DNA of 64,000 nucleotides from Bacteroidota bacterium (lineage in GTDB: Bacteria; Bacteroidota; Bacteroidia; Bacteroidales; Prolixibacteraceae). Position numbers and translations under genes: made by a program. Within the stretch, counting starts at the first letter, position 1, and the number at the start of each line of letters is the position of its first letter. This document shows, in pieces, positions 1-64,000 of the stretch. Below the pieces are notes generated by a model. That model did no database searches, had not been told where the DNA came from, and saw nothing but the letters and a program-made list of their open reading frames with translations. The DNA lies in assembly GCA_023251455.1 (NCBI GenBank), contig JAHEYT010000040.1, forward strand, positions 1 through 64,000. Direction: 5' to 3'.

Positions 1-650
1 TTACGGATGGAACTTTCTACGGAATGGCGCCAAAAGCTTTCGCTGAATTGCTGAACGGCCTGGGAATGACATTGAATAGTTCGCATACAGTTTTTGAACT
101 TGATGTAGCCGAAAAAGTCATTGCTGATGCTGCAACCGCAGGTGCCAAATACATCATTTATCCATTTTTGCCAGACAAATTTCGCTCCAATTTAGATGGC
201 TGGAAAGCTACCGCTGAGAAATTCAATAAGATAGGTGAAATTGCCAAAAAGAACGGTATCCAATTCGGATATCATAATCATGCTTTCGAATTCGATAAAA
301 TGGAAAACCAAATTCCGTATGATTTGTTGCTCTCGCAGACCGACTCATCGCTGGTAACTTTTGAGATGGACTTGTATTGGGTGACCAAAGGAGGCTACAA
401 TCCAGTTGATTATTTCAAGAAATATCCGGGCCGTTTCCAGTTATGGCATGTAAAAGACATGACGAAAACTGAAGATATGTTTTTTGCACCTGTAGGTTCA
501 GGTCGAATTGATTTTTCAAGTATTTTTGCTGAAAAGAAAACAGCTGGAATGAAATATTTCTTTGTCGAGCAAGACAGTTTCAAAGATCTTGATGCTTTTG
601 AAAGTATTGAAATGAGCTACAAGTACTTAAGTCAGGCTAAATTTTTATAA
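1..650 (+). CDS. sugar phosphate isomerase/epimerase family protein, 5' end missing
   Basis: The reading frame is already open at the left edge (codons from position 3 read TDGTFYGMAPK...), so the ATG at 24 is internal and the true start lies outside the window. The remaining 216 or so residues resemble the C-terminal two thirds of xylose-isomerase-like TIM-barrel proteins. Seen here are the YHNHAFEF segment (metal or substrate-binding His residues), the acidic EMDLYW strand, WHVKDM, and a late FVEQD Glu, in the order typical of this family. Such enzymes usually isomerise or epimerise sugars or inositol derivatives; the substrate cannot be told from sequence. The family often includes exported members in Bacteroidota, but the N-terminus is not visible. 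A strong terminator follows directly. Confidence 0.85.
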   Translation, partial: TDGTFYGMAPKAFAELLNGLGMTLNSSHTVFELDVAEKVIADAATAGAKYIIYPFLPDKFRSNLDGWKATAEKFNKIGEIAKKNGIQFGYHNHAFEFDKMENQIPYDLLLSQTDSSLVTFEMDLYWVTKGGYNPVDYFKKYPGRFQLWHVKDMTKTEDMFFAPVGSGRIDFSSIFAEKKTAGMKYFFVEQDSFKDLDAFESIEMSYKYLSQAKFL

Positions 651-672
651 TTGATATTCATTATTATTAACC

Positions 673-715
673 CCCGCCGGAAAATTACCTCACACCTTAC
701 CCGGCGGGTTTTTTT
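673..715 (+). terminator. intrinsic terminator after the sugar isomerase gene
   Basis: A perfect 8-bp GC-rich stem (CCCGCCGG at 673-680, CCGGCGGG at 701-708) with a 20-nt loop is followed by seven T residues. It lies 22 bp past the isomerase stop, and also faces the end of the convergent isochorismatase gene. Confidence 0.85.
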
Positions 716-727
716 ATTGCCTTTTTT

Positions 728-1288
728 CTATTTAGATAAAGTCGTGTTGAGAAATTGCTCGGTAGAAATAACCTGAGCGAAAGTGCCGTTTAATGCTGCC
801 ATATAAGCAATTTGCACATCGGCAGCTTTTACCGTCTGATCGTTAAATATCAAATCGCGTGTGGCGCAAGCGTCGGAAATGAGAGTGCACGAATAGCCCA
901 AATCAGCCGCAGCTCTGGTGCTTGTATCAATACACATATGGCTCATCGCCCCACAAATTACCAAATCTTTAGAATCTAAAGCCTGTAAATACTGATGCAG
1001 ATTGGTATTTCGGAAACTGTTCGGAAAGTTTTTAATGATTACCGTTTCATTTTCGAGTGGAAGAACTGAATGATGAATTTTGGCACCGGAAGTGCCTGGA
1101 ATAAAAAAGCTTGCGTTGGGTTTGGTTGCCAAATGTTGAATGAAAACAATGGGCAAATTATTCTTCCTAAAATAGGAGAGGAGCTTTTGCGCATTCCTGG
1201 CAGCTTCATCCATTTTGACGAGTTCCATTTTTCCTCCAGCGAAATAATCGTTCTGGATATCAATAACCAAAAGTGTTGGTTTAATCAT
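728..1288 (-). CDS. isochorismatase-family cysteine hydrolase
   Basis: A 186-residue cytosolic protein of the isochorismatase/nicotinamidase superfamily. The catalytic triad is visible: Asp10 (LVIDIQND), Lys86 (IIKNFPNSF) and nucleophilic Cys119 (SHMCIDTSTR), with the usual cis-peptide region just before the Cys. Members hydrolyse amides or vinyl ethers (nicotinamide, isochorismate, ureidoacrylate). The residues seen do not settle the substrate, and the small size fits the broad 'cysteine hydrolase' group. The ATG at 1288 is preferred over an in-frame TTG two codons upstream. It is divided from the ComA-like gene by a hairpin at 1307-1337, so it is probably transcribed on its own. Confidence 0.88.
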   Translation of the reverse strand: MIKPTLLVIDIQNDYFAGGKMELVKMDEAARNAQKLLSYFRKNNLPIVFIQHLATKPNASFFIPGTSGAKIHHSVLPLENETVIIKNFPNSFRNTNLHQYLQALDSKDLVICGAMSHMCIDTSTRAAADLGYSCTLISDACATRDLIFNDQTVKAADVQIAYMAALNGTFAQVISTEQFLNTTLSK

Positions 1289-1306
1289 TTTCAAAATCGA
1301 TTAATG

Positions 1307-1337
1307 AAAAAGGTGGCCAACGATGACCACCTTTTTT
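1307..1337 (-). terminator. intrinsic terminator at the end of the TPR-ComA operon
   Basis: A perfect 10-bp stem (AAAAAGGTGG at 1307-1316, its complement at 1327-1336) closes a 10-nt loop. Read on the minus strand it begins right after the ComA-like stop codon and ends in a T run. It should end transcription from 3540 leftwards. Confidence 0.8.
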
Positions 1338-2117
1338 CTATATATCCCAGTTATGTATGCAAGGTAAAAAGGTGAGCAGCGTATCGCCACGAAGGCCAAG
1401 TCTCAACGTTTCAAGCGGAATAATTTCGTTGGTTGCAATATTTCCCAAATTTACATTGGGTCCAAGAAGCTTAATAAACCAAACCTGTTGGTTTTTTAGA
1501 GGCGCTTCCCAAAGTATGACATCCGGATCAACAGCTTTTTTAATTCCCAAAATTAGCTCAAAATTGGCAGAACCATCATCATTATAAATTCCCATATTTC
1601 CACTTTCGCGGGCTTCAGCAATTACTTTCCATGCACCTGCCTGCAATTCGGTTTGCATGTACGAAATCCATTTCTCATTCGATATTTCCTTGCCTTTCAG
1701 TTTGGTTCCAACTTCCGATAAAACGGTATAATTTTTACTGAAATCGGTAATGTATTGGCATTTCAGAACATGATCCAATTCCATAACCCCGTCAGATACT
1801 TCAACCATTTCCATTTCATATTCGTCCAAAAAACGACGGTATTCATCGAGCATATTGCGAACAGCAAAGGCTTCGAAAAGAGTCCCCCCGAAATAGGGTT
1901 TCAAACCGGCAGATTTATAAAGTTTGATTTTATCGAGCAGGCGATTGGTGATGATTGAAGTTCCAAAACCTAATTTAATCAGGTCGCAATAAGGAGCAGA
2001 AATATCGCATAAATCTTCTGCTTCGCGCAAACTCAACCCTTTGTCCATAACCATGGTAACTCCGCTTTCGCGTGGTTGAGCTGGTCGCTCTGGCATGTGT
2101 GGCAATCGAAAGTTCAT
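1338..2117 (-). CDS. phosphosulfolactate synthase (ComA)-like protein
   Basis: A 259-residue TIM-barrel protein matching the ComA family, which adds sulfite to phosphoenolpyruvate to make phosphosulfolactate. Family features seen are an N-terminal PRESGVTMVMDKG segment, the DLIKLGFGTS strand, KPYFGGTLFE, VEVSDG, a central EVGTK strand and LGNIATNEIIPLE near the end. In methanogens ComA starts coenzyme M synthesis; some bacteria use relatives for sulfolactate. No ComB or ComC partner is nearby, so the end product is unknown. The start is 4 bp after the stop of the upstream TPR gene, so the two are co-transcribed. The length is normal for the family. Confidence 0.85.
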   Translation of the reverse strand: MNFRLPHMPERPAQPRESGVTMVMDKGLSLREAEDLCDISAPYCDLIKLGFGTSIITNRLLDKIKLYKSAGLKPYFGGTLFEAFAVRNMLDEYRRFLDEYEMEMVEVSDGVMELDHVLKCQYITDFSKNYTVLSEVGTKLKGKEISNEKWISYMQTELQAGAWKVIAEARESGNMGIYNDDGSANFELILGIKKAVDPDVILWEAPLKNQQVWFIKLLGPNVNLGNIATNEIIPLETLRLGLRGDTLLTFLPCIHNWDI

Positions 2118-2121
2118 TATT

Positions 2122-3540
2122 TTATAGTTTCGTTGTTTGGTATTGTGAAATCAGTTTCTTGATCGATTCGATTTTTGATGCTTCAGGATAAAATTCAAAC
2201 AATTCGTTTTGTTTGCTATAATCAATTTTTAACGCTTTTTCAAAATGGCAAACAGCTTCCAGTTCTTCATTCTTATCAAGCAAATATGCAGTTAATCTGT
2301 AATTTAAAAAGGCATTCGATTTGTTGATCTTATTCGCGGTTTTTAAAACTTCAATCGCCCTGTCGGTATCATCCAAATCGTAGAACATTTCGGAATAGGA
2401 GAGCCAATTTTCAATGTTTTCAGGTTCAAGAGAAGTCGCCATCTCAAAAGAATCGATAGCCTCCTTTTCTTCATTGAGTTCAGCGTGAATTTTAGCTGCC
2501 ATCGACCAGAAATCTGCATTATCATCTTCAAGACTTAGCGCTTTCTTCAAGAAAATCTGAGCTTCGGTTAACTCACCTTCCGACCACATGATAAGTCCCG
2601 AACCATACCATGCGCTGGAGTTTGCATCATTTAGGCGAATTGCTTTCTGGTAGTAAACGAGTGCTTCACTGTACCTGTCTGTATTTAAATAGCATTCGGC
2701 CAAATAGCAGTAGGCATCGTCGTTTTCTTGATCAAGCAACACGTATTCCTGGTAACATTTAATCGCTTCTTCAAACTGATTATTGTTGGCCAGTGCATTG
2801 GCTTTGTTAAAATGGGCATGGAGAAAGTCTTCATTCAGGACAAGTGAATAATCGTAAGCTTCAATTGCTTTTTCGAACATTCCCATGCGGTTGTAGGTGA
2901 TGCCAATGTTATACCAAACCGAATGATTAAAAGGATCGATGTTCAGATATTTGTCGTAATAGGCGATGCTTTCTTCAAACTGTGAATCCTTATCGCAGTA
3001 ATAGCCTAATTCGTATAGTACAATTTCGTTTTCAGGATTAGCCTTGTGGGCTTTTTCAAGATATTTGATAGCCAAGTGAGTTTCACCTGCCTGTCCAAAT
3101 GATATTCCAATGTTGTAAAGTGTTTCATCCGGATCGTCGATAGGCATAGTGAGCGCCTGCTCGAATGCTTCTACAGCTTTGCCAACATCGCCGAGTAAGT
3201 TTAAAGCTCCTCCTTTGGTTAAAAAAAGCTCCGGATCATTGGTTTCTATTTTCTCGGCCATACTTATTAACTCAAGGCATTCTTCTAACTTTCCTTCGTG
3301 CATAAGTACCTGGGCCTGACGGATTTTAATTGAGATAGAAGACGGATGAAGCCTGAGTCCGGCCTCGACAGCTTTTTTTGCAAGTTTAATTCTTCCATCT
3401 TCAAGGAAATGGTCGATAATTCCCTCAACTTCAAATACATCAAAGTATTTTGAAGTATTGCTTTTTACCATTTTTTTGAAACGCGCTACCGCCTCCTGAA
3501 AATCATCCTCTTCAAAATTATCTCTGGCGTCCTCGTTCAT
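2122..3540 (-). CDS. tetratricopeptide repeat protein
   Basis: A 472-residue protein built almost entirely of about twelve tandem TPR units of 34 residues, with the Gly/Ala and aromatic positions of the TPR consensus (for example LYNIGISFGQAGE, WYNIGITYNRMG, AYCYLAECYLNTD). The first 35 residues are acidic and there is no signal peptide or membrane segment, so it is probably a cytosolic scaffold for protein-protein contacts. The partner is unknown. Large TPR proteins of this shape are common in Bacteroidota. It is the promoter-proximal gene of an operon with the ComA-like enzyme 4 bp downstream. A -7 box sits 20 bp before the ATG. Confidence 0.88.
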   Translation of the reverse strand: MNEDARDNFEEDDFQEAVARFKKMVKSNTSKYFDVFEVEGIIDHFLEDGRIKLAKKAVEAGLRLHPSSISIKIRQAQVLMHEGKLEECLELISMAEKIETNDPELFLTKGGALNLLGDVGKAVEAFEQALTMPIDDPDETLYNIGISFGQAGETHLAIKYLEKAHKANPENEIVLYELGYYCDKDSQFEESIAYYDKYLNIDPFNHSVWYNIGITYNRMGMFEKAIEAYDYSLVLNEDFLHAHFNKANALANNNQFEEAIKCYQEYVLLDQENDDAYCYLAECYLNTDRYSEALVYYQKAIRLNDANSSAWYGSGLIMWSEGELTEAQIFLKKALSLEDDNADFWSMAAKIHAELNEEKEAIDSFEMATSLEPENIENWLSYSEMFYDLDDTDRAIEVLKTANKINKSNAFLNYRLTAYLLDKNEELEAVCHFEKALKIDYSKQNELFEFYPEASKIESIKKLISQYQTTKL

Positions 3541-3559
3541 ATATTCTCATTAAAGTTTG

Positions 3560-3567
3560 CAAATTTA
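3560..3567 (-). promoter_or_regulatory. -7 promoter box for the TPR-ComA operon
   Basis: Read on the minus strand this is TAAATTTG followed by C, an exact match to the Bacteroidota -7 consensus TAnnTTTG, placed 20 bp before the ATG at 3540. No clear TTTG is seen at the -33 distance. Confidence 0.4.
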
Positions 3568-3587
3568 AGAATACTTTTCGGATAGAG

Positions 3588-5129
3588 TCATTTTGCCTGA
3601 TGCTCTTTTCTTAAAAGATCGTTAACTGTTTTCACCGGATTGAACGTTTCGATCGGAACCTCAACAAAAAGAGTATTCCAATCCGACATCGCTCCGTTCC
3701 ACAGTCCTGGTAGTTCCTGCGCCTTCAATTCTCTTCCGTCGCTTGATTTTATGGTGATTAATCCGGTTTTCGGATCACTGAATTCCAATAGATTGTATTT
3801 TTTACCTTCGAAATTTTTAACCCCGCAAACCAAGTCAACCGGATTAAAATGAGTCGCCTTTTGTGCAATAGCAGCTTGTTCCGGATTACTGAAATCGATT
3901 TGAGAACTTTCCACAATCTGTGGCGAAATAGATCCGTCGCTGTTCACCGCAAAGAAAGGACCACCTCCGGGCTCCCCAAGGTTTTTTACCATTCCGCAAA
4001 CCCTTACCGGACGATTCATTTTGTTGCTGAAGTAATGATAGAGTTCTTGTTTTTCGCTGAAATACTGGTTTTGTGGAGGAGTGATGTTCAGAACATTTTC
4101 AAGAAAATTTGCGACTTCAGCATAGAATGCGCTTTCCAGGGTGTTTGGATGATGCTCTTTAAGCTTCTTTTGATAAAAGAAAATTTGCTCCTGAAGATTG
4201 ATTAATATTCCGGCAAGTGCTTTTTTTGATTCAATGGTTGGCTTTTTAAGCTGATCGGGAGCTACATTGTCAATGTTTTTTATGAATATGATGTCAGCTT
4301 CCAGATCGTTCAGGTTTTCGAGCAAAGCGCCATGGCCGGCCGGTCTGAAAAGTAAACTGTTATCCTTGTTCCTGAAAAGTTCATTATCTAAGGTTACAGC
4401 AATGGTATCAGTCGATGGTTTTTGATTCGAAAAGCTTACCCGATAAGTCACTCCAAGTAATTCTTCGTATTTCGGTTTTATCTCGGCTATCTGTTCTTCC
4501 ACTGCCTTCTGATGTTCTGTCGATACCGTAAAATGCAGATTTACAATTCCTGAGCTGTTTTTGGAATACAATGCTCCTTCAACAAAATGCTCTTCTAAAG
4601 GAGTGCGGTTGGTTTCGGTATACCGATGAAACTTTAGAAGTGCTTTGGGAAGGTTTCCATAATTCAGGCCTTGTTCCAGAAGTACCCATTCGAGTAGTTT
4701 ATGAGCCGGAATTTCTTGGATTGTCTTATTCTCAGAAGCAGCTAATTTCTGTAAATCTTCATAAAATGCAAACTGATCGAGCCGATCAAAGAATAGGACC
4801 ACTTCTTTATTGTTCTTAATTTCATCAGTCGTTTTCCCTTTTCGCAAATCGTCTAATGCAGTAAACAACGATTTAAACATTCGGCTTGCCGCTCCTGAGG
4901 CCGGAACAAACTTGAGAAGTTCAAGCTCATTCGAATTCTTTTCATCAAAAATGGAAATGTATTTCTGTATTTCGTTTTCCGAAAGTTTAATTATTCCGTG
5001 GTAATGGCTTGCTGCTTCGGTAAGTTTTAGGAATGGGAAACCCGTCTTGAAATTTTCAATCTGCTGTTCTATAACTTCAGATTGACTCCCATGTGCCTTA
5101 ATCTGGCTGATATCTTCAGGTCTAAACAT
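3588..5129 (-). CDS. DUF4301 family protein
   Basis: A 513-residue protein that I place in the DUF4301 family, found almost only in Bacteroidota. It has no signal peptide or membrane helix. An early FVPASGAASRMFK segment (near residue 75) looks like the Gly-rich nucleotide-binding loop of sugar nucleotidyltransferases, and LLFRPAGHGALLENLN resembles their second conserved block. Later blocks are RVCGMVKN and GGGPFFAVNSDG. A nucleotidyltransferase-like fold is therefore possible, but no reaction is established that I know of. It is a single gene, with a divergent radical SAM gene 311 bp to the right. Confidence 0.8.
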   Translation of the reverse strand: MFRPEDISQIKAHGSQSEVIEQQIENFKTGFPFLKLTEAASHYHGIIKLSENEIQKYISIFDEKNSNELELLKFVPASGAASRMFKSLFTALDDLRKGKTTDEIKNNKEVVLFFDRLDQFAFYEDLQKLAASENKTIQEIPAHKLLEWVLLEQGLNYGNLPKALLKFHRYTETNRTPLEEHFVEGALYSKNSSGIVNLHFTVSTEHQKAVEEQIAEIKPKYEELLGVTYRVSFSNQKPSTDTIAVTLDNELFRNKDNSLLFRPAGHGALLENLNDLEADIIFIKNIDNVAPDQLKKPTIESKKALAGILINLQEQIFFYQKKLKEHHPNTLESAFYAEVANFLENVLNITPPQNQYFSEKQELYHYFSNKMNRPVRVCGMVKNLGEPGGGPFFAVNSDGSISPQIVESSQIDFSNPEQAAIAQKATHFNPVDLVCGVKNFEGKKYNLLEFSDPKTGLITIKSSDGRELKAQELPGLWNGAMSDWNTLFVEVPIETFNPVKTVNDLLRKEHQAK

Positions 5130-5440
5130 AGCAGCAAATTAGCGTTTTTTAAAATTATAAAATCGGCATGAGAAAATCGACTTGTTTCGGAGTTCCGTCC
5201 GAAAAGTTATAAACTAATTTTTAACAACTTTTTAAATTCTAACTTGCTGTAATTTGCAGTATTTTAGTTGATTGTGTGTTTAGTTGAGACTGTGTTTCTT
5301 GTATGCCTGATAATTTTCGAAAATAGGCTTGATTTCGATAAGTGTTCTGAAGTCCTTTTCTGTCGTGACGAGTTCAATGAAATTGATTTTGAAACCCAAG
5401 AAATTGAGATACTTTTGACGCTTCAGGAAAAACGATTGGA
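5130..5440. other. 311-bp intergenic region between divergent genes
   Basis: This holds the divergent promoters of the DUF4301 gene (leftwards) and the YhcC-type gene (rightwards, boxes at 5388-5417). A 69-codon minus-strand frame (5280-5489) covers most of it and ends inside the YhcC gene. I could not match it to a family, and it clashes with the promoter, so it is not called as a gene. Confidence 0.5.
5388..5417 (+). promoter_or_regulatory. promoter of the YhcC-type radical SAM gene
   Basis: TTTG (5388-5391), an 18-bp spacer and TACTTTTG (5410-5417) match the Bacteroidota -33/-7 pattern. The ATG lies 24 bp past the -7 box. Confidence 0.55.
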
Positions 5441-6379
5441 ATGAGACAATATCCTTGGGGAGGCAATAAAAGATACAACGATTTTTCAAGTCATTTTCGT
5501 AAGAAATTTAATGGCCGGGTTCAAAAGATTTCGATTGATGCCGGATTTACATGCCCCAATCGCGATGGCCGAAAAGGTCGTGGAGGCTGCACCTATTGCA
5601 ATAACCAGACCTTTTCTCCGGGATACTGCGACCTAAAGAAAAGTGTTTCAATGCAACTCACCGAAGGCATTGAATTCTTTTCCAGAAAGTATAAATCAAT
5701 GCAATATCTGGCTTATTTTCAATCGTACAGCAATACCTACGCACCGCTCGAAAATCTGAAAATACTTTACGAGGAAGCATTGGCTCATCCTGAGGTAATT
5801 GGATTGGTGATTGCCACCCGTCCCGATTGTGTTACTCCTGAAATTCTGGATTACCTTGAGCTTTTATCGGAAAGGTATTATATCATGGTTGAATTTGGAA
5901 TTGAATCGCACCGGAATGCAAGTCTCGAACGGTTGAATCGTGGACACAGTTTCGAAGAATCGGTTTGGGCGCTGAATGAAACCGGAAAGCGCAACATTCA
6001 CAATTGCGCTCACCTGATTTTGGGTTTGCCCGGAGAATTGGAAGCTGACTGGCTTGATCAGGCCAAAGTGATTTCACAATTGCCGGTTGAGAACCTTAAA
6101 TTGCATCAGTTGCAAATCCATAAGGGAACGCGGATGCATCGTGAATACCAGCAAAATCCGCATGCATTTCCCATGTTTACTGTTGATGAGTATCTGGAAT
6201 TGACGCTGAAATACCTTGAATTACTGAACCCAAAAATCATCGTTGAACGATTTGTAAGCGAAGCTCCCGACAACTTATTGGTTGCTCCCCGCTGGGGCCT
6301 GAAAAATTTTGAATTCACCGCCAAACTTGAAAAGTTGCTTGCGGAACGAGAAACCTGGCAAGGACGTTTTTTTCAATAA
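5441..6379 (+). CDS. TIGR01212 family radical SAM protein (YhcC type)
   Basis: A 312-residue radical SAM protein of the TIGR01212/YhcC group. The start is supported by the family's typical opening (YPWGGNKRYNDFSSHF). The 4Fe-4S/SAM site is formed by Cys38, Cys50 and Cys53, the long CX11CX2C spacing characteristic of this group rather than the usual CX3CX2C. YLAYFQSYSNTYAP, GLVIATRPDCV, EFGIESH and HLILGLPGE follow as the barrel strands. Members resemble Elp3 without its acetyltransferase domain; the substrate is not known to me. It is a single gene that converges on the DUF4197 gene. Confidence 0.9.
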   Translation: MRQYPWGGNKRYNDFSSHFRKKFNGRVQKISIDAGFTCPNRDGRKGRGGCTYCNNQTFSPGYCDLKKSVSMQLTEGIEFFSRKYKSMQYLAYFQSYSNTYAPLENLKILYEEALAHPEVIGLVIATRPDCVTPEILDYLELLSERYYIMVEFGIESHRNASLERLNRGHSFEESVWALNETGKRNIHNCAHLILGLPGELEADWLDQAKVISQLPVENLKLHQLQIHKGTRMHREYQQNPHAFPMFTVDEYLELTLKYLELLNPKIIVERFVSEAPDNLLVAPRWGLKNFEFTAKLEKLLAERETWQGRFFQ

Positions 6380-6508
6380 AGTTGTAAGTACGAAGTCGCA
6401 GTCTGCGGAAACTTCTAGTCAATAATGGTCATTTGCTATGCGTCATTGGTTGTTTTTGGCACAACTGGGGTTGCTTTGAATGACTCAATGACTATAAAAT
6501 GACTTTTT

Positions 6509-7273
6509 TTATTTCACTAACATTTGGTTGCCAAAAACCCTCTTCAAAAGGCCAGTCACACGGGCGTTGGCATTGGTGCGGATGTCTTTTTCACGTTCTG
6601 CAATTTTCAGGAACATGCCGTTAAGTGCTTGCTGTAAAATGTAATCTTCCAGTTTTACATCAACAGTTTTCAATCCTCCAATTTTGCCGATTGTGGAGCC
6701 AGCCAGCTTGTTCCATTGCACGGTCAGTTCGTTCCACGATTGTTGAGTGGAAATACCAGCAACCAATCCCTTGTTTAGAGATTCACGGATTTTGGGGCGA
6801 TACAATTCACCAAGTTGTGCAGATGTTTTTTGTTTAAAATACTGGGTTGCTGCGTTGTCTGGTCCTTTGAGAATCTGTAAAGCATCGGTAAAGGTCATTT
6901 CCCTCACGCTGTTCACAAAAATGGGTTTAGCGCCTTTGGCTGCATCTTCAGCCGCACGGTTAATCCTGACGATTACATCATCAACCAGTTTCGCTCCACC
7001 AGGAAGTTTAGAAAGATGATCCGTAATGGTTTTAGCTTCAGGAGGAAGCAATATTTTGATGGCTTGATCTTTTAAATAACCATCGATTGCTGACAAATGC
7101 GCAACGGTACTATCGGTTCCAACCAAAAGTGCATCTTTCAGTCCACCGACAATTTCAACATTAGTTAATGGTAAATTTTGGCTGGCTGCCGTCTGCGCGA
7201 TTTGAGTCAGCTCTGCACATGAATTCAGGAAAAATGTGGATAACAGGAGAACGGTAATTTTTATTGTTCGCAT
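6509..7273 (-). CDS. DUF4197 family lipoprotein
   Basis: A 254-residue protein with a lipoprotein signal (hydrophobic stretch, then LNSC with Cys19) and a DUF4197 domain covering most of the rest. Family marks include GLKDALLVGTDSTVAHLS, LPGGAKLVDD, FTDALQILKG, ATQYFKQKT and a C-terminal ALNGMFLKIAEREKDIR block. It is predicted to be anchored in the periplasm or outer membrane. No activity is known for the family. It follows the ygiQ gene with a 46-bp gap and may be transcribed with it. Confidence 0.88.
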   Translation of the reverse strand: MRTIKITVLLLSTFFLNSCAELTQIAQTAASQNLPLTNVEIVGGLKDALLVGTDSTVAHLSAIDGYLKDQAIKILLPPEAKTITDHLSKLPGGAKLVDDVIVRINRAAEDAAKGAKPIFVNSVREMTFTDALQILKGPDNAATQYFKQKTSAQLGELYRPKIRESLNKGLVAGISTQQSWNELTVQWNKLAGSTIGKIGGLKTVDVKLEDYILQQALNGMFLKIAEREKDIRTNANARVTGLLKRVFGNQMLVK

Positions 7274-7319
7274 TTTATTGAGTTGAAGGATTGGTGGGTT
7301 GAATGTTTAAAATTGGAGA

Positions 7320-9197
7320 CTATCTTCTACGGGCCTGTTTTTCTTCTTTCTTGGGTGATCCAAACAATCCGTCGAGTAAATCTCTGCGGTTTAAACGAAG
7401 TAGTTCATTTTTTATTTCCTGATGGTATTCGCGCTGGTACCAGAAAAAATATTTACGTTGTGCCAGCTTTTCTTTCTGACTTTTGGCTGTAAACACTGGC
7501 TGCATGGTGTATGGGTGATATCCGGTGTAATAAATTACAGTAGCCAGTGTCATCGGTGTTGGCGTAAAATCCTGAACCTGTTCGAGCTTAAAATCGAGTT
7601 GTTTGGTTTCGACGGCCAGATTTGCCATGTCGGTGTTTTCGCATCCGGGATGGCTCGAGATGAAATACGGAATCAGCTGCTGGTTAAGACCTTCTTCTTT
7701 GTTGATTTCCTGAAAAACTTTGTTCAGTTTATGAAAAAGCTTGAACGAAGGCTTACGCATCAAATCTAAAACCTGATCGGATGTGTGTTCAGGAGCAACT
7801 TTTAACCGGCCCGAAACATGGTGCTTGATTACTTCACGCAAGTATTCCATGTTGTTTTTATTCACTTGCGGATCGCTGGTTTCCTTCAAGATCATGTCGT
7901 AGCGGATTCCGCTGCCAATAAAAGCTTTTTTCACATCGGGATGCTGGCGAACTTTTTTGTACAAATCCAACATTGGTTTGTGATCGATATTAAGGTTTTT
8001 ACACACATCTGGAAAAACACAGGATGGACGCTTGCATTTGTTGCAAATTTCCTGGTGAATGCCTTTCATTTTGTACATGTTGGCCGACGGTCCGCCCAAA
8101 TCAGAAATGTATCCCTTAAAATCGGGCATCAGCACCAGTTTGTCCACCTCTTTCAGGATTGATTCTTCGGAACGGCTGGCAATGAATTTTCCCTGATGTG
8201 CCGAAATTGTACAAAACGTACAACCTCCAAAGCATCCACGGTGAATGTTGACCGAATGGCGAATCATATTGTATGCCGGAATCTCTTCCTTGTTTTTATA
8301 GCGAGGGTGGGGCAGGCGGGTAAATGGCAGGTCGTAAAAACGATCGATTTCCTTTTCTTCCAGCGGCGGCCAGGGTGGGTTTATGATTACCTGTTGACTA
8401 CCAACTCCCTGTATAAGTACATTGGCTTCCACCTTGTTCGATTCTTCTTCGATGTGCATGAAGTTTTTAGCATACTTCTTTTTGTCTTCCAAGCATTCTT
8501 CGTAAGAAAACAAGTCGATACTGTTCCACTTTTTATTAGTAGCATAGTTCTCGTTCTTCGGAACCAGAAATGCTGTTTGCGGAATGTTGGTCAGCTTTTT
8601 ATAATCGACACCTTTTTTGATCAATTCGGTGTATTCCAGAATGGATTTTTCACCCATTCCGTAGAAAAGCATATCAGCCCTCGATTCAACCAGAATGGAT
8701 GGTTTAAGCTTGTCGCTCCAGTAATCGTAATGGGTGACGCGACGCAATGATGCTTCAATTCCGCCGATCACTAAAGGCACATCAGGAAATAAATCTTTCA
8801 GGATATTGCAGTAAACTGTTGTTGCATAATCTGGTCGCTGGCCTTGCCGCCCTCCCGGAGTGTAAGCGTCGTTCGAGCGTTTGCGTTTGTTGGCCGTGTA
8901 ATGGTTCACCATCGAGTCCATGTTTCCGGCAGTTACCGCAAAATACAGGTTGGGTTTGCCCAATTTTTTAAAGTCGCGCAAATCATCCTGCCAGTTAGGC
9001 TGAGGAACGATTGCAACACGAATTCCTTCTGCTTCAAGGATTCTACCGATTACGGCTGCCCCAAAAGATGGATGATCAACATAGGCATCTCCGGTAAAGA
9101 AAATCACATCCACGCTGTCCCAACCTCTGGCTTCTACCTCTTTTTTGGTGGTAGGCAACCACTGATTGATGTCGTATTTTTGATAAAGTATGTTCAA
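7320..9197 (-). CDS. ygiQ: YgiQ family radical SAM protein (UPF0313)
   Basis: A 625-residue protein of the YgiQ/UPF0313 family. It has an N-terminal cobalamin-binding-like region (about 1-190, with VIGGIEASLRR), a radical SAM core with Cys322, Cys326 and Cys329 (RGCFGGCTFC), and a Cys-rich patch (CNKCKRPSCVFPDVC) just after residue 390 that may bind a second cluster. The C-terminal basic tail is typical. The reaction is unknown. The only possible start is TTG at 9197: a stop codon lies five codons upstream in frame, and the next Met is more than 90 residues inside the conserved domain. The length is normal for the family. Confidence 0.92.
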   Translation of the reverse strand: MNILYQKYDINQWLPTTKKEVEARGWDSVDVIFFTGDAYVDHPSFGAAVIGRILEAEGIRVAIVPQPNWQDDLRDFKKLGKPNLYFAVTAGNMDSMVNHYTANKRKRSNDAYTPGGRQGQRPDYATTVYCNILKDLFPDVPLVIGGIEASLRRVTHYDYWSDKLKPSILVESRADMLFYGMGEKSILEYTELIKKGVDYKKLTNIPQTAFLVPKNENYATNKKWNSIDLFSYEECLEDKKKYAKNFMHIEEESNKVEANVLIQGVGSQQVIINPPWPPLEEKEIDRFYDLPFTRLPHPRYKNKEEIPAYNMIRHSVNIHRGCFGGCTFCTISAHQGKFIASRSEESILKEVDKLVLMPDFKGYISDLGGPSANMYKMKGIHQEICNKCKRPSCVFPDVCKNLNIDHKPMLDLYKKVRQHPDVKKAFIGSGIRYDMILKETSDPQVNKNNMEYLREVIKHHVSGRLKVAPEHTSDQVLDLMRKPSFKLFHKLNKVFQEINKEEGLNQQLIPYFISSHPGCENTDMANLAVETKQLDFKLEQVQDFTPTPMTLATVIYYTGYHPYTMQPVFTAKSQKEKLAQRKYFFWYQREYHQEIKNELLRLNRRDLLDGLFGSPKKEEKQARRR

Positions 9198-9331
9198 TTT
9201 CGAAAATTTTTATGCGAATTAAGCTAATCCTTTTACAATTGAATAAAAAAAATGTTCATTTTTAGGAATTCTTTTGCAATAATGACCTTGAGTTGTTCTG
9301 GTAAACATTTTCAAATCTTTACTGACTAAAC

Positions 9332-11140
9332 ATGGAACTTTTCAAACCGAAAGACTTTCTGAAAGCAAATCCGAAACTTAGTTTTATTGGTGGCGAGCAT
9401 TTTGCCAGATTTCTGATGTTATTGTTGCGTTTTGATAAACTTAACCGGATTTATGACCAGATTGGTGATAAAAAAGGACTTGATTTTATTGATGAACTTA
9501 TCAAAATTCTAAGTATAAATTTTTTGTACGATGCTGAGGAACTGCAAAAGCGGGTTCCTAAATCCGGACCGGCAATAGTGGTCAGTAATCATCCGTTTGG
9601 TGGTTTGGAAAGCATTCTGCTGATCAAAATTCTGAGCCAGGTACGTTCTGATGTACAAATTATGTCAACGCAATTGCTCCAGAAAATTGATCCGATTAGT
9701 GAGTTTTTTCTGGAAGAAGATACTTTTCAACGGAAAAATGATAAAAATACGCTGAATTCAGGAACTGATCAAGCTACTGCTCATTTGGAAAATGGTGGAA
9801 TTCTGTGTCTTTTCCCTGCTGGAGACGTGTCTCAGTTTGATGCTTATAGGGTCCTTTCCGATACTCAATGGCAATACGCAACATTGAAATTTATAAAACT
9901 GCAGAAAGTCCCAGTTGTTCCAATTCATTTTCAAGGAAATAACAGTCGATTGTATTACCTGATGGGTCATATTCTTCCGTCGCTGAAGAACATGAAACTA
10001 CCTACTGAAATTCTATATCAGCATAAAAAACCGGTTAAAATCAGAATTGGAAACCCAATTTTAGTTCCGGAGCAGGATAAGTTTGCGGACATCTACCAGT
10101 ATGGGAGGTATTTGCGTGCCAAAACTTATTTGTTGTGTTCCAAGATCGAAGTGAAACGGTTTTTCAATTATTCGCTTAAACGCCAGCAGCGTATTGAGCC
10201 TGTTGCAGAGCCGGTTCCACACGAAAAAATCCTCGACGAATTAAAGAATCTGAGCCCTGAGTTCTTGTTATTTCGGATGAAAAATTATACGGTTTATTGC
10301 GCTCCTTCGAAGCGGATTCCGAATGTTCTCCTTGAAATCGGGCGACTCAGGGAAATTACTTTCAGGCAGGTTGGCGAAGGAACCAACCGGAGCATTGATT
10401 TGGACGAATTTGATTTGTATTATAACCAAATGTTTATTTGGGATAATGAAACCGAAATGATTGCCGGAGCATACCGGATAGGAAAAGGAGCTGATATTTT
10501 GCATCAATATGGTGTGCGCGGGTTCTATATTCAGAGTCTGTTTAAGATAAAGGACGACCTTCAGGACATGTTGAATCAAACGATGGAATTGGGGCGCTCA
10601 TTTGTTGTGAAAGAATACCAACGGAAACCCATGCCTTTGTTTTTGTTGTGGAAGGGGATTCTGTATTTTACACTCAAAAATCCTGAATATCGTTATCTGA
10701 TGGGGCCGGTGAGTGTTTCCGACGATTATTCGACCTCTTCCAAAGAAATGATTATCAAGTTTATCATGGCGCATCATTTCGACTGGAAACTGGCTAAAAA
10801 TATTACGCCCCGGAACTCATATAAATTCAAAACTGAGGATCAAAACCTGAGTATCATTATGCAGACGATGGATAACGACATCAATTCGCTCGATAAATTT
10901 ATAGGCGATGTTGATGAATTGAATTCAGGTTTGCCTGTACTTTTGAAAAAGTATATCAAGCTGAACGCAAAAATTATTGGATTCAATGTCGATCCGAAGT
11001 TTAATAATTGTCTGGATGGCTTGATTGTGCTTGATTTGTGCGATGTTCCGGAGAATACGATTGAATCGCTCTCGAAAGAAGCCAACGATGGTTCCATACT
11101 TCAGCAATTTTATTCGCGCAAACAGAAGGATGGAAAATAA
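9332..11140 (+). CDS. bifunctional OlsF/GlsF-like acyltransferase (aminolipid synthase)
   Basis: A 602-residue fusion. The N-terminal half is a PlsC-like O-acyltransferase with Asn86-His87 in SNHPFGGLE and an LFPAGD block. The C-terminal half (about 300-480) is a GNAT-type N-acyltransferase of the OlsB kind (GRLREITFRQVGEG, DEFDLYYNQMF). In ornithine-lipid and glycine-lipid synthesis the N-acylation is done by OlsB/GlsB and the O-acylation by OlsA/GlsA; fused OlsF enzymes are known in Flavobacterium and Serratia. It probably makes an acyloxyacyl amino-acid lipid at the inner membrane. Whether the amino acid is ornithine, glycine or another is not visible. Confidence 0.85.
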   Translation: MELFKPKDFLKANPKLSFIGGEHFARFLMLLLRFDKLNRIYDQIGDKKGLDFIDELIKILSINFLYDAEELQKRVPKSGPAIVVSNHPFGGLESILLIKILSQVRSDVQIMSTQLLQKIDPISEFFLEEDTFQRKNDKNTLNSGTDQATAHLENGGILCLFPAGDVSQFDAYRVLSDTQWQYATLKFIKLQKVPVVPIHFQGNNSRLYYLMGHILPSLKNMKLPTEILYQHKKPVKIRIGNPILVPEQDKFADIYQYGRYLRAKTYLLCSKIEVKRFFNYSLKRQQRIEPVAEPVPHEKILDELKNLSPEFLLFRMKNYTVYCAPSKRIPNVLLEIGRLREITFRQVGEGTNRSIDLDEFDLYYNQMFIWDNETEMIAGAYRIGKGADILHQYGVRGFYIQSLFKIKDDLQDMLNQTMELGRSFVVKEYQRKPMPLFLLWKGILYFTLKNPEYRYLMGPVSVSDDYSTSSKEMIIKFIMAHHFDWKLAKNITPRNSYKFKTEDQNLSIIMQTMDNDINSLDKFIGDVDELNSGLPVLLKKYIKLNAKIIGFNVDPKFNNCLDGLIVLDLCDVPENTIESLSKEANDGSILQQFYSRKQKDGK

Positions 11141-11155
11141 TGGTGCTTTTGGTGG

Positions 11156-11527
11156 TTACTTTTTGAATATGAAATAAACAGCAAGTATCAGGAAAACAAA
11201 GCCAATCAGATGATTGAACCTAAAGTTTTCGTTTTTAAAAAGGATAATCGAGAATACGGTAAACACAAGCAATGTAACTACTTCCTGGATAACTTTCAGC
11301 TCGATTAACGAAAACGGGCCACCATTTTCTTTGTATCCCATCCGGTTTGCCGGAACTTGAAACGCATATTCGAAAAGGGCAATGCTCCAGCTAATCAATA
11401 CGATGGCAACGATTCCTAGCTTATTGAACCATTTTAATTCTGCAAATTTAAGGTGTCCGTACCAAGCCAAAGTCATAAATGTATTGGATAAAACCAGCAG
11501 AATAATTGTAAATACTCCCTTCATCAT
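11156..11527 (-). CDS. DMT family protein (DUF486)
   Basis: A 123-residue integral membrane protein with four predicted helices, of the DUF486 group of small DMT-superfamily proteins. The block WSIALFEYAFQVPANRMGY in the second quarter is the family mark. Its transport substrate, if any, is unknown. It ends 15 bp from the convergent acyltransferase gene. A good promoter lies at 11553-11585, so it is a single-gene unit. Confidence 0.9.
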   Translation of the reverse strand: MMKGVFTIILLVLSNTFMTLAWYGHLKFAELKWFNKLGIVAIVLISWSIALFEYAFQVPANRMGYKENGGPFSLIELKVIQEVVTLLVFTVFSIILFKNENFRFNHLIGFVFLILAVYFIFKK

Positions 11528-11552
11528 CTGTTTATTGCTTTAAAACAAGCCG

Positions 11553-11585
11553 CGAAAATACATCAAACAAACAGCTGCATCCAAA
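11553..11585 (-). promoter_or_regulatory. promoter of the DUF486 gene
   Basis: On the minus strand: TTTG (11585-11582), a 21-bp spacer, then TATTTTCG (11560-11553), a near match to TAnnTTTG, 25 bp before the ATG. Confidence 0.45.
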
Positions 11586-11655
11586 ATTTGTGCAATAATT
11601 TATGCTTAAATCAGGAATTTCCACTATCTTGAACTTGAAATTTTAACCAAATTCA

Positions 11656-12138
11656 ATGAAGATAAAGTCTAAATATTTGATTTATTGTGTTTTGATAAGT
11701 GTTTTGTTTCTTTCCTGCCAAAATGCTTCTGAAAACAAAAAGGTAACTCCTGTTAGTACCGAAAAACTTGCTACTGAAATTAACAAAAATTTACCATCGG
11801 AACCCACAGGAAAAGAACATCCCGGGAAAGCAGTATATACTCAATATTGTTTAACTTGTCATCAGGCCGATGGAACTGGGGTTCAAAACATGCATCCACC
11901 GCTTACGCCGGGAAGTTGGGTGGGTAATGACCCAAACGAACTGATTGCCATTATGATGAAAGGATTGAGCGGGAAAATAGAAGTGAACGGCGAAGTTTAT
12001 AAGAATTTTATGCCCTCACATGCTCAACTTACCGATGAACAACTTGCTGATGTGTTGTCGTATATTCGTTCCAGTTTCGGGAACAATTTCGAGCCGGTTA
12101 CGCCTGAAATGGTCAAGAAAGTCAGAAGCGGCCGTTAA
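11656..12138 (+). CDS. c-type cytochrome lipoprotein
   Basis: A 160-residue protein with a lipoprotein signal ending at Cys21 (LFLSC), a short linker and one class I cytochrome c domain. Heme c would attach at Cys65/Cys68 with His69 as axial ligand (YCLTCHQ), and Met119 (NFMPSH) is the likely sixth ligand. It is predicted to face the periplasm as a membrane-anchored electron carrier or a dehydrogenase subunit. No redox partner is adjacent; an oxidase cluster lies 6-14 kb downstream. A strong bidirectional terminator follows. Confidence 0.88.
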   Translation: MKIKSKYLIYCVLISVLFLSCQNASENKKVTPVSTEKLATEINKNLPSEPTGKEHPGKAVYTQYCLTCHQADGTGVQNMHPPLTPGSWVGNDPNELIAIMMKGLSGKIEVNGEVYKNFMPSHAQLTDEQLADVLSYIRSSFGNNFEPVTPEMVKKVRSGR

Positions 12139-12157
12139 CCTCAAGAAAAAAGTATAT

Positions 12158-12200
12158 AGTAAAAAGGCAAAAGTAGAGATTCCGCTTTTGCCTTTTTACT
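12158..12200. terminator. bidirectional terminator between the cytochrome c and SIMPL genes
   Basis: A perfect 16-bp stem (12158-12173 with 12185-12200) encloses an 11-nt loop, with A-rich and T-rich arms. It serves two convergent genes. Confidence 0.85.
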
Positions 12201-12218
12201 TTTAACCTTAGCCTTAGT

Positions 12219-12920
12219 TTACTTGATGGCGAATCTTGCGAAGACAGCGTATTTCAGTTTGATTTTCTGAAAGGATAATTCGGGTAAAGCTTCTTCTGCG
12301 GATGCTGCATCCATTGCCATATTCATCATCACCGCTTTACGCATAGGTTGAAATTCATCGAAACTTTCGCGTTCCTGAATAAAAAGCGGTTTCCCAACTG
12401 TTTCGCCAATGGCTGATAATAAATAACCTGCTTTCTCTTTGGCATCCTGAACTGCCTGCATTTTTACCTCTTTGCGGAATTCTTTAATTTTTGAATGGTC
12501 AACCCGCTGAATGTTGGCGTTAAAAGCATCAATCTCGTCCAGTAAATCAAATACTTTGGCCAATGTACCAGTTGTTGATATTTTCAGCAAATAGTCTTTT
12601 GATGCAATTACATCATTTTTTTTACGCTTGATTTTAATGAAGTCCGAATTGGCATCAGCCAACTGTAAATCAGCCAAATCGATTTCAAGTTTCATCAACC
12701 GTTTCTTCAGTTCTTTTTCCTGATCTTCAATTTCGATTTTCTTCTTTCCTTCAAATCGTTCTTTCAGGGTAAACGAGATGTAAATCTGATCCGGAATGAT
12801 TTCCATCTCACCGTTTCCAACCACTTCAATGTAAGGTGTTTCTTTGCCCTGAATGACTTCCTGACTCATGGCCATAAATGGTAGCAAGGCGATGAATAGT
12901 GCTAAAATTCTTGTTTTCAT
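12219..12920 (-). CDS. SIMPL domain-containing protein (DUF541)
   Basis: A 233-residue exported protein: a signal peptide (about 1-19, ending MAMSQ) and a SIMPL/DUF541 domain. Typical features are the early VVGNGEMEIIPDQIYISFTL strand, a Lys/Glu-rich central helix, VQDAKEKAGYLLSAIGETVGKPL, and a C-terminal KIKLKYAVFARFAIK strand. Such proteins are periplasmic or outer-membrane associated and of unknown function. It is a single gene between a terminator and the ggt gene. Confidence 0.85.
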   Translation of the reverse strand: MKTRILALFIALLPFMAMSQEVIQGKETPYIEVVGNGEMEIIPDQIYISFTLKERFEGKKKIEIEDQEKELKKRLMKLEIDLADLQLADANSDFIKIKRKKNDVIASKDYLLKISTTGTLAKVFDLLDEIDAFNANIQRVDHSKIKEFRKEVKMQAVQDAKEKAGYLLSAIGETVGKPLFIQERESFDEFQPMRKAVMMNMAMDAASAEEALPELSFQKIKLKYAVFARFAIK

Positions 12921-13024
12921 GTTGTTTGTTTTTATTTGTTTCTATGATGTTTTCAATCCTGTTTTGGTTGCTTCTGTTAAAAATGGCTATGCATAATAAT
13001 TCAATCCGTCAATCCTTCAGTAAA

Positions 13025-14713
13025 TCAATATCCCGCTGCCTGTCCGTCTTTTCGCGATTCGGAAGCCCCAAAATAAACTTTGTTTTGAGCATCCCATTTA
13101 ATCGCCTGGTAACCGCCGTAAATACCATTGATAAATTGAATCTTGTGTCCCTTGCCTAGCAAATTGCGTACCGTTTCATACGGAAATCCGGTTTCCAGAT
13201 AAACGATTCCACCATCAGTCATTTTTTCGTCGGTCGGTTCGCTCGATCCTTCGTGGCAAATTCGGGGTGCATCGCCGGCTTCCTGAAGGTTCATCCCGAA
13301 GTCGATAATATTCACAACCATCTGAACATGACCTTGTGGCTGCATCGATCCACCCATCAATCCAAAGCTGATGTAAGGCTTTCCATCTTTGGTGATAAAC
13401 GCAGGAATAATGGTTTGAAAAGGACGTTTGTGCGGTTCAAATTTATTCAGGTGATTGGGGTCGAGCGAAAACATTTCGCCCCGATCCTGAAGAACAAAGC
13501 CCAGTTTCCCGGGAGTCATTCCGGAGCCCATTCCGCGGTAATTGCTCTGGATCAGCGAAACCATGTTTCCATCCTTGTCAGCAGTTGTCAAATAAATGGT
13601 GTTTCCATGCTCCGGATTTCCGGCAGGAAGAATCTTTGCAGCACGATCCGGATTGATAAGTTTATTTCTTTCTGTAGCATATTCTTTTGAGATTAAACCT
13701 TTGATCGGCAGTTGATTGAAGTCAGGATCGGCATAAAATTTAGCGCGATCTTCAAAAGCCAGTTTCTTAGCTTCCACAAAAGTGTGGACGTATTGCGCGC
13801 TGCCAAATCCCATTGATTTGATATCGTATTTTTCCAACACGTTCAGAATCTGCAAAACTGCAATACCCTGTCCGTTTGGCGGTAATTCCCAAACATCGTA
13901 TCCGCGGTAATTGGTCGAAACCGGTTCAATCCAATCCGAATGATGATCGGCAAAATCACGCATGCTGAAAAAGCCACCTTCGCTTCTCACATAATCAACA
14001 ATCTTTTTGGCGATTTCCCCTTTATAAAAAGCGTCCCGCCCGCTATCGGCAATTTTCTGCAAAGTAGCTGCCAGGTATGGGTTTTTAAAGATTTCGCCTT
14101 TAGCCGGAGCTTTTCCTTCGGGCATGTAAATTTCCTTAAATCCGGTGTAGTTTTCCAGAAGTTTCGAGTTCGATTTCCAGTAGTAGGCGATTACCTCGGT
14201 AAGTGGAAACCCTTCGCGGGCATAGCTAATCGCAGGTTTCAAGATTTCGGACATCGGGAGTTTTCCGAATTTTTGGTTCAGTTCGAACCATCCGTCGACA
14301 CAACCCGGCACTGAAACAGAAAGCGGACCGTGTGATGGGACTTTTTTAATTCCTTTATCAATGAAATATTGAAGGTTCAGGTCGTATGGCGAACGGCCAC
14401 TCGCATTTAAACCATATAGTTTCTGCGTTTTGGCATCCCAGACAATGGCAAATAAATCTCCGCCAATGCCGTTTCCGGTGGGTTCAACCAATCCCAAAAC
14501 TGCATTGGCCGCAATAGCTGCATCAATGGCATTACCACCAGCTTTCAGAATATCAAGTGCCGCTTGAGTGGCCAGTGGTTGGCTGGTGCAAGCCATGCCG
14601 TGTTGTGCAATGACTTCGGAGCGGGTAGCGAAAGTTTGTCCGGTAATGCGGTCTTGGGCATTTGTGTTTATTAGCAAACAGATCACGAAAATCAGTAAAA
14701 TAGCTTTTTTCAT
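13025..14713 (-). CDS. ggt: gamma-glutamyltransferase
   Basis: A 562-residue Ntn-hydrolase precursor with a signal peptide (about 1-19, cleaved near TNAQ). Self-cleavage should occur before Thr372 (EHGNTIYLTT), which becomes the catalytic N-terminal residue of the small subunit. The RGMGSGMTPG and LQDRGEMFSL blocks, and an early GNAIDAAIAAN helix, are as in the family. It hydrolyses or transfers the gamma-glutamyl group of glutathione and related peptides in the periplasm. The LQDRGEMFSL block suggests a short lid loop, as in many bacterial members that favour hydrolysis. It is a single gene, divergent from the nuclease gene. Confidence 0.93.
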   Translation of the reverse strand: MKKAILLIFVICLLINTNAQDRITGQTFATRSEVIAQHGMACTSQPLATQAALDILKAGGNAIDAAIAANAVLGLVEPTGNGIGGDLFAIVWDAKTQKLYGLNASGRSPYDLNLQYFIDKGIKKVPSHGPLSVSVPGCVDGWFELNQKFGKLPMSEILKPAISYAREGFPLTEVIAYYWKSNSKLLENYTGFKEIYMPEGKAPAKGEIFKNPYLAATLQKIADSGRDAFYKGEIAKKIVDYVRSEGGFFSMRDFADHHSDWIEPVSTNYRGYDVWELPPNGQGIAVLQILNVLEKYDIKSMGFGSAQYVHTFVEAKKLAFEDRAKFYADPDFNQLPIKGLISKEYATERNKLINPDRAAKILPAGNPEHGNTIYLTTADKDGNMVSLIQSNYRGMGSGMTPGKLGFVLQDRGEMFSLDPNHLNKFEPHKRPFQTIIPAFITKDGKPYISFGLMGGSMQPQGHVQMVVNIIDFGMNLQEAGDAPRICHEGSSEPTDEKMTDGGIVYLETGFPYETVRNLLGKGHKIQFINGIYGGYQAIKWDAQNKVYFGASESRKDGQAAGY

Positions 14714-14860
14714 AGGTTCGGATTTAATTTCTCCAAAATACTAAAATTGATTGGTTTAAAATTACGGCTATTTTTTGTTTCTGAATGGAAGAGATTTAAT
14801 TTTACCTTTAAGCCTGATAATTCAATAAAGCTATCAATTGAATCAAAGATCACATTTCTG

Positions 14861-17704
14861 ATGAACCCATTTTTAAAGCAGGTTGCTAACTATTTATATA
14901 CCAATCACCGGTCAGAGCTAAGCGAATATTGCCTTGTTTTTCCGGGTAGGAGAGCGGGCGTTTTTTTTACGGCTTACCTTAACGAGCGAGTCGAAAAACC
15001 AATTCTTTCGCCTGAAATAATTACCATCAACGAGTTGATTTCGTCGCTCACCGGCTTACAGCAGGCCGATCAGGTTTCTTTGGTGTTGAAACTTCAGGAA
15101 GTTTACAGCAAAGTTACCGGGCATCAGGAACCGCTGGACGAGTTTTTCTTCTGGGGCGAAATTTTGTTGGCCGACTTCGACGACATCGACAAATACCTAC
15201 TGAATGCCGATGATTTATTCCGCAACATCTCTGACCTGAAAGAATTGGAGAATCAGTTCGATTACCTGACTGACGAACAAAAACGTGCAATTGACGAATT
15301 CTGGGGCAATCTGGATAAAGTTCCGCATTCGTTCAACAAGGACAAATTCATTGGTATCTGGATTAAACTGGCTGAAATCTATCGTCGTTTCCGGGATGTG
15401 CTGAAGCAAAACAACATTGCTTATTCTGGAATGATTTACCGCGAAGTGGCTGAAGGTCTGACCGAAGAGTTACCCGAAACATTAATTGCCAAAAAATATA
15501 TTTTCATCGGGTTCAATGCTCTGAATAATTGTGAAAAGGCTATTTTCAAAAAACTGGAAAACCAGAGGCGAGCCTTGTTCTTTTGGGATTACGACGAACT
15601 TTACCTGAAAGACCCCGAAAATGAAGCCGGACGGTTCCTGAGAACAAACCTAATCCAGTTTCCGGCACCGAAAACGTTTGTTCCCGAAAATAAAGGCCAT
15701 GCCAGTGAGCGTAAGATTACGCTGGTATCGGTTCCCGGAAACATTACCCAGGCGCAGGCGATTAATCTCCCTCAGGTTTTGGATAGTTTCAAACTCAGCA
15801 ACCGTTTCGACAATACCGCCTTTGTTTTGGCCGACGAAAACCTGCTGATTCCGGTCATTTCTTCGGTCGGAACAAGTTTCACCGACATCAACATCACCAT
15901 GGGTTATCCGTTTACCAATACGCCCGTGTACGGATTTATCTCGCAATTGATCAGTCTTCAGAAAAACATACGGAAATCTCAAAAATCGCCGGTGTTCTAT
16001 TACAAGCCGGTTATTGCGCTTTTAAATCACCAGTTTGTTGTCAATCCCGAAATCAAACTATTTGTCTCCGGAATCCATAAAAAGAATAAGGTTTACATCG
16101 AAGCTTCGGAACTCAATTTCAGTCCGTTTATCGAAAAGATATTTTCGTATCCTGAAAATGGGGAACAAATTCTGGATTATTTTCTGGATGTACTGAAAGA
16201 GCTTTCGCCGAAATTTGAACAGGCTGAAAACGAAAAATTGCGGTTGGAATCTGAGTATCTTTTTCAGGCTTACCTTGCTATTCAGCGCTTGAAAGATACC
16301 TTGATCGGGTTGAACGTTCCTGATTTTCCGGTTAAAATAGTATACCGACTACTCGACCAGAGTTTACGACGAATTTCTATCCCGTTTGAAGGTGAACCGC
16401 TGACAGGTTTGCAGGTCATGGGTTTGCTTGAAACGCGTTGCCTCGATTTTGAAAATCTGGTGCTCTTTTCTGCTAATGAAGGTTTTTTGCCGCGAATTGC
16501 CGCAGGTCATTCGTTTGTTCCGTATCATCTCCGGAAAGGTTTCGGGATGCCAACCTACGAGGACCGCGATGCGATGTATGCTTATTATTTCTATAGACTC
16601 ATTCAGCGAACCGAAAATACAGTGATCGTTTACAATTCAATTACCGAAGGCATTTCCTCGTCCGAAAAAAGCCGATTTTTGTACCAGTTGATTTACGATT
16701 CGGAGTTTCAGATCAAAGAACTGAACCTGAGTTTTAACTTCAAGGGAACAAACAATGAACCCATTCGTGTGGAGGCCAATGAGGCACATATTCAAAAATT
16801 AACTGAGATGTATTCGGAGCGGAACCTGAGCCCCAGCGCCATTAATACCTGGCTGGAGTGCCGCTTGAAATTTTACTTTAAGTACATCGCGGGAATCAAG
16901 GAAAAGGATGAGCTGAAGGAAGAAATTGATGCCGTTCTGTTTGGTAATTTGTTTCATTACGCCATCGAGTTGCTTTACCGCCCGTTCGAAGGTAAAACGG
17001 TGGATGCTGGCGCTTTACAAATGTTGTATGCCGACAAGCGAAAAATTGAAGAGGTTGTTTTGCAGTCGGTTGCAGTACAGTATTTCCAGATGAAACCGGA
17101 AGATTCTTCGCGCATTAAATTAAGCGGACAGAGCATTTTAATTGCCTCGCATATCCGTGATTACATCCTTCAGTTGCTCGCGAACGACATTCAGTTTGCT
17201 CCTTTCGATCTGGTTAGTCTCGAAGAAAAATATTCAATGGAATATGAAGTTTTTTCAGGAGATAAAACGATTAAAATCAGAGTTGGTGGCGTGGTTGACC
17301 GGATCGATCGCACTGCCGATGGTTTGCGGATAATCGATTACAAAACCGGACGAAATTTGAAGCTCGATTTTAAAGAGTGGTCGCTGCTGGTGGATCGGAA
17401 TTATTACGATCGACGAAAAGAAATATTCCAAACCTTGATTTATTCTGACATTTTGAATCGCTCCGGAATTGAAGATCCGATCTATCCGCTTATTTACAAA
17501 TTGGATGATCTTTTTCAGGAAGAGTTTGTTCCTAATGTCATTTTTCAGGGCGAGAAACTGATTTTTCAACGTGTTGGTAACGAATTCAGGTCTGTTTTTG
17601 CTGATGTGCTTTCAGAAATATTCACTGTTGGAAGTGTTTACGAACAAACCAAAGATTCACAGAAATGCAGTTACTGCCCTTATAACAAGATTTGTAGAAG
17701 GTAA
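14861..17704 (+). CDS. AddB/RecB-like PD-(D/E)XK nuclease with Fe-S staple
   Basis: A 947-residue protein, counted from the ATG at 14861 (MNPFLKQVANYLY); an in-frame codon at 14747 adds only a 38-residue extension of poor quality. The N-terminal half is a helicase-like fold without a clear Walker A, as in AddB (VFPGRRAGVFF in its place). The C-terminal part is a RecB-type nuclease with GNLFHYAIE, VDRIDRT and the active-site IDYKTG. Cysteines that would hold a 4Fe-4S cluster are seen: one in WLECRLKFYF and a terminal CX2CX5C (CSYCPYNKIC). By analogy it resects DNA ends for recombination repair with a UvrD-type AddA helicase. That partner is not next to it. Confidence 0.85.
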   Translation: MNPFLKQVANYLYTNHRSELSEYCLVFPGRRAGVFFTAYLNERVEKPILSPEIITINELISSLTGLQQADQVSLVLKLQEVYSKVTGHQEPLDEFFFWGEILLADFDDIDKYLLNADDLFRNISDLKELENQFDYLTDEQKRAIDEFWGNLDKVPHSFNKDKFIGIWIKLAEIYRRFRDVLKQNNIAYSGMIYREVAEGLTEELPETLIAKKYIFIGFNALNNCEKAIFKKLENQRRALFFWDYDELYLKDPENEAGRFLRTNLIQFPAPKTFVPENKGHASERKITLVSVPGNITQAQAINLPQVLDSFKLSNRFDNTAFVLADENLLIPVISSVGTSFTDINITMGYPFTNTPVYGFISQLISLQKNIRKSQKSPVFYYKPVIALLNHQFVVNPEIKLFVSGIHKKNKVYIEASELNFSPFIEKIFSYPENGEQILDYFLDVLKELSPKFEQAENEKLRLESEYLFQAYLAIQRLKDTLIGLNVPDFPVKIVYRLLDQSLRRISIPFEGEPLTGLQVMGLLETRCLDFENLVLFSANEGFLPRIAAGHSFVPYHLRKGFGMPTYEDRDAMYAYYFYRLIQRTENTVIVYNSITEGISSSEKSRFLYQLIYDSEFQIKELNLSFNFKGTNNEPIRVEANEAHIQKLTEMYSERNLSPSAINTWLECRLKFYFKYIAGIKEKDELKEEIDAVLFGNLFHYAIELLYRPFEGKTVDAGALQMLYADKRKIEEVVLQSVAVQYFQMKPEDSSRIKLSGQSILIASHIRDYILQLLANDIQFAPFDLVSLEEKYSMEYEVFSGDKTIKIRVGGVVDRIDRTADGLRIIDYKTGRNLKLDFKEWSLLVDRNYYDRRKEIFQTLIYSDILNRSGIEDPIYPLIYKLDDLFQEEFVPNVIFQGEKLIFQRVGNEFRSVFADVLSEIFTVGSVYEQTKDSQKCSYCPYNKICRR

Positions 17705-17766
17705 AAAGTGTTCAGTCGCAGCATTCAGGATTCACTAATAAAGATTAATATTCATAATCGAAATGT

Positions 17767-19173
17767 ATGGAAACGTTTGAGGATTATCAAGAATCAACCT
17801 TCCGGGACCGACCCACAACTTTCAGCAAAGAGGGTAAAAGGCTTTGGTTGTTTCCCAAAATGCCCAAAGGAAAATTATACAATATCCGACGAGGCATTGC
17901 CTGGTCGTTACTTGCTTTTTTTTATGTGGCACCATTCCTGAAATTCAGAAGCGAACCATTGATTTTTCTGAATTTTCTGGAACGTAAATTTGTATTATTT
18001 GGCAATACTTTTTACCCACAGGACTTTCATTTGCTGGTGTTAGCCGTCATCACACTGGTTGTTTTTATCGTGTTATTTACGGTGATTTATGGAAGGATTT
18101 TTTGTGGATGGGTTTGCCCTCAAACGATCTTTCTTGAGTTTTTGTATCGGCCCATTGAATATTTAATTGACGGCAATTCGGAGAAACAACAGGAATTGGC
18201 ACAGCATGATATGGATGCGATAAAAGCCTTGAAACGAATCCTGAAGCACGGTATTTATCTCGTTATTTCATTCTTTACCATTTTAACTTTTGTTGCCTAT
18301 GTAACTGGTGTCGATAAACTCGGCGAAATTCTCGATGGCTGGCCCTTGCAAAATTTCGGCATTCTGGTAGGCATTTTGGCTTTTACCGGAGTTCATTATT
18401 TTGTATTTGCCTGGTTTCGTGAGCAGGTTTGTACCATGGTTTGTCCGTATGGCCGGTTGCAGGGAGTCATGCTCGATGTGAACACTATTCTGGTGGCCTA
18501 CGACTACAAACGAGGCGAACCACGCGGTAAAGGTGAACGGGGAATAAAAGGCGACTGCATAAATTGTTACAGTTGCGTGGCTGTTTGCCCAACCGGCATC
18601 GACATTCGCAACGGAACGCAATTGGAGTGCATCAACTGTACGGCCTGTATCGATGCCTGTAACTCGGTGATGAAAAGGGTTAAAAAGCCTTCAGGATTAA
18701 TTAGGTTTGCTTCTGAAAAGTCGATTTCTGAAGGTGAAAAAGTCAGGTTTAATGCCCGTGTTATTGCATACTCTGCTGTTTTGGTGGGTATGTTGGTATT
18801 AATCACTTACTTATTTACGGTTCGGGGCGATGTTGAAACCACCATTATTCGTTCGCAAGGAACTATGTTTCAGGAGTATGGTCAGGATAGTTACAGTAAT
18901 TTGTATAACTTGCAAATGGTGAATAAAACCAATTCAAAGGTTAATGTCGAACTAAAACTTTTAACTCCTGAAGGTGAAATCATTATTATGGGCGATTCGC
19001 TTCAGGCAGCAAAGGACGAAGTCGCACAGCGAAACCTGCTTATTGTTCTGAAAAAAACTGATGTTAAGTCGTCGAACAATCATCTGGAGATAGGTGTTTA
19101 CGAGGCCGGAAAGTTGATTGACAAGATTTCGTCAACGTTTGTCGGGCCCAATTCGCTGGATAAACAGCCTTAA
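17767..19173 (+). CDS. ccoG: cytochrome oxidase accessory protein CcoG
   Basis: A 468-residue polyferredoxin of the CcoG/RdxA/FixG family. Membrane helices lie near 45-60, 90-108, 160-180, 195-217 and 330-348, followed by a periplasmic Ig-like C-terminal domain. Two 4Fe-4S clusters are bound by Cys264/267/270/274 and Cys288/291/294/298; additional conserved Cys sit in FCGWVCP and TMVCPYG. CcoG is linked to copper delivery (Cu(II) reduction) during cbb3 oxidase assembly. Here it heads ccoG-fixH-safE, but no ccoNOP or ccoI is in the window; a caa3-like oxidase follows instead. Confidence 0.93.
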   Translation: METFEDYQESTFRDRPTTFSKEGKRLWLFPKMPKGKLYNIRRGIAWSLLAFFYVAPFLKFRSEPLIFLNFLERKFVLFGNTFYPQDFHLLVLAVITLVVFIVLFTVIYGRIFCGWVCPQTIFLEFLYRPIEYLIDGNSEKQQELAQHDMDAIKALKRILKHGIYLVISFFTILTFVAYVTGVDKLGEILDGWPLQNFGILVGILAFTGVHYFVFAWFREQVCTMVCPYGRLQGVMLDVNTILVAYDYKRGEPRGKGERGIKGDCINCYSCVAVCPTGIDIRNGTQLECINCTACIDACNSVMKRVKKPSGLIRFASEKSISEGEKVRFNARVIAYSAVLVGMLVLITYLFTVRGDVETTIIRSQGTMFQEYGQDSYSNLYNLQMVNKTNSKVNVELKLLTPEGEIIIMGDSLQAAKDEVAQRNLLIVLKKTDVKSSNNHLEIGVYEAGKLIDKISSTFVGPNSLDKQP

Positions 19174-19220
19174 TAAGTCGTAATCTTGGAATTTGAAACA
19201 TGGAATTTGGAATCTAAAAA

Positions 19221-19670
19221 ATGAAGATAAAAATCAATTGGGGAACAGGTATTGTAATTGCATTGATTGTCATGATCAGCGGAATGATTTATTTAGTTTC
19301 GATTGCGGTCAGGCAGGATTACGATTTGGTGGATAACGATTATTATCAAAAATCGGTCAATTACCAGCAGCACATCGAAGAGGTTAAAAATACAGCGGCT
19401 TTGGCCGAAAAAATTAAGTTTGAACAATCGGCCGATACCTTAAAAATAGTGTTTCCAAATCTGGGAAATACTCAGGAATATTCAGGAGAAATTCATTTTT
19501 ACAGTCCGGTTGAAGAAAAACGAGATGAAACCGTCAAACTGAAACTGAATGGTAATTTCAGTCAGTCAATTAGTTTGAAAATCCTGAAGAGTGGGAGATA
19601 TACTGTTAAAATAGACTGGTCGGCAAACAAGGTTTCGTATTATCAGGAAGATGAGATTGTGGTGCCGTAG
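19221..19670 (+). CDS. ccoH: FixH family protein (CcoH-like)
   Basis: A 149-residue protein with one N-terminal membrane anchor (about 8-28), a conserved YDLVDNDYYQKSVNYQQHIE segment just outside the membrane, and a small periplasmic beta domain. This is the FixH/CcoH layout, involved in cbb3-type oxidase assembly. It follows ccoG by 47 bp and belongs to the same operon. A composite palindromic repeat begins over its stop codon. Confidence 0.85.
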   Translation: MKIKINWGTGIVIALIVMISGMIYLVSIAVRQDYDLVDNDYYQKSVNYQQHIEEVKNTAALAEKIKFEQSADTLKIVFPNLGNTQEYSGEIHFYSPVEEKRDETVKLKLNGNFSQSISLKILKSGRYTVKIDWSANKVSYYQEDEIVVP

Positions 19671-19749
19671 AGACGCGATATATCGCGTATAAATCCTGAT
19701 TTACAAGAATTGTAAATAAACAATGAGACGCACTGTAGTGCGTCTCTAC
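19667..19749. repeat. REPIN-like composite palindromic element
   Basis: The element is bounded by an outer inverted repeat (GTAGAGACGC at 19667-19676, GCGTCTCTAC at 19740-19749). Inside lie three perfect palindromes in a row: CGCGATATATCGCG (19674-19687), an ATTTACAA/TTGTAAAT hairpin (19699-19717) and a 10-bp GAGACGCACT stem with a 2-nt loop (19725-19746). It fills the fixH-safE spacer and begins on the fixH stop codon. Confidence 0.75.
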
Positions 19750-19763
19750 ACACATAACATTTT

Positions 19764-20480
19764 ATGGATTTCATTACACCTTTAACCATCGGATTAATTG
19801 GCAGTTTTCACTGCATCGGAATGTGCGGCCCCATTGTGGTTGCGCTTCCGCTGAAAAAGCAAAATCTGATTTCAAAAATTACCGGAGCTATTTTATACAA
19901 CTCGGGCAGAGTGTTGACTTATAGCGTAATTGGTATTTTGTTCGGGTTGCTTGGCCGTGGAATCAGTCTGGCAGGGTTTCAGCAATGGACTTCAGTTTTA
20001 TTGGGTATTGCAATGATAATAAGTGTGATCTTTCCTTTCTTCTTTCGCGAAAAAATTACCATTGGCAACCTGTTTAGCGGTTTCGCTGCTCGGCTGATTG
20101 TCAGGCTAAAGAAACTTTTTACCGATCGTTCGTATTCTTCACTTCTGATGATTGGAATCCTGAATGGCTTGCTTCCCTGTGGATTGGTTTATGTGGCTGT
20201 GGCCGGAGCGATCAGCTCGGGAACGTTTTTTTCAGGCGCAATTTTTATGATGCTTTTCGGAATCGGAACTATTCCTTTGCTGATGCTGGCAACTCTGGCA
20301 AGCGACGCCATTGGTCAGCGAATCCGTTCAAAGATGCAGCGGGTCGTTCCATATTTTGTGTTCATGCTAGGAGTCCTTTTTATTCTGAGAGGAATGTCGT
20401 TGGGAATTCCTTTTGTGAGTCCTACTGCAGAAAAATTGGCGCCAAAATCGATGGTCGAAAAAGGAAGTTGCTGTAAATAA
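19764..20480 (+). CDS. sulfite exporter TauE/SafE family protein (DsbD-like)
   Basis: A 238-residue membrane protein with about six helices. The first helix carries FHCIGMCGPIV and the fourth NGLLPCGLVYVAVAGA, the two Cys-bearing hairpins typical of SafE-like proteins found in oxidase-assembly clusters. Such proteins are thought to move a metal or reductant across the membrane for copper-centre assembly. It ends in a Cys-Cys-Lys tail (KGSCCK), which could bind metal. It lies after fixH, in a ccoG-fixH-safE group next to oxidase genes. Confidence 0.85.
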   Translation: MDFITPLTIGLIGSFHCIGMCGPIVVALPLKKQNLISKITGAILYNSGRVLTYSVIGILFGLLGRGISLAGFQQWTSVLLGIAMIISVIFPFFFREKITIGNLFSGFAARLIVRLKKLFTDRSYSSLLMIGILNGLLPCGLVYVAVAGAISSGTFFSGAIFMMLFGIGTIPLLMLATLASDAIGQRIRSKMQRVVPYFVFMLGVLFILRGMSLGIPFVSPTAEKLAPKSMVEKGSCCK

Positions 20481-20871
20481 AGTACTGTTTCGAAAAACTG
20501 GCCGGAAATTCATCCGTTAAACCAAAATATGTGCTAAATTGAAGCAGTTTAAATCAGTAGATTGATTGCACAATTTTTACTAAGCTGAGATTTTTTCAAT
20601 GTTTGGATAATAACTTTCTGGAATAAAGTAAGTTGCATAAAAATCAGGTTTTAATTCGGAATTTCAATCTGACAGCCACCTGAAAAAAAGTAAAAAAAAA
20701 GCAGGATAATTCTGATTTTATTAAACATTCAATACTGTTTGGGGTTTCTTAGGCAAAACAAAACTGGAAAAGCGGATTGAAACGATAAAGTACATTTCAA
20801 TTCTATTTATTAAATCCAATTTGAATGATCAGCTGTAAGTAGAAAAGTATTGTTGAAAACCAAAAATCAAG
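20481..20871. other. 391-bp intergenic region before the oxidase operon
   Basis: AT-rich, with A tracts around 20690-20700. It must hold the promoter of the SCO-oxidase operon, but I see no complete TTTG/TAnnTTTG pair and no convincing operator. No coding frame of note. Confidence 0.5.
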
Positions 20872-21753
20872 ATGAACCAAAAGCAAGGTTTTACTATGGG
20901 TCAGAATGTCAATATACGTGTTTTATTTTCTCAATCAATTGATTTTGTTTTTAGCAGATTTTCAGGAAAACTGATCTTTTCACTGGCCTTCCTGTTCCTT
21001 TTCTCCGGAATAAATTTATTTGGTCAAAAAGTATTTGATGATAAAACCAAAGATCCTGAAATTGGTATTACTGAGCATTTAGACGAATTTTTACCAACCG
21101 ATATTTACCTGATTGATGAAAACAATCAGCGCGTATTGCTTACCGATTTAATCGACAAACCAACCATTATCAATTGGGTTTATTTCCGTTGCCCGGGCAT
21201 TTGCAGTCCGCTAATGGAAGGTTTGGCAAAAGTGATGGACGAGTCGGATATGATTCCGGGTGTTGATTACCAGGTTTTCACCATTAGTTTCGACCCTTCA
21301 GAAACAATTGATCTTGGCCTTCGGAAAAAGACCAATTACCTGAACCTGGTAAACAAAAAAGAAGCGATCAGCAAAGGATGGAAATTCTTTGTTTCAGATA
21401 CGGTTAGCATTCAAAAAGGCACGAATGCAACGGGTTTTAAATACAAGAAAACAGGATCCGATTTTGCACATGCGGCCTCCGTAACGGTGGTTAGTCCGAA
21501 AGGGAAAATCACCCGCTATCTGAATGGGATTTATTTTTTGCCATTCGATTTCAAAATGGCCGTTATCGAATCGTCGAAAGGCATGTCGGCGCCAACCATT
21601 AGTAAGATCATGCAGTATTGCTTTTCGTACGATCCTGTAGGACAAGCCTATGTGCTGAATGTCACCAAAATATCAGGAACTTTAATTCTTTTTGTTGCCC
21701 TATTGTTTTTTCTGATCCTGATTTTCAAACCTAGAAGAAAAATAAACAAATAG
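20872..21753 (+). CDS. SCO1/SenC family copper chaperone
   Basis: A 293-residue thioredoxin-fold protein with an N-terminal membrane segment (about 33-50) and a second one at the C-terminus (about 270-287). The copper ligands are Cys107 and Cys111 (RCPGIC) and His200 (DFAHAAS). SCO proteins deliver copper to the CuA centre of oxidase subunit II. The C-terminal helix is an extension compared with classic SCO1. It lies 9 bp before the subunit I gene, so it is the first gene of the oxidase operon. The first ATG is used; M9 is an alternative. Confidence 0.9.
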   Translation: MNQKQGFTMGQNVNIRVLFSQSIDFVFSRFSGKLIFSLAFLFLFSGINLFGQKVFDDKTKDPEIGITEHLDEFLPTDIYLIDENNQRVLLTDLIDKPTIINWVYFRCPGICSPLMEGLAKVMDESDMIPGVDYQVFTISFDPSETIDLGLRKKTNYLNLVNKKEAISKGWKFFVSDTVSIQKGTNATGFKYKKTGSDFAHAASVTVVSPKGKITRYLNGIYFLPFDFKMAVIESSKGMSAPTISKIMQYCFSYDPVGQAYVLNVTKISGTLILFVALLFFLILIFKPRRKINK

Positions 21754-21762
21754 TTTCGATTT

Positions 21763-23373
21763 ATGCAAACAGCTCACATTCCACACGATGTAAATTACCT
21801 CGATTATAAGGGGAAGTACAAGGGAATATTCGCATGGATATTCTCGACCGACCACAAGCGGATTGCCCTTTTATACATGTATTCGATGCTGACCATGTTC
21901 GTAGTTGGCGTCGCCCTCGGACTAGCCATGAAACTCGAATTGATTGCACCGGGCAAAACCATTATGGACCCACAGACCTACAATGCGGTGTTCACGGTGC
22001 ATGGAGTAATCATGATTTTCATGATTGTAATTCCGGGACTTCCTGCGGTATTTGGCAACTTTATGCTACCCATTATGATTGGGGCTAAAGACGTGGCTTT
22101 CCCAAAAATTAACCTGTTGTCGTGGTATTTTTATGTGGCAGGGGCTGTACTCGTTGTTTCATCAGTACTGTTTGGAAACGGAACTCCCGATACTGGGTGG
22201 ACCTTTTACGCGCCATATAGTTTTAAAACGGGAACCAACTTGCTTCCCGCTATATTTGGAGCCTTCATACTTGGTTTTTCGTCAATCTTAACCGGATTGA
22301 ACTTTATCGTAACCATTCATCGGATGCGTGCTCCTGGCATGACCTGGTTTAAAATGCCACTATTTCCGTGGTCGTTGTACGGAACGGCGTGGATACAGCT
22401 TTTAGCAACTCCGGTGGTTGGAATTACCCTGGTTTTGGTAGCTCTCGAACGTATATTTGGGATTGGTGTATTTGATCCTGCGCTGGGTGGCGACCCTATT
22501 TTATATCAGCATTTGTTCTGGATTTATTCGCATCCAGCAGTTTACGTGATGATACTTCCGGCCATGGGCGCTATTTCTGAAATTATTCCAACATTCTCAC
22601 AAAAACATATTTTTGGCTACCGCGCAATCATCGTATCCACCCTGGCAATCGCCTTTGTTGGCTACTTTGTTTGGGGCCACCACATGTTTACTTCCGGAAT
22701 GAGCGGCACCGCCCAATATACTTTTTCAATCCTCACATTCATCGTAGCCATACCGAGTGCGATCAAAGTATTCAACTGGATTTCGACCATGCACAAGGGT
22801 TCTATTAATCCTGAAGCTCCTTTTTTGTGGGCGGTTACCTTTATTTTTGTTTTCATGATCGGAGGTTTCTCCGGTCTGGTACTTGGCGCTTTGGCTACCA
22901 ATGTTCATGTGCACGATACCGCTTTTGTGGTGGCACACTTTCACTTCATTGTATTTGGTGGTGTTGGTTTTGCTTTCTTCGGAGCCATCCACTATTGGTT
23001 CCCGAAAATGTTCGGTCGAATGTACGACAAAGTGTGGGCTAAAGTTGGCTGGGCAACCTTTACCGTTGGATTTCTCACCCTGTATTCGCCAATGTTTTAC
23101 CTCGGCTTGTTGGGAATGCCACGTCGTTATTACGATTACCTTCCTGAATTTCATGCAGCCAACATTCTTTCATCGTTGGGTTCGTGGGTTATGACTTTCG
23201 GCTTGCTGATCATCGTTATCAATCTGTTCAGGTCAGCGAAAAACGGAGCGATTGCAGAAATCAACCCTTGGCACGGAAAAACACTTGAATGGACAGTTCC
23301 ATCGCCACCTCCGGTCGAAAATTTTGATGAAATACCTGTTTACGGCGAAAAAGATGGACCTTACGAATATTAA
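21763..23373 (+). CDS. ctaD: cytochrome c oxidase subunit I, A2 type
   Basis: A 536-residue heme-copper oxidase core with about twelve membrane helices. Heme and CuB ligands are seen at His80 (FTVHGVIMIF), in IYSHPAVYV, in the WGHHMF pair and in VVAHFHFIVFGG. The YSHPAVY motif, which lacks the Glu of GHPEVY, is the mark of A2-type oxidases in the usual classification. It reduces oxygen to water and pumps protons. Gene order is SCO-I-III-IV-II-heme O synthase with gaps of 6-17 bp, one operon. Confidence 0.95.
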   Translation: MQTAHIPHDVNYLDYKGKYKGIFAWIFSTDHKRIALLYMYSMLTMFVVGVALGLAMKLELIAPGKTIMDPQTYNAVFTVHGVIMIFMIVIPGLPAVFGNFMLPIMIGAKDVAFPKINLLSWYFYVAGAVLVVSSVLFGNGTPDTGWTFYAPYSFKTGTNLLPAIFGAFILGFSSILTGLNFIVTIHRMRAPGMTWFKMPLFPWSLYGTAWIQLLATPVVGITLVLVALERIFGIGVFDPALGGDPILYQHLFWIYSHPAVYVMILPAMGAISEIIPTFSQKHIFGYRAIIVSTLAIAFVGYFVWGHHMFTSGMSGTAQYTFSILTFIVAIPSAIKVFNWISTMHKGSINPEAPFLWAVTFIFVFMIGGFSGLVLGALATNVHVHDTAFVVAHFHFIVFGGVGFAFFGAIHYWFPKMFGRMYDKVWAKVGWATFTVGFLTLYSPMFYLGLLGMPRRYYDYLPEFHAANILSSLGSWVMTFGLLIIVINLFRSAKNGAIAEINPWHGKTLEWTVPSPPPVENFDEIPVYGEKDGPYEY

Positions 23374-23390
23374 TCATTGGATACCTTTCT

Positions 23391-24011
23391 ATGGAAAATG
23401 TAACACAACATTCTGACCCGCATTACGATCAGGAAGCATCTAAACTGGGAATGTGGCTCTTTATTTTTACGGAATTACTCCTTTTTGGCGGCTTATTCAT
23501 TGTCTATTCTATTTACCGGTTTATGAATCCGGCGGCCTTTCAGATGGCCGGGCATGAACTGAATCTGACTATTGGAGCTATAAATACAATTATTCTGCTG
23601 GTAAGCAGTATGACGATTGCCATGTCGACCTCGGCGCTTCAGAAAAAGAATAAAGGGCTTACCGTATTTTTGCTCGAAGTGACTATCATGCTTGCGCTGA
23701 TTTTCCTGATCAACAAATATTTTGAATGGGGAGTAAAGTTTGATCATGGCATTTGGCCCGGATCACAGCACCTGCTCAACGATATGAGTAATGGCGAAGT
23801 ACTTTTTTTCGGACTTTATTTTGTGATGACCGGATTGCATGCCCTGCACATTGTGGTTGGGATGGTTCTGATTATCGTGGCATTGAACAAGGTGCAAAAA
23901 GGAACTGTCAATGAAAACCGTCCGTCGTTGCTCGAAAATGCAGGATTGTACTGGCATTTGGTCGATTTAATATGGATATTCCTGTTCCCATTGTTCTATT
24001 TAATACACTAG
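23391..24011 (+). CDS. ctaE: cytochrome c oxidase subunit III
   Basis: A 206-residue membrane protein with five helices, the short form of subunit III. Conserved blocks are KLGMWLFIFTELLLFGG, FGLYFVMTGLHALHIVVG and AGLYWHLVDLIWIFLFPLFYL. It supports subunit I in the inner membrane. It starts 17 bp after subunit I and is followed by subunit IV after 15 bp. Confidence 0.93.
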   Translation: MENVTQHSDPHYDQEASKLGMWLFIFTELLLFGGLFIVYSIYRFMNPAAFQMAGHELNLTIGAINTIILLVSSMTIAMSTSALQKKNKGLTVFLLEVTIMLALIFLINKYFEWGVKFDHGIWPGSQHLLNDMSNGEVLFFGLYFVMTGLHALHIVVGMVLIIVALNKVQKGTVNENRPSLLENAGLYWHLVDLIWIFLFPLFYLIH

Positions 24012-24026
24012 AAAAGCATTTCAAAC

Positions 24027-24311
24027 ATGGAAAAAGAAAAACATCATATCGTACCCTACAAAGTTTATTTTTACATTTTGACAGCGCTGATTGCATTTAC
24101 GTTCATGTCAATCGGTATTACAAAAATTGACCTTGGCGAGTATTCTGTTTTAGGGGCAATGATATTTGCAACCATAAAATCAATATTGGTTTTAACCTGG
24201 TTTATGCACCTTAAGTTCGATCAGCCTTTTCTGCGATTCATGGTTGGTTTTGTCGTTCTGGTGTTCTTTGCGGTCATATTCATTACATTCTTAGATTACT
24301 ATTTCAGATAA
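24027..24311 (+). CDS. cytochrome c oxidase subunit IV-like protein
   Basis: A 94-residue protein with three membrane helices and the SILVLTWFMHLKFD motif of the prokaryotic subunit IV (CyoD/CtaF-like) family. It probably stabilises the CuB site or the complex. It sits between the subunit III and II genes. Confidence 0.9.
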   Translation: MEKEKHHIVPYKVYFYILTALIAFTFMSIGITKIDLGEYSVLGAMIFATIKSILVLTWFMHLKFDQPFLRFMVGFVVLVFFAVIFITFLDYYFR

Positions 24312-24317
24312 AAGCTT

Positions 24318-25265
24318 ATGTATATCCTATCAACTACTACGAATGCATCCAACTTTGTAACTGGCGTAGATAAAGCCTTTATATTGATTTTGGGTATTTC
24401 CTTTATTTTTCTGATTGGGCTGACATTTACCATGTTGTATTTCATATACAAGTACAACAATAAAAAGAACCCGCAGGCAACACAAATAAAAGGTAGTACA
24501 AAGCTGGAAATTATCTGGACTGTAATTCCTACAATCCTGGTGCTGGTCATGTTTTATTACGGATGGGCCGGATGGGCGCCAATGCGGAAAGCTCCTGATG
24601 ATAGTTTTAACATCAAAGTAGTGGCCCGGATGTGGAACTTCACTTTCGAATACGAAAATGGTAAAAAGACTGATACCTTATTCGTTCCGCAAAACAAAGC
24701 GATAAAGCTGAACCTTAATTCTTTGGATGTCATACACAGTTTATACATTCCTTCATTCCGTATTAAAGAAGACGTGGTTCCGGGAAGCGAAAAAATGGTG
24801 TGGTTTATACCGCAACGCGAAGGTCTTTACGATTTGTTTTGTACCGAATACTGCGGATTAAACCATTCGTACATGCTCAATACGGTGAAGGTGATGCCCG
24901 ATGCCGATTTCAATAAATGGTATGTCGATACCACCAAGCGGGTTGATCTTGCAGCGGTTGATTCGCCCACTGAAAACGGAAAACGGATTATGAAAAATAT
25001 AGGTTGTTTTGCCTGTCATTCTGTTGACGGTTCGAAATTGGTAGGACCATCGTTTAAAGGATTGTATGGCCACGCTGCCACAGTTGTTACAGGTGGAAAC
25101 GAACGCGAAGTTACTGTTGATGATGAATACATCAAAAAGTCGATTTTTGACCCGAATGCCGATGTGGTAAAAGGGTTTAACAAAGGCTTGATGTTGTCGT
25201 ACACCGGTCAGCTTACGGACGATGATGTAAAACAGATTACCGAATACCTGAAAACTCTTAAATGA
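24318..25265 (+). CDS. ctaC: cytochrome c oxidase subunit II with fused cytochrome c domain
   Basis: A 315-residue caa3-type subunit II. There are two membrane helices (about 20-45 and 65-85) and a CuA cupredoxin domain with ligands His140, Cys175, Cys179, His183 and Met186 (FCTEYCGLNHSYM). A C-terminal cytochrome c follows, with Cys230-X2-Cys233-His234 and probable axial Met292 (GLMLSYTG). Electrons pass from a donor to heme c, then CuA, then heme a. No lipobox is seen. Its TGA overlaps the ATG of the heme O synthase gene. Confidence 0.95.
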   Translation: MYILSTTTNASNFVTGVDKAFILILGISFIFLIGLTFTMLYFIYKYNNKKNPQATQIKGSTKLEIIWTVIPTILVLVMFYYGWAGWAPMRKAPDDSFNIKVVARMWNFTFEYENGKKTDTLFVPQNKAIKLNLNSLDVIHSLYIPSFRIKEDVVPGSEKMVWFIPQREGLYDLFCTEYCGLNHSYMLNTVKVMPDADFNKWYVDTTKRVDLAAVDSPTENGKRIMKNIGCFACHSVDGSKLVGPSFKGLYGHAATVVTGGNEREVTVDDEYIKKSIFDPNADVVKGFNKGLMLSYTGQLTDDDVKQITEYLKTLK

Positions 25266-26132
25266 CCAAAACAAGTATTTCTTCCTGGATAAAAATAATA
25301 TCAGAGCTGGGCAAAGTGCGTATTTCTTTGCCCATTGCTTTGTCTGCACTGGTAGGTTACACCATGCGAACAAATTTGTTCAGCGGTGATGCCTGGATGC
25401 TGATGGCCGGGGTTTTCCTGATGTCGTGCAGCTCAGGGGTAATCAATCACATTCAGGAGTACAAAACAGATGCGTTGATGCCGCGAACCAAAAACCGGCC
25501 TATTCCTTCAGGAAAAATTAGTGTGAAAGGTGCGATAATAGTGGCTATCTCGTTTTTTATCTATGGCGCTTTTATTTTGCTCGTTAGTTTTCAGCCAATT
25601 GTCTTTTTGATTAGCTTCCTCACCTTATTGTCGTACAATGCCATTTACACACCACTCAAAAAAGTAACTGCATTTGCGGTTGTTCCCGGTTCGTTGGTTG
25701 GGGCGCTGCCTCCATTCATTGGTTGGTTTGCAGGCGGAGGCCAATTGATGGACGAACGAATCCTTTGGGTTTCTTTGTTCTTTTTTTATCGGACAAATTC
25801 CACATTTCTGGTTGTTGCTGCTCATGTTTGGCAAAGAATATTCTTTGGCAGGATTTCCGAGCCTGAACTCTATATTTAACGACAACCAGATTAAACGGCT
25901 TAGTTTTACCTGGATTTTGGCGACTATCGCAACGTCGTTCGTTGTTGCTTTGGTAGTCCTGAATGGATCGGTAACCATGTTTTTTCTACTCATTTATACT
26001 TTCTACCTATTGTTTTCGCTTACGGTTGGCATCCTGATCAAAAAGGACATTCCAACCCGTGCATCTTTCCTGAAACTGAACTTTCTTTACCTGCTAATGA
26101 TGATTCTGCTGATTATTGACAGCTTATATTAA
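25262..26132 (+). pseudogene. ctaB: protoheme IX farnesyltransferase (heme O synthase), frameshifted
   Basis: Heme O synthase of the UbiA family is split over two frames. The first frame (from 25262) carries NHIQEYKTDALMPRTKNRP, the prenyl-diphosphate/Mg motif with the NxxxExxxD pattern of CyoE/CtaB. It then runs into a T7 tract (25781-25787) and falls into an unrelated tail that stops at 25879. Removing one T restores FFFIGQIPHFWLLLLMFGKE and the C-terminal helices to 26132, giving about 289 residues, the normal size. The gene starts inside the subunit II stop codon. Either the assembly has an extra T, or the allele is broken, or slippage rescues it. No second heme O synthase is in the window. 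Confidence 0.8.
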
Positions 26133-26328
26133 GTTAAGAAATTAATCAGCCAAAGTGTACAAAAATGGGATGTCACATTATATAAACCACCTACTGATTT
26201 AAAGCTGAAATCAAATATTTTTACGAATTATTTTGCTGTAATTCATTTGATTAGATGTGTTTTTTCATATTCCATATCTAATTTTCAGACTCTCCGGAAT
26301 CAGGTTTAGAAGAGAAGCCATATTTATA

Positions 26329-26384
26329 AATCCCTACAAATAGGGATTGCTGAGCCTTGTCGTGATCGGTACTTTTACAGTACC
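26329..26384. promoter_or_regulatory. paired hairpins before the porin gene
   Basis: Two inverted repeats lie just before the porin ATG: AATCCCTA-CAAA-TAGGGATT (26329-26348, 8-bp stem) and GGTACT-TTTAC-AGTACC (26368-26384 region, 6-bp stem). They could be protein-binding palindromes or a structured leader. No T run follows, so they are not ordinary terminators. Confidence 0.4.
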
Positions 26385-26406
26385 AAAATATCAACGATTA
26401 ATCAGC

Positions 26407-27543
26407 ATGAAATATTTGAAGAAAGGATTTACAATGATGTTGCTCCTAATTGCCATAAATGGATTTTCACAAACAGCTGATAGTATCAAATCATGCGTCT
26501 GGCAGCTGAATGCAACTTATAAAGGTGACTTTGTTACTAATTTCAATGGAGGAATTACAACCGGATCAACCTACTTGGGGCTGGCCGACCTGTTTTTACG
26601 TTTCGATGCCGAAAAAGCGGGCCTTTGGAAAGGCGGAGAGTTTTTAGTTCACGGGGCAAATTCGCATGGCGGCGAACCTTCGGCTAATTTGATTGGCGAT
26701 TTTCAGATTGCTTCGAATATCGAAGCCGGAAACCATACTTTCTTGTATGAGTTGTGGTTCAAGCAACGTTTCTCAAATATCACTGCAACCGTTGGCCTTC
26801 AGGATTTGAATGCAGAATTTGCCAGCAGTAACGTGGCTTCCAAGTTTATCAACAGCTCATTCGGGGTTCATTCGGTAATTTCAGACAATGTACTTGCACC
26901 AATTTTTCCACTAACATCACCCGGAATCACTTTATGCTGGAATAAATCAGAAAATATTAGCCTGAAAACGGCTGTTTATAAAGGCTGTCCGATTGATTTT
27001 GAGCACAATCCATACAATACCAAATGGAGCCTGAATCACCTTCAGGGGTTGCTTTGGGTAACCGAAGGTCAATATTCGTGGACAGGCATTCAGGAAAAAG
27101 GAAATGTATTGAAAGCCGGAGTTTTCTTTCATCAACATTGTCCGGAGAGCGATGTGGTAAATTCAGAGACCGGAAATGAACTTACACACGATTACGGTTT
27201 TTACCTGGTTGGCGATCATCAGATTGATTCAAAATTCAGTGTTTTCTATCAGTTAGGACTGAGTCCGCGTAACGATAATTACGGCTATCTGGGTGCCGGA
27301 TGTGCTTACACTGGCTTGTTTTCGAAAAAAGGTAATGATATTCTGGGGCTGGCAATCGCAGATGGAATGCTGACCAAAGAGCGGGGAAAGAACGAAACGA
27401 CCTTCGAATTGAGCTACAAAGTTCAATTGACCCCGCAGATTTATTTGCAGCCCGACTTGCAATATGTGGTGCATCCGGGTGGAATTGATGTTCAGCTAAA
27501 AAATGCCACAGTTGGATTGGTGCGGTTAGGACTTGAATTTTAA
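26407..27543 (+). CDS. carbohydrate porin (OprB family)
   Basis: A 378-residue outer-membrane beta-barrel protein, counted from the ATG at 26407, which gives a proper signal peptide (MKYLKKGFTMMLLLIAINGFS, cleaved near Q). An upstream in-frame codon at 26347 would spoil it. Alternating amphipathic strands, a GLADLFLRFDAEKAGLW start, VGLQDLNAEFASS and a C-terminal Phe (LGLEF) fit the OprB family, which lets sugars cross the outer membrane. It lies 10 bp before feoB, so the two genes may be co-transcribed. Confidence 0.85.
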   Translation: MKYLKKGFTMMLLLIAINGFSQTADSIKSCVWQLNATYKGDFVTNFNGGITTGSTYLGLADLFLRFDAEKAGLWKGGEFLVHGANSHGGEPSANLIGDFQIASNIEAGNHTFLYELWFKQRFSNITATVGLQDLNAEFASSNVASKFINSSFGVHSVISDNVLAPIFPLTSPGITLCWNKSENISLKTAVYKGCPIDFEHNPYNTKWSLNHLQGLLWVTEGQYSWTGIQEKGNVLKAGVFFHQHCPESDVVNSETGNELTHDYGFYLVGDHQIDSKFSVFYQLGLSPRNDNYGYLGAGCAYTGLFSKKGNDILGLAIADGMLTKERGKNETTFELSYKVQLTPQIYLQPDLQYVVHPGGIDVQLKNATVGLVRLGLEF

Positions 27544-27553
27544 AACTGAAAGT

Positions 27554-30055
27554 ATGTTTAAACACGATATAGAGCCGGAAGTAAAGAGTACCCGATTGGC
27601 CGATTTGTCAACGGGAAGCAGGGGAGTGATCGTTCATGTGCTTGGTCAGGGCGCTTTCCGGAAACGCATTTCTGAAATGGGTTTTGTGAAAGGGCAAATG
27701 GTGAAAGTGATCAAAAATGCGCCAATGAAAGACCCTGTGGAATACGAAATCATGGGCTATAAGGTATCGCTGCGCCGCAGCGAAGCCGACCTGATAGAAG
27801 TTGTATCTCCATCTCAGGCCAAAGAACTGGTTTCGCATTACGAAGGCACTATTGACGAACACAGGCAAAAATTATCCGGGGTAAAAAAAGGAAAAACAAT
27901 TACCGTTGCCCTGGTTGGAAACCCCAACTGCGGCAAAACCACGCTGTTTAATTATGCATCCGGATCGAAAGAGCGGGTTGGCAACTATGCCGGCGTTACC
28001 ATCGATGCCAAGGAAGCCCGGTTTAAACAGGAGGATTACACGTTTGTAATTTCCGACCTTCCGGGAACGTATTCCATTACCGAATATTCCCCGGAAGAAC
28101 TGTTTGTCCGAAACCAGATTGCCGAAAAACGGCCTGATGTGGTGGTGAATGTGGTTGATGCATCAAACCTGGAGCGGAACCTCTTCCTGACTACCCAACT
28201 GATCGACATGAATATCAAGGTGGTCATTGCTCTGAACATGTATGACGAATTGGAGCAGAAATCGGCCAAACTGGATTTCAATCACTTGGGCGAAATGATG
28301 GGAATTCCTATTGTTCCCACAGTTGCTTCCAAGGGAAAAGGCCTTAAAGCGCTGTTCGAACGGATTATCGAAGTGTATGAAGAACGCGACCCGATTGTGC
28401 GGCACATCCATATCAACTATGGTCAGGAAATCGAAAAATCGATCCAAAATATTCAGCAGGAATTAAAAAAAGACGACCTGAAGCGGAAGAAATACTCGAC
28501 CCGGTTTTTGGCAATTAAGTTATTGGAAGAAGATCAGCATACCTTGAATTTGCTGGCTGATAGTCCGGTTTTTGAGGTTGTGAAACAAATTGCAAACGAA
28601 GAAACCGCAAGGCTGGAGAAAAAGTTTGATGATCAGTCGGAAACGCTGATTGCCGATGCCAAATACGGCTTTATTGCCGGAGCTCTGAAAGAAACTTACC
28701 GCAACGGCCCTCAGGTGCGTCGCGATCAAAGCCGCGAAATCGATAAGGTTTTGACGCACCGGCTTTGGGGTTTTCCTGTTTTTATCTTTTTCATCTGGCT
28801 GACTTTTCAGGCTACATTTACCTTGGGGGCATATCCAATGTCGTGGATGGATGCCGCAATTGGCTGGCTGGGCGATTCGTTGGGCTCACTGATGTCGGAC
28901 GGCGCACTGAAAGATTTGCTGATCGACGGAATTATTGGCGGTGTAGGCGGCGTGATTGTTTTCCTCCCCAACATCCTGATCCTGTTCTTTTTCATTTCGC
29001 TGATGGAAGATTCGGGCTACATGGCACGAGCCGCTTTTATCATGGACAAACTGATGCACAAAATGGGACTTCATGGCAAGTCGTTTATCCCGCTCATCAT
29101 GGGTTTCGGCTGCAACGTTCCGGCTGTAATGTCCACCCGTACACTCGACAATCGCAACGACCGGTTACTCACCATGCTCATTATTCCGTTTATGTCGTGC
29201 AGCGCGCGTTTGCCGGTTTATGTGTTGCTGATATCAGCTTTTTTTGTGAGCTATCAAGGTGCCATTTTATTCCTGATTTATGTGATCGGAATTGTGTTGG
29301 CCGTGCTGATGGGCCTGTTTTTCAAGAAAACGCTATTCGCCAAAAAGGACGTTCCGTTTGTAATGGAACTTCCACCCTACCGAATGCCCACCCTGCGAAA
29401 CACAACCATTCACATGTGGCACAAAGGCTCGCAATACCTCACCAAGATGGGAACCGTTATTTTGCTGGCATCTATCCTGATTTGGGCGATGGGCTATTAC
29501 CCACGCGATGTGAAATTTTCGAAAGATTACGATACCATACTGGCTCAAACCGAAGCCGACAACACTTTGACCCAAGATCAGAAAACGGAAATGACGGAGC
29601 AAATTCAGTTATCGAGAGAAGAAGAACGTCAGGAGAAATCGTACATCGGAAAAATGGGACATTTTATTGAACCGGTTATCAGTCCGCTCGGGTTCGACTG
29701 GAAAATCGGGATGAGCATCATTACCGGGATGGCCGCTAAAGAAATCGTGGTCAGCTCAATGGGTGTACTTTATCATGCCAGCATGAATGCCGACGAAAAC
29801 TCGCAATCGCTGAAAGGAAAACTTCAGGAACAGACCTTTACCCGTGGCCCCAAAGTGGGTCAGAAAGTATTTTCGCCGCTGGTGGCCTTTGGACTGATGG
29901 TTTTCGTGCTGATTTATTTCCCGTGCGTGGCAGTGGTTGCCGCTATTAAGAAAGAGGCCAACTGGCGATGGGCGTTGTTCACCACAGTATATACCACGGC
30001 TATTGCCTGGGTTGCTGCCTTTGCCATTTACCAGATCGGAAGTTTATTTATTTAA
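27554..30055 (+). CDS. feoB: FeoA-FeoB fusion, ferrous iron transporter
   Basis: An 833-residue fusion of a FeoA SH3-like domain (about 10-84, with FRKRISEMGFVKGQ) and FeoB. The G protein has G1 at 122-130 (GNPNCGKTT), a DLPGTYS G3 and an LNMYD G4. The membrane part has two Gate domains, with NVPAVMSTRT in the first and GMAAKEIVVSSMG in the second. It imports Fe(II) across the inner membrane using nucleotide hydrolysis. The ATG at 27554 is preferred over one at 27533 that overlaps the porin stop. The FeoA fusion is common in Bacteroidota. Confidence 0.95.
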   Translation: MFKHDIEPEVKSTRLADLSTGSRGVIVHVLGQGAFRKRISEMGFVKGQMVKVIKNAPMKDPVEYEIMGYKVSLRRSEADLIEVVSPSQAKELVSHYEGTIDEHRQKLSGVKKGKTITVALVGNPNCGKTTLFNYASGSKERVGNYAGVTIDAKEARFKQEDYTFVISDLPGTYSITEYSPEELFVRNQIAEKRPDVVVNVVDASNLERNLFLTTQLIDMNIKVVIALNMYDELEQKSAKLDFNHLGEMMGIPIVPTVASKGKGLKALFERIIEVYEERDPIVRHIHINYGQEIEKSIQNIQQELKKDDLKRKKYSTRFLAIKLLEEDQHTLNLLADSPVFEVVKQIANEETARLEKKFDDQSETLIADAKYGFIAGALKETYRNGPQVRRDQSREIDKVLTHRLWGFPVFIFFIWLTFQATFTLGAYPMSWMDAAIGWLGDSLGSLMSDGALKDLLIDGIIGGVGGVIVFLPNILILFFFISLMEDSGYMARAAFIMDKLMHKMGLHGKSFIPLIMGFGCNVPAVMSTRTLDNRNDRLLTMLIIPFMSCSARLPVYVLLISAFFVSYQGAILFLIYVIGIVLAVLMGLFFKKTLFAKKDVPFVMELPPYRMPTLRNTTIHMWHKGSQYLTKMGTVILLASILIWAMGYYPRDVKFSKDYDTILAQTEADNTLTQDQKTEMTEQIQLSREEERQEKSYIGKMGHFIEPVISPLGFDWKIGMSIITGMAAKEIVVSSMGVLYHASMNADENSQSLKGKLQEQTFTRGPKVGQKVFSPLVAFGLMVFVLIYFPCVAVVAAIKKEANWRWALFTTVYTTAIAWVAAFAIYQIGSLFI

Positions 30056-30134
30056 ATTTAAACACAAAGGACACGATGTAATTGGCACAAAGAACACAAC
30101 GTTTATTTTTGTATGTATTGAAAATTCAAAGATC

Positions 30135-30365
30135 ATGATTCAAAATATAATTGCCTTGATTATTGTGGCAGCGGCAGGTGTAATCACCCTTTATTCACTT
30201 TACAAATCGCTGATTACAAAAGAAAAGGGTCTGTGCGGTGGCTGTGCCAGTTGCGATCTGAAAAGCGAGCTTAAAAAGAAAGGGAAGCTGGTTCCCTATG
30301 CAGAAAACGCATCACATAGAAAAAAACAATTTTCTGCTGATGGCTTAAAATATCAGGTGAAATGA
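30135..30365 (+). CDS. FeoB-associated Cys-rich membrane protein
   Basis: A 76-residue protein with one N-terminal membrane helix (about 5-24) and a short cytosolic tail with three Cys in LCGGCASCD, followed by a basic end. This is the small FeoB-associated protein often found after feoB in Bacteroidota; a role in iron handling like FeoC is presumed, not shown. The ATG at 30135 is within a longer open frame that begins inside feoB, and only this part looks like a protein. It is 79 bp after feoB. Confidence 0.85.
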   Translation: MIQNIIALIIVAAAGVITLYSLYKSLITKEKGLCGGCASCDLKSELKKKGKLVPYAENASHRKKQFSADGLKYQVK

Positions 30366-30384
30366 TGATCTGACTACGGTTTTG

Positions 30385-31065
30385 TTATTCGTTTTTCAGC
30401 AGATCAGGTCTTAACCGTTTGGTGCGTTCGTAAGCCTGTTTTTCCTGCCACTCGTTAATGATCTTGTCATTTCCGGAAAGCAGTATTTCGGGGACTTTCC
30501 ATCCTTTGTAATCGGCAGGCCGGGTGTAAACAGGCGGACTCAGTAAATTATCCTGAAACGAGTCGGTGAGGGCAGAGGTTTCGTCGGACAATACGCCCGG
30601 AATCAATCGAACCACACTGTCAACAATTACGGCAGCAGCCAGCTCTCCGCCAGTCAGCACATAATCGCCAATCGAAATTTCCATGGTAACCAAATGTTCG
30701 CGGATGCGCTGGTCGATACCTTTGTAATGACCGCAAAGAATAATGATGTTATTCAGTAACGAGAGTTTGTTCGATTCTTTTTGAGTGAGTTGGATGCCAT
30801 CGGGGCTGGTGTAAATTACCGCATCGTATTCGCGCTGCGATTTCAGAAAGTTAATTGCGCTTTCGATGGGTTGAATGGTCATGACCATACCAGCGCCACC
30901 GCTAAAAGCATAATCATCAACTTTCCGGTGCTTGTCTTCCGAAAAATCACGGATGTTGTGTACGAAAATTTCAACCAACCCCTTATCCTGACCTCTTTTT
31001 ATAATGGAATGCCGGAAAGGACTTTCGAGCAATTCGGGAACAACCGTAAGAATATCAATGCGCAT
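30385..31065 (-). CDS. trmD: tRNA (guanine(37)-N1)-methyltransferase
   Basis: A 226-residue SPOUT-class enzyme. Seen are the [11 protein letters not shown] start, [23 protein letters not shown] and the trefoil-knot SAM loop [14 protein letters not shown], then the basic C-terminal domain ([19 protein letters not shown]). It methylates G37 next to the anticodon of tRNAs and prevents +1 frameshifts. It stands alone here, not with rpsP/rimM/rplS. It converges on the FeoB-associated gene with 19 bp between stops. Confidence 0.95.
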
Positions 31066-31082
31066 CTTGATTTTATTTTTTG

Positions 31083-31090
31083 CAAATATA
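31083..31090 (-). promoter_or_regulatory. -7 promoter box for trmD
   Basis: On the minus strand TATATTTG followed by C, an exact TAnnTTTG match, 17 bp before the trmD ATG. No -33 TTTG is clear. Confidence 0.4.
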
Positions 31091-31130
31091 TCAGGAAAAA
31101 GTCATTCGTCATTAGGAAAAGCATCAAAGC

Positions 31131-31179
31131 TCATTTTCGAATGACTGACTGTTCTCATTTTCGAATGATTACTGTTTTC
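31131..31179. repeat. 24-bp tandem duplication upstream of trmD and the DUF349 gene
   Basis: Two adjacent copies of a unit beginning TCATTTTCGAATGA (31131-31154 and 31155-31179) differ by a few bases and a 1-bp length change. They sit in the divergent promoter region. Confidence 0.6.
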
Positions 31180-31252
31180 TAACTTCATTCGATGGTAAAA
31201 CAACCTTATTTTCCATTAATCAGCCAGTTTTGAACTTTTATTTCTTAAAATC

Positions 31253-31283
31253 TTTGAGTATTAGCTTGTAATATCTATTTTCG
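31253..31283 (+). promoter_or_regulatory. promoter of the DUF349 gene
   Basis: TTTG (31253-31256), exactly 19 bp, then TATTTTCG (31276-31283), close to TAnnTTTG. The ATG is 56 bp downstream. Confidence 0.5.
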
Positions 31284-31338
31284 TAGACTGAAATGAAGTC
31301 CTTATTCTCTGTTAATTACAAAGTAATTTTTATTTGTT

Positions 31339-33567
31339 ATGGAACCTAAAGATCTAAAAAACTCTAAAGTAGAGTTAAGTGGTGCACAAGTTGAGCCAGA
31401 AACTGTTAATGATCAGAATATTACTGAAGAATCTGCTGTTCAGGTTGAAGTAATTGAAGTTGATGAAGTTGAGAATGCTGTTGAAGAAGTTGCAGAAGAG
31501 ATTGTAGCCAAACCAGTTGAATCAGCTGTTCAGGAAACGGAAGAAGTGGCTGTTCCTGAAGTAACCGAAACTGAAGCTGAACCAGTTGTTGAAGAAGTTG
31601 CAGCAGAAACTGTTGTTGAAGCAGTTGAAGAAGTGGTTGCTCCCGAAGTAGCCGAAGTTGAAACCGAAGCAGCCGTTGAAGCTGTTGAGCCTGAAGTTCA
31701 GGAAGTCGTAATTGCTGAAGCTGTGGCAGAACCAGTTGCCGATGAAATTCCATCTATCGAGGAACTGATTGATGTTTCGGAAGATGATCTCTTGATTGAT
31801 GAAGAAGAGCATCATGAAGAAAATCCTCAGAAAGCGAAACTGGCCGATTATGCTAACTTATCGGAAGTAGAACTCATTAACGCTTTGCGTACTTTGCTTG
31901 CCAGCGAAGATTTCGAAAGTGTAAGAGAAGACATTGATGCTATTAAAATTTATTTCTTCCGCCTTTACCGGGCTAACATTGAAGCTCAGAAAGCTGCCTT
32001 TGCTGAAGCAGGTGGTAATCTCGAAGAATTTAAGGCAGAGCCCGATCCATACGAATTAGACCTTCGGAACCTGTTGAAACAATATCAGGACAGAAGAAAC
32101 GAACATAACAAGCGGTCAGACGAATTAAAAGAAGATAATCTCCAGAAAAAATACGAGATCATTGAAGAAATTAAATCGCTTATCAACAATAAGGAATCCA
32201 TCAACAAGACTTTCCACGATTTCCGCGAATTGCAAAACCGTTGGAGAGAAATTGGTTCGGTACCCCAGGCAAAACTGAAAGATCTTTGGGATACCTACCA
32301 TCATCATGTTGAGAATTTCTATGATTTTATCAAGATCAACAAGGAGTTGCGCGATCTGGATTTGAAGAAGAACCTGGAAACTAAAATGGAAATCTGCGAA
32401 AAATCGGAAGAACTTTTGGTTGAGCCTTCAATTATTAAAGCATTCAACGTATTACAGAAATACCACGAGCAATGGCGCGAAGTTGGGCCAGTTCCACGCG
32501 ATAAAAAAGATGAATTGTGGGAGCGTTTTAAAGCAGCTACCTCCATCATCAATAAAAAACACCAGGATTATTTCGAAGGCCGGAAATCGGAACAGAAGAA
32601 AAATCTGGATGCCAAAATCGCTCTGTGTGAAAAAGTAGAAGAAATTGCCAATACCGATATTGATGTTCACCGCGACTGGGACGAACGTTCGAAAGAATTG
32701 ATTGAACTTCAGAAAATATGGAGAACAATCGGATTTGCTCCGAAAAAGGACAACAATAAAATTTACGAACGCTTCCGTATTGCTTCTGATAAATTCTTTG
32801 ACCGCAAACGTGAATTCTACAATCAGAATAAAGAAGAACAAAATACCAACCTTCAATTGAAGACTGATTTGTGCTTACAGGCTGAATCGCTCAAAGACAG
32901 CACTGAATGGAAAAAAACGGCTGACGAATTTATTGCCATTCAAAGGGCTTGGAAAGAAATTGGACCTGTACCGCGTAAATATTCAGATATTATCTGGAAA
33001 CGTTTCCGTGCTGCCTGCGATTTCTTCTTCGAAAACAAATCGAAACATTTTTCATCGATTGATGGCGAGCAGCTTGAAAACCTCAGGTTGAAAAAAGAAC
33101 TTCTGGAAGAAGTGAAACAATTCTCTTTGACTGGTGATGACGGTGAGGATTTGGATAAACTCAAAGATTTTCAACGGAGGTTTACCGATATTGGTCACGT
33201 GCCATTTAAGGATAAAGATGCCATTCAGAACGATTTCCGCGATGTAATCAACAAACATTTTGATGCATTAAGAATTGATGAGAAGCGTCGCAACCTGATG
33301 AAATTCAAGAATAAAGTTGTGAATAATACCACAACAGGAAGAGGTCAGAATAAAATGCGTTTCGAACGTGAAAAATATATGATCAAGTTAAAGCAGATGG
33401 AAAGTGATCTGGCTTTGCTGGATAATAACATCGGATTCTTTGCCAATACCAAGAATGCTTCGGCGTTGATTGACGATGTCAATCAGAAGATCGCCAGCAC
33501 GAAGGAAAAAATCGAATTCCTGAAAGAAAAAATCAGGATAATGGACTCGATGGAAGACGATGAATAG
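31339..33567 (+). CDS. DUF349 repeat protein with acidic N-terminal region
   Basis: A 742-residue cytosolic protein. Residues 10-160 are a low-complexity Glu/Val/Ala tract with repeats such as EEVAVPE and VEEVVAPE. From about 230 there are five DUF349 repeats of 70-80 residues, each a three-helix coiled bundle ending in W..IG.VP (WREIGSVPQ, WREVGPVPR, WRTIGFAPK, WKEIGPVPR, FTDIGHVPF) and a FR/F.D helix. A C-terminal coiled coil of about 60 residues closes it. The family's function is not established to my knowledge. It is a single gene with its own promoter and terminator. Confidence 0.9.
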   Translation: MEPKDLKNSKVELSGAQVEPETVNDQNITEESAVQVEVIEVDEVENAVEEVAEEIVAKPVESAVQETEEVAVPEVTETEAEPVVEEVAAETVVEAVEEVVAPEVAEVETEAAVEAVEPEVQEVVIAEAVAEPVADEIPSIEELIDVSEDDLLIDEEEHHEENPQKAKLADYANLSEVELINALRTLLASEDFESVREDIDAIKIYFFRLYRANIEAQKAAFAEAGGNLEEFKAEPDPYELDLRNLLKQYQDRRNEHNKRSDELKEDNLQKKYEIIEEIKSLINNKESINKTFHDFRELQNRWREIGSVPQAKLKDLWDTYHHHVENFYDFIKINKELRDLDLKKNLETKMEICEKSEELLVEPSIIKAFNVLQKYHEQWREVGPVPRDKKDELWERFKAATSIINKKHQDYFEGRKSEQKKNLDAKIALCEKVEEIANTDIDVHRDWDERSKELIELQKIWRTIGFAPKKDNNKIYERFRIASDKFFDRKREFYNQNKEEQNTNLQLKTDLCLQAESLKDSTEWKKTADEFIAIQRAWKEIGPVPRKYSDIIWKRFRAACDFFFENKSKHFSSIDGEQLENLRLKKELLEEVKQFSLTGDDGEDLDKLKDFQRRFTDIGHVPFKDKDAIQNDFRDVINKHFDALRIDEKRRNLMKFKNKVVNNTTTGRGQNKMRFEREKYMIKLKQMESDLALLDNNIGFFANTKNASALIDDVNQKIASTKEKIEFLKEKIRIMDSMEDDE

Positions 33568-33579
33568 CCTAATAAAAAG

Positions 33580-33603
33580 CCCGCTAACTTCAGCGGGTTT
33601 TTT
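33580..33603 (+). terminator. terminator of the DUF349 gene
   Basis: CCCGCT (33580-33585), a 6-nt loop and AGCGGG (33592-33597) followed by six T residues, 12 bp past the stop. Confidence 0.85.
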
Positions 33604-33658
33604 GTTGTTAACCATTTATTAAATTTTATAACATTTTTTAGCGGTACGTTTTATTGAT

Positions 33659-33666
33659 TAACTTTG
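33659..33666 (+). promoter_or_regulatory. -7 promoter box for pyrG
   Basis: TAACTTTG followed by C, an exact TAnnTTTG match, 31 bp before the TTG start of pyrG. The same octamer is seen before parA and both lipoprotein genes near 62-63 kb. Confidence 0.5.
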
Positions 33667-33676
33667 CTCGCTTTAA

Positions 33677-35302
<1,626 letters not shown>

Positions 35303-35315
35303 TTTTATATTTTTT

Positions 35316-37241
35316 ATGGACAGAAATACGATATTAGGTGCAGTCCTAATTTTTTCAATCCTTATCGGGTTCAGTTATTTTAATAAGCCATCCGAAAAAC
35401 AGCTGGCTGCTGCCAAGCATCAACGCGATTCAATTGAACTTGTTCGCATGGAACAGGCAAAGCAAATTGCATCAGAAAAAAAGTTGGAAGAAACACAGGC
35501 AGCCCTTTCTGCAACCGTAAACAGTGATAGTTTAGTTTCTGATGAAAATCAGGCCCGTAAAGAAAAATTTGGCGCTTTTTCTGAAGCTTCAGTTGGAAAA
35601 GAAAAATTCTACACGGTTGAAAATAACCTGATTAAAGTGACTCTTTCGAACAAGGGAGGACGGATTTATTCAGTAGAACTCAAAAACTTCAAGACTTTTG
35701 ATGGCAAACCGCTGCTTCTTTTTGAAGGAACAACCAGTAAATTTGGCATGAATTTCTTTGCTCAGAATCGCAGCATCGAAACAGAATCGTTTTACTTTAC
35801 TCCATCCGATTCAACTCCAAGTCAGGTGATAACTGGTCCTGAAGTTAAAATCGGCAAAGAGGGTATCGAAAAGTTTAACACCGACGGCGCAAACAGCTCA
35901 AAGAGTATTTCGATGCGATTAATGGCTGGCGAAGGGAAATACCTGGAATATAAATACAGCCTTAGCTATAATTCCTATTTAGTAGGCTTTGAGGTGAATA
36001 CCAAAAACTTAAATAATATTGTTACCACCAACAGCAGTTCACTTGATTTTGTTTGGAATATCAAAGTTCCACGGCAAGAAAGAACGTCTCAGTATGGTGA
36101 AGACAGCTATTCAACGATTTATTACAAATATCAGGATGATGATGTTGATAAAATTTCGACAAGCAAATCCGGAGAGGAAAGCCTTCGTACCAAAACCAAA
36201 TGGATCAGCTTTAAGCAGTTGTTTTTTGCTTCAACTTTGATTTCTGAAGACGCATTTCCATCAGCCGATATCAAGACTGAGTTGACTAAAGAAGACCCCC
36301 GTTATGTAGGAAATTTTAATGCAGCCATATCGTTGCCATACGAAGGAAAAGAATCGGAAAGTGTTAAAATGAAATTTTTCTTCGGCCCAAGCCATTACAA
36401 TACATTGAAACAGTACGACCTTTCAATGGAGAACCAGATAAATTTGGGCTATGTCGTTATTCGTCAGGTTAATCAGTGGATTATTATTCCGACCTTTAAT
36501 TTTTTAAGAAGGTTTATCGATAATTTTGGAATCATCATTCTGTTGCTTACCATCTTAATTAAACTTTTGATTTTTCCGTTTACCTACAAATCATACCATT
36601 CTCAGGCAAAAATGAAGGCTTTGAAGCCCGAAATTGATGAAATAAATGCCAAGTTTGGCAAGGATAAACCGATGGAAAAACAACAGGCAACAATGGCTTT
36701 GTATAAAAAGGCCGGTGTGAACCCTATGGGCGGATGTTTGCCCATGTTGTTCCAAATGCCGGTTTTATTTGCCATGTTCTTCTTTTTCCCGACTTCTATC
36801 GAGTTGCGCCAGGAAAGTTTTTTGTGGGCAACAGATTTGTCTTCGTACGATTCAATTATGACTTTGCCGTTTAATATTCCTTTCTATGGGACCCATGTAA
36901 GCTTGTTTTGCTTGTTGATGACAATCACCACCATCATCTCGACATACATGAATTCACAGACGCAGAATACTGAGGCAATGCCGGGAATGAAAACCATGAT
37001 GTACATTATGCCAGTCATGTTCCTGTTTATCCTGAATGGATACGCATCGGGCTTGAGCTACTATTATTTTCTGGCGAATGTGATCACCATCGGACAAATA
37101 TATGTTTTCCGGTTTATGATCGACGAGGATAAAATCAGGGCACAAATAGTAATAAATAAGAAGAAACCTGTCGTCAAGTCTAAGTTCCAGCAAAAACTGG
37201 AGGAAATGTCGAAACAAAAGGGAATCCAACCTCGAAAATAA
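35316..37241 (+). CDS. yidC: membrane protein insertase YidC
   Basis: A 641-residue insertase with an N-terminal helix (about 5-22), a large periplasmic beta-sandwich domain (about 80-360) and the conserved 60KD_IMP core with five helices. Seen are KSYHSQAKMKALKPEIDEIN, GVNPMGGCLPMLFQMPVLFAMFF and the late helices. It inserts and folds inner-membrane proteins with or without SecYEG. The basic C-terminal tail (KKKPVVKSK) can bind ribosomes. It is co-transcribed with pyrG and closed by a terminator at 37251-37276. Confidence 0.97.
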   Translation: MDRNTILGAVLIFSILIGFSYFNKPSEKQLAAAKHQRDSIELVRMEQAKQIASEKKLEETQAALSATVNSDSLVSDENQARKEKFGAFSEASVGKEKFYTVENNLIKVTLSNKGGRIYSVELKNFKTFDGKPLLLFEGTTSKFGMNFFAQNRSIETESFYFTPSDSTPSQVITGPEVKIGKEGIEKFNTDGANSSKSISMRLMAGEGKYLEYKYSLSYNSYLVGFEVNTKNLNNIVTTNSSSLDFVWNIKVPRQERTSQYGEDSYSTIYYKYQDDDVDKISTSKSGEESLRTKTKWISFKQLFFASTLISEDAFPSADIKTELTKEDPRYVGNFNAAISLPYEGKESESVKMKFFFGPSHYNTLKQYDLSMENQINLGYVVIRQVNQWIIIPTFNFLRRFIDNFGIIILLLTILIKLLIFPFTYKSYHSQAKMKALKPEIDEINAKFGKDKPMEKQQATMALYKKAGVNPMGGCLPMLFQMPVLFAMFFFFPTSIELRQESFLWATDLSSYDSIMTLPFNIPFYGTHVSLFCLLMTITTIISTYMNSQTQNTEAMPGMKTMMYIMPVMFLFILNGYASGLSYYYFLANVITIGQIYVFRFMIDEDKIRAQIVINKKKPVVKSKFQQKLEEMSKQKGIQPRK

Positions 37242-37250
37242 TTTCTTAAA

Positions 37251-37276
37251 AATGCTGCTCCCGGGCAGCATTTTTT
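37251..37276 (+). terminator. terminator of the pyrG-yidC operon
   Basis: AATGCTGC (37251-37258), a 6-nt loop and GCAGCATT (37265-37272) followed by T residues, 9 bp after the yidC stop. Confidence 0.88.
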
Positions 37277-37311
37277 GTAACTTGTTGTTTGTAAACTAAC
37301 AACATAAAATC

Positions 37312-37710
37312 ATGTATCAATACAATGCAGTTATTCGGAAAGTAGTCGATGGCGATACGGTTGAAATCGACATTGATTTAGGTCTTTCGGCCTGGGTTCA
37401 CAACGAGAAGATTAGACTTTATGGAATTGATACTCCTGAAGTGTATGGCGTAAAGAAAGGTTCGGCAGAGTGGGAGCGTGGAAGTTTGGCTTCCGAATTT
37501 GTAAAGAAGTATTTGATCGAAAATGATCAGGTTATCATTGAGACCATTAAGGATAAAAAGGAAAAATATGGACGTTATTTGGCGTTGATCTATATAAAGA
37601 TTGATCAGAGTATTTTAACCGGATTGACTGGTATAAAAGGTATTGATGATTTTTATTGCCTGAATGATATTCTGATAGCGAAAGGTTTGGCTAAGAAATA
37701 TATGATCTAA
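37312..37710 (+). CDS. thermonuclease family protein (SNase-like)
   Basis: A 132-residue staphylococcal-nuclease-fold protein. VVDGDTVEIDIDLGL holds the Ca-binding Asp, IRLYGIDTPEVYG the catalytic Arg region, and KEKYGRYLALIY the second Arg block. The middle Glu of the classic trio is in the ERGSLASEFVK region. There is no signal peptide, so it would be cytosolic, unlike secreted nucleases. It may cut DNA or RNA. It is a single gene just past the yidC terminator. Confidence 0.88.
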   Translation: MYQYNAVIRKVVDGDTVEIDIDLGLSAWVHNEKIRLYGIDTPEVYGVKKGSAEWERGSLASEFVKKYLIENDQVIIETIKDKKEKYGRYLALIYIKIDQSILTGLTGIKGIDDFYCLNDILIAKGLAKKYMI

Positions 37711-37752
37711 ATAAGCTGATAACAGACGATTTAAACCGTTTTTTCAGAAATG

Positions 37753-37799
37753 ATTAAGCCGTTCAACGATTCTCCAGCGAATCATTTGAACGGCTTAAT
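37753..37799. repeat. long near-perfect hairpin between convergent genes
   Basis: A 14-bp perfect stem (37753-37766 with 37786-37799, arms ATTAAGCCGTTCAA and complement) is extended inside by a 5-bp stem and a 6-nt loop. No T run follows on either strand, so it is an atypical terminator or a repeat-derived palindrome between the thermonuclease and LysM genes. Confidence 0.65.
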
Positions 37800-37828
37800 T
37801 GTATTGTAAAATAAGGAAGAGAGGCGAA

Positions 37829-39550
37829 TTATGCTTTTGGAAGAATCTTTAAGACCTGACCAACTTTTAAACTATTAGCTTGCTTAATGTTGTTTAGCTT
37901 CATAATATCATTGTTCGAAACGCCAGGAAATTTTTTTGCTATTGACCAGAAGTTGTCGCCTTTGCGAACTTTATAATACACAAATTCACTTTTTTCTACA
38001 GTTGACTCATTTGCTTTTTCAACGTTAGAATTCTTATTTTCTGATTGTGCAACGACTTCAGTCTTTTCTGCTGTTGGCTTTGTTTCAGCTGGTTGTGTTT
38101 TAGCTGCACTTGCCAGATTTTGGTTTGAACTGACAGTTGGCCTTTCGTTGAGGAATTTTTGCTTTTCGGCAAAGCTCTTTTTATTGATTTTGCTGTAATG
38201 TTCGCCATGTCCTTCCGGAACATAGACACTTAGTTTCTGACCAGCTTTTAGAAAGTTTTTGTGAATGTTGTTCCAATATTTCAGATCGGAACTTCGAACC
38301 CTGAACCATGCGGATATAAGTCCCAGGTTATCGCCCGATTTTACGGTATAAATGACCTTGTCGCGTCCTTTTATGTCGCCCGGACTATGACTTGCAAAAT
38401 TACTTTGCGGATTGATAATTTGATTGTTTGGGAAAAATTCGGCGCGACGGTGATCATGAATTATTGCTTCATTTTCAAGATAGGCCGATACTTCGTCCTG
38501 TGGCAAAACCAAGCTGTACGATTTTTCTTTGCTGGCCGGAATAATGTCACGCCGATACTGCGGATTCAGACTGCGAATTTGTTCTACCGGAATCCCAATT
38601 ATTTCTGAAACCTGGTTGAAATGCAGATAGTTGTTTACCATCAGGGTGTCAGTAATTATCGGAAAATCAGGAGATTTTGGCAGGATATTGTGGCTTTGGT
38701 AAAAGTTCATCACGTAATTGGCTGCAATAAATGCAGGCACATATCCACGGGTCTCCTTGGGTAAACGGTAATAAATCTTCCAATAATCTTTTGCATCGCC
38801 ACTGCGTTTTATGGCCTTGTTTACATTTCCGGGGCCACAATTGTAGGCAGCAATAACCAAATGCCAGTCTTTGTAAATGTTGTATAAGTCTCTCAGATAC
38901 CTGACTGCAGCATCTGTAGCTTTTAACGGATCGCGACGCTCGTCAACAAACGTGCTGATTTCAAGTTTGTACATTTTACCCGTCGAATACATGAACTGCC
39001 ATAACCCAACAGCGCTCGCAACCGAATTGGCTCCCGGATTTAATGCTGATTCGATAATGGGAAGGTATTTTAATTCCATCGGCAAACCATATTTCGCCAA
39101 TGCCTCTTCGAACATGGGAAAATAATAGTTAGCCAAACCAAGCATAACTGCCACCTGTTTAGGTTTGCGAACAGTATACATGGTAATAAAACCCTTGACT
39201 GTATTATTAAATGATAAGCTTACAGCAGATTGCATCGACTGTAAACGTTGAATGTAAATAGAATCGGGGAGAGTTTGTTTAAGGGTATCAGCTTCTGCCA
39301 GTTCTGTACTATCAAGAAGGAATGCATTTTGTACATACCAGCTGCTCAACATGCTGTCAAGTTTGTCTGAAAAAAATTTATTCATTGTTTCGTCAGGAAT
39401 CGAATAATATTTTTCATACCCACTTATAGAGTCAAAAGCGCTAACATTTATTGTAACTGCCTTCCGAAGGTTCTCTTTTTTCAGTCCGGATGCAAAAGAA
39501 TTGAGTCCGGCAATTGTTAGTAAGACTACTGTCAGTTTTAATATCCTCAT
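37829..39550 (-). CDS. MltD-like lytic transglycosylase with two LysM domains
   Basis: A 573-residue exported protein: signal peptide (about 1-20), an SLT domain (about 145-260) with catalytic Glu167 in YLPIIESALNP, then GLWQFM, AAYNCGPGNV, and two LysM domains (about 395-440 and 527-571, IYTVKSGDNLG and YYKVRKGDNFW). A Ser/Lys/Glu-rich linker separates the LysM domains. It cleaves the peptidoglycan glycan strand, forming 1,6-anhydro ends, during wall growth. It is last in the parA-parB-DUF5683-LysM operon, 10 bp after DUF5683. Confidence 0.93.
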   Translation of the reverse strand: MRILKLTVVLLTIAGLNSFASGLKKENLRKAVTINVSAFDSISGYEKYYSIPDETMNKFFSDKLDSMLSSWYVQNAFLLDSTELAEADTLKQTLPDSIYIQRLQSMQSAVSLSFNNTVKGFITMYTVRKPKQVAVMLGLANYYFPMFEEALAKYGLPMELKYLPIIESALNPGANSVASAVGLWQFMYSTGKMYKLEISTFVDERRDPLKATDAAVRYLRDLYNIYKDWHLVIAAYNCGPGNVNKAIKRSGDAKDYWKIYYRLPKETRGYVPAFIAANYVMNFYQSHNILPKSPDFPIITDTLMVNNYLHFNQVSEIIGIPVEQIRSLNPQYRRDIIPASKEKSYSLVLPQDEVSAYLENEAIIHDHRRAEFFPNNQIINPQSNFASHSPGDIKGRDKVIYTVKSGDNLGLISAWFRVRSSDLKYWNNIHKNFLKAGQKLSVYVPEGHGEHYSKINKKSFAEKQKFLNERPTVSSNQNLASAAKTQPAETKPTAEKTEVVAQSENKNSNVEKANESTVEKSEFVYYKVRKGDNFWSIAKKFPGVSNNDIMKLNNIKQANSLKVGQVLKILPKA

Positions 39551-39560
39551 AAGCTTTCAG

Positions 39561-40181
39561 TTAAAATGTGAATCTGCAATGCAACCCGATCAATTTCTGA
39601 TCCATACAAATTATTGGACCAGGTACCCAATTGATCGTTAAGTCGTCACTGATGTCGAAATTAAAAAAGTGGGCATCAACACTTGCATCTATGATGTTTA
39701 AAGCATAAAAAACAGCAGTTCCAATAACTACCAAATCTCTGTTTCGCCTCGATCCGTCTTTTGCAAGTCTTAATCTTTCCGTCAACTGCGATATTTTATC
39801 AGCTTCGAAAAAGATGGGATTGACATTTAATTTCTTAAATGAATTTGTGTTCGGATCAGTATCAATGATGTCAGAATATGCCTGTTTGTATTTAGTATAT
39901 AGTTCGTTGTTAAAGTTAATAAAGTATCCTAAAGTTACAAAACCCCCGTAAACGATTGGTACTTTCCAGTATTTCCGGTTGTAAATCTGGCCTAGCCCGG
40001 GCAATACAGCCGAATATATGGTAGCTCTCCGTGGTGAATGTACTGCTACTGGTTTCTTTATTTTGATCGAATCGACGTCTGATTTCTGGCTAAAGGCAGA
40101 AAATCCTGTTGCAAAAAACAGGATTACGAATAGCCAGAGAACAGGCCTATTTAAAGGTACGATATTTTTCGTTCTATGCAT
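39561..40181 (-). CDS. DUF5683 domain-containing protein
   Basis: A 206-residue protein with a signal anchor (about 12-30) and a DUF5683 domain: RRATIYSAVLPGLGQIYNRKYWKVPIVYGG, then membrane-like segments and a VIGTAVFYALNIIDASVDAHF block. The APGxGQ-like motif recalls small TM2-type membrane proteins. Function unknown; its place between parB and the LysM transglycosylase is, as far as I know, conserved in Bacteroidota. Its start overlaps the parB stop by 8 bp. Confidence 0.88.
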   Translation of the reverse strand: MHRTKNIVPLNRPVLWLFVILFFATGFSAFSQKSDVDSIKIKKPVAVHSPRRATIYSAVLPGLGQIYNRKYWKVPIVYGGFVTLGYFINFNNELYTKYKQAYSDIIDTDPNTNSFKKLNVNPIFFEADKISQLTERLRLAKDGSRRNRDLVVIGTAVFYALNIIDASVDAHFFNFDISDDLTINWVPGPIICMDQKLIGLHCRFTF

Positions 40182-41058
40182 CTAATTGATCAAGGATTCC
40201 TAATATGCGCTCCAGGTCTTTGGTCGAACCAAAAGGGATAATAATTTTGCCTTTTCCGGTTTGATCCATCCTGAAATCAATCTTCGATTGAAAATGTTTG
40301 CTGAGGTGATTATGCAAGTCCTGATATTCGGTCGGAAATTTTGGGCTTTTAGCCTTTTCGGCAGGTTGAAAACTGTTGGTGTCTTCGTTGTAGTTTCTTA
40401 CAATTTCTTCAACACGTCGAACCGAAAATTCATTTTTGATAATTTCGTCATAGATCATCAATTGCATTTCCGAATCCTTGATATTTACCAATGCTCTTGC
40501 GTGACCCATTGAAATGTTTTTCTCAACAATTCCTTTCTGGATTCGGGCGGGTAGTTTCAGTAAACGAAGGTAATTGGTTACGGTCGATCTTTTTTTGCCA
40601 ACCCGGTCGCTCAGTGTTTCCTGCGTCAGTTTGCATTCATCAATCAACCGTTGATAGCTGAGCGCAATTTCGATGGCATCAAGGTCTTCCCGCTGAATAT
40701 TTTCAACAAGAGCCATTTCAAGCATCCCTTCGTCATCGGCAGTTCGCACATAAGCAGGAATAGCAGTCAGTCCTGCGAGTTTAGAAGCTCTGAATCTCCG
40801 TTCACCGGCAATGATCTGGTATTGGTCTTCATCAATCTTCCGCAGCGTGATGGGCTGAATAATCCCAATTTCTTTAATTGAAGCGGCTAATTCATTTAAT
40901 GCTTCTTCGTCAAACTTAGTCCGGGGCTGGAACGGGTTTGCAATAATTTTAGAAATCTCAATCTCATTAATTGAAGAACCTGCTTCTTTTACCGGAGCGT
41001 CGTTAGCTCCTTCAATCAACGAACCCAAACCTCTTCCCAATGCGCTCTTTTTTGCCAT
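40174..41058 (-). CDS. parB: chromosome partition protein ParB
   Basis: A 294-residue ParB/Spo0J protein. The N-terminal tail has the GRGLGSLI motif that stimulates ParA. The CTPase domain contains NPFQPR and the GERRFRASKLAG box, followed by the helix-turn-helix (TLSDRVGKKRSTVTNYLRLLKLP) that binds parS, and a C-terminal dimer domain. The ATG at 41058 gives MAKKSALGRG; the codon at 41064 is a TTG. No parS-like GTTTCAC palindrome was noticed in the window. It lies 12 bp after parA. Confidence 0.95.
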   Translation of the reverse strand: MAKKSALGRGLGSLIEGANDAPVKEAGSSINEIEISKIIANPFQPRTKFDEEALNELAASIKEIGIIQPITLRKIDEDQYQIIAGERRFRASKLAGLTAIPAYVRTADDEGMLEMALVENIQREDLDAIEIALSYQRLIDECKLTQETLSDRVGKKRSTVTNYLRLLKLPARIQKGIVEKNISMGHARALVNIKDSEMQLMIYDEIIKNEFSVRRVEEIVRNYNEDTNSFQPAEKAKSPKFPTEYQDLHNHLSKHFQSKIDFRMDQTGKGKIIIPFGSTKDLERILGILDQLDA

Positions 41059-41070
41059 AATCAAAAAGTC

Positions 41071-41871
41071 TTATTCAATAATTTTTTCTGAATTTTTAAG
41101 TTTTGTCATGCCATTGTTTTGCAAAAGCTCACGGGCAAGGTTCATATAGCTGGCAGCCCCTTTTGATGTTGCATCATATAAAATGGCTGGTTGTCCGTAG
41201 CTTGGAGCTTCGCTCAATTTAATATTTCGCGAAATGACTGATTCAAAAACCATTTCCTGAAAGTGTTTCTTAACTTCTTCCATCACCTGATTCGATAGAT
41301 TCAACCGAGAATCGAACATGGTAAGCAGAAATCCTTCAATTTCAAGATCCGGATGCAATTTCGTCTGAATGATTTTTATCGTATTTAAAAGCTTCCCAAG
41401 ACCTTCCAAAGCAAAATATTCGCATTGCACCGGAATGATTACCGAATCGGCAGCGGTGAGTGAATTCACCGTAATAAGTCCCAATGAAGGAGAACAATCG
41501 ATCAAAATGAAATCGTAATCATCTCTGATTTTTTCGATGACATGTCTCAATACTTTTTCCCGGTTAGGTAGATTTAGCATTTCAATTTCAGCACCAACCA
41601 GATCAATATGCGAAGGAATGAGGTCTAATCCTGGAATTTCCGTATTTAAAATGATCTTTCGAGGATCAAGTTCGTCAACAATACATTCATAGATGCTGGT
41701 TTTTACATTCTTTACGTCGAAACCTACGCCAGAAGTGGCGTTAGCCTGTGGATCAGCATCAATGATTAAAACCTTATATTCTAAAACGGCCAAACTTGCT
41801 GCCAGATTTATCGCGGTTGTGGTTTTCCCAACTCCTCCCTTTTGGTTAGCAAGTGCAATTACTTTTCCCAT
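41071..41871 (-). CDS. parA: chromosome partition ATPase ParA
   Basis: A 266-residue Soj-type ParA with a deviant Walker A at 11-18 (KGGVGKTT), DADPQANATSG and the LIDCSPSLGLITVN Walker B. It binds DNA as an ATP dimer and is released by ParB, moving parS regions apart. It lacks the long N-terminus of plasmid ParA, as expected for a chromosomal copy. It is the first gene of a four-gene operon, with a promoter at 41899-41931. Confidence 0.95.
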   Translation of the reverse strand: MGKVIALANQKGGVGKTTTAINLAASLAVLEYKVLIIDADPQANATSGVGFDVKNVKTSIYECIVDELDPRKIILNTEIPGLDLIPSHIDLVGAEIEMLNLPNREKVLRHVIEKIRDDYDFILIDCSPSLGLITVNSLTAADSVIIPVQCEYFALEGLGKLLNTIKIIQTKLHPDLEIEGFLLTMFDSRLNLSNQVMEEVKKHFQEMVFESVISRNIKLSEAPSYGQPAILYDATSKGAASYMNLARELLQNNGMTKLKNSEKIIE

Positions 41872-41898
41872 ATAAAAAATTACTTATTTGGTAAGTTC

Positions 41899-41931
41899 CA
41901 AAGTTAATATTAAAAGTATAAACAGGTCAAA
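41899..41931 (-). promoter_or_regulatory. promoter of the parAB operon
   Basis: On the minus strand: TTTG (41931-41928), 21 bp, then TAACTTTG (41906-41899), both exact matches to the Bacteroidota consensus, 28 bp before the parA ATG. Confidence 0.6.
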
Positions 41932-42124
41932 TAAATTTATTAATTAAACTTAATGGAGTTGTATTTATTTGAAATACAGCATTTTGGAGTTTAATAATTT
42001 TGAACTGAAATCATTCTCCAATAAATGCAAATTTATGACTGTAATTGTGAATTCAGGTCGGTTTGACTTGATTTTCAGCTGATGGTACCCTTTAAATTTC
42101 TGCCAAATGCAAAAAAGATGAAGA

Positions 42125-43123
42125 TCAGGTTATCTGTATTTTTTTTGCTTCTTTCTTTAACTGCTTCAGATCAATAGGTACAACACCAAGTTTCTCGCAA
42201 ACCAATCCACCTGCCAGGTTAGAGAGTTGCGCCATGAATGGGATTGACAATCCGGCTGCCAAACAAAGACTTGCAGCTGCAACAACTGTATCTCCGGCTC
42301 CCGAAACATCAGCAATATCGCGGATTTCGGCAGGATAATAATTTTGTTTAACCCCATTGGTCAGAAAAACGCCTAATTCTGATAGAGTTATAAAAAGTAA
42401 TCCAATCTGTTTTTCTTTTTTGAAATTTTCAGATATTACTTTTAATTCATTCATATCAGTTTTCTCAATTTCCAGTTTCAAACCTTCTTTAAACTCTTTA
42501 AAGTTTGGTTTAAAAAGATCAACCCGGTCATAATTATTGAAGTTCCTGCTCTTTGGATCGGCAACTGTGAGTATGTTTTTCGCTTTTGCCAAATCGATAA
42601 CATTCTTTATTAATCCTGAAGTAATGAGTCCTTTATCGTAATCAACAAAAATGACAATATGAATTTGTTTCCGATCAATAATCTCCTTAATTCTTTCAAA
42701 AACTTCTTTTTCAAATTCAGTATTTATAAAAGTTGAGATTTCCTGATCAACTCTTGAAATTTGCTGCCCACCGCTGATAATCCTGGTTTTAACAGTAGTC
42801 ATACGTGCTTCATCAACGAAAATGCCTTCACTGGATAAATGGTTTTCGTCCATCAATTCAGAAAAGATCCGACCTTTTTCATCATTGCCAATAATTGATA
42901 CGAGAATTGGTGTTGCACCAAGTGCCTGAATGTTGAGTGATACATTGCCCGCGCCTCCCAATCTGTTCTCCTGTTTGGTTACAGTTACAATTGGAATAGG
43001 AGCTTCAGGAGAGATGCGGTCGACCTTCCCCCATAAATAACTATCAACCATCGCATCGCCAAGAACCAACACATTTAATTCAGCAAACTTCCCGAAAACC
43101 TGTTCTATATTGTCTTTTTCCAC
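42125..43123 (-). CDS. rfaE1: heptose-7-phosphate kinase (RfaE1-like PfkB kinase)
   Basis: A 332-residue PfkB-family sugar kinase of the RfaE domain I type. Marks are VLVLGDAMVDSYLWG, VDRISPEAPIPIV, RLGGAGNVSLNIQALG and the catalytic DVSGAGDTVVAAA. It would phosphorylate heptose 7-phosphate at position 1 for ADP-heptose made for lipopolysaccharide. The nucleotidyltransferase half of a fused HldE is absent, so that step must be coded elsewhere. The start is GTG; no in-frame ATG precedes it. Its own -7 box is at 43146-43153. Confidence 0.88.
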   Translation of the reverse strand: MEKDNIEQVFGKFAELNVLVLGDAMVDSYLWGKVDRISPEAPIPIVTVTKQENRLGGAGNVSLNIQALGATPILVSIIGNDEKGRIFSELMDENHLSSEGIFVDEARMTTVKTRIISGGQQISRVDQEISTFINTEFEKEVFERIKEIIDRKQIHIVIFVDYDKGLITSGLIKNVIDLAKAKNILTVADPKSRNFNNYDRVDLFKPNFKEFKEGLKLEIEKTDMNELKVISENFKKEKQIGLLFITLSELGVFLTNGVKQNYYPAEIRDIADVSGAGDTVVAAASLCLAAGLSIPFMAQLSNLAGGLVCEKLGVVPIDLKQLKKEAKKIQIT

Positions 43124-43145
43124 TATCTGAATTTTATCGATGCGA

Positions 43146-43153
43146 CAAAAGTA
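43146..43153 (-). promoter_or_regulatory. -7 promoter box for the heptose kinase gene
   Basis: On the minus strand TACTTTTG, an exact TAnnTTTG match, 22 bp before the GTG. It lies downstream of the putative RNA's terminal hairpin, so the kinase need not depend on that RNA's promoter. Confidence 0.45.
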
Positions 43154-43204
43154 GTAAAATTAAATGCGAAAAAAATGATATAAACCGCCAAATACAAGCC
43201 TGGC

Positions 43205-43748
43205 TTAAAACACGAATGGGAACATTCCCTTGAGGAAAGTTCCCATTCACTTCCAGATCACCCGAAGGTTTTCCTTAGTGTCAGACTACTGTTATTAGAG
43301 CTGGCTGTTTCATCCGGTTTCTCCAACCATTTTTCACAGCCTTGAGCTTTCCTGTAAGGCTTGTTACAGCGTTACGTTCCAGCTGTTCGTTCGACGCTTT
43401 CGTAAAATTGTCTTCCCGAACGAAGTTCCATTTAAGCCACCTTTTTGTTCATCGATTTTTGCAAGCCGATGATTGGTGAAAAACTACTCCAAATCCTGAG
43501 ATCTTTTCGTTTTCAGTGCGACAATAAAATAACCAAAGTTTTTCATTGTCTCCTGCTTTTCCTGAATCAACATTTAAGTGAACGTTTTGCGATCATCTGT
43601 TTTGCTGATGAACCTGACATGAAATGTTTTGGCTCAAACTTCAGCTTTTAGGAATGCGAATCCGAAGATTCGAAAGATCAGGCTCGTGATTCATCTAAGT
43701 ATCCTTACCTTTTCCATTCTTTCAAAGCAGCTTTTTATCGCTCGTCTG
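43205..43748 (-). ncRNA. putative long structured noncoding RNA
   Basis: No credible protein is coded here, yet the minus strand forms a series of local hairpins with A-rich linkers. In transcript order they include CGAATC-TTCG-GATTCG (43672-43657, a C(UUCG)G tetraloop), GACAAT/ATTGTC (43550-43520), CATCG/CGATG (43471-43450), TTCGTTCG/CGAACGAA (43424-43386, with an inner ACG-AAAG-CGT) and GGCTGT/ACAGCC (43341-43303, with GGTT/AACC inside). The last is a 10-bp GAATGGGAAC stem (43248-43214) followed by GTGTTTT, like a terminator. The UUCG loop with its C-G closing pair reads correctly only on this strand. A promoter-like pair lies at 43755-43787. It does not match RNase P, tmRNA, SRP or 6S signatures that I know. 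The ends are estimates. Confidence 0.5.
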
Positions 43749-43754
43749 ATAGTA

Positions 43755-43787
43755 TAAAGTTAATACATTTTATACCCCAAAGTCAAG
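43755..43787 (-). promoter_or_regulatory. promoter-like boxes before the putative RNA
   Basis: On the minus strand: CTTG (43787-43784), 21 bp, TAACTTTA (43762-43755). Each differs by one base from TTTG and TAnnTTTG, and the spacing equals that of the parA promoter. Confidence 0.35.
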
Positions 43788-43973
43788 TAAATCTTTGTTT
43801 TTGATTGAATATTTTGTGCTCTTTGATTGTTAACAATTGTTGATAACTTTTAAGTGATTGTAATATAGCTTATTGAGTTAGCGTATGGATGATGTTTTTG
43901 AATTAATTAACAATTTTTGTGATTGATTTTATAGTAATTGCTGCATATTTTATGTTTTTTAATGACTTGAATG
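43788..43973. other. AT-rich spacer with short palindromes
   Basis: A very AT-rich stretch with overlapping palindromes (ATTGTTAACAAT at 43826-43837, AACAATTGTT beside it). One near DnaA-box-like TTATCAACA is on the minus strand. No coding potential. It separates the Cys-cluster gene from the putative RNA. Confidence 0.4.
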
Positions 43974-44642
43974 TCAGAATTTTGGTTGATTATTTTTTAG
44001 TGTGATTTGCAAGCCTTCCTCCATCCTGAATTCGGCAGTTTCAATACCAAATTCCTTCAGCGCTGCCCTGAATCCTTCGTTCATCATTTTGCCTGCGCGT
44101 AAAGGGAAATCAATCAGTGCCGGAAAATTGGCTTCATTTTCAGGATGATGATAAAATTCAAGACAAGTTTCCAGTTTTGTTGAAAGATAGATTCGGCAAG
44201 CCATGGGCCTTGCTGCATATGATGAACACGAGCCGTTTCTCAGTAATGGGCAGGGAGACTTAAATAGCAATACCTCATCTTCCGATAATTCTGAAGTTAT
44301 TGCATGTTTAGCATCAGTTTTTGCGATTACGTCTGCAAGTTCTTCCGAATTAAAATTCTTTTTAATTTTTCCAGACAAAAAATGTAGTTCGTAAGAGTTA
44401 GCGAAAACGGCCTGATGGCAGCACCAATGACAACCTTTAAAACATGCCACTTTAATATTTTGCCTTTCAGCGAGCGCAACAATTGAATCATTAAGTCCAT
44501 CGATTTCGGTATACAACGATTCAATTGCTGAAAATAAAGTGTCATTCGATAATCCATTTTCGATTGCTGATTGTGCCAATTTGTAACCATCCGAATAAAA
44601 AATACGGTCGTTTTCACTGAAGTGTTTACTTTCAATTGTCAT
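43974..44642 (-). CDS. YkgJ family cysteine cluster protein
   Basis: A 222-residue cytosolic protein with the YkgJ/FliB-like Cys cluster: CFKGCHWCCHQ near residues 65-75, then CPLLRNGSCSSYAARPMACRIY near 130-150 and a further Cys (LETCLEF). Nine or so Cys could bind Zn or an Fe-S cluster. Function unknown. It is a single gene, divergent from the endonuclease gene, with a -7 box at 44660-44667. Confidence 0.85.
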   Translation of the reverse strand: MTIESKHFSENDRIFYSDGYKLAQSAIENGLSNDTLFSAIESLYTEIDGLNDSIVALAERQNIKVACFKGCHWCCHQAVFANSYELHFLSGKIKKNFNSEELADVIAKTDAKHAITSELSEDEVLLFKSPCPLLRNGSCSSYAARPMACRIYLSTKLETCLEFYHHPENEANFPALIDFPLRAGKMMNEGFRAALKEFGIETAEFRMEEGLQITLKNNQPKF

Positions 44643-44659
44643 TAGTTTCTTTTTTTCGA

Positions 44660-44667
44660 CAAATGTA
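44660..44667 (-). promoter_or_regulatory. -7 promoter box for the Cys-cluster gene
   Basis: On the minus strand TACATTTG, an exact TAnnTTTG match, 17 bp before the ATG. Confidence 0.4.
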
Positions 44668-44730
44668 ATTTAGTTTTCAGGAAAGGATTAATTTGCACCT
44701 TAAATTTTCAAACCTGTTAAAGTAATTCCT

Positions 44731-45609
44731 GTGAAATTTACAATCGCTATTCTTCTATTGGTTTCCAATACTTTGGTATTTTCAAAATCAGTTGATTATC
44801 TTCCTGTTCCATCAAATGACCTGGTTAAACACACCTATTATACTCTTTCGTACAACGAAAAATACGAGCAGGCCAATTGGGTATATTATTCTTTGACCGA
44901 TAGTATGGTCGTTAAAGGAGGGTCGGAGAGGAGCAATAAATTTAAGGTGGATAAGATGGTTTCGACCGGATCGGCTAAATCAGCAGACTATACTAAAAGT
45001 GGATATGATCGGGGGCATCTTTGTCCGGCTGCCGACATGGATTTTAACCCGATTGCGATGGAAGAAAGCTTTTTGATGTCGAATATTTGTCCTCAGGCTC
45101 CTGATTTTAACCGCGGTATATGGAAAGAACTTGAAACGGATGTACGCAATTGGGCGAAAAAGGAGCACAAACTATATGTGGTAACTGGCCCTGTTTTCAA
45201 TGACAATAAAGGTACGATAGGGCAGGAGGAAGTTCTTGTTCCCGGGTATTTCTTTAAAATTTTATATGAAGAAACCGATCAGCCTAAAATAATCGCATTT
45301 GTATTTCCGAATAGAAAAAGCGACCGCCCTCTGGCTGATTTTGCGGTTTCAATTGACGAAGCTGAAAAGTTAACAGGATTCGATTTTTTCTCGCAACTCC
45401 CCGATGAATTGGAAAATAAGCTTGAAAGCCGGGTTAATCTTTCGGGATGGATTGAAGGATACGTGAGTTCGGAACCAATCGCAGCAAAGCAATCTCAAGT
45501 ACAAGAAAAGTCGGCGGAATCAGATTTTCAATTCTATTTGATTTTGATTTCAGTAATAATTCTTGTTGTCGTTTTCGTATTTGTTAAGGGCCGAAAGCGC
45601 AGAAGATGA
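44731..45609 (+). CDS. DNA/RNA non-specific endonuclease (NUC1 family)
   Basis: A 292-residue beta-beta-alpha-metal nuclease. The DRGHLCPA motif contains general-base His96, and the Mg-binding Asn is in the MSNICPQAPDFNRGIW block (Asn118 or Asn127). An N-terminal signal peptide (about 1-18) and a C-terminal membrane helix (about 265-285) followed by KGRKRRR suggest a periplasmic nuclease anchored at its C-terminus, with a cytosolic basic tail. The start codon is GTG. The membrane tail is unusual for the family, which is mostly secreted. Confidence 0.88.
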   Translation: MKFTIAILLLVSNTLVFSKSVDYLPVPSNDLVKHTYYTLSYNEKYEQANWVYYSLTDSMVVKGGSERSNKFKVDKMVSTGSAKSADYTKSGYDRGHLCPAADMDFNPIAMEESFLMSNICPQAPDFNRGIWKELETDVRNWAKKEHKLYVVTGPVFNDNKGTIGQEEVLVPGYFFKILYEETDQPKIIAFVFPNRKSDRPLADFAVSIDEAEKLTGFDFFSQLPDELENKLESRVNLSGWIEGYVSSEPIAAKQSQVQEKSAESDFQFYLILISVIILVVVFVFVKGRKRRR

Positions 45610-45657
45610 TCTGTTATGTGATTGAATTAAAATATATTAAGTGTTTTTAATGCGTTT

Positions 45658-47904
45658 TTATTTGATTGGGATTGTAAAAAAGAAATTGGAAAAATTATCA
45701 GGTTCTGACTCTACCCAAATATTTCCGCCTAAAAGCTCAGTTAGATTTTTAGAAATGGCTAATCCTAATCCATTGCCGCCATATTTTCGTGTTTTAGCCA
45801 AATCAACTTGCCGGAAACGTTCGAAAATGGATTGATGATATTCCGGATCAATTCCAATGCCTGTGTCTTTTACATGAAACGTAACAACGTCATCTTTTAG
45901 TTGATACCCAATTTCGACAAAACCCTGTTTTGTGAATTTTAATGCATTTCCAATCAGGTTGTTGAAAATTTGCTTGATACGGTATAAATCACTTTCAATT
46001 AGTATGTCAGGATTGTTTTGAGATTGATCGGAGCGAAATTCAATCCCTTTTTTGTTTGCCTTTTTGCTGAAATCATTCACTAATTCGTTCAATAATTTTT
46101 TGGTTGAAATTACTTCTTTACGGATTTTCATTTGGCGGGCTTCAAGCATGGAAAAATCCATTATATCGCTGATAATAACCAGTAAATTATTCCCGTTGTC
46201 GACAATGGTTTGTATAAATTCATTTTTTTGTTCCTTATCAAAATCAGAGTCGCCGAGCAATTCCGAGAATCCGATAATGCTATTGAGCGGTGTTCGTATC
46301 TCGTGCGACATATTTGCCAGAAATGCTGATTTCAGGCGGTCGCTTTCTTCGGCTTTTTCTTTGGACTGAATCAGCTCAGCCTGCATCTTTTTACGTTCAG
46401 TAATATCTTCTTTTATTGCTATGTAGTTAGTTATTATTTTTTTGTCGTTTTTAATCGATGTTAGTGTGACTGATTCCCAAAATGTGGAGCCATCTTTTTT
46501 CTTATTCAGAAGTTCATTATTCCATACACCTCCTGTACTAATGGTTTCCCACATATCAATGTAAATTTCAGGTGGCATTTTCTCCGATCGTAGAACACGA
46601 GCATGTTTGCCAATAATTTCTTCCGGCGAGTACCCCGTTTTTTTACAAAAGCCGGGATTAACATACTCAATAATTCCATTTACGTCAGTTATTTCAATAG
46701 AAACAGGGCTTTGCTCTATACCTTTAGATAGTTTCAATATTTTTTCCTGCGCTTGTTTTTGTTCAGTAATGTCACGGCCAATACCAACCAACCCGATAGT
46801 CTTTCCATTTTCGTCGGTAAGTGGTATTTTTGAGGTAAGTAACCAGCGTTGATTTCCTTTAGGATCATAGAAGTCTTCTTCCCGATTTAGAACTGGAATA
46901 CCTGTACCCATTACAGTCTTATCATCAATAAATCCGCGTTGTCCTATCTCATTTCCAAACAATTCCAAATCGGTTTTCCCATACACCTCAGATTCATTGA
47001 GAGCACCAATATTTGCCAAATCAAAAGTATTGGCCACTATTTTCCTGCATTCCTTATCTTTTACGTATATCGCATCCGGTAAATTGTCAATGAGCGTACG
47101 TAGTAATTTTTGCTCCCTTACCAGCTTTTCTTCAGCTTCTTTGCGCACAGTTATATCATTGATTAAAACATGTCGTGCTTCGCGTTGATTAAAAATAATG
47201 GGATGCGATATAATTTCAACAAAAATAAGATCGCCATTTTTTTTCTTGTGCCTAATTTCTACTGATTTATTAAAAGTACAATTCGCTGATTTTAATGTTT
47301 CGATTAGTTTTTCTATTTCGTCTTTAGGGCGAATATCCTTCAGAGTCATCGAAAGAAATTCTTCCTTGGTATAACCGTAATGATTGATAGCGGCTTCGTT
47401 TACCTCAAGAAAAGTCAAGGTTTCCAAATCATAAATCCACATTGGTTGCGGATTGTTATGAAACATATACCGATACTTGGCCTCGTTTATCCTGATTGTT
47501 TCGAAAGCATCTATTCGCTCCTGTCTGATTTTTCTTTGTTCCAGAGCGCTTAAAACAGAAGAGCCCAACCTTTTTAATGAATCTTTTAGCACATAATCCG
47601 TAGCCCCGGCTTTCATGCATTCTACGGCTGTATCTTCATTAATAGAGCCTGTTACCATGATAAATGGAGTTTGAGGACATATCTCCTGAGCAATTTTGAG
47701 CGCTGAAAGTCCATCAAATGAAGGCAAATTATAATCAGAAATAATAACATCCGGTAGGTATGATTCAAGGATATTTAGGAAGTCAGTTTTGTTATCAACG
47801 ACTTCAAACATGCATAGCGATAGTGCCTTATTTATTTCCCGTTTGTTTAGCTCTGCATCCTGGGGCTCATCCTCAATAAGTAATATGCGATAAATATGAT
47901 TCAT
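45658..47904 (-). CDS. receiver-PAS-histidine kinase
   Basis: A 748-residue soluble sensor kinase: an N-terminal receiver domain (about 5-122, phospho-acceptor Asp57), three PAS/PAC domains (about 140-258, 265-385, 395-508), HisKA with His534 (NMSHEIRTPLN) and a HATPase domain to the end. The receiver at the N-terminus suggests it takes phosphate from an upstream kinase or is controlled by one. No heme, flavin or chromophore Cys is obvious. It is 39 bp after the single-domain receiver gene and is the last gene of a four-gene signalling cluster. Confidence 0.9.
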   Translation of the reverse strand: MNHIYRILLIEDEPQDAELNKREINKALSLCMFEVVDNKTDFLNILESYLPDVIISDYNLPSFDGLSALKIAQEICPQTPFIMVTGSINEDTAVECMKAGATDYVLKDSLKRLGSSVLSALEQRKIRQERIDAFETIRINEAKYRYMFHNNPQPMWIYDLETLTFLEVNEAAINHYGYTKEEFLSMTLKDIRPKDEIEKLIETLKSANCTFNKSVEIRHKKKNGDLIFVEIISHPIIFNQREARHVLINDITVRKEAEEKLVREQKLLRTLIDNLPDAIYVKDKECRKIVANTFDLANIGALNESEVYGKTDLELFGNEIGQRGFIDDKTVMGTGIPVLNREEDFYDPKGNQRWLLTSKIPLTDENGKTIGLVGIGRDITEQKQAQEKILKLSKGIEQSPVSIEITDVNGIIEYVNPGFCKKTGYSPEEIIGKHARVLRSEKMPPEIYIDMWETISTGGVWNNELLNKKKDGSTFWESVTLTSIKNDKKIITNYIAIKEDITERKKMQAELIQSKEKAEESDRLKSAFLANMSHEIRTPLNSIIGFSELLGDSDFDKEQKNEFIQTIVDNGNNLLVIISDIMDFSMLEARQMKIRKEVISTKKLLNELVNDFSKKANKKGIEFRSDQSQNNPDILIESDLYRIKQIFNNLIGNALKFTKQGFVEIGYQLKDDVVTFHVKDTGIGIDPEYHQSIFERFRQVDLAKTRKYGGNGLGLAISKNLTELLGGNIWVESEPDNFSNFFFTIPIK

Positions 47905-47943
47905 GATTTTGAAATAACCTAATTTTCAAATTTGTTTATAAAA

Positions 47944-48390
47944 TTATCTATTGGGTGGTTCGTTTACTAAAAGCCAGTACAAACCGGTTTGTGACATGGC
48001 ACTCAAAAAATCTTCAAAATTCACTGGTTTAACAACATAGCTGTTGACACCCAATTCATAAGCTTTTCTGATATCGGGATCCTCACGTGAGGATGTAACC
48101 ATTACTACCGGCATTGATTTAGTGAGTGGATTAGACTTTATTTGCTGAAGTACTTCAAGTCCACTTATTTTGGGTAATTTAAGGTCAAGAAAAATAACTT
48201 TAGGCGGCTGGGCAAAACTTCGGTTTGCATATTTCTCTTTGCAAAAGATGAAATCAAGAGCTTCTTCGCCATCTTCTACGACATAAAGATTATTCGCCAG
48301 GTTGTTCTTTCTCATGGCACGTATGGTCAACTCGGCATCCTGAGGATTGTCTTCAACAATGAGAATTTCAACTGCTTTGAGGTTTTCCAT
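47944..48390 (-). CDS. single-domain response regulator (Rcp1-like)
   Basis: A 148-residue receiver without an output domain. ILIVEDNPQDAELT is the acidic pocket, Asp69 (FLDLKLP) the phospho-acceptor, and the VVKPVNFEDF Lys lies in the last strand. The inserted loop after helix 2 (CKEKYANRSFAQ) is that of the Rcp1 group, which pairs with phytochrome-like kinases. It probably passes phosphate between the neighbouring kinases. The cluster is kinase-kinase-receiver-kinase, all on the minus strand. Confidence 0.92.
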   Translation of the reverse strand: MENLKAVEILIVEDNPQDAELTIRAMRKNNLANNLYVVEDGEEALDFIFCKEKYANRSFAQPPKVIFLDLKLPKISGLEVLQQIKSNPLTKSMPVVMVTSSREDPDIRKAYELGVNSYVVKPVNFEDFLSAMSQTGLYWLLVNEPPNR

Positions 48391-48480
48391 TTCTTTGGTT
48401 TTGGTTATGTTTAGAGTTGGTTAAATATAATAATTTTGGATTAAATCAGGTTTAAAACTCTTTATATGACAGTATTTTAG

Positions 48481-51339
48481 CTAATTGACCGATAATGCAA
48501 AGTAGAACGATGCGCCTTTCCCAACTTCTCCTTCAGCCCATACTCGTCCGTGATGTCTGCTTACTATCCGTTGTACAATTGCCAGTCCAACACCCGTTCC
48601 TTCAAACTCATTCACACTATGTAACCGATGAAATACGCCAAATAACTTGTGTGCATAATCCATATTGAATCCCACTCCATTGTCTTTAATGTAATAAACA
48701 ACCTCATTTTGATTGGGGTACGAACCAATAGTGATTTGGGCATTCTCATTTTTTGACGAATATTTGATTGCATTTGATATTAGATTGATCCATACTTGTT
48801 TAATCAGGTTTGAGTCGCCAATGGTGTGCGGAAGTTCTTGAATTATAATTGTTTTATGAGATAAGTTCTGTACGGTTTCGAAATCAGAAATTACATTCTG
48901 TACCAGACTTTTCATGTCAATTTTTGCGTGGTGTAACTCACTTCTGATTAATCTCGAAAATGAAAGCAAATCATCAATCAATTGGCCCATTTTGATTGCA
49001 TTCGATTGGATAATACCGCAAATTCGTTTGCCCTCATCATCGAGTGTATGCTCGTAATCTTCAAGCAGAATACCTACAAAACCACTGATTGCGCGCAATG
49101 GTGCCCTCAAATCGTGTGATACGGAATAACTGAAGGCTTCGAGTTCTTTATTTGCTATTTCAAGTTGTGCAGTACTTTGCTGAAGCTCATCTGATTTGAG
49201 ATTCAGGTCTTCTACCAGTTTTAACAGAGCAGCCTCATTTTCTAATAATTCGAGGCTACGTTTTTCCAATTCTTTAGTCCGATCAACAACACGTTTTTCC
49301 AGTTCTTCATTGATGCTGCGTATTTTCTCTTCCACGAGTTTTTGTTCAGTAATGTCTTCTCCAATACTGGCAACACCCGAAAACATCCCATTCGATTTAC
49401 GTTGAATGACATTACTCCATGCAATTTCTAATTTCTTCCCAGATTTAGTCAAAATCGGATTTTCAAAGTGTGGAGCAATATCTCCATTATGTAATCCAGT
49501 TATAAACAACTTTTTAACTTCGGTAAGCCCATCGGGAATCATCAAATCAAACCAATCTTTCCCAATCAATTCTTCCAATTGATATCCTGTAAGCTTTAAC
49601 AAATGCTCATTACAGAATGTAACTTTACCACGTGTGTCAAGAATTATTGCAATAAGGTTGACTTTTTCGAGCAACTCACGAAAGCGTAATTCAGATTTGA
49701 TCAGCTTTTCTTCTGCATTTTTTCGATCAGTTATGTTTTTTACTGCTCCATATATTCCTGACAGGCAATTCTTTTCATTATCCCAGACCGGATGGGCAAA
49801 TACTTGTACCCAAACAATTTCTCCACCTCGGTTAATTGTTCTGATCTGACTTTCAGTGCCCTGATTATTTCGTAAGCGGGCAATGTCATTGTCGTCGATT
49901 TTAAGGTCTTTGGGATGAATTGACGCACGCCAAGCTCCAAGGGCTTTAAACTCTTCGACCGAATAACCCGAGATAGACTCGAATGCGCCGGCAACCCAAT
50001 TCAAATCAAGAGAACCGTCGGGCATTACTTTGGTTGAAAACGTGTAGTCGGTTGCTACACTCGATATAAGTCTGTAGCGTTCTTCACTTTCAGATAAGGC
50101 TACTTCTGCTGATTTTCGTTCTGCAATATCCAGACAATGACCAATGTACCCAATGAATTCGCCGGAGATGTTGAAGCGCGGAGTTCCGTTATCTTGTATC
50201 CAGTGATAGTTCCCATCGCGATAACGCAACCGATAATCCATGCTGAACCGTTCCTGACGGTCAAAGGCTTCGGAATATATTTTGAAACATCTGTTTAGGT
50301 CGTCCGGATGAACTCCTTCGGTCCATCCATCACCTATTTCCTGTTCAATGTTTCGTCCGGTGAAGTTAAGCCAGGGTTGATTAAAATAGTTGCACTTTTT
50401 GTCGATTCCCGAAGTCCATATCAATGCCTGACCCGAATCGGCCAATGTTCGGAAATGAAGTTCACTTTCCCGTAGCTTTTCCTCAGTTTCTTTGCGAATA
50501 GCAAATATGTGGTCAACTTCGTTTCCAATTTTTTTTGAAAGCCTTAATATAATGAAGCTGAGTGAAAAAAGTGAGAATATGGTGACCAATGATGAGATGA
50601 GCACATGGTCATTAAATATTTTAATAAAAATAGTGTCAATCCATCCTGCCAGAATGATGATTAGAAGAGTAAGTGGCAAAAAACCTCTCATTAACCTTGC
50701 TCTTAACGATTCTCCAACAAAAAGACTTAAAGGTTTTTCATTCATGCAAAATCCAGTTAATAAACCGATAAACCAGAATGTAAATGCCAGAGCGGTATTC
50801 CATGCCGGTGGTATAACACTATGTCCGTATAAGAGTGGGGTGCCGTATAAATATCCCAGATCGAAGATGAATACAGCCAGCAATGCAATGGTTGATAGTA
50901 TTGTAGCAATTTTATGCCATTTGTTTTTAGCCGAAATAACCAGTAATGAGATAGCGCCGACTAAGAATAAAATACTGGTTACGGGCGACATACGTCCAAT
51001 CGGTAAATTGTTGAATGATCCAGGTGAATTTCCTAAAATGCGTTCAAAATCAATGGAATACCCAGTTAATGTGTCAACTAAAATTATAGCACAAGAAATT
51101 ATTACAATAGATAGGATTATTTTTGCAGGTTTGGTATTCGTGCGTTTTTTCAACAGATGGAGCGCTGCAATACTGCTGAGCAGAAAACAAATAATTGTAA
51201 CCGGAGCCATCGGAATAGAATTTTTACCCATTCCGGCCAACGATAGTGCATTGGCAATCCAACCGGCGAGGGCAATAATACTAATGCTAATTACCATCCA
51301 GAATGACCAAATCGAAATTTTTTCCTGAAATTTTCTCAT
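48481..51339 (-). CDS. membrane PAS sensor histidine kinase
   Basis: A 952-residue kinase. About eight N-terminal membrane helices (to residue 268) form a sensory or anchoring domain of no family I can name. Then come three PAS/PAC domains (about 292-410, 420-540, 550-670), a coiled coil (about 670-735), HisKA with His742 (YSVSHDLRAPL) and a HATPase domain. The SHDLRAPLRAISGF kinase core is the kind seen in phytochrome-like kinases, which fits the Rcp1-like receiver 90 bp downstream. The ATG at 51339 is preferred to a TTG at 51345. Confidence 0.9.
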   Translation of the reverse strand: MRKFQEKISIWSFWMVISISIIALAGWIANALSLAGMGKNSIPMAPVTIICFLLSSIAALHLLKKRTNTKPAKIILSIVIISCAIILVDTLTGYSIDFERILGNSPGSFNNLPIGRMSPVTSILFLVGAISLLVISAKNKWHKIATILSTIALLAVFIFDLGYLYGTPLLYGHSVIPPAWNTALAFTFWFIGLLTGFCMNEKPLSLFVGESLRARLMRGFLPLTLLIIILAGWIDTIFIKIFNDHVLISSLVTIFSLFSLSFIILRLSKKIGNEVDHIFAIRKETEEKLRESELHFRTLADSGQALIWTSGIDKKCNYFNQPWLNFTGRNIEQEIGDGWTEGVHPDDLNRCFKIYSEAFDRQERFSMDYRLRYRDGNYHWIQDNGTPRFNISGEFIGYIGHCLDIAERKSAEVALSESEERYRLISSVATDYTFSTKVMPDGSLDLNWVAGAFESISGYSVEEFKALGAWRASIHPKDLKIDDNDIARLRNNQGTESQIRTINRGGEIVWVQVFAHPVWDNEKNCLSGIYGAVKNITDRKNAEEKLIKSELRFRELLEKVNLIAIILDTRGKVTFCNEHLLKLTGYQLEELIGKDWFDLMIPDGLTEVKKLFITGLHNGDIAPHFENPILTKSGKKLEIAWSNVIQRKSNGMFSGVASIGEDITEQKLVEEKIRSINEELEKRVVDRTKELEKRSLELLENEAALLKLVEDLNLKSDELQQSTAQLEIANKELEAFSYSVSHDLRAPLRAISGFVGILLEDYEHTLDDEGKRICGIIQSNAIKMGQLIDDLLSFSRLIRSELHHAKIDMKSLVQNVISDFETVQNLSHKTIIIQELPHTIGDSNLIKQVWINLISNAIKYSSKNENAQITIGSYPNQNEVVYYIKDNGVGFNMDYAHKLFGVFHRLHSVNEFEGTGVGLAIVQRIVSRHHGRVWAEGEVGKGASFYFALSVN

Positions 51340-51361
51340 CGGCAAATTTTTTGTTTAATGA

Positions 51362-54300
51362 TTAATTGCGGTTAATCGAGAACTTGAATTTACTTCCTTT
51401 TCCTTCCTCGCTTTCCACCCAGATTTTTCCTCCGTGCTTTTCAACAAACTCTTTACAAAGCAATAGCCCAAGCCCGGTTCCTTTCTCGTTTTCGGTTCCC
51501 CGCTTCGAAAAGCTAGATCCAATCTTGAATACCTTTTCTATGTCTTCCTGTTTGATCCCAGTCCCGGTATCCTCAACCGAGACCTCAACTGTATTATCAG
51601 TGTAAAGTGCGTTTATACCAACTTTTCCATTAGTTGAGGTGAATTTTAATGCGTTAGATATCAGGTTTCTAAGTATAGTTCTGATCATGTTTTTGTCAGC
51701 CGTAATAATTATATTATCAGGAGTATAGTTGATAACGGCGATCATTTTGCTGTTTGCTTTTTCAATCGCAAGCTCTATAACTTCATTCACAATGGTTTTT
51801 AAAATGAAAGAACTGGGTTGAAATGGCATTTGAGATTGATGGATTCGCGCCCAATCGAGCAAATTTTCGAGTAGCTTAAACGTGTTATTTGAGGTTGAGT
51901 GAATTATTCCGGCATATTGCTCAATGGTGGCAATATCTAAATATTTGGCATCATTTTTTATAATTTCGCTTAAGCCTAAGATGCTGTTGAAGGGGCTTTT
52001 AAGATCGTGAGCTATGATGGAGAAAAATTTGTCTTTTGTAGCAACCAATTCCTTTAACTGTTCGGAGTATTCCTGAAGCTGCAGTTCAGCTTTTTTGCGT
52101 TGGGTTACATCTCTTGAAATACCTTCATGGTAGATAATATTACCATTTTCATCAGTTGCAAACCATCCATGGTCTTCTACATAAACAATTGTCCCATCTT
52201 TTTTCCTAAGTGGAAATACGTCAAGTTCGTTTAGTCGCATTTTCTTCGTCAGTCTTTCCCTTTCTTCTGAATCGAAATAGAGTTGGGTTTTGATATCGAT
52301 TGACATTAAATCTTCCTTGCTCTCGTAACCCAAAATTCTTACCATGGCATTGTTTACTTCAATAAACTTTCCTTCAGGAGTGCTCCGGTAAACACCATCA
52401 GGCATGGTTTCTATCAGGTTGCGATATTTGGTTTCGCTTTGCCTGAGCATCTCTTCGGCTTGCTTTCTGTAAGTAATGTCGCGCCCAACGCCAAGAACAC
52501 CAATGATTTCATCTTTTTCATTATACAATGGCATTTTAATGGTTTCAAGCAAAGCTTGGTGACCATCAGAAGCAAACGTTATCCATTCTTCATTAATGCT
52601 AGGCTTACCGGCATTCATCGCATTTTGGTCATTTTCACTAAAAAAATCAGCTAAATCCTTATTTACAAAATGGTAATCGGTCTTTCCAACGATATCGGCT
52701 TCGGAAGCGCCAAAAAATTGTTCGAACATCTTATTACACGTAAGGTAAACTCCATTGATATCTTTTAACCAGATTAGATCGGGAATCGTTTGAAGTAAAG
52801 TTCGTAGCTGTGCTTCTTTGTCGGCAAGTGTCTTTTCTGCCAGTTTACGGTCCGTAATGTCAACCGCAACACCAACCATACCTATTGTTTCACCTTGATT
52901 ATCTTGAACAACCGAGGTTGATAATGATATTGGGAATTCTGTTCCATCTTTCCTTTTGTTCAGTATTTCGCCTTGCCATCCGGTTTCAGCTGTAATAGAA
53001 AGTATCTCCTTAACGACTTCCGGATCGTTATTTGTCGACCGAACAATTGAAATATCCTGTCCACTCAGATCCTCATCATTGGCATAGCCATAGGTTTTCA
53101 GGAATGCTGCATTTACAAAAAGAATTCGGTCCTTCATGTCGGTTATGCTGATCGATTCATTGATGCTTTTTAAGGTATGAGCCATCAGGTTCAGTTGCTG
53201 TTCCGATTTTTTTCTGTCCGTGATATCCCTGAAATTCCAAACACGCCCGATGGGGTTGCCATCCAGGTATTGCGGGCATGAAAAACGTTCCAATATTCGC
53301 CCGTCTTTTAATTCTATGGTGTCAAAGCTTTCTAATTTCGGATGGTTATAGAGGTACTGAATCTTTGAAACAAACTGCTCCGGATCTTTCAATTGGCTTA
53401 GAACGCATTCGATGGCACTAGTATCTTCACCAGATTCGAGCACTTCATCCGAATGGTTAAATATTTGCTTGAATTGCTTATTGTAGCTGGTGATTTTACC
53501 CAATCGGTTTACAACCAATATTCCATCAGCCGTTGAATCGAGCGTGGCCTGAAGAAGCGAAAGCGAAAGTTTTAATTTTTCTTCAGCTTGTTTTCGCTCG
53601 GTTAATTCTCTGATTGTTCCTTCCACTCCAGTGACTTTTCCGGTTTCGTCGTATGTGAAATGGGCATTTACCGATGACCAAACTTCCTGGTTGTCGCGCC
53701 CTTTTAATAAAACTTCAAAATCTGAAGCTTCGCCCTTTTGCTGAATTTCATTGACTAATTGTTCTCTGGTCGTTGGATCGACATAAAATTTTTCAATCGG
53801 TTGCCCGATGATATCGGAGTGAACGTACTTTGAGTATCTTTTAATGGATGGACTTATTTCAGTTAAAATGCCATTCAAATCGGTTCGGTAAAATACATCC
53901 TGAACGTTCTCGAATATGCTTTTATACTTGAGTTCGGACTGAATTAATGCTTTTTCTTTGTTTCGGAGTGAGGTAATGTCACGAATGGTAAATTGCTGAA
54001 AAATGTGATTGTCATATTCCAGAATATCTATTGTAACCTCAGTGTCAACGGCGGAATTATCTGTTTTGATGTATTTCCAGCTAAAATTGATGGGGTATCC
54101 TGGATTTGCGGATTCAATCAGTTCCTGAATTTTTTCTGTTGAGCTAATTCCATCATCTTGAATTTCAGGACTCAAATCAACCAATGAACGATTGGTTATA
54201 TCCGATTTTAGCTGAAATCCAAATAACATCAGAGCAGCAATGTTGCAGTCGATTATTTTGGTGCAAGAAGTGAAAATAATTGCTTCACCTGCATTTTCAA

Positions 54301-54373
54301 ATAGAATACGATATAATTCTTTACTTTTAAATAAGCCTTCAATAATGCCATTCCCTTCATCTTCCTTAGCCAT
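51362..54373 (-). CDS. multi-PAS sensor histidine kinase
   Basis: A 1003-residue soluble kinase with six tandem PAS/PAC domains (about 15-137, 145-260, 270-388, 393-510, 518-640, 645-762), HisKA with His789 (SIIAHDLKSPFN) and a HATPase domain to the end. It has no membrane segment and no receiver. The repeated RDIT/DITDRK ends of each PAC are clear. The signal is unknown. It is first in the cluster; the next kinase starts 22 bp downstream, so they share a transcript. Confidence 0.92.
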   Translation of the reverse strand: MAKEDEGNGIIEGLFKSKELYRILFENAGEAIIFTSCTKIIDCNIAALMLFGFQLKSDITNRSLVDLSPEIQDDGISSTEKIQELIESANPGYPINFSWKYIKTDNSAVDTEVTIDILEYDNHIFQQFTIRDITSLRNKEKALIQSELKYKSIFENVQDVFYRTDLNGILTEISPSIKRYSKYVHSDIIGQPIEKFYVDPTTREQLVNEIQQKGEASDFEVLLKGRDNQEVWSSVNAHFTYDETGKVTGVEGTIRELTERKQAEEKLKLSLSLLQATLDSTADGILVVNRLGKITSYNKQFKQIFNHSDEVLESGEDTSAIECVLSQLKDPEQFVSKIQYLYNHPKLESFDTIELKDGRILERFSCPQYLDGNPIGRVWNFRDITDRKKSEQQLNLMAHTLKSINESISITDMKDRILFVNAAFLKTYGYANDEDLSGQDISIVRSTNNDPEVVKEILSITAETGWQGEILNKRKDGTEFPISLSTSVVQDNQGETIGMVGVAVDITDRKLAEKTLADKEAQLRTLLQTIPDLIWLKDINGVYLTCNKMFEQFFGASEADIVGKTDYHFVNKDLADFFSENDQNAMNAGKPSINEEWITFASDGHQALLETIKMPLYNEKDEIIGVLGVGRDITYRKQAEEMLRQSETKYRNLIETMPDGVYRSTPEGKFIEVNNAMVRILGYESKEDLMSIDIKTQLYFDSEERERLTKKMRLNELDVFPLRKKDGTIVYVEDHGWFATDENGNIIYHEGISRDVTQRKKAELQLQEYSEQLKELVATKDKFFSIIAHDLKSPFNSILGLSEIIKNDAKYLDIATIEQYAGIIHSTSNNTFKLLENLLDWARIHQSQMPFQPSSFILKTIVNEVIELAIEKANSKMIAVINYTPDNIIITADKNMIRTILRNLISNALKFTSTNGKVGINALYTDNTVEVSVEDTGTGIKQEDIEKVFKIGSSFSKRGTENEKGTGLGLLLCKEFVEKHGGKIWVESEEGKGSKFKFSINRN

Positions 54374-54516
54374 AACCAGATCATTAAAGATTCATATTTC
54401 AGGCAAAAAGTACTAATAAATTGGAATACAAAAAATATGTTTATGAAGCAAGTATTTTCATGTGTAGCTATTTGTTGTTTTGGAACTGTAAGCTATTTTT
54501 GAAAAGTCCTGGCATT

Positions 54517-54951
54517 TTATTCTTCTTTTGTGTTTACCATCCAAAACGAAAACACATTCAGGTAATTCCAGAACGATTGAATAATATCATCAGGCAATTC
54601 AAGTTTTGACAATACTTGTTGGTAACAATTTAGCCAAACGACTCTGGCTTCTGGAGTTATGGCAAAAGTCGCGTGTCGTCTGGCCAGCATGGGCTTGCCC
54701 CGGTTTTCGTTAAAATACGGATGTCCGCCGCAAATCTGAATAAAAAAGTCGGAAGATCGCTGTTTGGCTTTGTCGAGCGCTTCTTCAATCCGAGGAAATA
54801 AATGTTTGATTTCACTTTGGCTCAATAAATCGTAGTGATCGCTTACCAGTTGACGAATTCCGCTCTCACCAAGCTTTTCCAGAAATTCAGGAGATGGAAT
54901 AGTTACTGCAGGCCTTTGCCCAAATTCATATTGGTTGATTGAAAAATCCAT
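54517..54951 (-). CDS. truncated hemoglobin (group II-like globin)
   Basis: A 144-residue protein of the truncated-hemoglobin family. FFIQICGGHPYFNENRGKPMLARRHATFAI holds the proximal His in RRHATF, and RVVWLNCYQQVL carries the Trp of group II (Trp at G8). Such proteins bind oxygen or NO and are linked to NO detoxification or redox defence. The N-terminus is longer than in many group II forms. It is a single gene, divergent from the XRE-cupin gene and beside the PAS kinase cluster. Confidence 0.85.
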   Translation of the reverse strand: MDFSINQYEFGQRPAVTIPSPEFLEKLGESGIRQLVSDHYDLLSQSEIKHLFPRIEEALDKAKQRSSDFFIQICGGHPYFNENRGKPMLARRHATFAITPEARVVWLNCYQQVLSKLELPDDIIQSFWNYLNVFSFWMVNTKEE

Positions 54952-55144
54952 GATGTTTTAAAATTAACTGTTAAATAAAATCTTCAGGAATATTAACAAA
55001 ATAGAAGCGCAGAGGTTGTCGTCGGGCTAATAAAGATTACTCCAGCAAGTTGTAAGGTTTTAGTAATGAGTGAATTTAATTTTTTTTTGCCAGAAATCTG
55101 AAAAAAGAATAAAATCAGTATATTGAAAACAAAAAATCAAGGCA

Positions 55145-55699
55145 ATGAACGAACAAATTCGACTAATCGCTGCGCGAATAAAGGAACTTCGCGAGATTGC
55201 AGGTATTTCGACCGAAAGCTTTGCAAATGAATTAAATACCGAAAAAGAACTTTTACTGGATTATGAAAATGGGAATTCGGATATCCCGGTTGGTTTTTTG
55301 TTAAAAGTTGCTCACCGCTTCAATCTTGAGCTTTCGGCGTTGCTAAAGGGCGATCAGCCTAAATTGCATGTTTATTCGGTGTCGCGCAAAGGGAAGGGGC
55401 TAAATGTCGATCGACGGAAACAATACAAATACGAAAGTTTAGCTTCCAATTTCATCCATAAAAAAGCGGAACCCTTCATCGTAACCGTTGAATCTGATGC
55501 TACCAACGCTCCGCTTGAATCAAATACTCATCCCGGACAGGAGTTTAATTATGTACTTGAAGGTACTTTGATGATTGTGGTCGACGGACATGAAATTACG
55601 CTGAACGAAGGCGATTCAATCTATTTTGATTCAGGCTATAAACATGCTATGAAAGCCTTAAATAATCAACATGCTAAGTTTTTAGCTGTTATTGTTTGA
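55145..55699 (+). CDS. XRE-cupin transcriptional regulator
   Basis: A 184-residue regulator: an N-terminal XRE helix-turn-helix (about 8-62, IKELREIAGISTESFANEL) and a C-terminal cupin_2 sensor (about 112-184, THPGQEFNYVLEGTLMIVVDG and GDSIYFDSGYKHAMKAL). The cupin may bind a metal or a small acid. It starts a two-gene operon with an acyl-CoA synthetase 42 bp downstream, a pairing that suggests it controls that enzyme in response to a fatty or aromatic acid. Confidence 0.9.
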   Translation: MNEQIRLIAARIKELREIAGISTESFANELNTEKELLLDYENGNSDIPVGFLLKVAHRFNLELSALLKGDQPKLHVYSVSRKGKGLNVDRRKQYKYESLASNFIHKKAEPFIVTVESDATNAPLESNTHPGQEFNYVLEGTLMIVVDGHEITLNEGDSIYFDSGYKHAMKALNNQHAKFLAVIV

Positions 55700-55741
55700 T
55701 CTTAAACTTTAATTAAAGATTTCATCAAGAATTACGAAAAT

Positions 55742-57403
55742 ATGGTACTCGAAAAATATCTTTCACAAACAGAATTCACCTCCTACGAAGATTTTGTAGC
55801 TAATTACAAACTTCAGATTCCTGAAAATTTCAACTTTGCCTACGATGTGGTTGACGAAATTGCACTCAAAACACCCGATAAAATTGCAATGGTCTGGTGC
55901 AACGATTTGGGCGAAGAGCATATTTTCACCTTTGGTCAGATGAAGAAATACAGCGACAAAGCTGCAAACTTTTTCAAATCAGCTGGCATTGGGAAAGGCG
56001 ATCCGGTCATGCTAATTCTGAAGCGGCGTTTCGAATTCTGGTTCTGTATTCTGGCTCTTCATAAAATTGGGGCAATCACCATTCCGGCCACTCATTTGCT
56101 GAGTATGAAAGACATTGTGTACCGAAGCAACGCGGCTGATATTAAGATGATTGTTTGTGTTCCTGAAACTGAAGTTATTCAGCATGTTGAAGCCGCTGAA
56201 GAAAAATCGCCTACATTAAAGGTGAAAGCTTTAATTGGTGAAGACCGTGAAGACTGGCTGAATTTTAACTCCGGAATGGAAAGCAGTTCGGAAGAATTTG
56301 CTCGTCCGCAGGGCGCAGAAGTGACTAAAAATGAGGATATCATGTTGCTGTATTTTACTTCAGGAACCACTGGTATGCCCAAAATGGTTAACCACAATTA
56401 CATCTATCCGCTTGGACACATTTTAACCGCAAAATACTGGCAGAATGTTCAGGATAACGGATTGCATTTTACGGTTGCCGACACCGGTTGGGCCAAATCT
56501 GCCTGGGGAAAATTATATGGACAATGGTTGTCGGGTAGTGCCGTAATGACTTACGATTTCGATAAGTTTATTCCTAAGAATTTGATGGAAGTGATTGAAA
56601 AATATAAGGTTACCACTTTTTGTGCACCGCCAACCATTTACCGCTTCCTGATTAAGGAAGATCTGACTAAATTCGATTTAAGTGCTCTTAAATATTGTGT
56701 AGTGGCTGGCGAACCATTGAATCCGGAAGTGTATAAACAATTTCTGGAAACCACCGGAATCCGGTTGATGGAAGGCTATGGGCAAACAGAATGCACCGTT
56801 TCTTTGGCAACTTATTCGTGGATGGAACCCAAACCTGGTTCTATGGGAAAACCATCACCTGGCTATCCGATTGATTTAGTTGATGACTATGGAAATTCGT
56901 GCGAAATAGGAGAAGAGGGGCAAATTGTTATTTATACCGATCAGCAACCGCCGACAGGAATGTTTAATGGTTATTACCGTGACGAAAAGCTGACCCAAAA
57001 AGTTTGGCACGACGATGTTTACTATACTGGCGATATGGCCTGGCGCGATGAGGATGGCTATTACTGGTTTGTTGGTCGCGCCGACGATGTGATTAAAAGC
57101 TCAGGTTACCGGATCGGGCCTTTCGAGGTAGAAAGCGCACTGATGGAACACCCTGCGGTATTGGAATGTGCGATAACTGCGGTTCCGGATCCTGATCGTG
57201 GCCAGGTAGTGAAAGCGACGATTATTCTGTCGAAAAACTATACTGCAAGCGACGAGCTCGCCAAAGAGCTTCAGGAACATGTAAAAAAAGTTACTGCGCC
57301 ATACAAATATCCACGTATTGTTGAGTTTGTAACCGAATTGCCAAAAACCATCAGCGGTAAAATTCGCCGGGTACAAATCAGGGAAGAAGACGGGAAGGAG
57401 TAG
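55742..57403 (+). CDS. AMP-binding acyl-CoA synthetase
   Basis: A 553-residue member of the ANL superfamily. The P-loop is [12 protein letters not shown]; later come the GEPLNPE and EGYGQTECT adenylate-binding blocks, [20 protein letters not shown] and the C-terminal Lys in [10 protein letters not shown]. It activates a carboxylic acid as the acyl-AMP and transfers it to CoA. Length and pattern are closest to medium-chain acyl-CoA or acetyl/propionyl-CoA synthetases (ACSM-like). The exact acid is not visible. Confidence 0.9.
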
Positions 57404-57470
57404 TAAGCAATATTCAAATTCACAATTAAATCAGAGATATATTTATTGTTCCACCCCAAATAGTTTTTGA

Positions 57471-57505
57471 AAATTGTAGTATATTTATAATCAGCAAATT
57501 GTAGT
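57471..57505. repeat. direct repeat upstream of the first fusion regulator
   Basis: AAATTGTAGT occurs at 57471-57480 and 57496-57505, a 25-bp period, about 80 bp before the regulator ATG. It could be an operator, but differs from the 20-bp-period sites at 61950 and 62845. Confidence 0.35.
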
Positions 57506-57586
57506 TATTTATGGAGTAGCCTGATTCCTGCATTTTAGGAAATTATATGAATACAGGTCTGCTATCAAGGACTAAAATTGCTAATT

Positions 57587-59749
57587 ATGAAACAATTTTC
57601 AATTGTCGATGATTGGATTTCCCGGCTGGTTATTCATGGAAACGATACGCCGGAAGTGATTCTCCGAAAGAAGTTTTTTCTGATTACAAATCTTGTTGCC
57701 ATTTTTTTTATTTCTGGAATAACGGTGTTGGCTTTTCAGCTTGAACTAAAAAAATTTGCCGTTTATATTCTGATGTTACTGACTTTTACGGTGGCTCAAA
57801 CTATGTTGTTGTTCATCATTCGTAAATGGTCGAAATGGTTCATTTATACCGTTTTCAGCGCTTATATTATCCTGATTTTTTACATCATCATCCGTCTTGG
57901 AGGAATCGCCAATTCAGCGGGGCTTTTGATGGCAGCCTATTTTTTTCTGCTCACTGCCCAGTGGATGGAAGATACCAGGTTGCTGATGTTTGTCGGGATA
58001 CTTTATGTAATCGGGGTGCTGGTTGCCGGAATTTCCTTTCCATACCTGAAAATTGATGAGGATTTGGCAGGTTGGAAAAACAACCTCTTTTTTGCCATTA
58101 ATTTCGGCTGGATTGGGCTTTTAATTGCCCTGGCCCTTTATTCAACCATTGTAAGGAGCGAAAACGCTGCTAAAAACCGGGCAGAACAATTACAGGAACT
58201 TGACCTGCTCAAGTCGAAACTTTACGCCAACATTGCCCACGAGTTTCGCACGCCGTTAACTCTAATCAAAGGGAATGCAGTGGAAATTGGAGAAGAGCAC
58301 GAAGGCGAAATCGCTGAAAGGGCACAAAGTATTGTTCACAATTCGGAAAAAATCCTGTTCCTCGTTAACCAGATGCTGAACCTGTCGAAAGTGGAGGAAG
58401 GCGGTTTCCCGGTGCGTTATGTGCAGAGCGATTTGGTAGCTTTTTTGCGGTTAATCTTGGATTCGTTCAGGGAATACGCAACCATTCGAAAACTCGAACT
58501 ACACTATGAACCGGGGTGCCGGCAACTGATGATGGATGTTGACCCGGAGAAACTGGAAGAGTCAGTTTCAAACCTTTTGTCGAACGCCATTAAATACACG
58601 CCGGAAGGAGGCGAGGTTTTTGTTTCGCTACGGATACCCGACACAAACCATTCACCTAATAAAAAGGTTGAAATCAGTGTGCGCGATACAGGAATTGGAA
58701 TTCCGGTGGACCAATTGGATAAAATATTCATCCGCTTTTACCGTGTCGAAGATAAACGGTTCCCCTATCAGGAGGGAACGGGAATAGGACTGACGCTGGT
58801 AAATGAGTATATGAAAATGATGAACGGCACAATTCATGTTAACAGCGCTCCAGAAGAAGGGTCCGAATTTGTAATCACGCTGCCCGTAACTCAAAATGCA
58901 CCGGTTGAAAAAAATATCCGTGTGAAGGGCACTTTTACCAGGATTGAAAAACAGGTTTTTTCAAAATTTAAAACAATTGGTACTGAATGGGGCCTTCCAC
59001 AGTTACTGATTATTGAAGACAATACCGAACTTACAGTATATCTGAAAGGATTATTGGAGAATGATTACCAGGTTATGACCGCCGAAAACGGCATCCGAGG
59101 AATTGAACAAGCCTCTGAACACATTCCGGACATCATACTTAGCGATGTGATGATGCCCGGGAAAGATGGCTTCCAGGTTTGCAGGGAACTGAAGAATGAT
59201 TTCCGCACGAACCACATTCCGGTTGTTTTGCTTACTGCCAGAGCCGACTCCGACTCGCGGATAACCGGGTTTGAATGCGGCGCCGATGCTTACCTGGCCA
59301 AACCTTTCGACAAAAAGGAACTGATGGCTTGCCTGCACAACCTGTTTGTGCAGCGTGAAAAGCTCCGGATGAAATACCAGGCAAAACTATACGAGAAAAT
59401 TCCGGAACAACGCGGAAGCGAGCAAGGCATAAAATTTTTAAACAAAGTTTTATCAGTTCTTGAAAAAAACTACCGGAATGAAAACTTTCGAATCGAAGAG
59501 CTTTACCACCAGTTAGGTATCAGCCGGGTACAGCTTCACCGCAAACTAACCGCACTCACCGGGCAACCGACATCCAATTTTATCCGAAGTTTCCGCCTTC
59601 ACAAAGCCCGGAAACTGCTGCTGGAAACCGATAAAAATGTTTCAGAAATTGCATTCGAAACAGGTTTCTCTGATCCGAACTATTTCACACGGGCGTTTTC
59701 CATGGAATTTGGAATAACACCCACTGAATTTCGAAAATCATTTGAATAA
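57587..59749 (+). CDS. membrane histidine kinase-receiver-AraC fusion regulator 1
   Basis: A 720-residue one-protein two-component system. Six membrane helices (about 30-190) form the sensor, with no periplasmic propeller as in classic HTCS proteins. HisKA has His218 (ANIAHEFRTPL), followed by a HATPase domain (Asn-box LLSNAIKY, GTGIGLTL). The receiver has Asp520 (LSDVMMPGKDG) and Lys572, and a C-terminal AraC domain carries SRVQLHRKLTALTG and VSEIAFETGFSDPNYFTRAF. It would sense a membrane signal and bind DNA. The ATG at 57587 is used; a TTG three codons before is possible. A paralogue follows after 32 bp. Confidence 0.92.
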   Translation: MKQFSIVDDWISRLVIHGNDTPEVILRKKFFLITNLVAIFFISGITVLAFQLELKKFAVYILMLLTFTVAQTMLLFIIRKWSKWFIYTVFSAYIILIFYIIIRLGGIANSAGLLMAAYFFLLTAQWMEDTRLLMFVGILYVIGVLVAGISFPYLKIDEDLAGWKNNLFFAINFGWIGLLIALALYSTIVRSENAAKNRAEQLQELDLLKSKLYANIAHEFRTPLTLIKGNAVEIGEEHEGEIAERAQSIVHNSEKILFLVNQMLNLSKVEEGGFPVRYVQSDLVAFLRLILDSFREYATIRKLELHYEPGCRQLMMDVDPEKLEESVSNLLSNAIKYTPEGGEVFVSLRIPDTNHSPNKKVEISVRDTGIGIPVDQLDKIFIRFYRVEDKRFPYQEGTGIGLTLVNEYMKMMNGTIHVNSAPEEGSEFVITLPVTQNAPVEKNIRVKGTFTRIEKQVFSKFKTIGTEWGLPQLLIIEDNTELTVYLKGLLENDYQVMTAENGIRGIEQASEHIPDIILSDVMMPGKDGFQVCRELKNDFRTNHIPVVLLTARADSDSRITGFECGADAYLAKPFDKKELMACLHNLFVQREKLRMKYQAKLYEKIPEQRGSEQGIKFLNKVLSVLEKNYRNENFRIEELYHQLGISRVQLHRKLTALTGQPTSNFIRSFRLHKARKLLLETDKNVSEIAFETGFSDPNYFTRAFSMEFGITPTEFRKSFE

Positions 59750-59781
59750 CATTTATCTCAATTAGAAAGAAAATAATTACC

Positions 59782-61953
59782 ATGACAATTTTTCAAAAAT
59801 TGGATAAATGGCTAATTAAGGTGCTCAGGCATAAAAGCGATACTCCAGAGGAGTTGGAACAAAAGGTTTATCTTGTCAGAAATGGCATTATGGCCAGCAT
59901 CATACTGTCCAGTCTTGTTTTTGTCCCCATGATGATTTACCAAAAATTTCACTTGTTGTTTCTTGCCAGTTTGTTGGTCTTGGCAATTATCATTACTGAT
60001 GGACTGTTGATGATTATTAAACGTGGGATTAAGTGGTTCTTATATTTTTATTATGGAGGATATATCATTTTATGTACTTGTATAATAATGATTTTAGGTG
60101 GTCTTCCAAACTCTTTGGGGGTTTGGGGTGGAGCATTTATCGTTTTTATGCACTCTTTGGCTGTAAAAGATATACGAATCGTAATTGTTAATGCGAATAT
60201 TTACCTGGGGGGTCTCGTTGCAATTGTTTTACTCTATCCAATTCTTGTCCCAATTAATGAATGGACCCCTGAAATCAATAATTTACTTTTTACCATCGAT
60301 GAAATCTGGATGTGCCTTTTTCTGGTGAAATCGTTTTACGACAGTATTGTTGTCCGCACAAATGAAGCAAAACGAAAGGCTGAACATCTTCAGAAACTTG
60401 ATTTGCTGAAATCGAAACTTTATGCCAACATTACACATGAATTTCGCACACCACTAACTTTAATTCGTGGAAATGCAGAAGAAATCAGCGAACATCAGAA
60501 TGGCGAAACCATAGAAAAGGCAAAAAGCATCATGCAGAGTTCCGACAAAATTTTATTCCTCGTGAACCAGATGCTGAACCTCTCGAAAGTTGAGGAAGGC
60601 CGCGTTCCGTTGCATTACGTTCAAACCGATTTGATATCTTTTGTCCGTTTGGCGGTGGGTTCATTCCAGGGGTTTGCTGAATTACGCAAAATCCGGTTAC
60701 ATTTCGAGCCGCAATCACCACAACTTATTATGGATATTGAACTCGAAAAGCTGGAAGAATCGTTGTCCAATCTTTTATCAAATGCCATTAAATACACCCA
60801 CGAAAGAGGCGATGTTTTTGTTTCGCTCCGGTTGCTAAATTCAGGCTATTCAAAAGAGAAGCAGGTTGAAATCACTGTCCGCGACACGGGAATCGGGATT
60901 GCTGAAAATGAACTGGAGAAAATCTTCATTCGGTTTTACCGGGTTGAAGACAATCGCTTTCCATACCGCGAAGGCACAGGCATCGGGCTGACACTTGTCA
61001 GCGAATACATGAAACTAATGAAGGGCTCGGTAAAGGTGAAAAGCAGCTACGGAAAAGGTTCTGAATTCATCATCACGCTTCCGGTTACCCACAATGCGGA
61101 ATTTGAGGAAGTTGTTCCAGAAAAAAATAAGCCTTTGCACAAAGAGGAACCCAGGAACTTTAATTACCCGGCAGACGACGGAATTATCAGCCATCCCCGG
61201 TTATTGATTGTTGAAGATAATCCTGAATTAAGAGAATACCTTGTTCGTTTGCTGGGAAATGAATACCAGGTTCTGACTGCCGAAAACGGTATTCGAGGAA
61301 TTGAACTGGCCACGGAACACATTCCGGATATTGTGTTGAGTGATGTAATGATGCCCGGTAAAGATGGTTTCCAGGTTTGCCAGAAACTGAAAAACGATTT
61401 TCGTACCAGCCACATTCCGATTGTGCTTCTGACTGCAAGAGCCGATACAGAATCGCGGATAACCGGCCTGGAACGGGGCGCCGATGCCTACCTCACCAAA
61501 CCATTTAACAAAAGGGAACTACAGATTTGCCTGCATAACATCCTGGTTCAGCGCGAGACTTTGCGGTTAAAATTTAATCAGGTTTTTGAAAAAAAGATGG
61601 ATGAGCAGGAACACGGATTAAACGGAAAATTTCTGGAAAAGGTAATAAGCCTTTTGGAAAAGAATTATAAAAACGACAGGTACGGAATTCATCATTTATA
61701 CTCCGATTTAGGAATGAGCCGGGTGCAGCTTCACCGAAAATTAACCGCACTCACAGGACAATCAGCATCGAATTTTATCCGCAATTTCAGGCTGCAAAAA
61801 GCAAAAAAACTTCTGCTAGAAACCAATAAACATGTTTCTGATATTGCATTTGAGGTGGGCTTCTCCGATGCAAGCTATTTCAGCAAATCCTTTATTCAGG
61901 AATATGGAATGGCTTCCACTGAAATGCGAAAATTTTTCAGTTTCAGCCATTGA
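59782..61953 (+). CDS. membrane histidine kinase-receiver-AraC fusion regulator 2
   Basis: A 723-residue paralogue of the preceding regulator with the same layout: six N-terminal helices (about 35-190), HisKA with His219 (ANITHEFRTPL), HATPase, receiver with Asp521 (LSDVMMPGKDG) and an AraC domain with SRVQLHRKLTALTG and VSDIAFEVGFSDASYFSKSF. The kinase, receiver and DNA-binding parts are close to copy 1, while the membrane region has diverged, so the two may read different signals and share targets. Its TGA is the first part of the operator at 61950-61995. Confidence 0.92.
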   Translation: MTIFQKLDKWLIKVLRHKSDTPEELEQKVYLVRNGIMASIILSSLVFVPMMIYQKFHLLFLASLLVLAIIITDGLLMIIKRGIKWFLYFYYGGYIILCTCIIMILGGLPNSLGVWGGAFIVFMHSLAVKDIRIVIVNANIYLGGLVAIVLLYPILVPINEWTPEINNLLFTIDEIWMCLFLVKSFYDSIVVRTNEAKRKAEHLQKLDLLKSKLYANITHEFRTPLTLIRGNAEEISEHQNGETIEKAKSIMQSSDKILFLVNQMLNLSKVEEGRVPLHYVQTDLISFVRLAVGSFQGFAELRKIRLHFEPQSPQLIMDIELEKLEESLSNLLSNAIKYTHERGDVFVSLRLLNSGYSKEKQVEITVRDTGIGIAENELEKIFIRFYRVEDNRFPYREGTGIGLTLVSEYMKLMKGSVKVKSSYGKGSEFIITLPVTHNAEFEEVVPEKNKPLHKEEPRNFNYPADDGIISHPRLLIVEDNPELREYLVRLLGNEYQVLTAENGIRGIELATEHIPDIVLSDVMMPGKDGFQVCQKLKNDFRTSHIPIVLLTARADTESRITGLERGADAYLTKPFNKRELQICLHNILVQRETLRLKFNQVFEKKMDEQEHGLNGKFLEKVISLLEKNYKNDRYGIHHLYSDLGMSRVQLHRKLTALTGQSASNFIRNFRLQKAKKLLLETNKHVSDIAFEVGFSDASYFSKSFIQEYGMASTEMRKFFSFSH

Positions 61954-62016
61954 AACAATACTGCTAACATTGAAACAATAAGAAAGCAATCCTCTCCCTT
62001 TTCATGGATAACTTTG
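61950..62016 (+). promoter_or_regulatory. operator copy 1 and promoter for the FISUMP lipoprotein gene
   Basis: Two exact TTGAAACAATA half-sites (61950-61960, 61970-61980) are 20 bp apart on the same face of the helix, the layout bound by AraC domains. Then 28 bp later comes TAACTTTG (62009-62016), an exact -7 box. No TTTG lies at the -33 position, as expected of an activator-dependent promoter. The 46-bp block 61950-61995 recurs at 62845-62890 with three differences. Confidence 0.75.
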
Positions 62017-62041
62017 GTATAACGATTTAATTAACAAAGCC

Positions 62042-62806
62042 ATGAAAAATATTATCATTTTTATCACAGCGTTGATCTTTACATCTTGGGGATGTGAAAA
62101 AGATCCAATTATTGACCCTGTCTTTGAGGCAAAAACATCACCGAAGGATACCTTAGCTATCAACACCAGTTCAAATTGTCAGTTCAATGACAACGTTCTT
62201 AGTCCTCAATTCAATCCAGATTTGACTTATGGGATGGTTAAAGATATTGATGGCAATGTTTACAAAACAATTCAGATTGGAACCCAGGTATGGATGGCAG
62301 AAAATCTAAGAACAACACGGTACAATGATGGCAGTCCGATTTATTTGGGAACCGGTGACATGGCTGGTGAAACAGATTGGTTTGATTTGAGATCGGGTGC
62401 CTATTGCTGGTATTTCAATGATTCAGTAAACAAAACAATGGGTGCAATTTACAATTGGTTTGCAATTGAACCCGGGAAACTGGCGCCTGAAGGCTGGCAT
62501 GTGCCGTCCAATTCAGATTGGGGAACATTGATAAATTATTTAGGTGGTGAGTCATTGGCTCATAATAAGCTCTTGTCAAAAGGCACAAACGAAAGTGGCT
62601 TTACCGCCATTCCTTCACCCATAGTTTGCGGCTGGGGATTTGGACCTGAAATTTCATTTTGGTCTTCAGCATCATATTCAAATCCCCACGCTTTTGTACC
62701 TTATGCATATTATTTTTGTATATGGGAAGAAAATTCGAATCCAAAAGTTAGTTTATTTAATGATCCTCAATCTTATGGTTTTTGTGTACGTTGTGTCAAA
62801 AACTAG
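62042..62806 (+). CDS. FISUMP domain lipoprotein
   Basis: A 254-residue lipoprotein: signal ending at Cys18 (TSWGC), a linker of about 50 residues, then a FISUMP (Fibrobacter succinogenes major paralogous) domain from about 65 to the end. The YKTIQIGTQVWMAENLRTT start, GAIYNWFA, APEGWHVPSNSDWGTL and the final YGFCVRCVKN block are typical. These domains are common on surface proteins of Bacteroidota and Fibrobacteres; the function is unknown. It is placed under the first operator and faces the same regulators as the next gene. Confidence 0.88.
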   Translation: MKNIIIFITALIFTSWGCEKDPIIDPVFEAKTSPKDTLAINTSSNCQFNDNVLSPQFNPDLTYGMVKDIDGNVYKTIQIGTQVWMAENLRTTRYNDGSPIYLGTGDMAGETDWFDLRSGAYCWYFNDSVNKTMGAIYNWFAIEPGKLAPEGWHVPSNSDWGTLINYLGGESLAHNKLLSKGTNESGFTAIPSPIVCGWGFGPEISFWSSASYSNPHAFVPYAYYFCIWEENSNPKVSLFNDPQSYGFCVRCVKN

Positions 62807-62844
62807 GCTTTTTCAGAATGAGCAAAATCTTGTTAATGCACGAT

Positions 62845-62911
62845 TTGAAACAATACTGCTGACATTGAAACAATAAGGAGGCAATCCTCTTTTGGCAGGG
62901 TTTTAACTTTG
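62845..62911 (+). promoter_or_regulatory. operator copy 2 and promoter for the phosphoesterase gene
   Basis: Half-sites TTGAAACAATA at 62845-62855 and 62865-62875 have the same 20-bp period as copy 1. TAACTTTG (62904-62911) again follows after exactly 28 bp, and a -33 TTTG is again missing. The identical geometry, in otherwise different sequence around the -7 box, indicates function rather than simple duplication of a whole segment. Confidence 0.75.
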
Positions 62912-62950
62912 ATCTATAAAACGAGAAGTTAAATTTAAAAGGAGGTTGTC

Positions 62951-64000
62951 ATGAAAACAAGATTGCTTTTTCTTGCACTTTTTACCCTCATTATGATGGG
63001 TTGTACTGAAAAGGAACTGCTCACAGAACCTGAATCTAGTTCCGTATTGAAATCTGCTGTAGCAAAATTTAAAATTGCTGTTGTTTCAGATATTCATTAC
63101 ATGGACCAAACACTTCTACCTGAAACTCCGGAAGATAATCCAGATTTTCAGACATTGCTGTTCAATAGTTATAATAAAATGATTGAATTAAGCGAACCTA
63201 TATTCGATGAAGCTATTTCTGAACTAAGAAGAGAAAAACCTGATGTATTGCTAATTACTGGCGATTTGGCAAATAATGGAGAACTCACAAATCATGAAAT
63301 TGTAAAGAATAAACTTCAGAAACTTGCCGAAAATGGCACTCAGGTTTTGGTTATCCCAGGGAACAATGATATAAATAGCCCTGATGCCAAGTCGTATTCT
63401 GGTACTGGTTCCAGCGTGGTTCCTGTTGTTAGTCCGGCAGAATTTGCGGCACTTTACGGTGATTTTGGATATAATGATGCCCTTTACAGGGATGTGAATT
63501 CGCTAAGTTATATTTTCCAGGTTCGTGAAAACCTGTGGATTTTGGGGATTGATGCCTGTATTTATTCCCCCGCTTATAAACGGAGTGGATCAATTAAGAC
63601 AGGTACGATGATCTGGATTCAGGAAAAAATGGTAGAAGCAAATGAAAAGGGCATTACTGTACTGGCCATGATGCACCATGGCATTGCTGAACATTACACA
63701 GGTCAGAGTACACTTATTAAAGGAGATGTTGTTAACGATTTCAGTAATGTATCAATTTCTTTAATGAATGCGGGCATCAAACTTGTATTTACTGGACATT
63801 CACACGCAAACGATATTGTTGAAGTATCAGGCAATGGAAATTCGATTTGGGATATTGAAACAGGTTCGCTTGCTACTCCGATAAGTCCATACAGAGTGCT
63901 GACAATTGATGATAATTTCATTAAAATTGAGGCCAGACGAATTACAAAAATTGAAAAGCCATTCCCAGGAGGGAAAAGCTTTTTAGACTATTCAAATTCA
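62951..64000 (+). CDS. calcineurin-like metallophosphoesterase lipoprotein, 3' end missing
   Basis: An open frame of 350 codons runs off the right edge. The start is well supported: AAAGGAGGT lies 6 bp before the ATG, an unusually good Shine-Dalgarno for this window. A lipoprotein signal ends at Cys18 (LIMMGC). The binuclear metal motifs are in order: VVSDIHYMD, ITGDLANNGE, PGNNDI (Asn where GNHD has His), MMHHG and FTGHSHAND. It should be a periplasmic or surface phosphoesterase. The His-to-Asn change at the catalytic GNHD may reduce or alter activity. It lies under the second operator. Confidence 0.88.
   Translation, partial: MKTRLLFLALFTLIMMGCTEKELLTEPESSSVLKSAVAKFKIAVVSDIHYMDQTLLPETPEDNPDFQTLLFNSYNKMIELSEPIFDEAISELRREKPDVLLITGDLANNGELTNHEIVKNKLQKLAENGTQVLVIPGNNDINSPDAKSYSGTGSSVVPVVSPAEFAALYGDFGYNDALYRDVNSLSYIFQVRENLWILGIDACIYSPAYKRSGSIKTGTMIWIQEKMVEANEKGITVLAMMHHGIAEHYTGQSTLIKGDVVNDFSNVSISLMNAGIKLVFTGHSHANDIVEVSGNGNSIWDIETGSLATPISPYRVLTIDDNFIKIEARRITKIEKPFPGGKSFLDYSNS

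Follow-up and report, generated by a model that had tools for sequence, protein, structure and literature searches.

A recurrent tandem element with fixed promoter spacing, probably a control site for lipoprotein-type genes beside paired kinase-receiver-AraC regulators

Results

Two fusion regulators and a duplicated element

The window analysed here is a stretch of 64,000 nucleotides from a Bacteroidota bacterium of the Prolixibacteraceae (genome G000; assembly GCA_023251455.1, contig JAHEYT010000040.1, positions 1 to 64,000). Towards its end, two paralogous regulator genes are followed by two copies of a short element:

57587..59749, + strand: Reg1, 720-aa membrane histidine kinase-receiver-AraC HTH fusion (Pfam HisKA, HATPase_c, Response_reg, HTH_18)
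59782..61953, + strand: Reg2, 723-aa paralogue of Reg1 (same Pfam domains)
61950..61992, + strand: putative operator copy 1, half-sites 61950-61960 and 61970-61980, conserved RGNAANCAAYCC-type tail
62009..62016, + strand: TAACTTTG -7 box of copy 1, 28 bases after half-site 2 (61980)
62042..62806, + strand: FISUMP-domain protein, 254 aa (PF09603, TIGR02145), lipoprotein-type N-terminus, Cys 18
62845..62887, + strand: putative operator copy 2, half-sites 62845-62855 and 62865-62875, conserved tail
62904..62911, + strand: TAACTTTG -7 box of copy 2, 28 bases after half-site 2 (62875)
62951..64000, + strand, running past the window end to G000:C9:64270: metallophosphoesterase, 439 aa (PF00149), full ORF in L073

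By their Pfam matches, both regulators are single polypeptides that combine a kinase, a receiver and an AraC-type HTH, as an HTCS does. They are 54% identical overall and 27% identical in their membrane sensors, and the helix SR[VI]QLHRKLTALTG is present in all nine regulator sequences compared. HTCSs have a large periplasmic sensor domain (Reg_prop/Y_Y_Y), for which neither Reg1 nor Reg2 gives a Pfam match at E <= 0.001. The N-terminal 200 residues of Reg2 are instead predicted to form one short and six long helices (mean pLDDT 79.6, seven sequences), and a fold search with this sensor model returned no match at E <= 0.001. As a query, the N-terminal domain finds a match in just 5 of 393 genomes of the order, its own included, and thus diverges too fast to serve in this way.

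Scanning genome contigs with Reg2 gave at least three loci above 60% identity (L088, L089 and L090, the last being the G011 locus), whose Reg2 orthologues are 64-65% identical and adjoin Reg1 orthologues in each case. No susC/susD genes appear in the ORF lists for window positions 48000-64000 or the next 16 kb. In G011, susC/susD-like ORFs lie about 7 kb away on the opposite strand, without the site. By eye, this opposite-strand stretch near the G011 regulators (L072:10983-18318) reads as two glycosidase-like ORFs (WTNDPNGLV occurs in the first) followed by a susD-like and a susC-like ORF, perhaps a fructan locus. The contig carrying the G011 Reg1/Reg2 pair holds, close together, two more short AraC-fusion regulators (G011:C99:7173-7472 and 9508-9807, minus strand; frames of 708 and 714 aa). 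Elsewhere in the window, the minus strand of 47944-54373 carries a receiver-like ORF (47944-48390) and large multi-domain histidine-kinase-like ORFs (48481-51345 and 51362-54373), all judged by eye.

An earlier sequence-only reading had described the blocks at 61950-61995 and 62845-62890 as 43/46 identical, with two half-sites at a 20-bp period. Direct reading bears this out: the blocks differ at 3 of 46 positions, each consisting of two TTGAAACAATA half-sites whose starts lie 20 bases apart, and the first half-site of copy 1 overlaps the Reg2 stop codon (ORF end 61953). The -7 box that had been placed 28 bp past the second half-site is there in both copies, with TAACTTTG starting at 62009 and 62904, and the -33 box is missing as claimed, as neither copy has a TTTG separated from the -7 box by 17-23 bases.

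Allowing up to three mismatches, the tandem pair matches twice in the window, both times perfectly, where shuffles predict 0.01 matches. The whole genome (5,555,012 bases, the same tolerance) yields the same two only, and its reversed control yields 0. A looser pattern, TGAAACA-13 bases-TGAAACA with two mismatches, was set aside because it is too unspecific, with 77 forward and 89 reverse matches in the same genome, where the reversed control gave 35 and 33. The near identity of the two window copies would fit a repeat that is mobile or duplicated and regulates nothing, a reading to which we give very little credence. The genome-wide check that the sequence-only reading had called for found no scatter of repeats inside genes; the only two copies in 5.56 Mb share one orientation and each stands before a promoter-like box and a gene, and diverged copies in other genomes keep the exact spacing.

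Recurrence in other genomes

A short-core search matched 8 of 140 family genomes, from which G000, G011 and G074 were compared and G043, G061, G062, G073 and G119 left out. G011, of the same genus, carries both regulator orthologues (65% and 53% identical to Reg2), with the site directly behind the second, TAACTTTA at 28 bases and a different lipoprotein-type gene next. Behind Reg2 of L088 and L089 the site is absent; in these two loci, the site and a lipoprotein-type gene (190 or 189 aa) precede Reg1, again with a box at 28. A promoter-free pattern, run on four genomes, located a further site on another contig of the L088 genome (G528), before a 366-aa lipoprotein-type gene and with its box at 28.

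When the promoter-free pattern was run on larger sets, it hit four of 140 family genomes, G133 and G138 being the new ones; among 395 genomes of the class, it hit only that of the window. In G133, the site precedes a metallophosphoesterase 55% identical to that of the window, with TAACTTAT at 28. G138 has two sites on one contig, the first behind its regulator and before a lipoprotein-type protein that shares 62% identity with the one of G011, the second before a FISUMP protein 45% identical to that of the window over 173 aligned positions; both boxes are TAATTTTG at 28. The site goes with its target gene rather than keeping one position relative to the regulators: in G000, G011 and G138 it follows Reg2 or the lone regulator, in L088 and L089 it precedes Reg1, and G528 has one on another contig as well. 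Close behind the FISUMP gene of G138 (L189:9280-10530) is a CRISPR-like array of recurring GTTTCAATTCCA spaced units; its repeat has TTGAAAC on the other strand and was excluded from the half-site count.

The gene after the site has a lipoprotein-type N-terminus in 9/9 cases, that of the window metallophosphoesterase included. These N-termini were judged by eye, and lipidation and location are predicted. The nine targets comprise two FISUMP proteins, two metallophosphoesterases, four members of a small unnamed family and one other, and the small lipoproteins give nothing above cut-off in Pfam. Two more specific assignments were rejected: the window metallophosphoesterase scores 44.8 bits as an anti-phage phosphoesterase (NCBIfam cut-off 420), and the 366-aa protein scores 57.6 bits as an arabinosidase (cut-off 600).

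Geometry of the site and its promoter box

The half-site period is 20 in all nine sites, from six genomes, and the box stands at 28 in 9/9. The seven sites beyond the window were found by scanning without regard to the promoter, and in every one a TAAYTTW box follows half-site 2 at exactly 28 bases; with letters drawn from the surrounding spacers, the chance of this motif at a given position is about 0.0009. TAAYTTTR is found in 8/9 sites, the ninth (G133) having the most deviant box. Counted from the first base of half-site 1, the -7 box thus lies 59 bases downstream (20+11+28).

Conservation extends over about 43 bases, through RGNAANCAAYCC, and the final 16 bases of the spacer are at background level. 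In bits, without small-sample correction for the nine sites, the half-sites reach 1.8 and 1.69, the middle 1.5 and the tail 1.29, followed by 0.46 for the 16 bases before the box, 1.72 for the box and 0.46 downstream. As this gap is at background conservation yet constant, its length is kept and its sequence is not.

The nine sites were also combined into an operator-plus-box pattern, which at up to three mismatches returned six sites in 4 of 140 family genomes and three in two of two further genomes. Since the pattern was built from these sites, their zero mismatches follow by construction; the informative result is the absence, throughout the 142 genomes, of any site with one to three mismatches, the reversed controls giving 0.

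In class II activation by AraC-family proteins, tandem sites abut the upstream promoter element. The arrangement here is alike: the conserved tail stops 16 bases short of the -7 box in 9/9 sites, which places the proximal half-site next to the upstream promoter element, or overlapping it, in each, and activation itself is predicted. Inspected by eye, the -33 region, taken as a gap of 17-23 bases to the box, holds TTTG in 0/9 sites; TTTG lies closer to the box in two (gap 9 in copy 2, gap 4 in the second G138 site, G138b). The primary promoter of Bacteroidota, as described in the part of PMC7366714 compared, has TAnnTTTG at -7 and TTTG at -33. The boxes of our sites resemble the former, as TAAYTTTR in eight and TAACTTAT in the ninth, whereas by eye all nine lack the latter at its distance.

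Association of the site with the regulators

Orthologues of the adjacent kinase-receiver-AraC regulators occur in five of the six site-bearing genomes, and a copy of the site lies within the regulator locus in 5/6. We tabulated co-occurrence in 32 genomes (23 of the same genus, seven of genus g23, and G528 and G529), counting as regulators proteins above 50% identity: five genomes have both, one the site only (G133), none the regulator only, and 26 neither. G528 and G529 entered this set because they carry the regulators, and several of the other assemblies are not complete (as low as 66%). Because all 32 are related, their sites cannot be counted as independent.

G133 is the exception. In this genome (99% complete, 30 contigs), a single regulator match is obtained at E <= 1e-100, of 37% identity, and four AraC-domain matches are 33-40% identical to the AraC domain of Reg2. 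That the site occurs here with no close orthologue of the regulators speaks against the link being exclusive; another regulator may bind it, or the site may be a relic. A second observation comes from G074, where a full-length HTCS of 1303 aa (L081:8030-12039, minus strand) has TTGAAACAATA-N9-TTGAAACATAA immediately after its stop codon, with susC/susD-like genes following. The same half-site thus occurs in a classical setting and is not private to Reg1 and Reg2.

Both observations would suit a site that serves mainly another AraC-type regulator, whether a classical HTCS or a stand-alone AraC protein, with Reg1 and Reg2 as coincidental or secondary neighbours. We hold this to be unlikely, as the site is present in 5/5 genomes with the regulators and absent from 26/27 without, 5/6 site-bearing genomes have a copy within the regulator locus, and the G074 site has no TAAYTTW box at 28. 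Control by Reg1 and/or Reg2 is the reading that we carry forward.

A hybrid regulator in G138

G138 has only one regulator above 41% identity at E <= 1e-100. Its membrane domain is 69, 72 and 60% identical to Reg1 of G000, G011 and L089 and 25-29% identical to four Reg2 proteins. Its AraC domain is 69-75% identical to Reg2 proteins and 60-66% identical to Reg1 proteins. Trees of 11-12 sequences agree with this split. In the AraC-domain tree, G138 falls with the Reg2 proteins, separated from the Reg1 proteins at a support of 0.989, with three outgroup sequences on the Reg1 side and no firm place for G138 among the Reg2 proteins; in the membrane-domain tree, it pairs with G011 Reg1 at a support of 0.977. 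By these comparisons, the G138 regulator is a Reg1-like sensor joined to a Reg2-side DNA-binding domain, and recombination between tandem genes would be the simplest account of it. As G138 has a single such regulator, one may suffice, and two sensors may feed one output.

Discussion

Its sequence and recurrence make it very probable that the repeated element is a true control site, one that governs a small set of cell-envelope proteins. We consider it likely that the two blocks of the window are activator operators for the neighbouring kinase-receiver-AraC regulators, Reg1 and/or Reg2. The small lipoprotein regulon under one or both of them, as the sequence-only reading had it, gains support from a geometry that recurs in five other genomes.

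We propose a model in which the six-helix membrane sensor of Reg1 and/or Reg2 would receive a signal, leading to phosphorylation of the fused receiver, which in turn would free the AraC domain. Two monomers would then occupy the 43-bp bipartite operator as neighbours on the same face of the helix, the first helix-turn-helix of each at a TTGAAACAATA half-site and the second one turn downstream, at CTGCTAACA and RGNAANCAAYCC. We infer binding, phosphorylation and this assignment of subsites. The downstream monomer would end where a -33 box would lie, recruiting RNA polymerase to TAACTTTG by class II activation. The outputs would be envelope lipoproteins, the FISUMP protein and the metallophosphoesterase here and related or other lipoproteins elsewhere.

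The direction of control is likewise a prediction. Were the regulators to bind the element as repressors, or to act both ways, it would be surprising to find it wholly upstream of the -7 box and to find TTTG at the -33 distance absent from 9/9 sites. A 16-base gap fixed in length and free in sequence is what would be expected for a protein-polymerase contact, and we assign repression or dual action only a slight probability. Activation remains our preferred reading.

The type of operator is already known from published HTCS direct repeats and gel shifts. In the part of Ravcheev et al. 2013 (PMC3878776) compared, 16 Bacteroides HTCSs are described with predicted direct-repeat operators averaging 21 bp, near the period of 20 in our nine sites. 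The repeats are read there as two monomers on one DNA face, two turns apart, and the neighbouring paralogues BT4111 and BT4124 are proposed to share one motif. Those HTCSs were chosen for susC/susD linkage, and the direct-repeat operators are described for polysaccharide loci. Ours resemble them in having an AraC-type domain fused to kinase and receiver and a direct-repeat operator. They differ in their six-helix membrane sensor, their pairing, their single lipoprotein-type targets and the exact distance to a -7 box, for which the part of that paper compared gives no value. A second study (mBio 2024, PMC11253607), in the part compared, reports that receiver-DBD inhibition controls HTCS DNA binding, with gel shifts for BT4124 and BT4663. 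The receiver-AraC unit and domain order are the same here, the sensor and targets are not, and such control of Reg1 and Reg2 is predicted. Among the literature matches listed, none was a paper on this operator; those for the half-site string included no Bacteroidota paper, and those for FISUMP, HTCS and lipoprotein contained no 'FISUMP'.

If the model holds, this would be a crisp regulon outside the polysaccharide setting, one whose footprint is sharp, whose promoter geometry is exact and among whose regulators a natural hybrid of sensor and DNA-binding domain occurs. It would place FISUMP and other lipoproteins of unknown role under defined control, and it offers a testable rule for the targets of unassigned regulators of like architecture, namely a first half-site 59 bases before the -7 box.

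It is tempting to go further. Reg1 and Reg2, with sensors 27% identical and matching DNA-binding helices, might converge on one operator as a two-input gate on a portable promoter cassette with interchangeable envelope lipoproteins, tandem-gene recombination having made the intact single regulator of G138, and the 59-bp rule being common to a sister group with TTGAGA at period 21. As a whole, we regard this picture as conceivable and somewhat doubtful.

Evidence for the wider rule comes from other AraC-fusion loci. A period test with 45 regulators was replaced by an HMM version with 127 AraC-domain ORFs, of which 107 remained once identical HTH regions, flanks below 250 bases and domains distant from the C-terminus had been removed. 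Behind these ORFs, exact 8-mers are repeated at period 21 in 12, period 18 in eight and period 20 in seven, where single-letter shuffles give means of 0.0, 0.3 and 1.0, respectively; many of the loci are close orthologues, so these counts are only supportive. Among the sister regulators, three of seven loci repeat TTGAGA at period 21 and place TAAATTTG at 59 bases, counted from where the first half-site starts; these three are of the same genus and not independent, and the other four have no such TTGAGA arrangement. We tentatively suggest that the 59-base rule is shared with the sister regulators. In a Saprospiraceae locus (L091:7890-7930), a regulator with the helix SRTSLHRKI is followed by TTGGAACAATA repeated at period 21, a half-site that differs from that of the window by one base.
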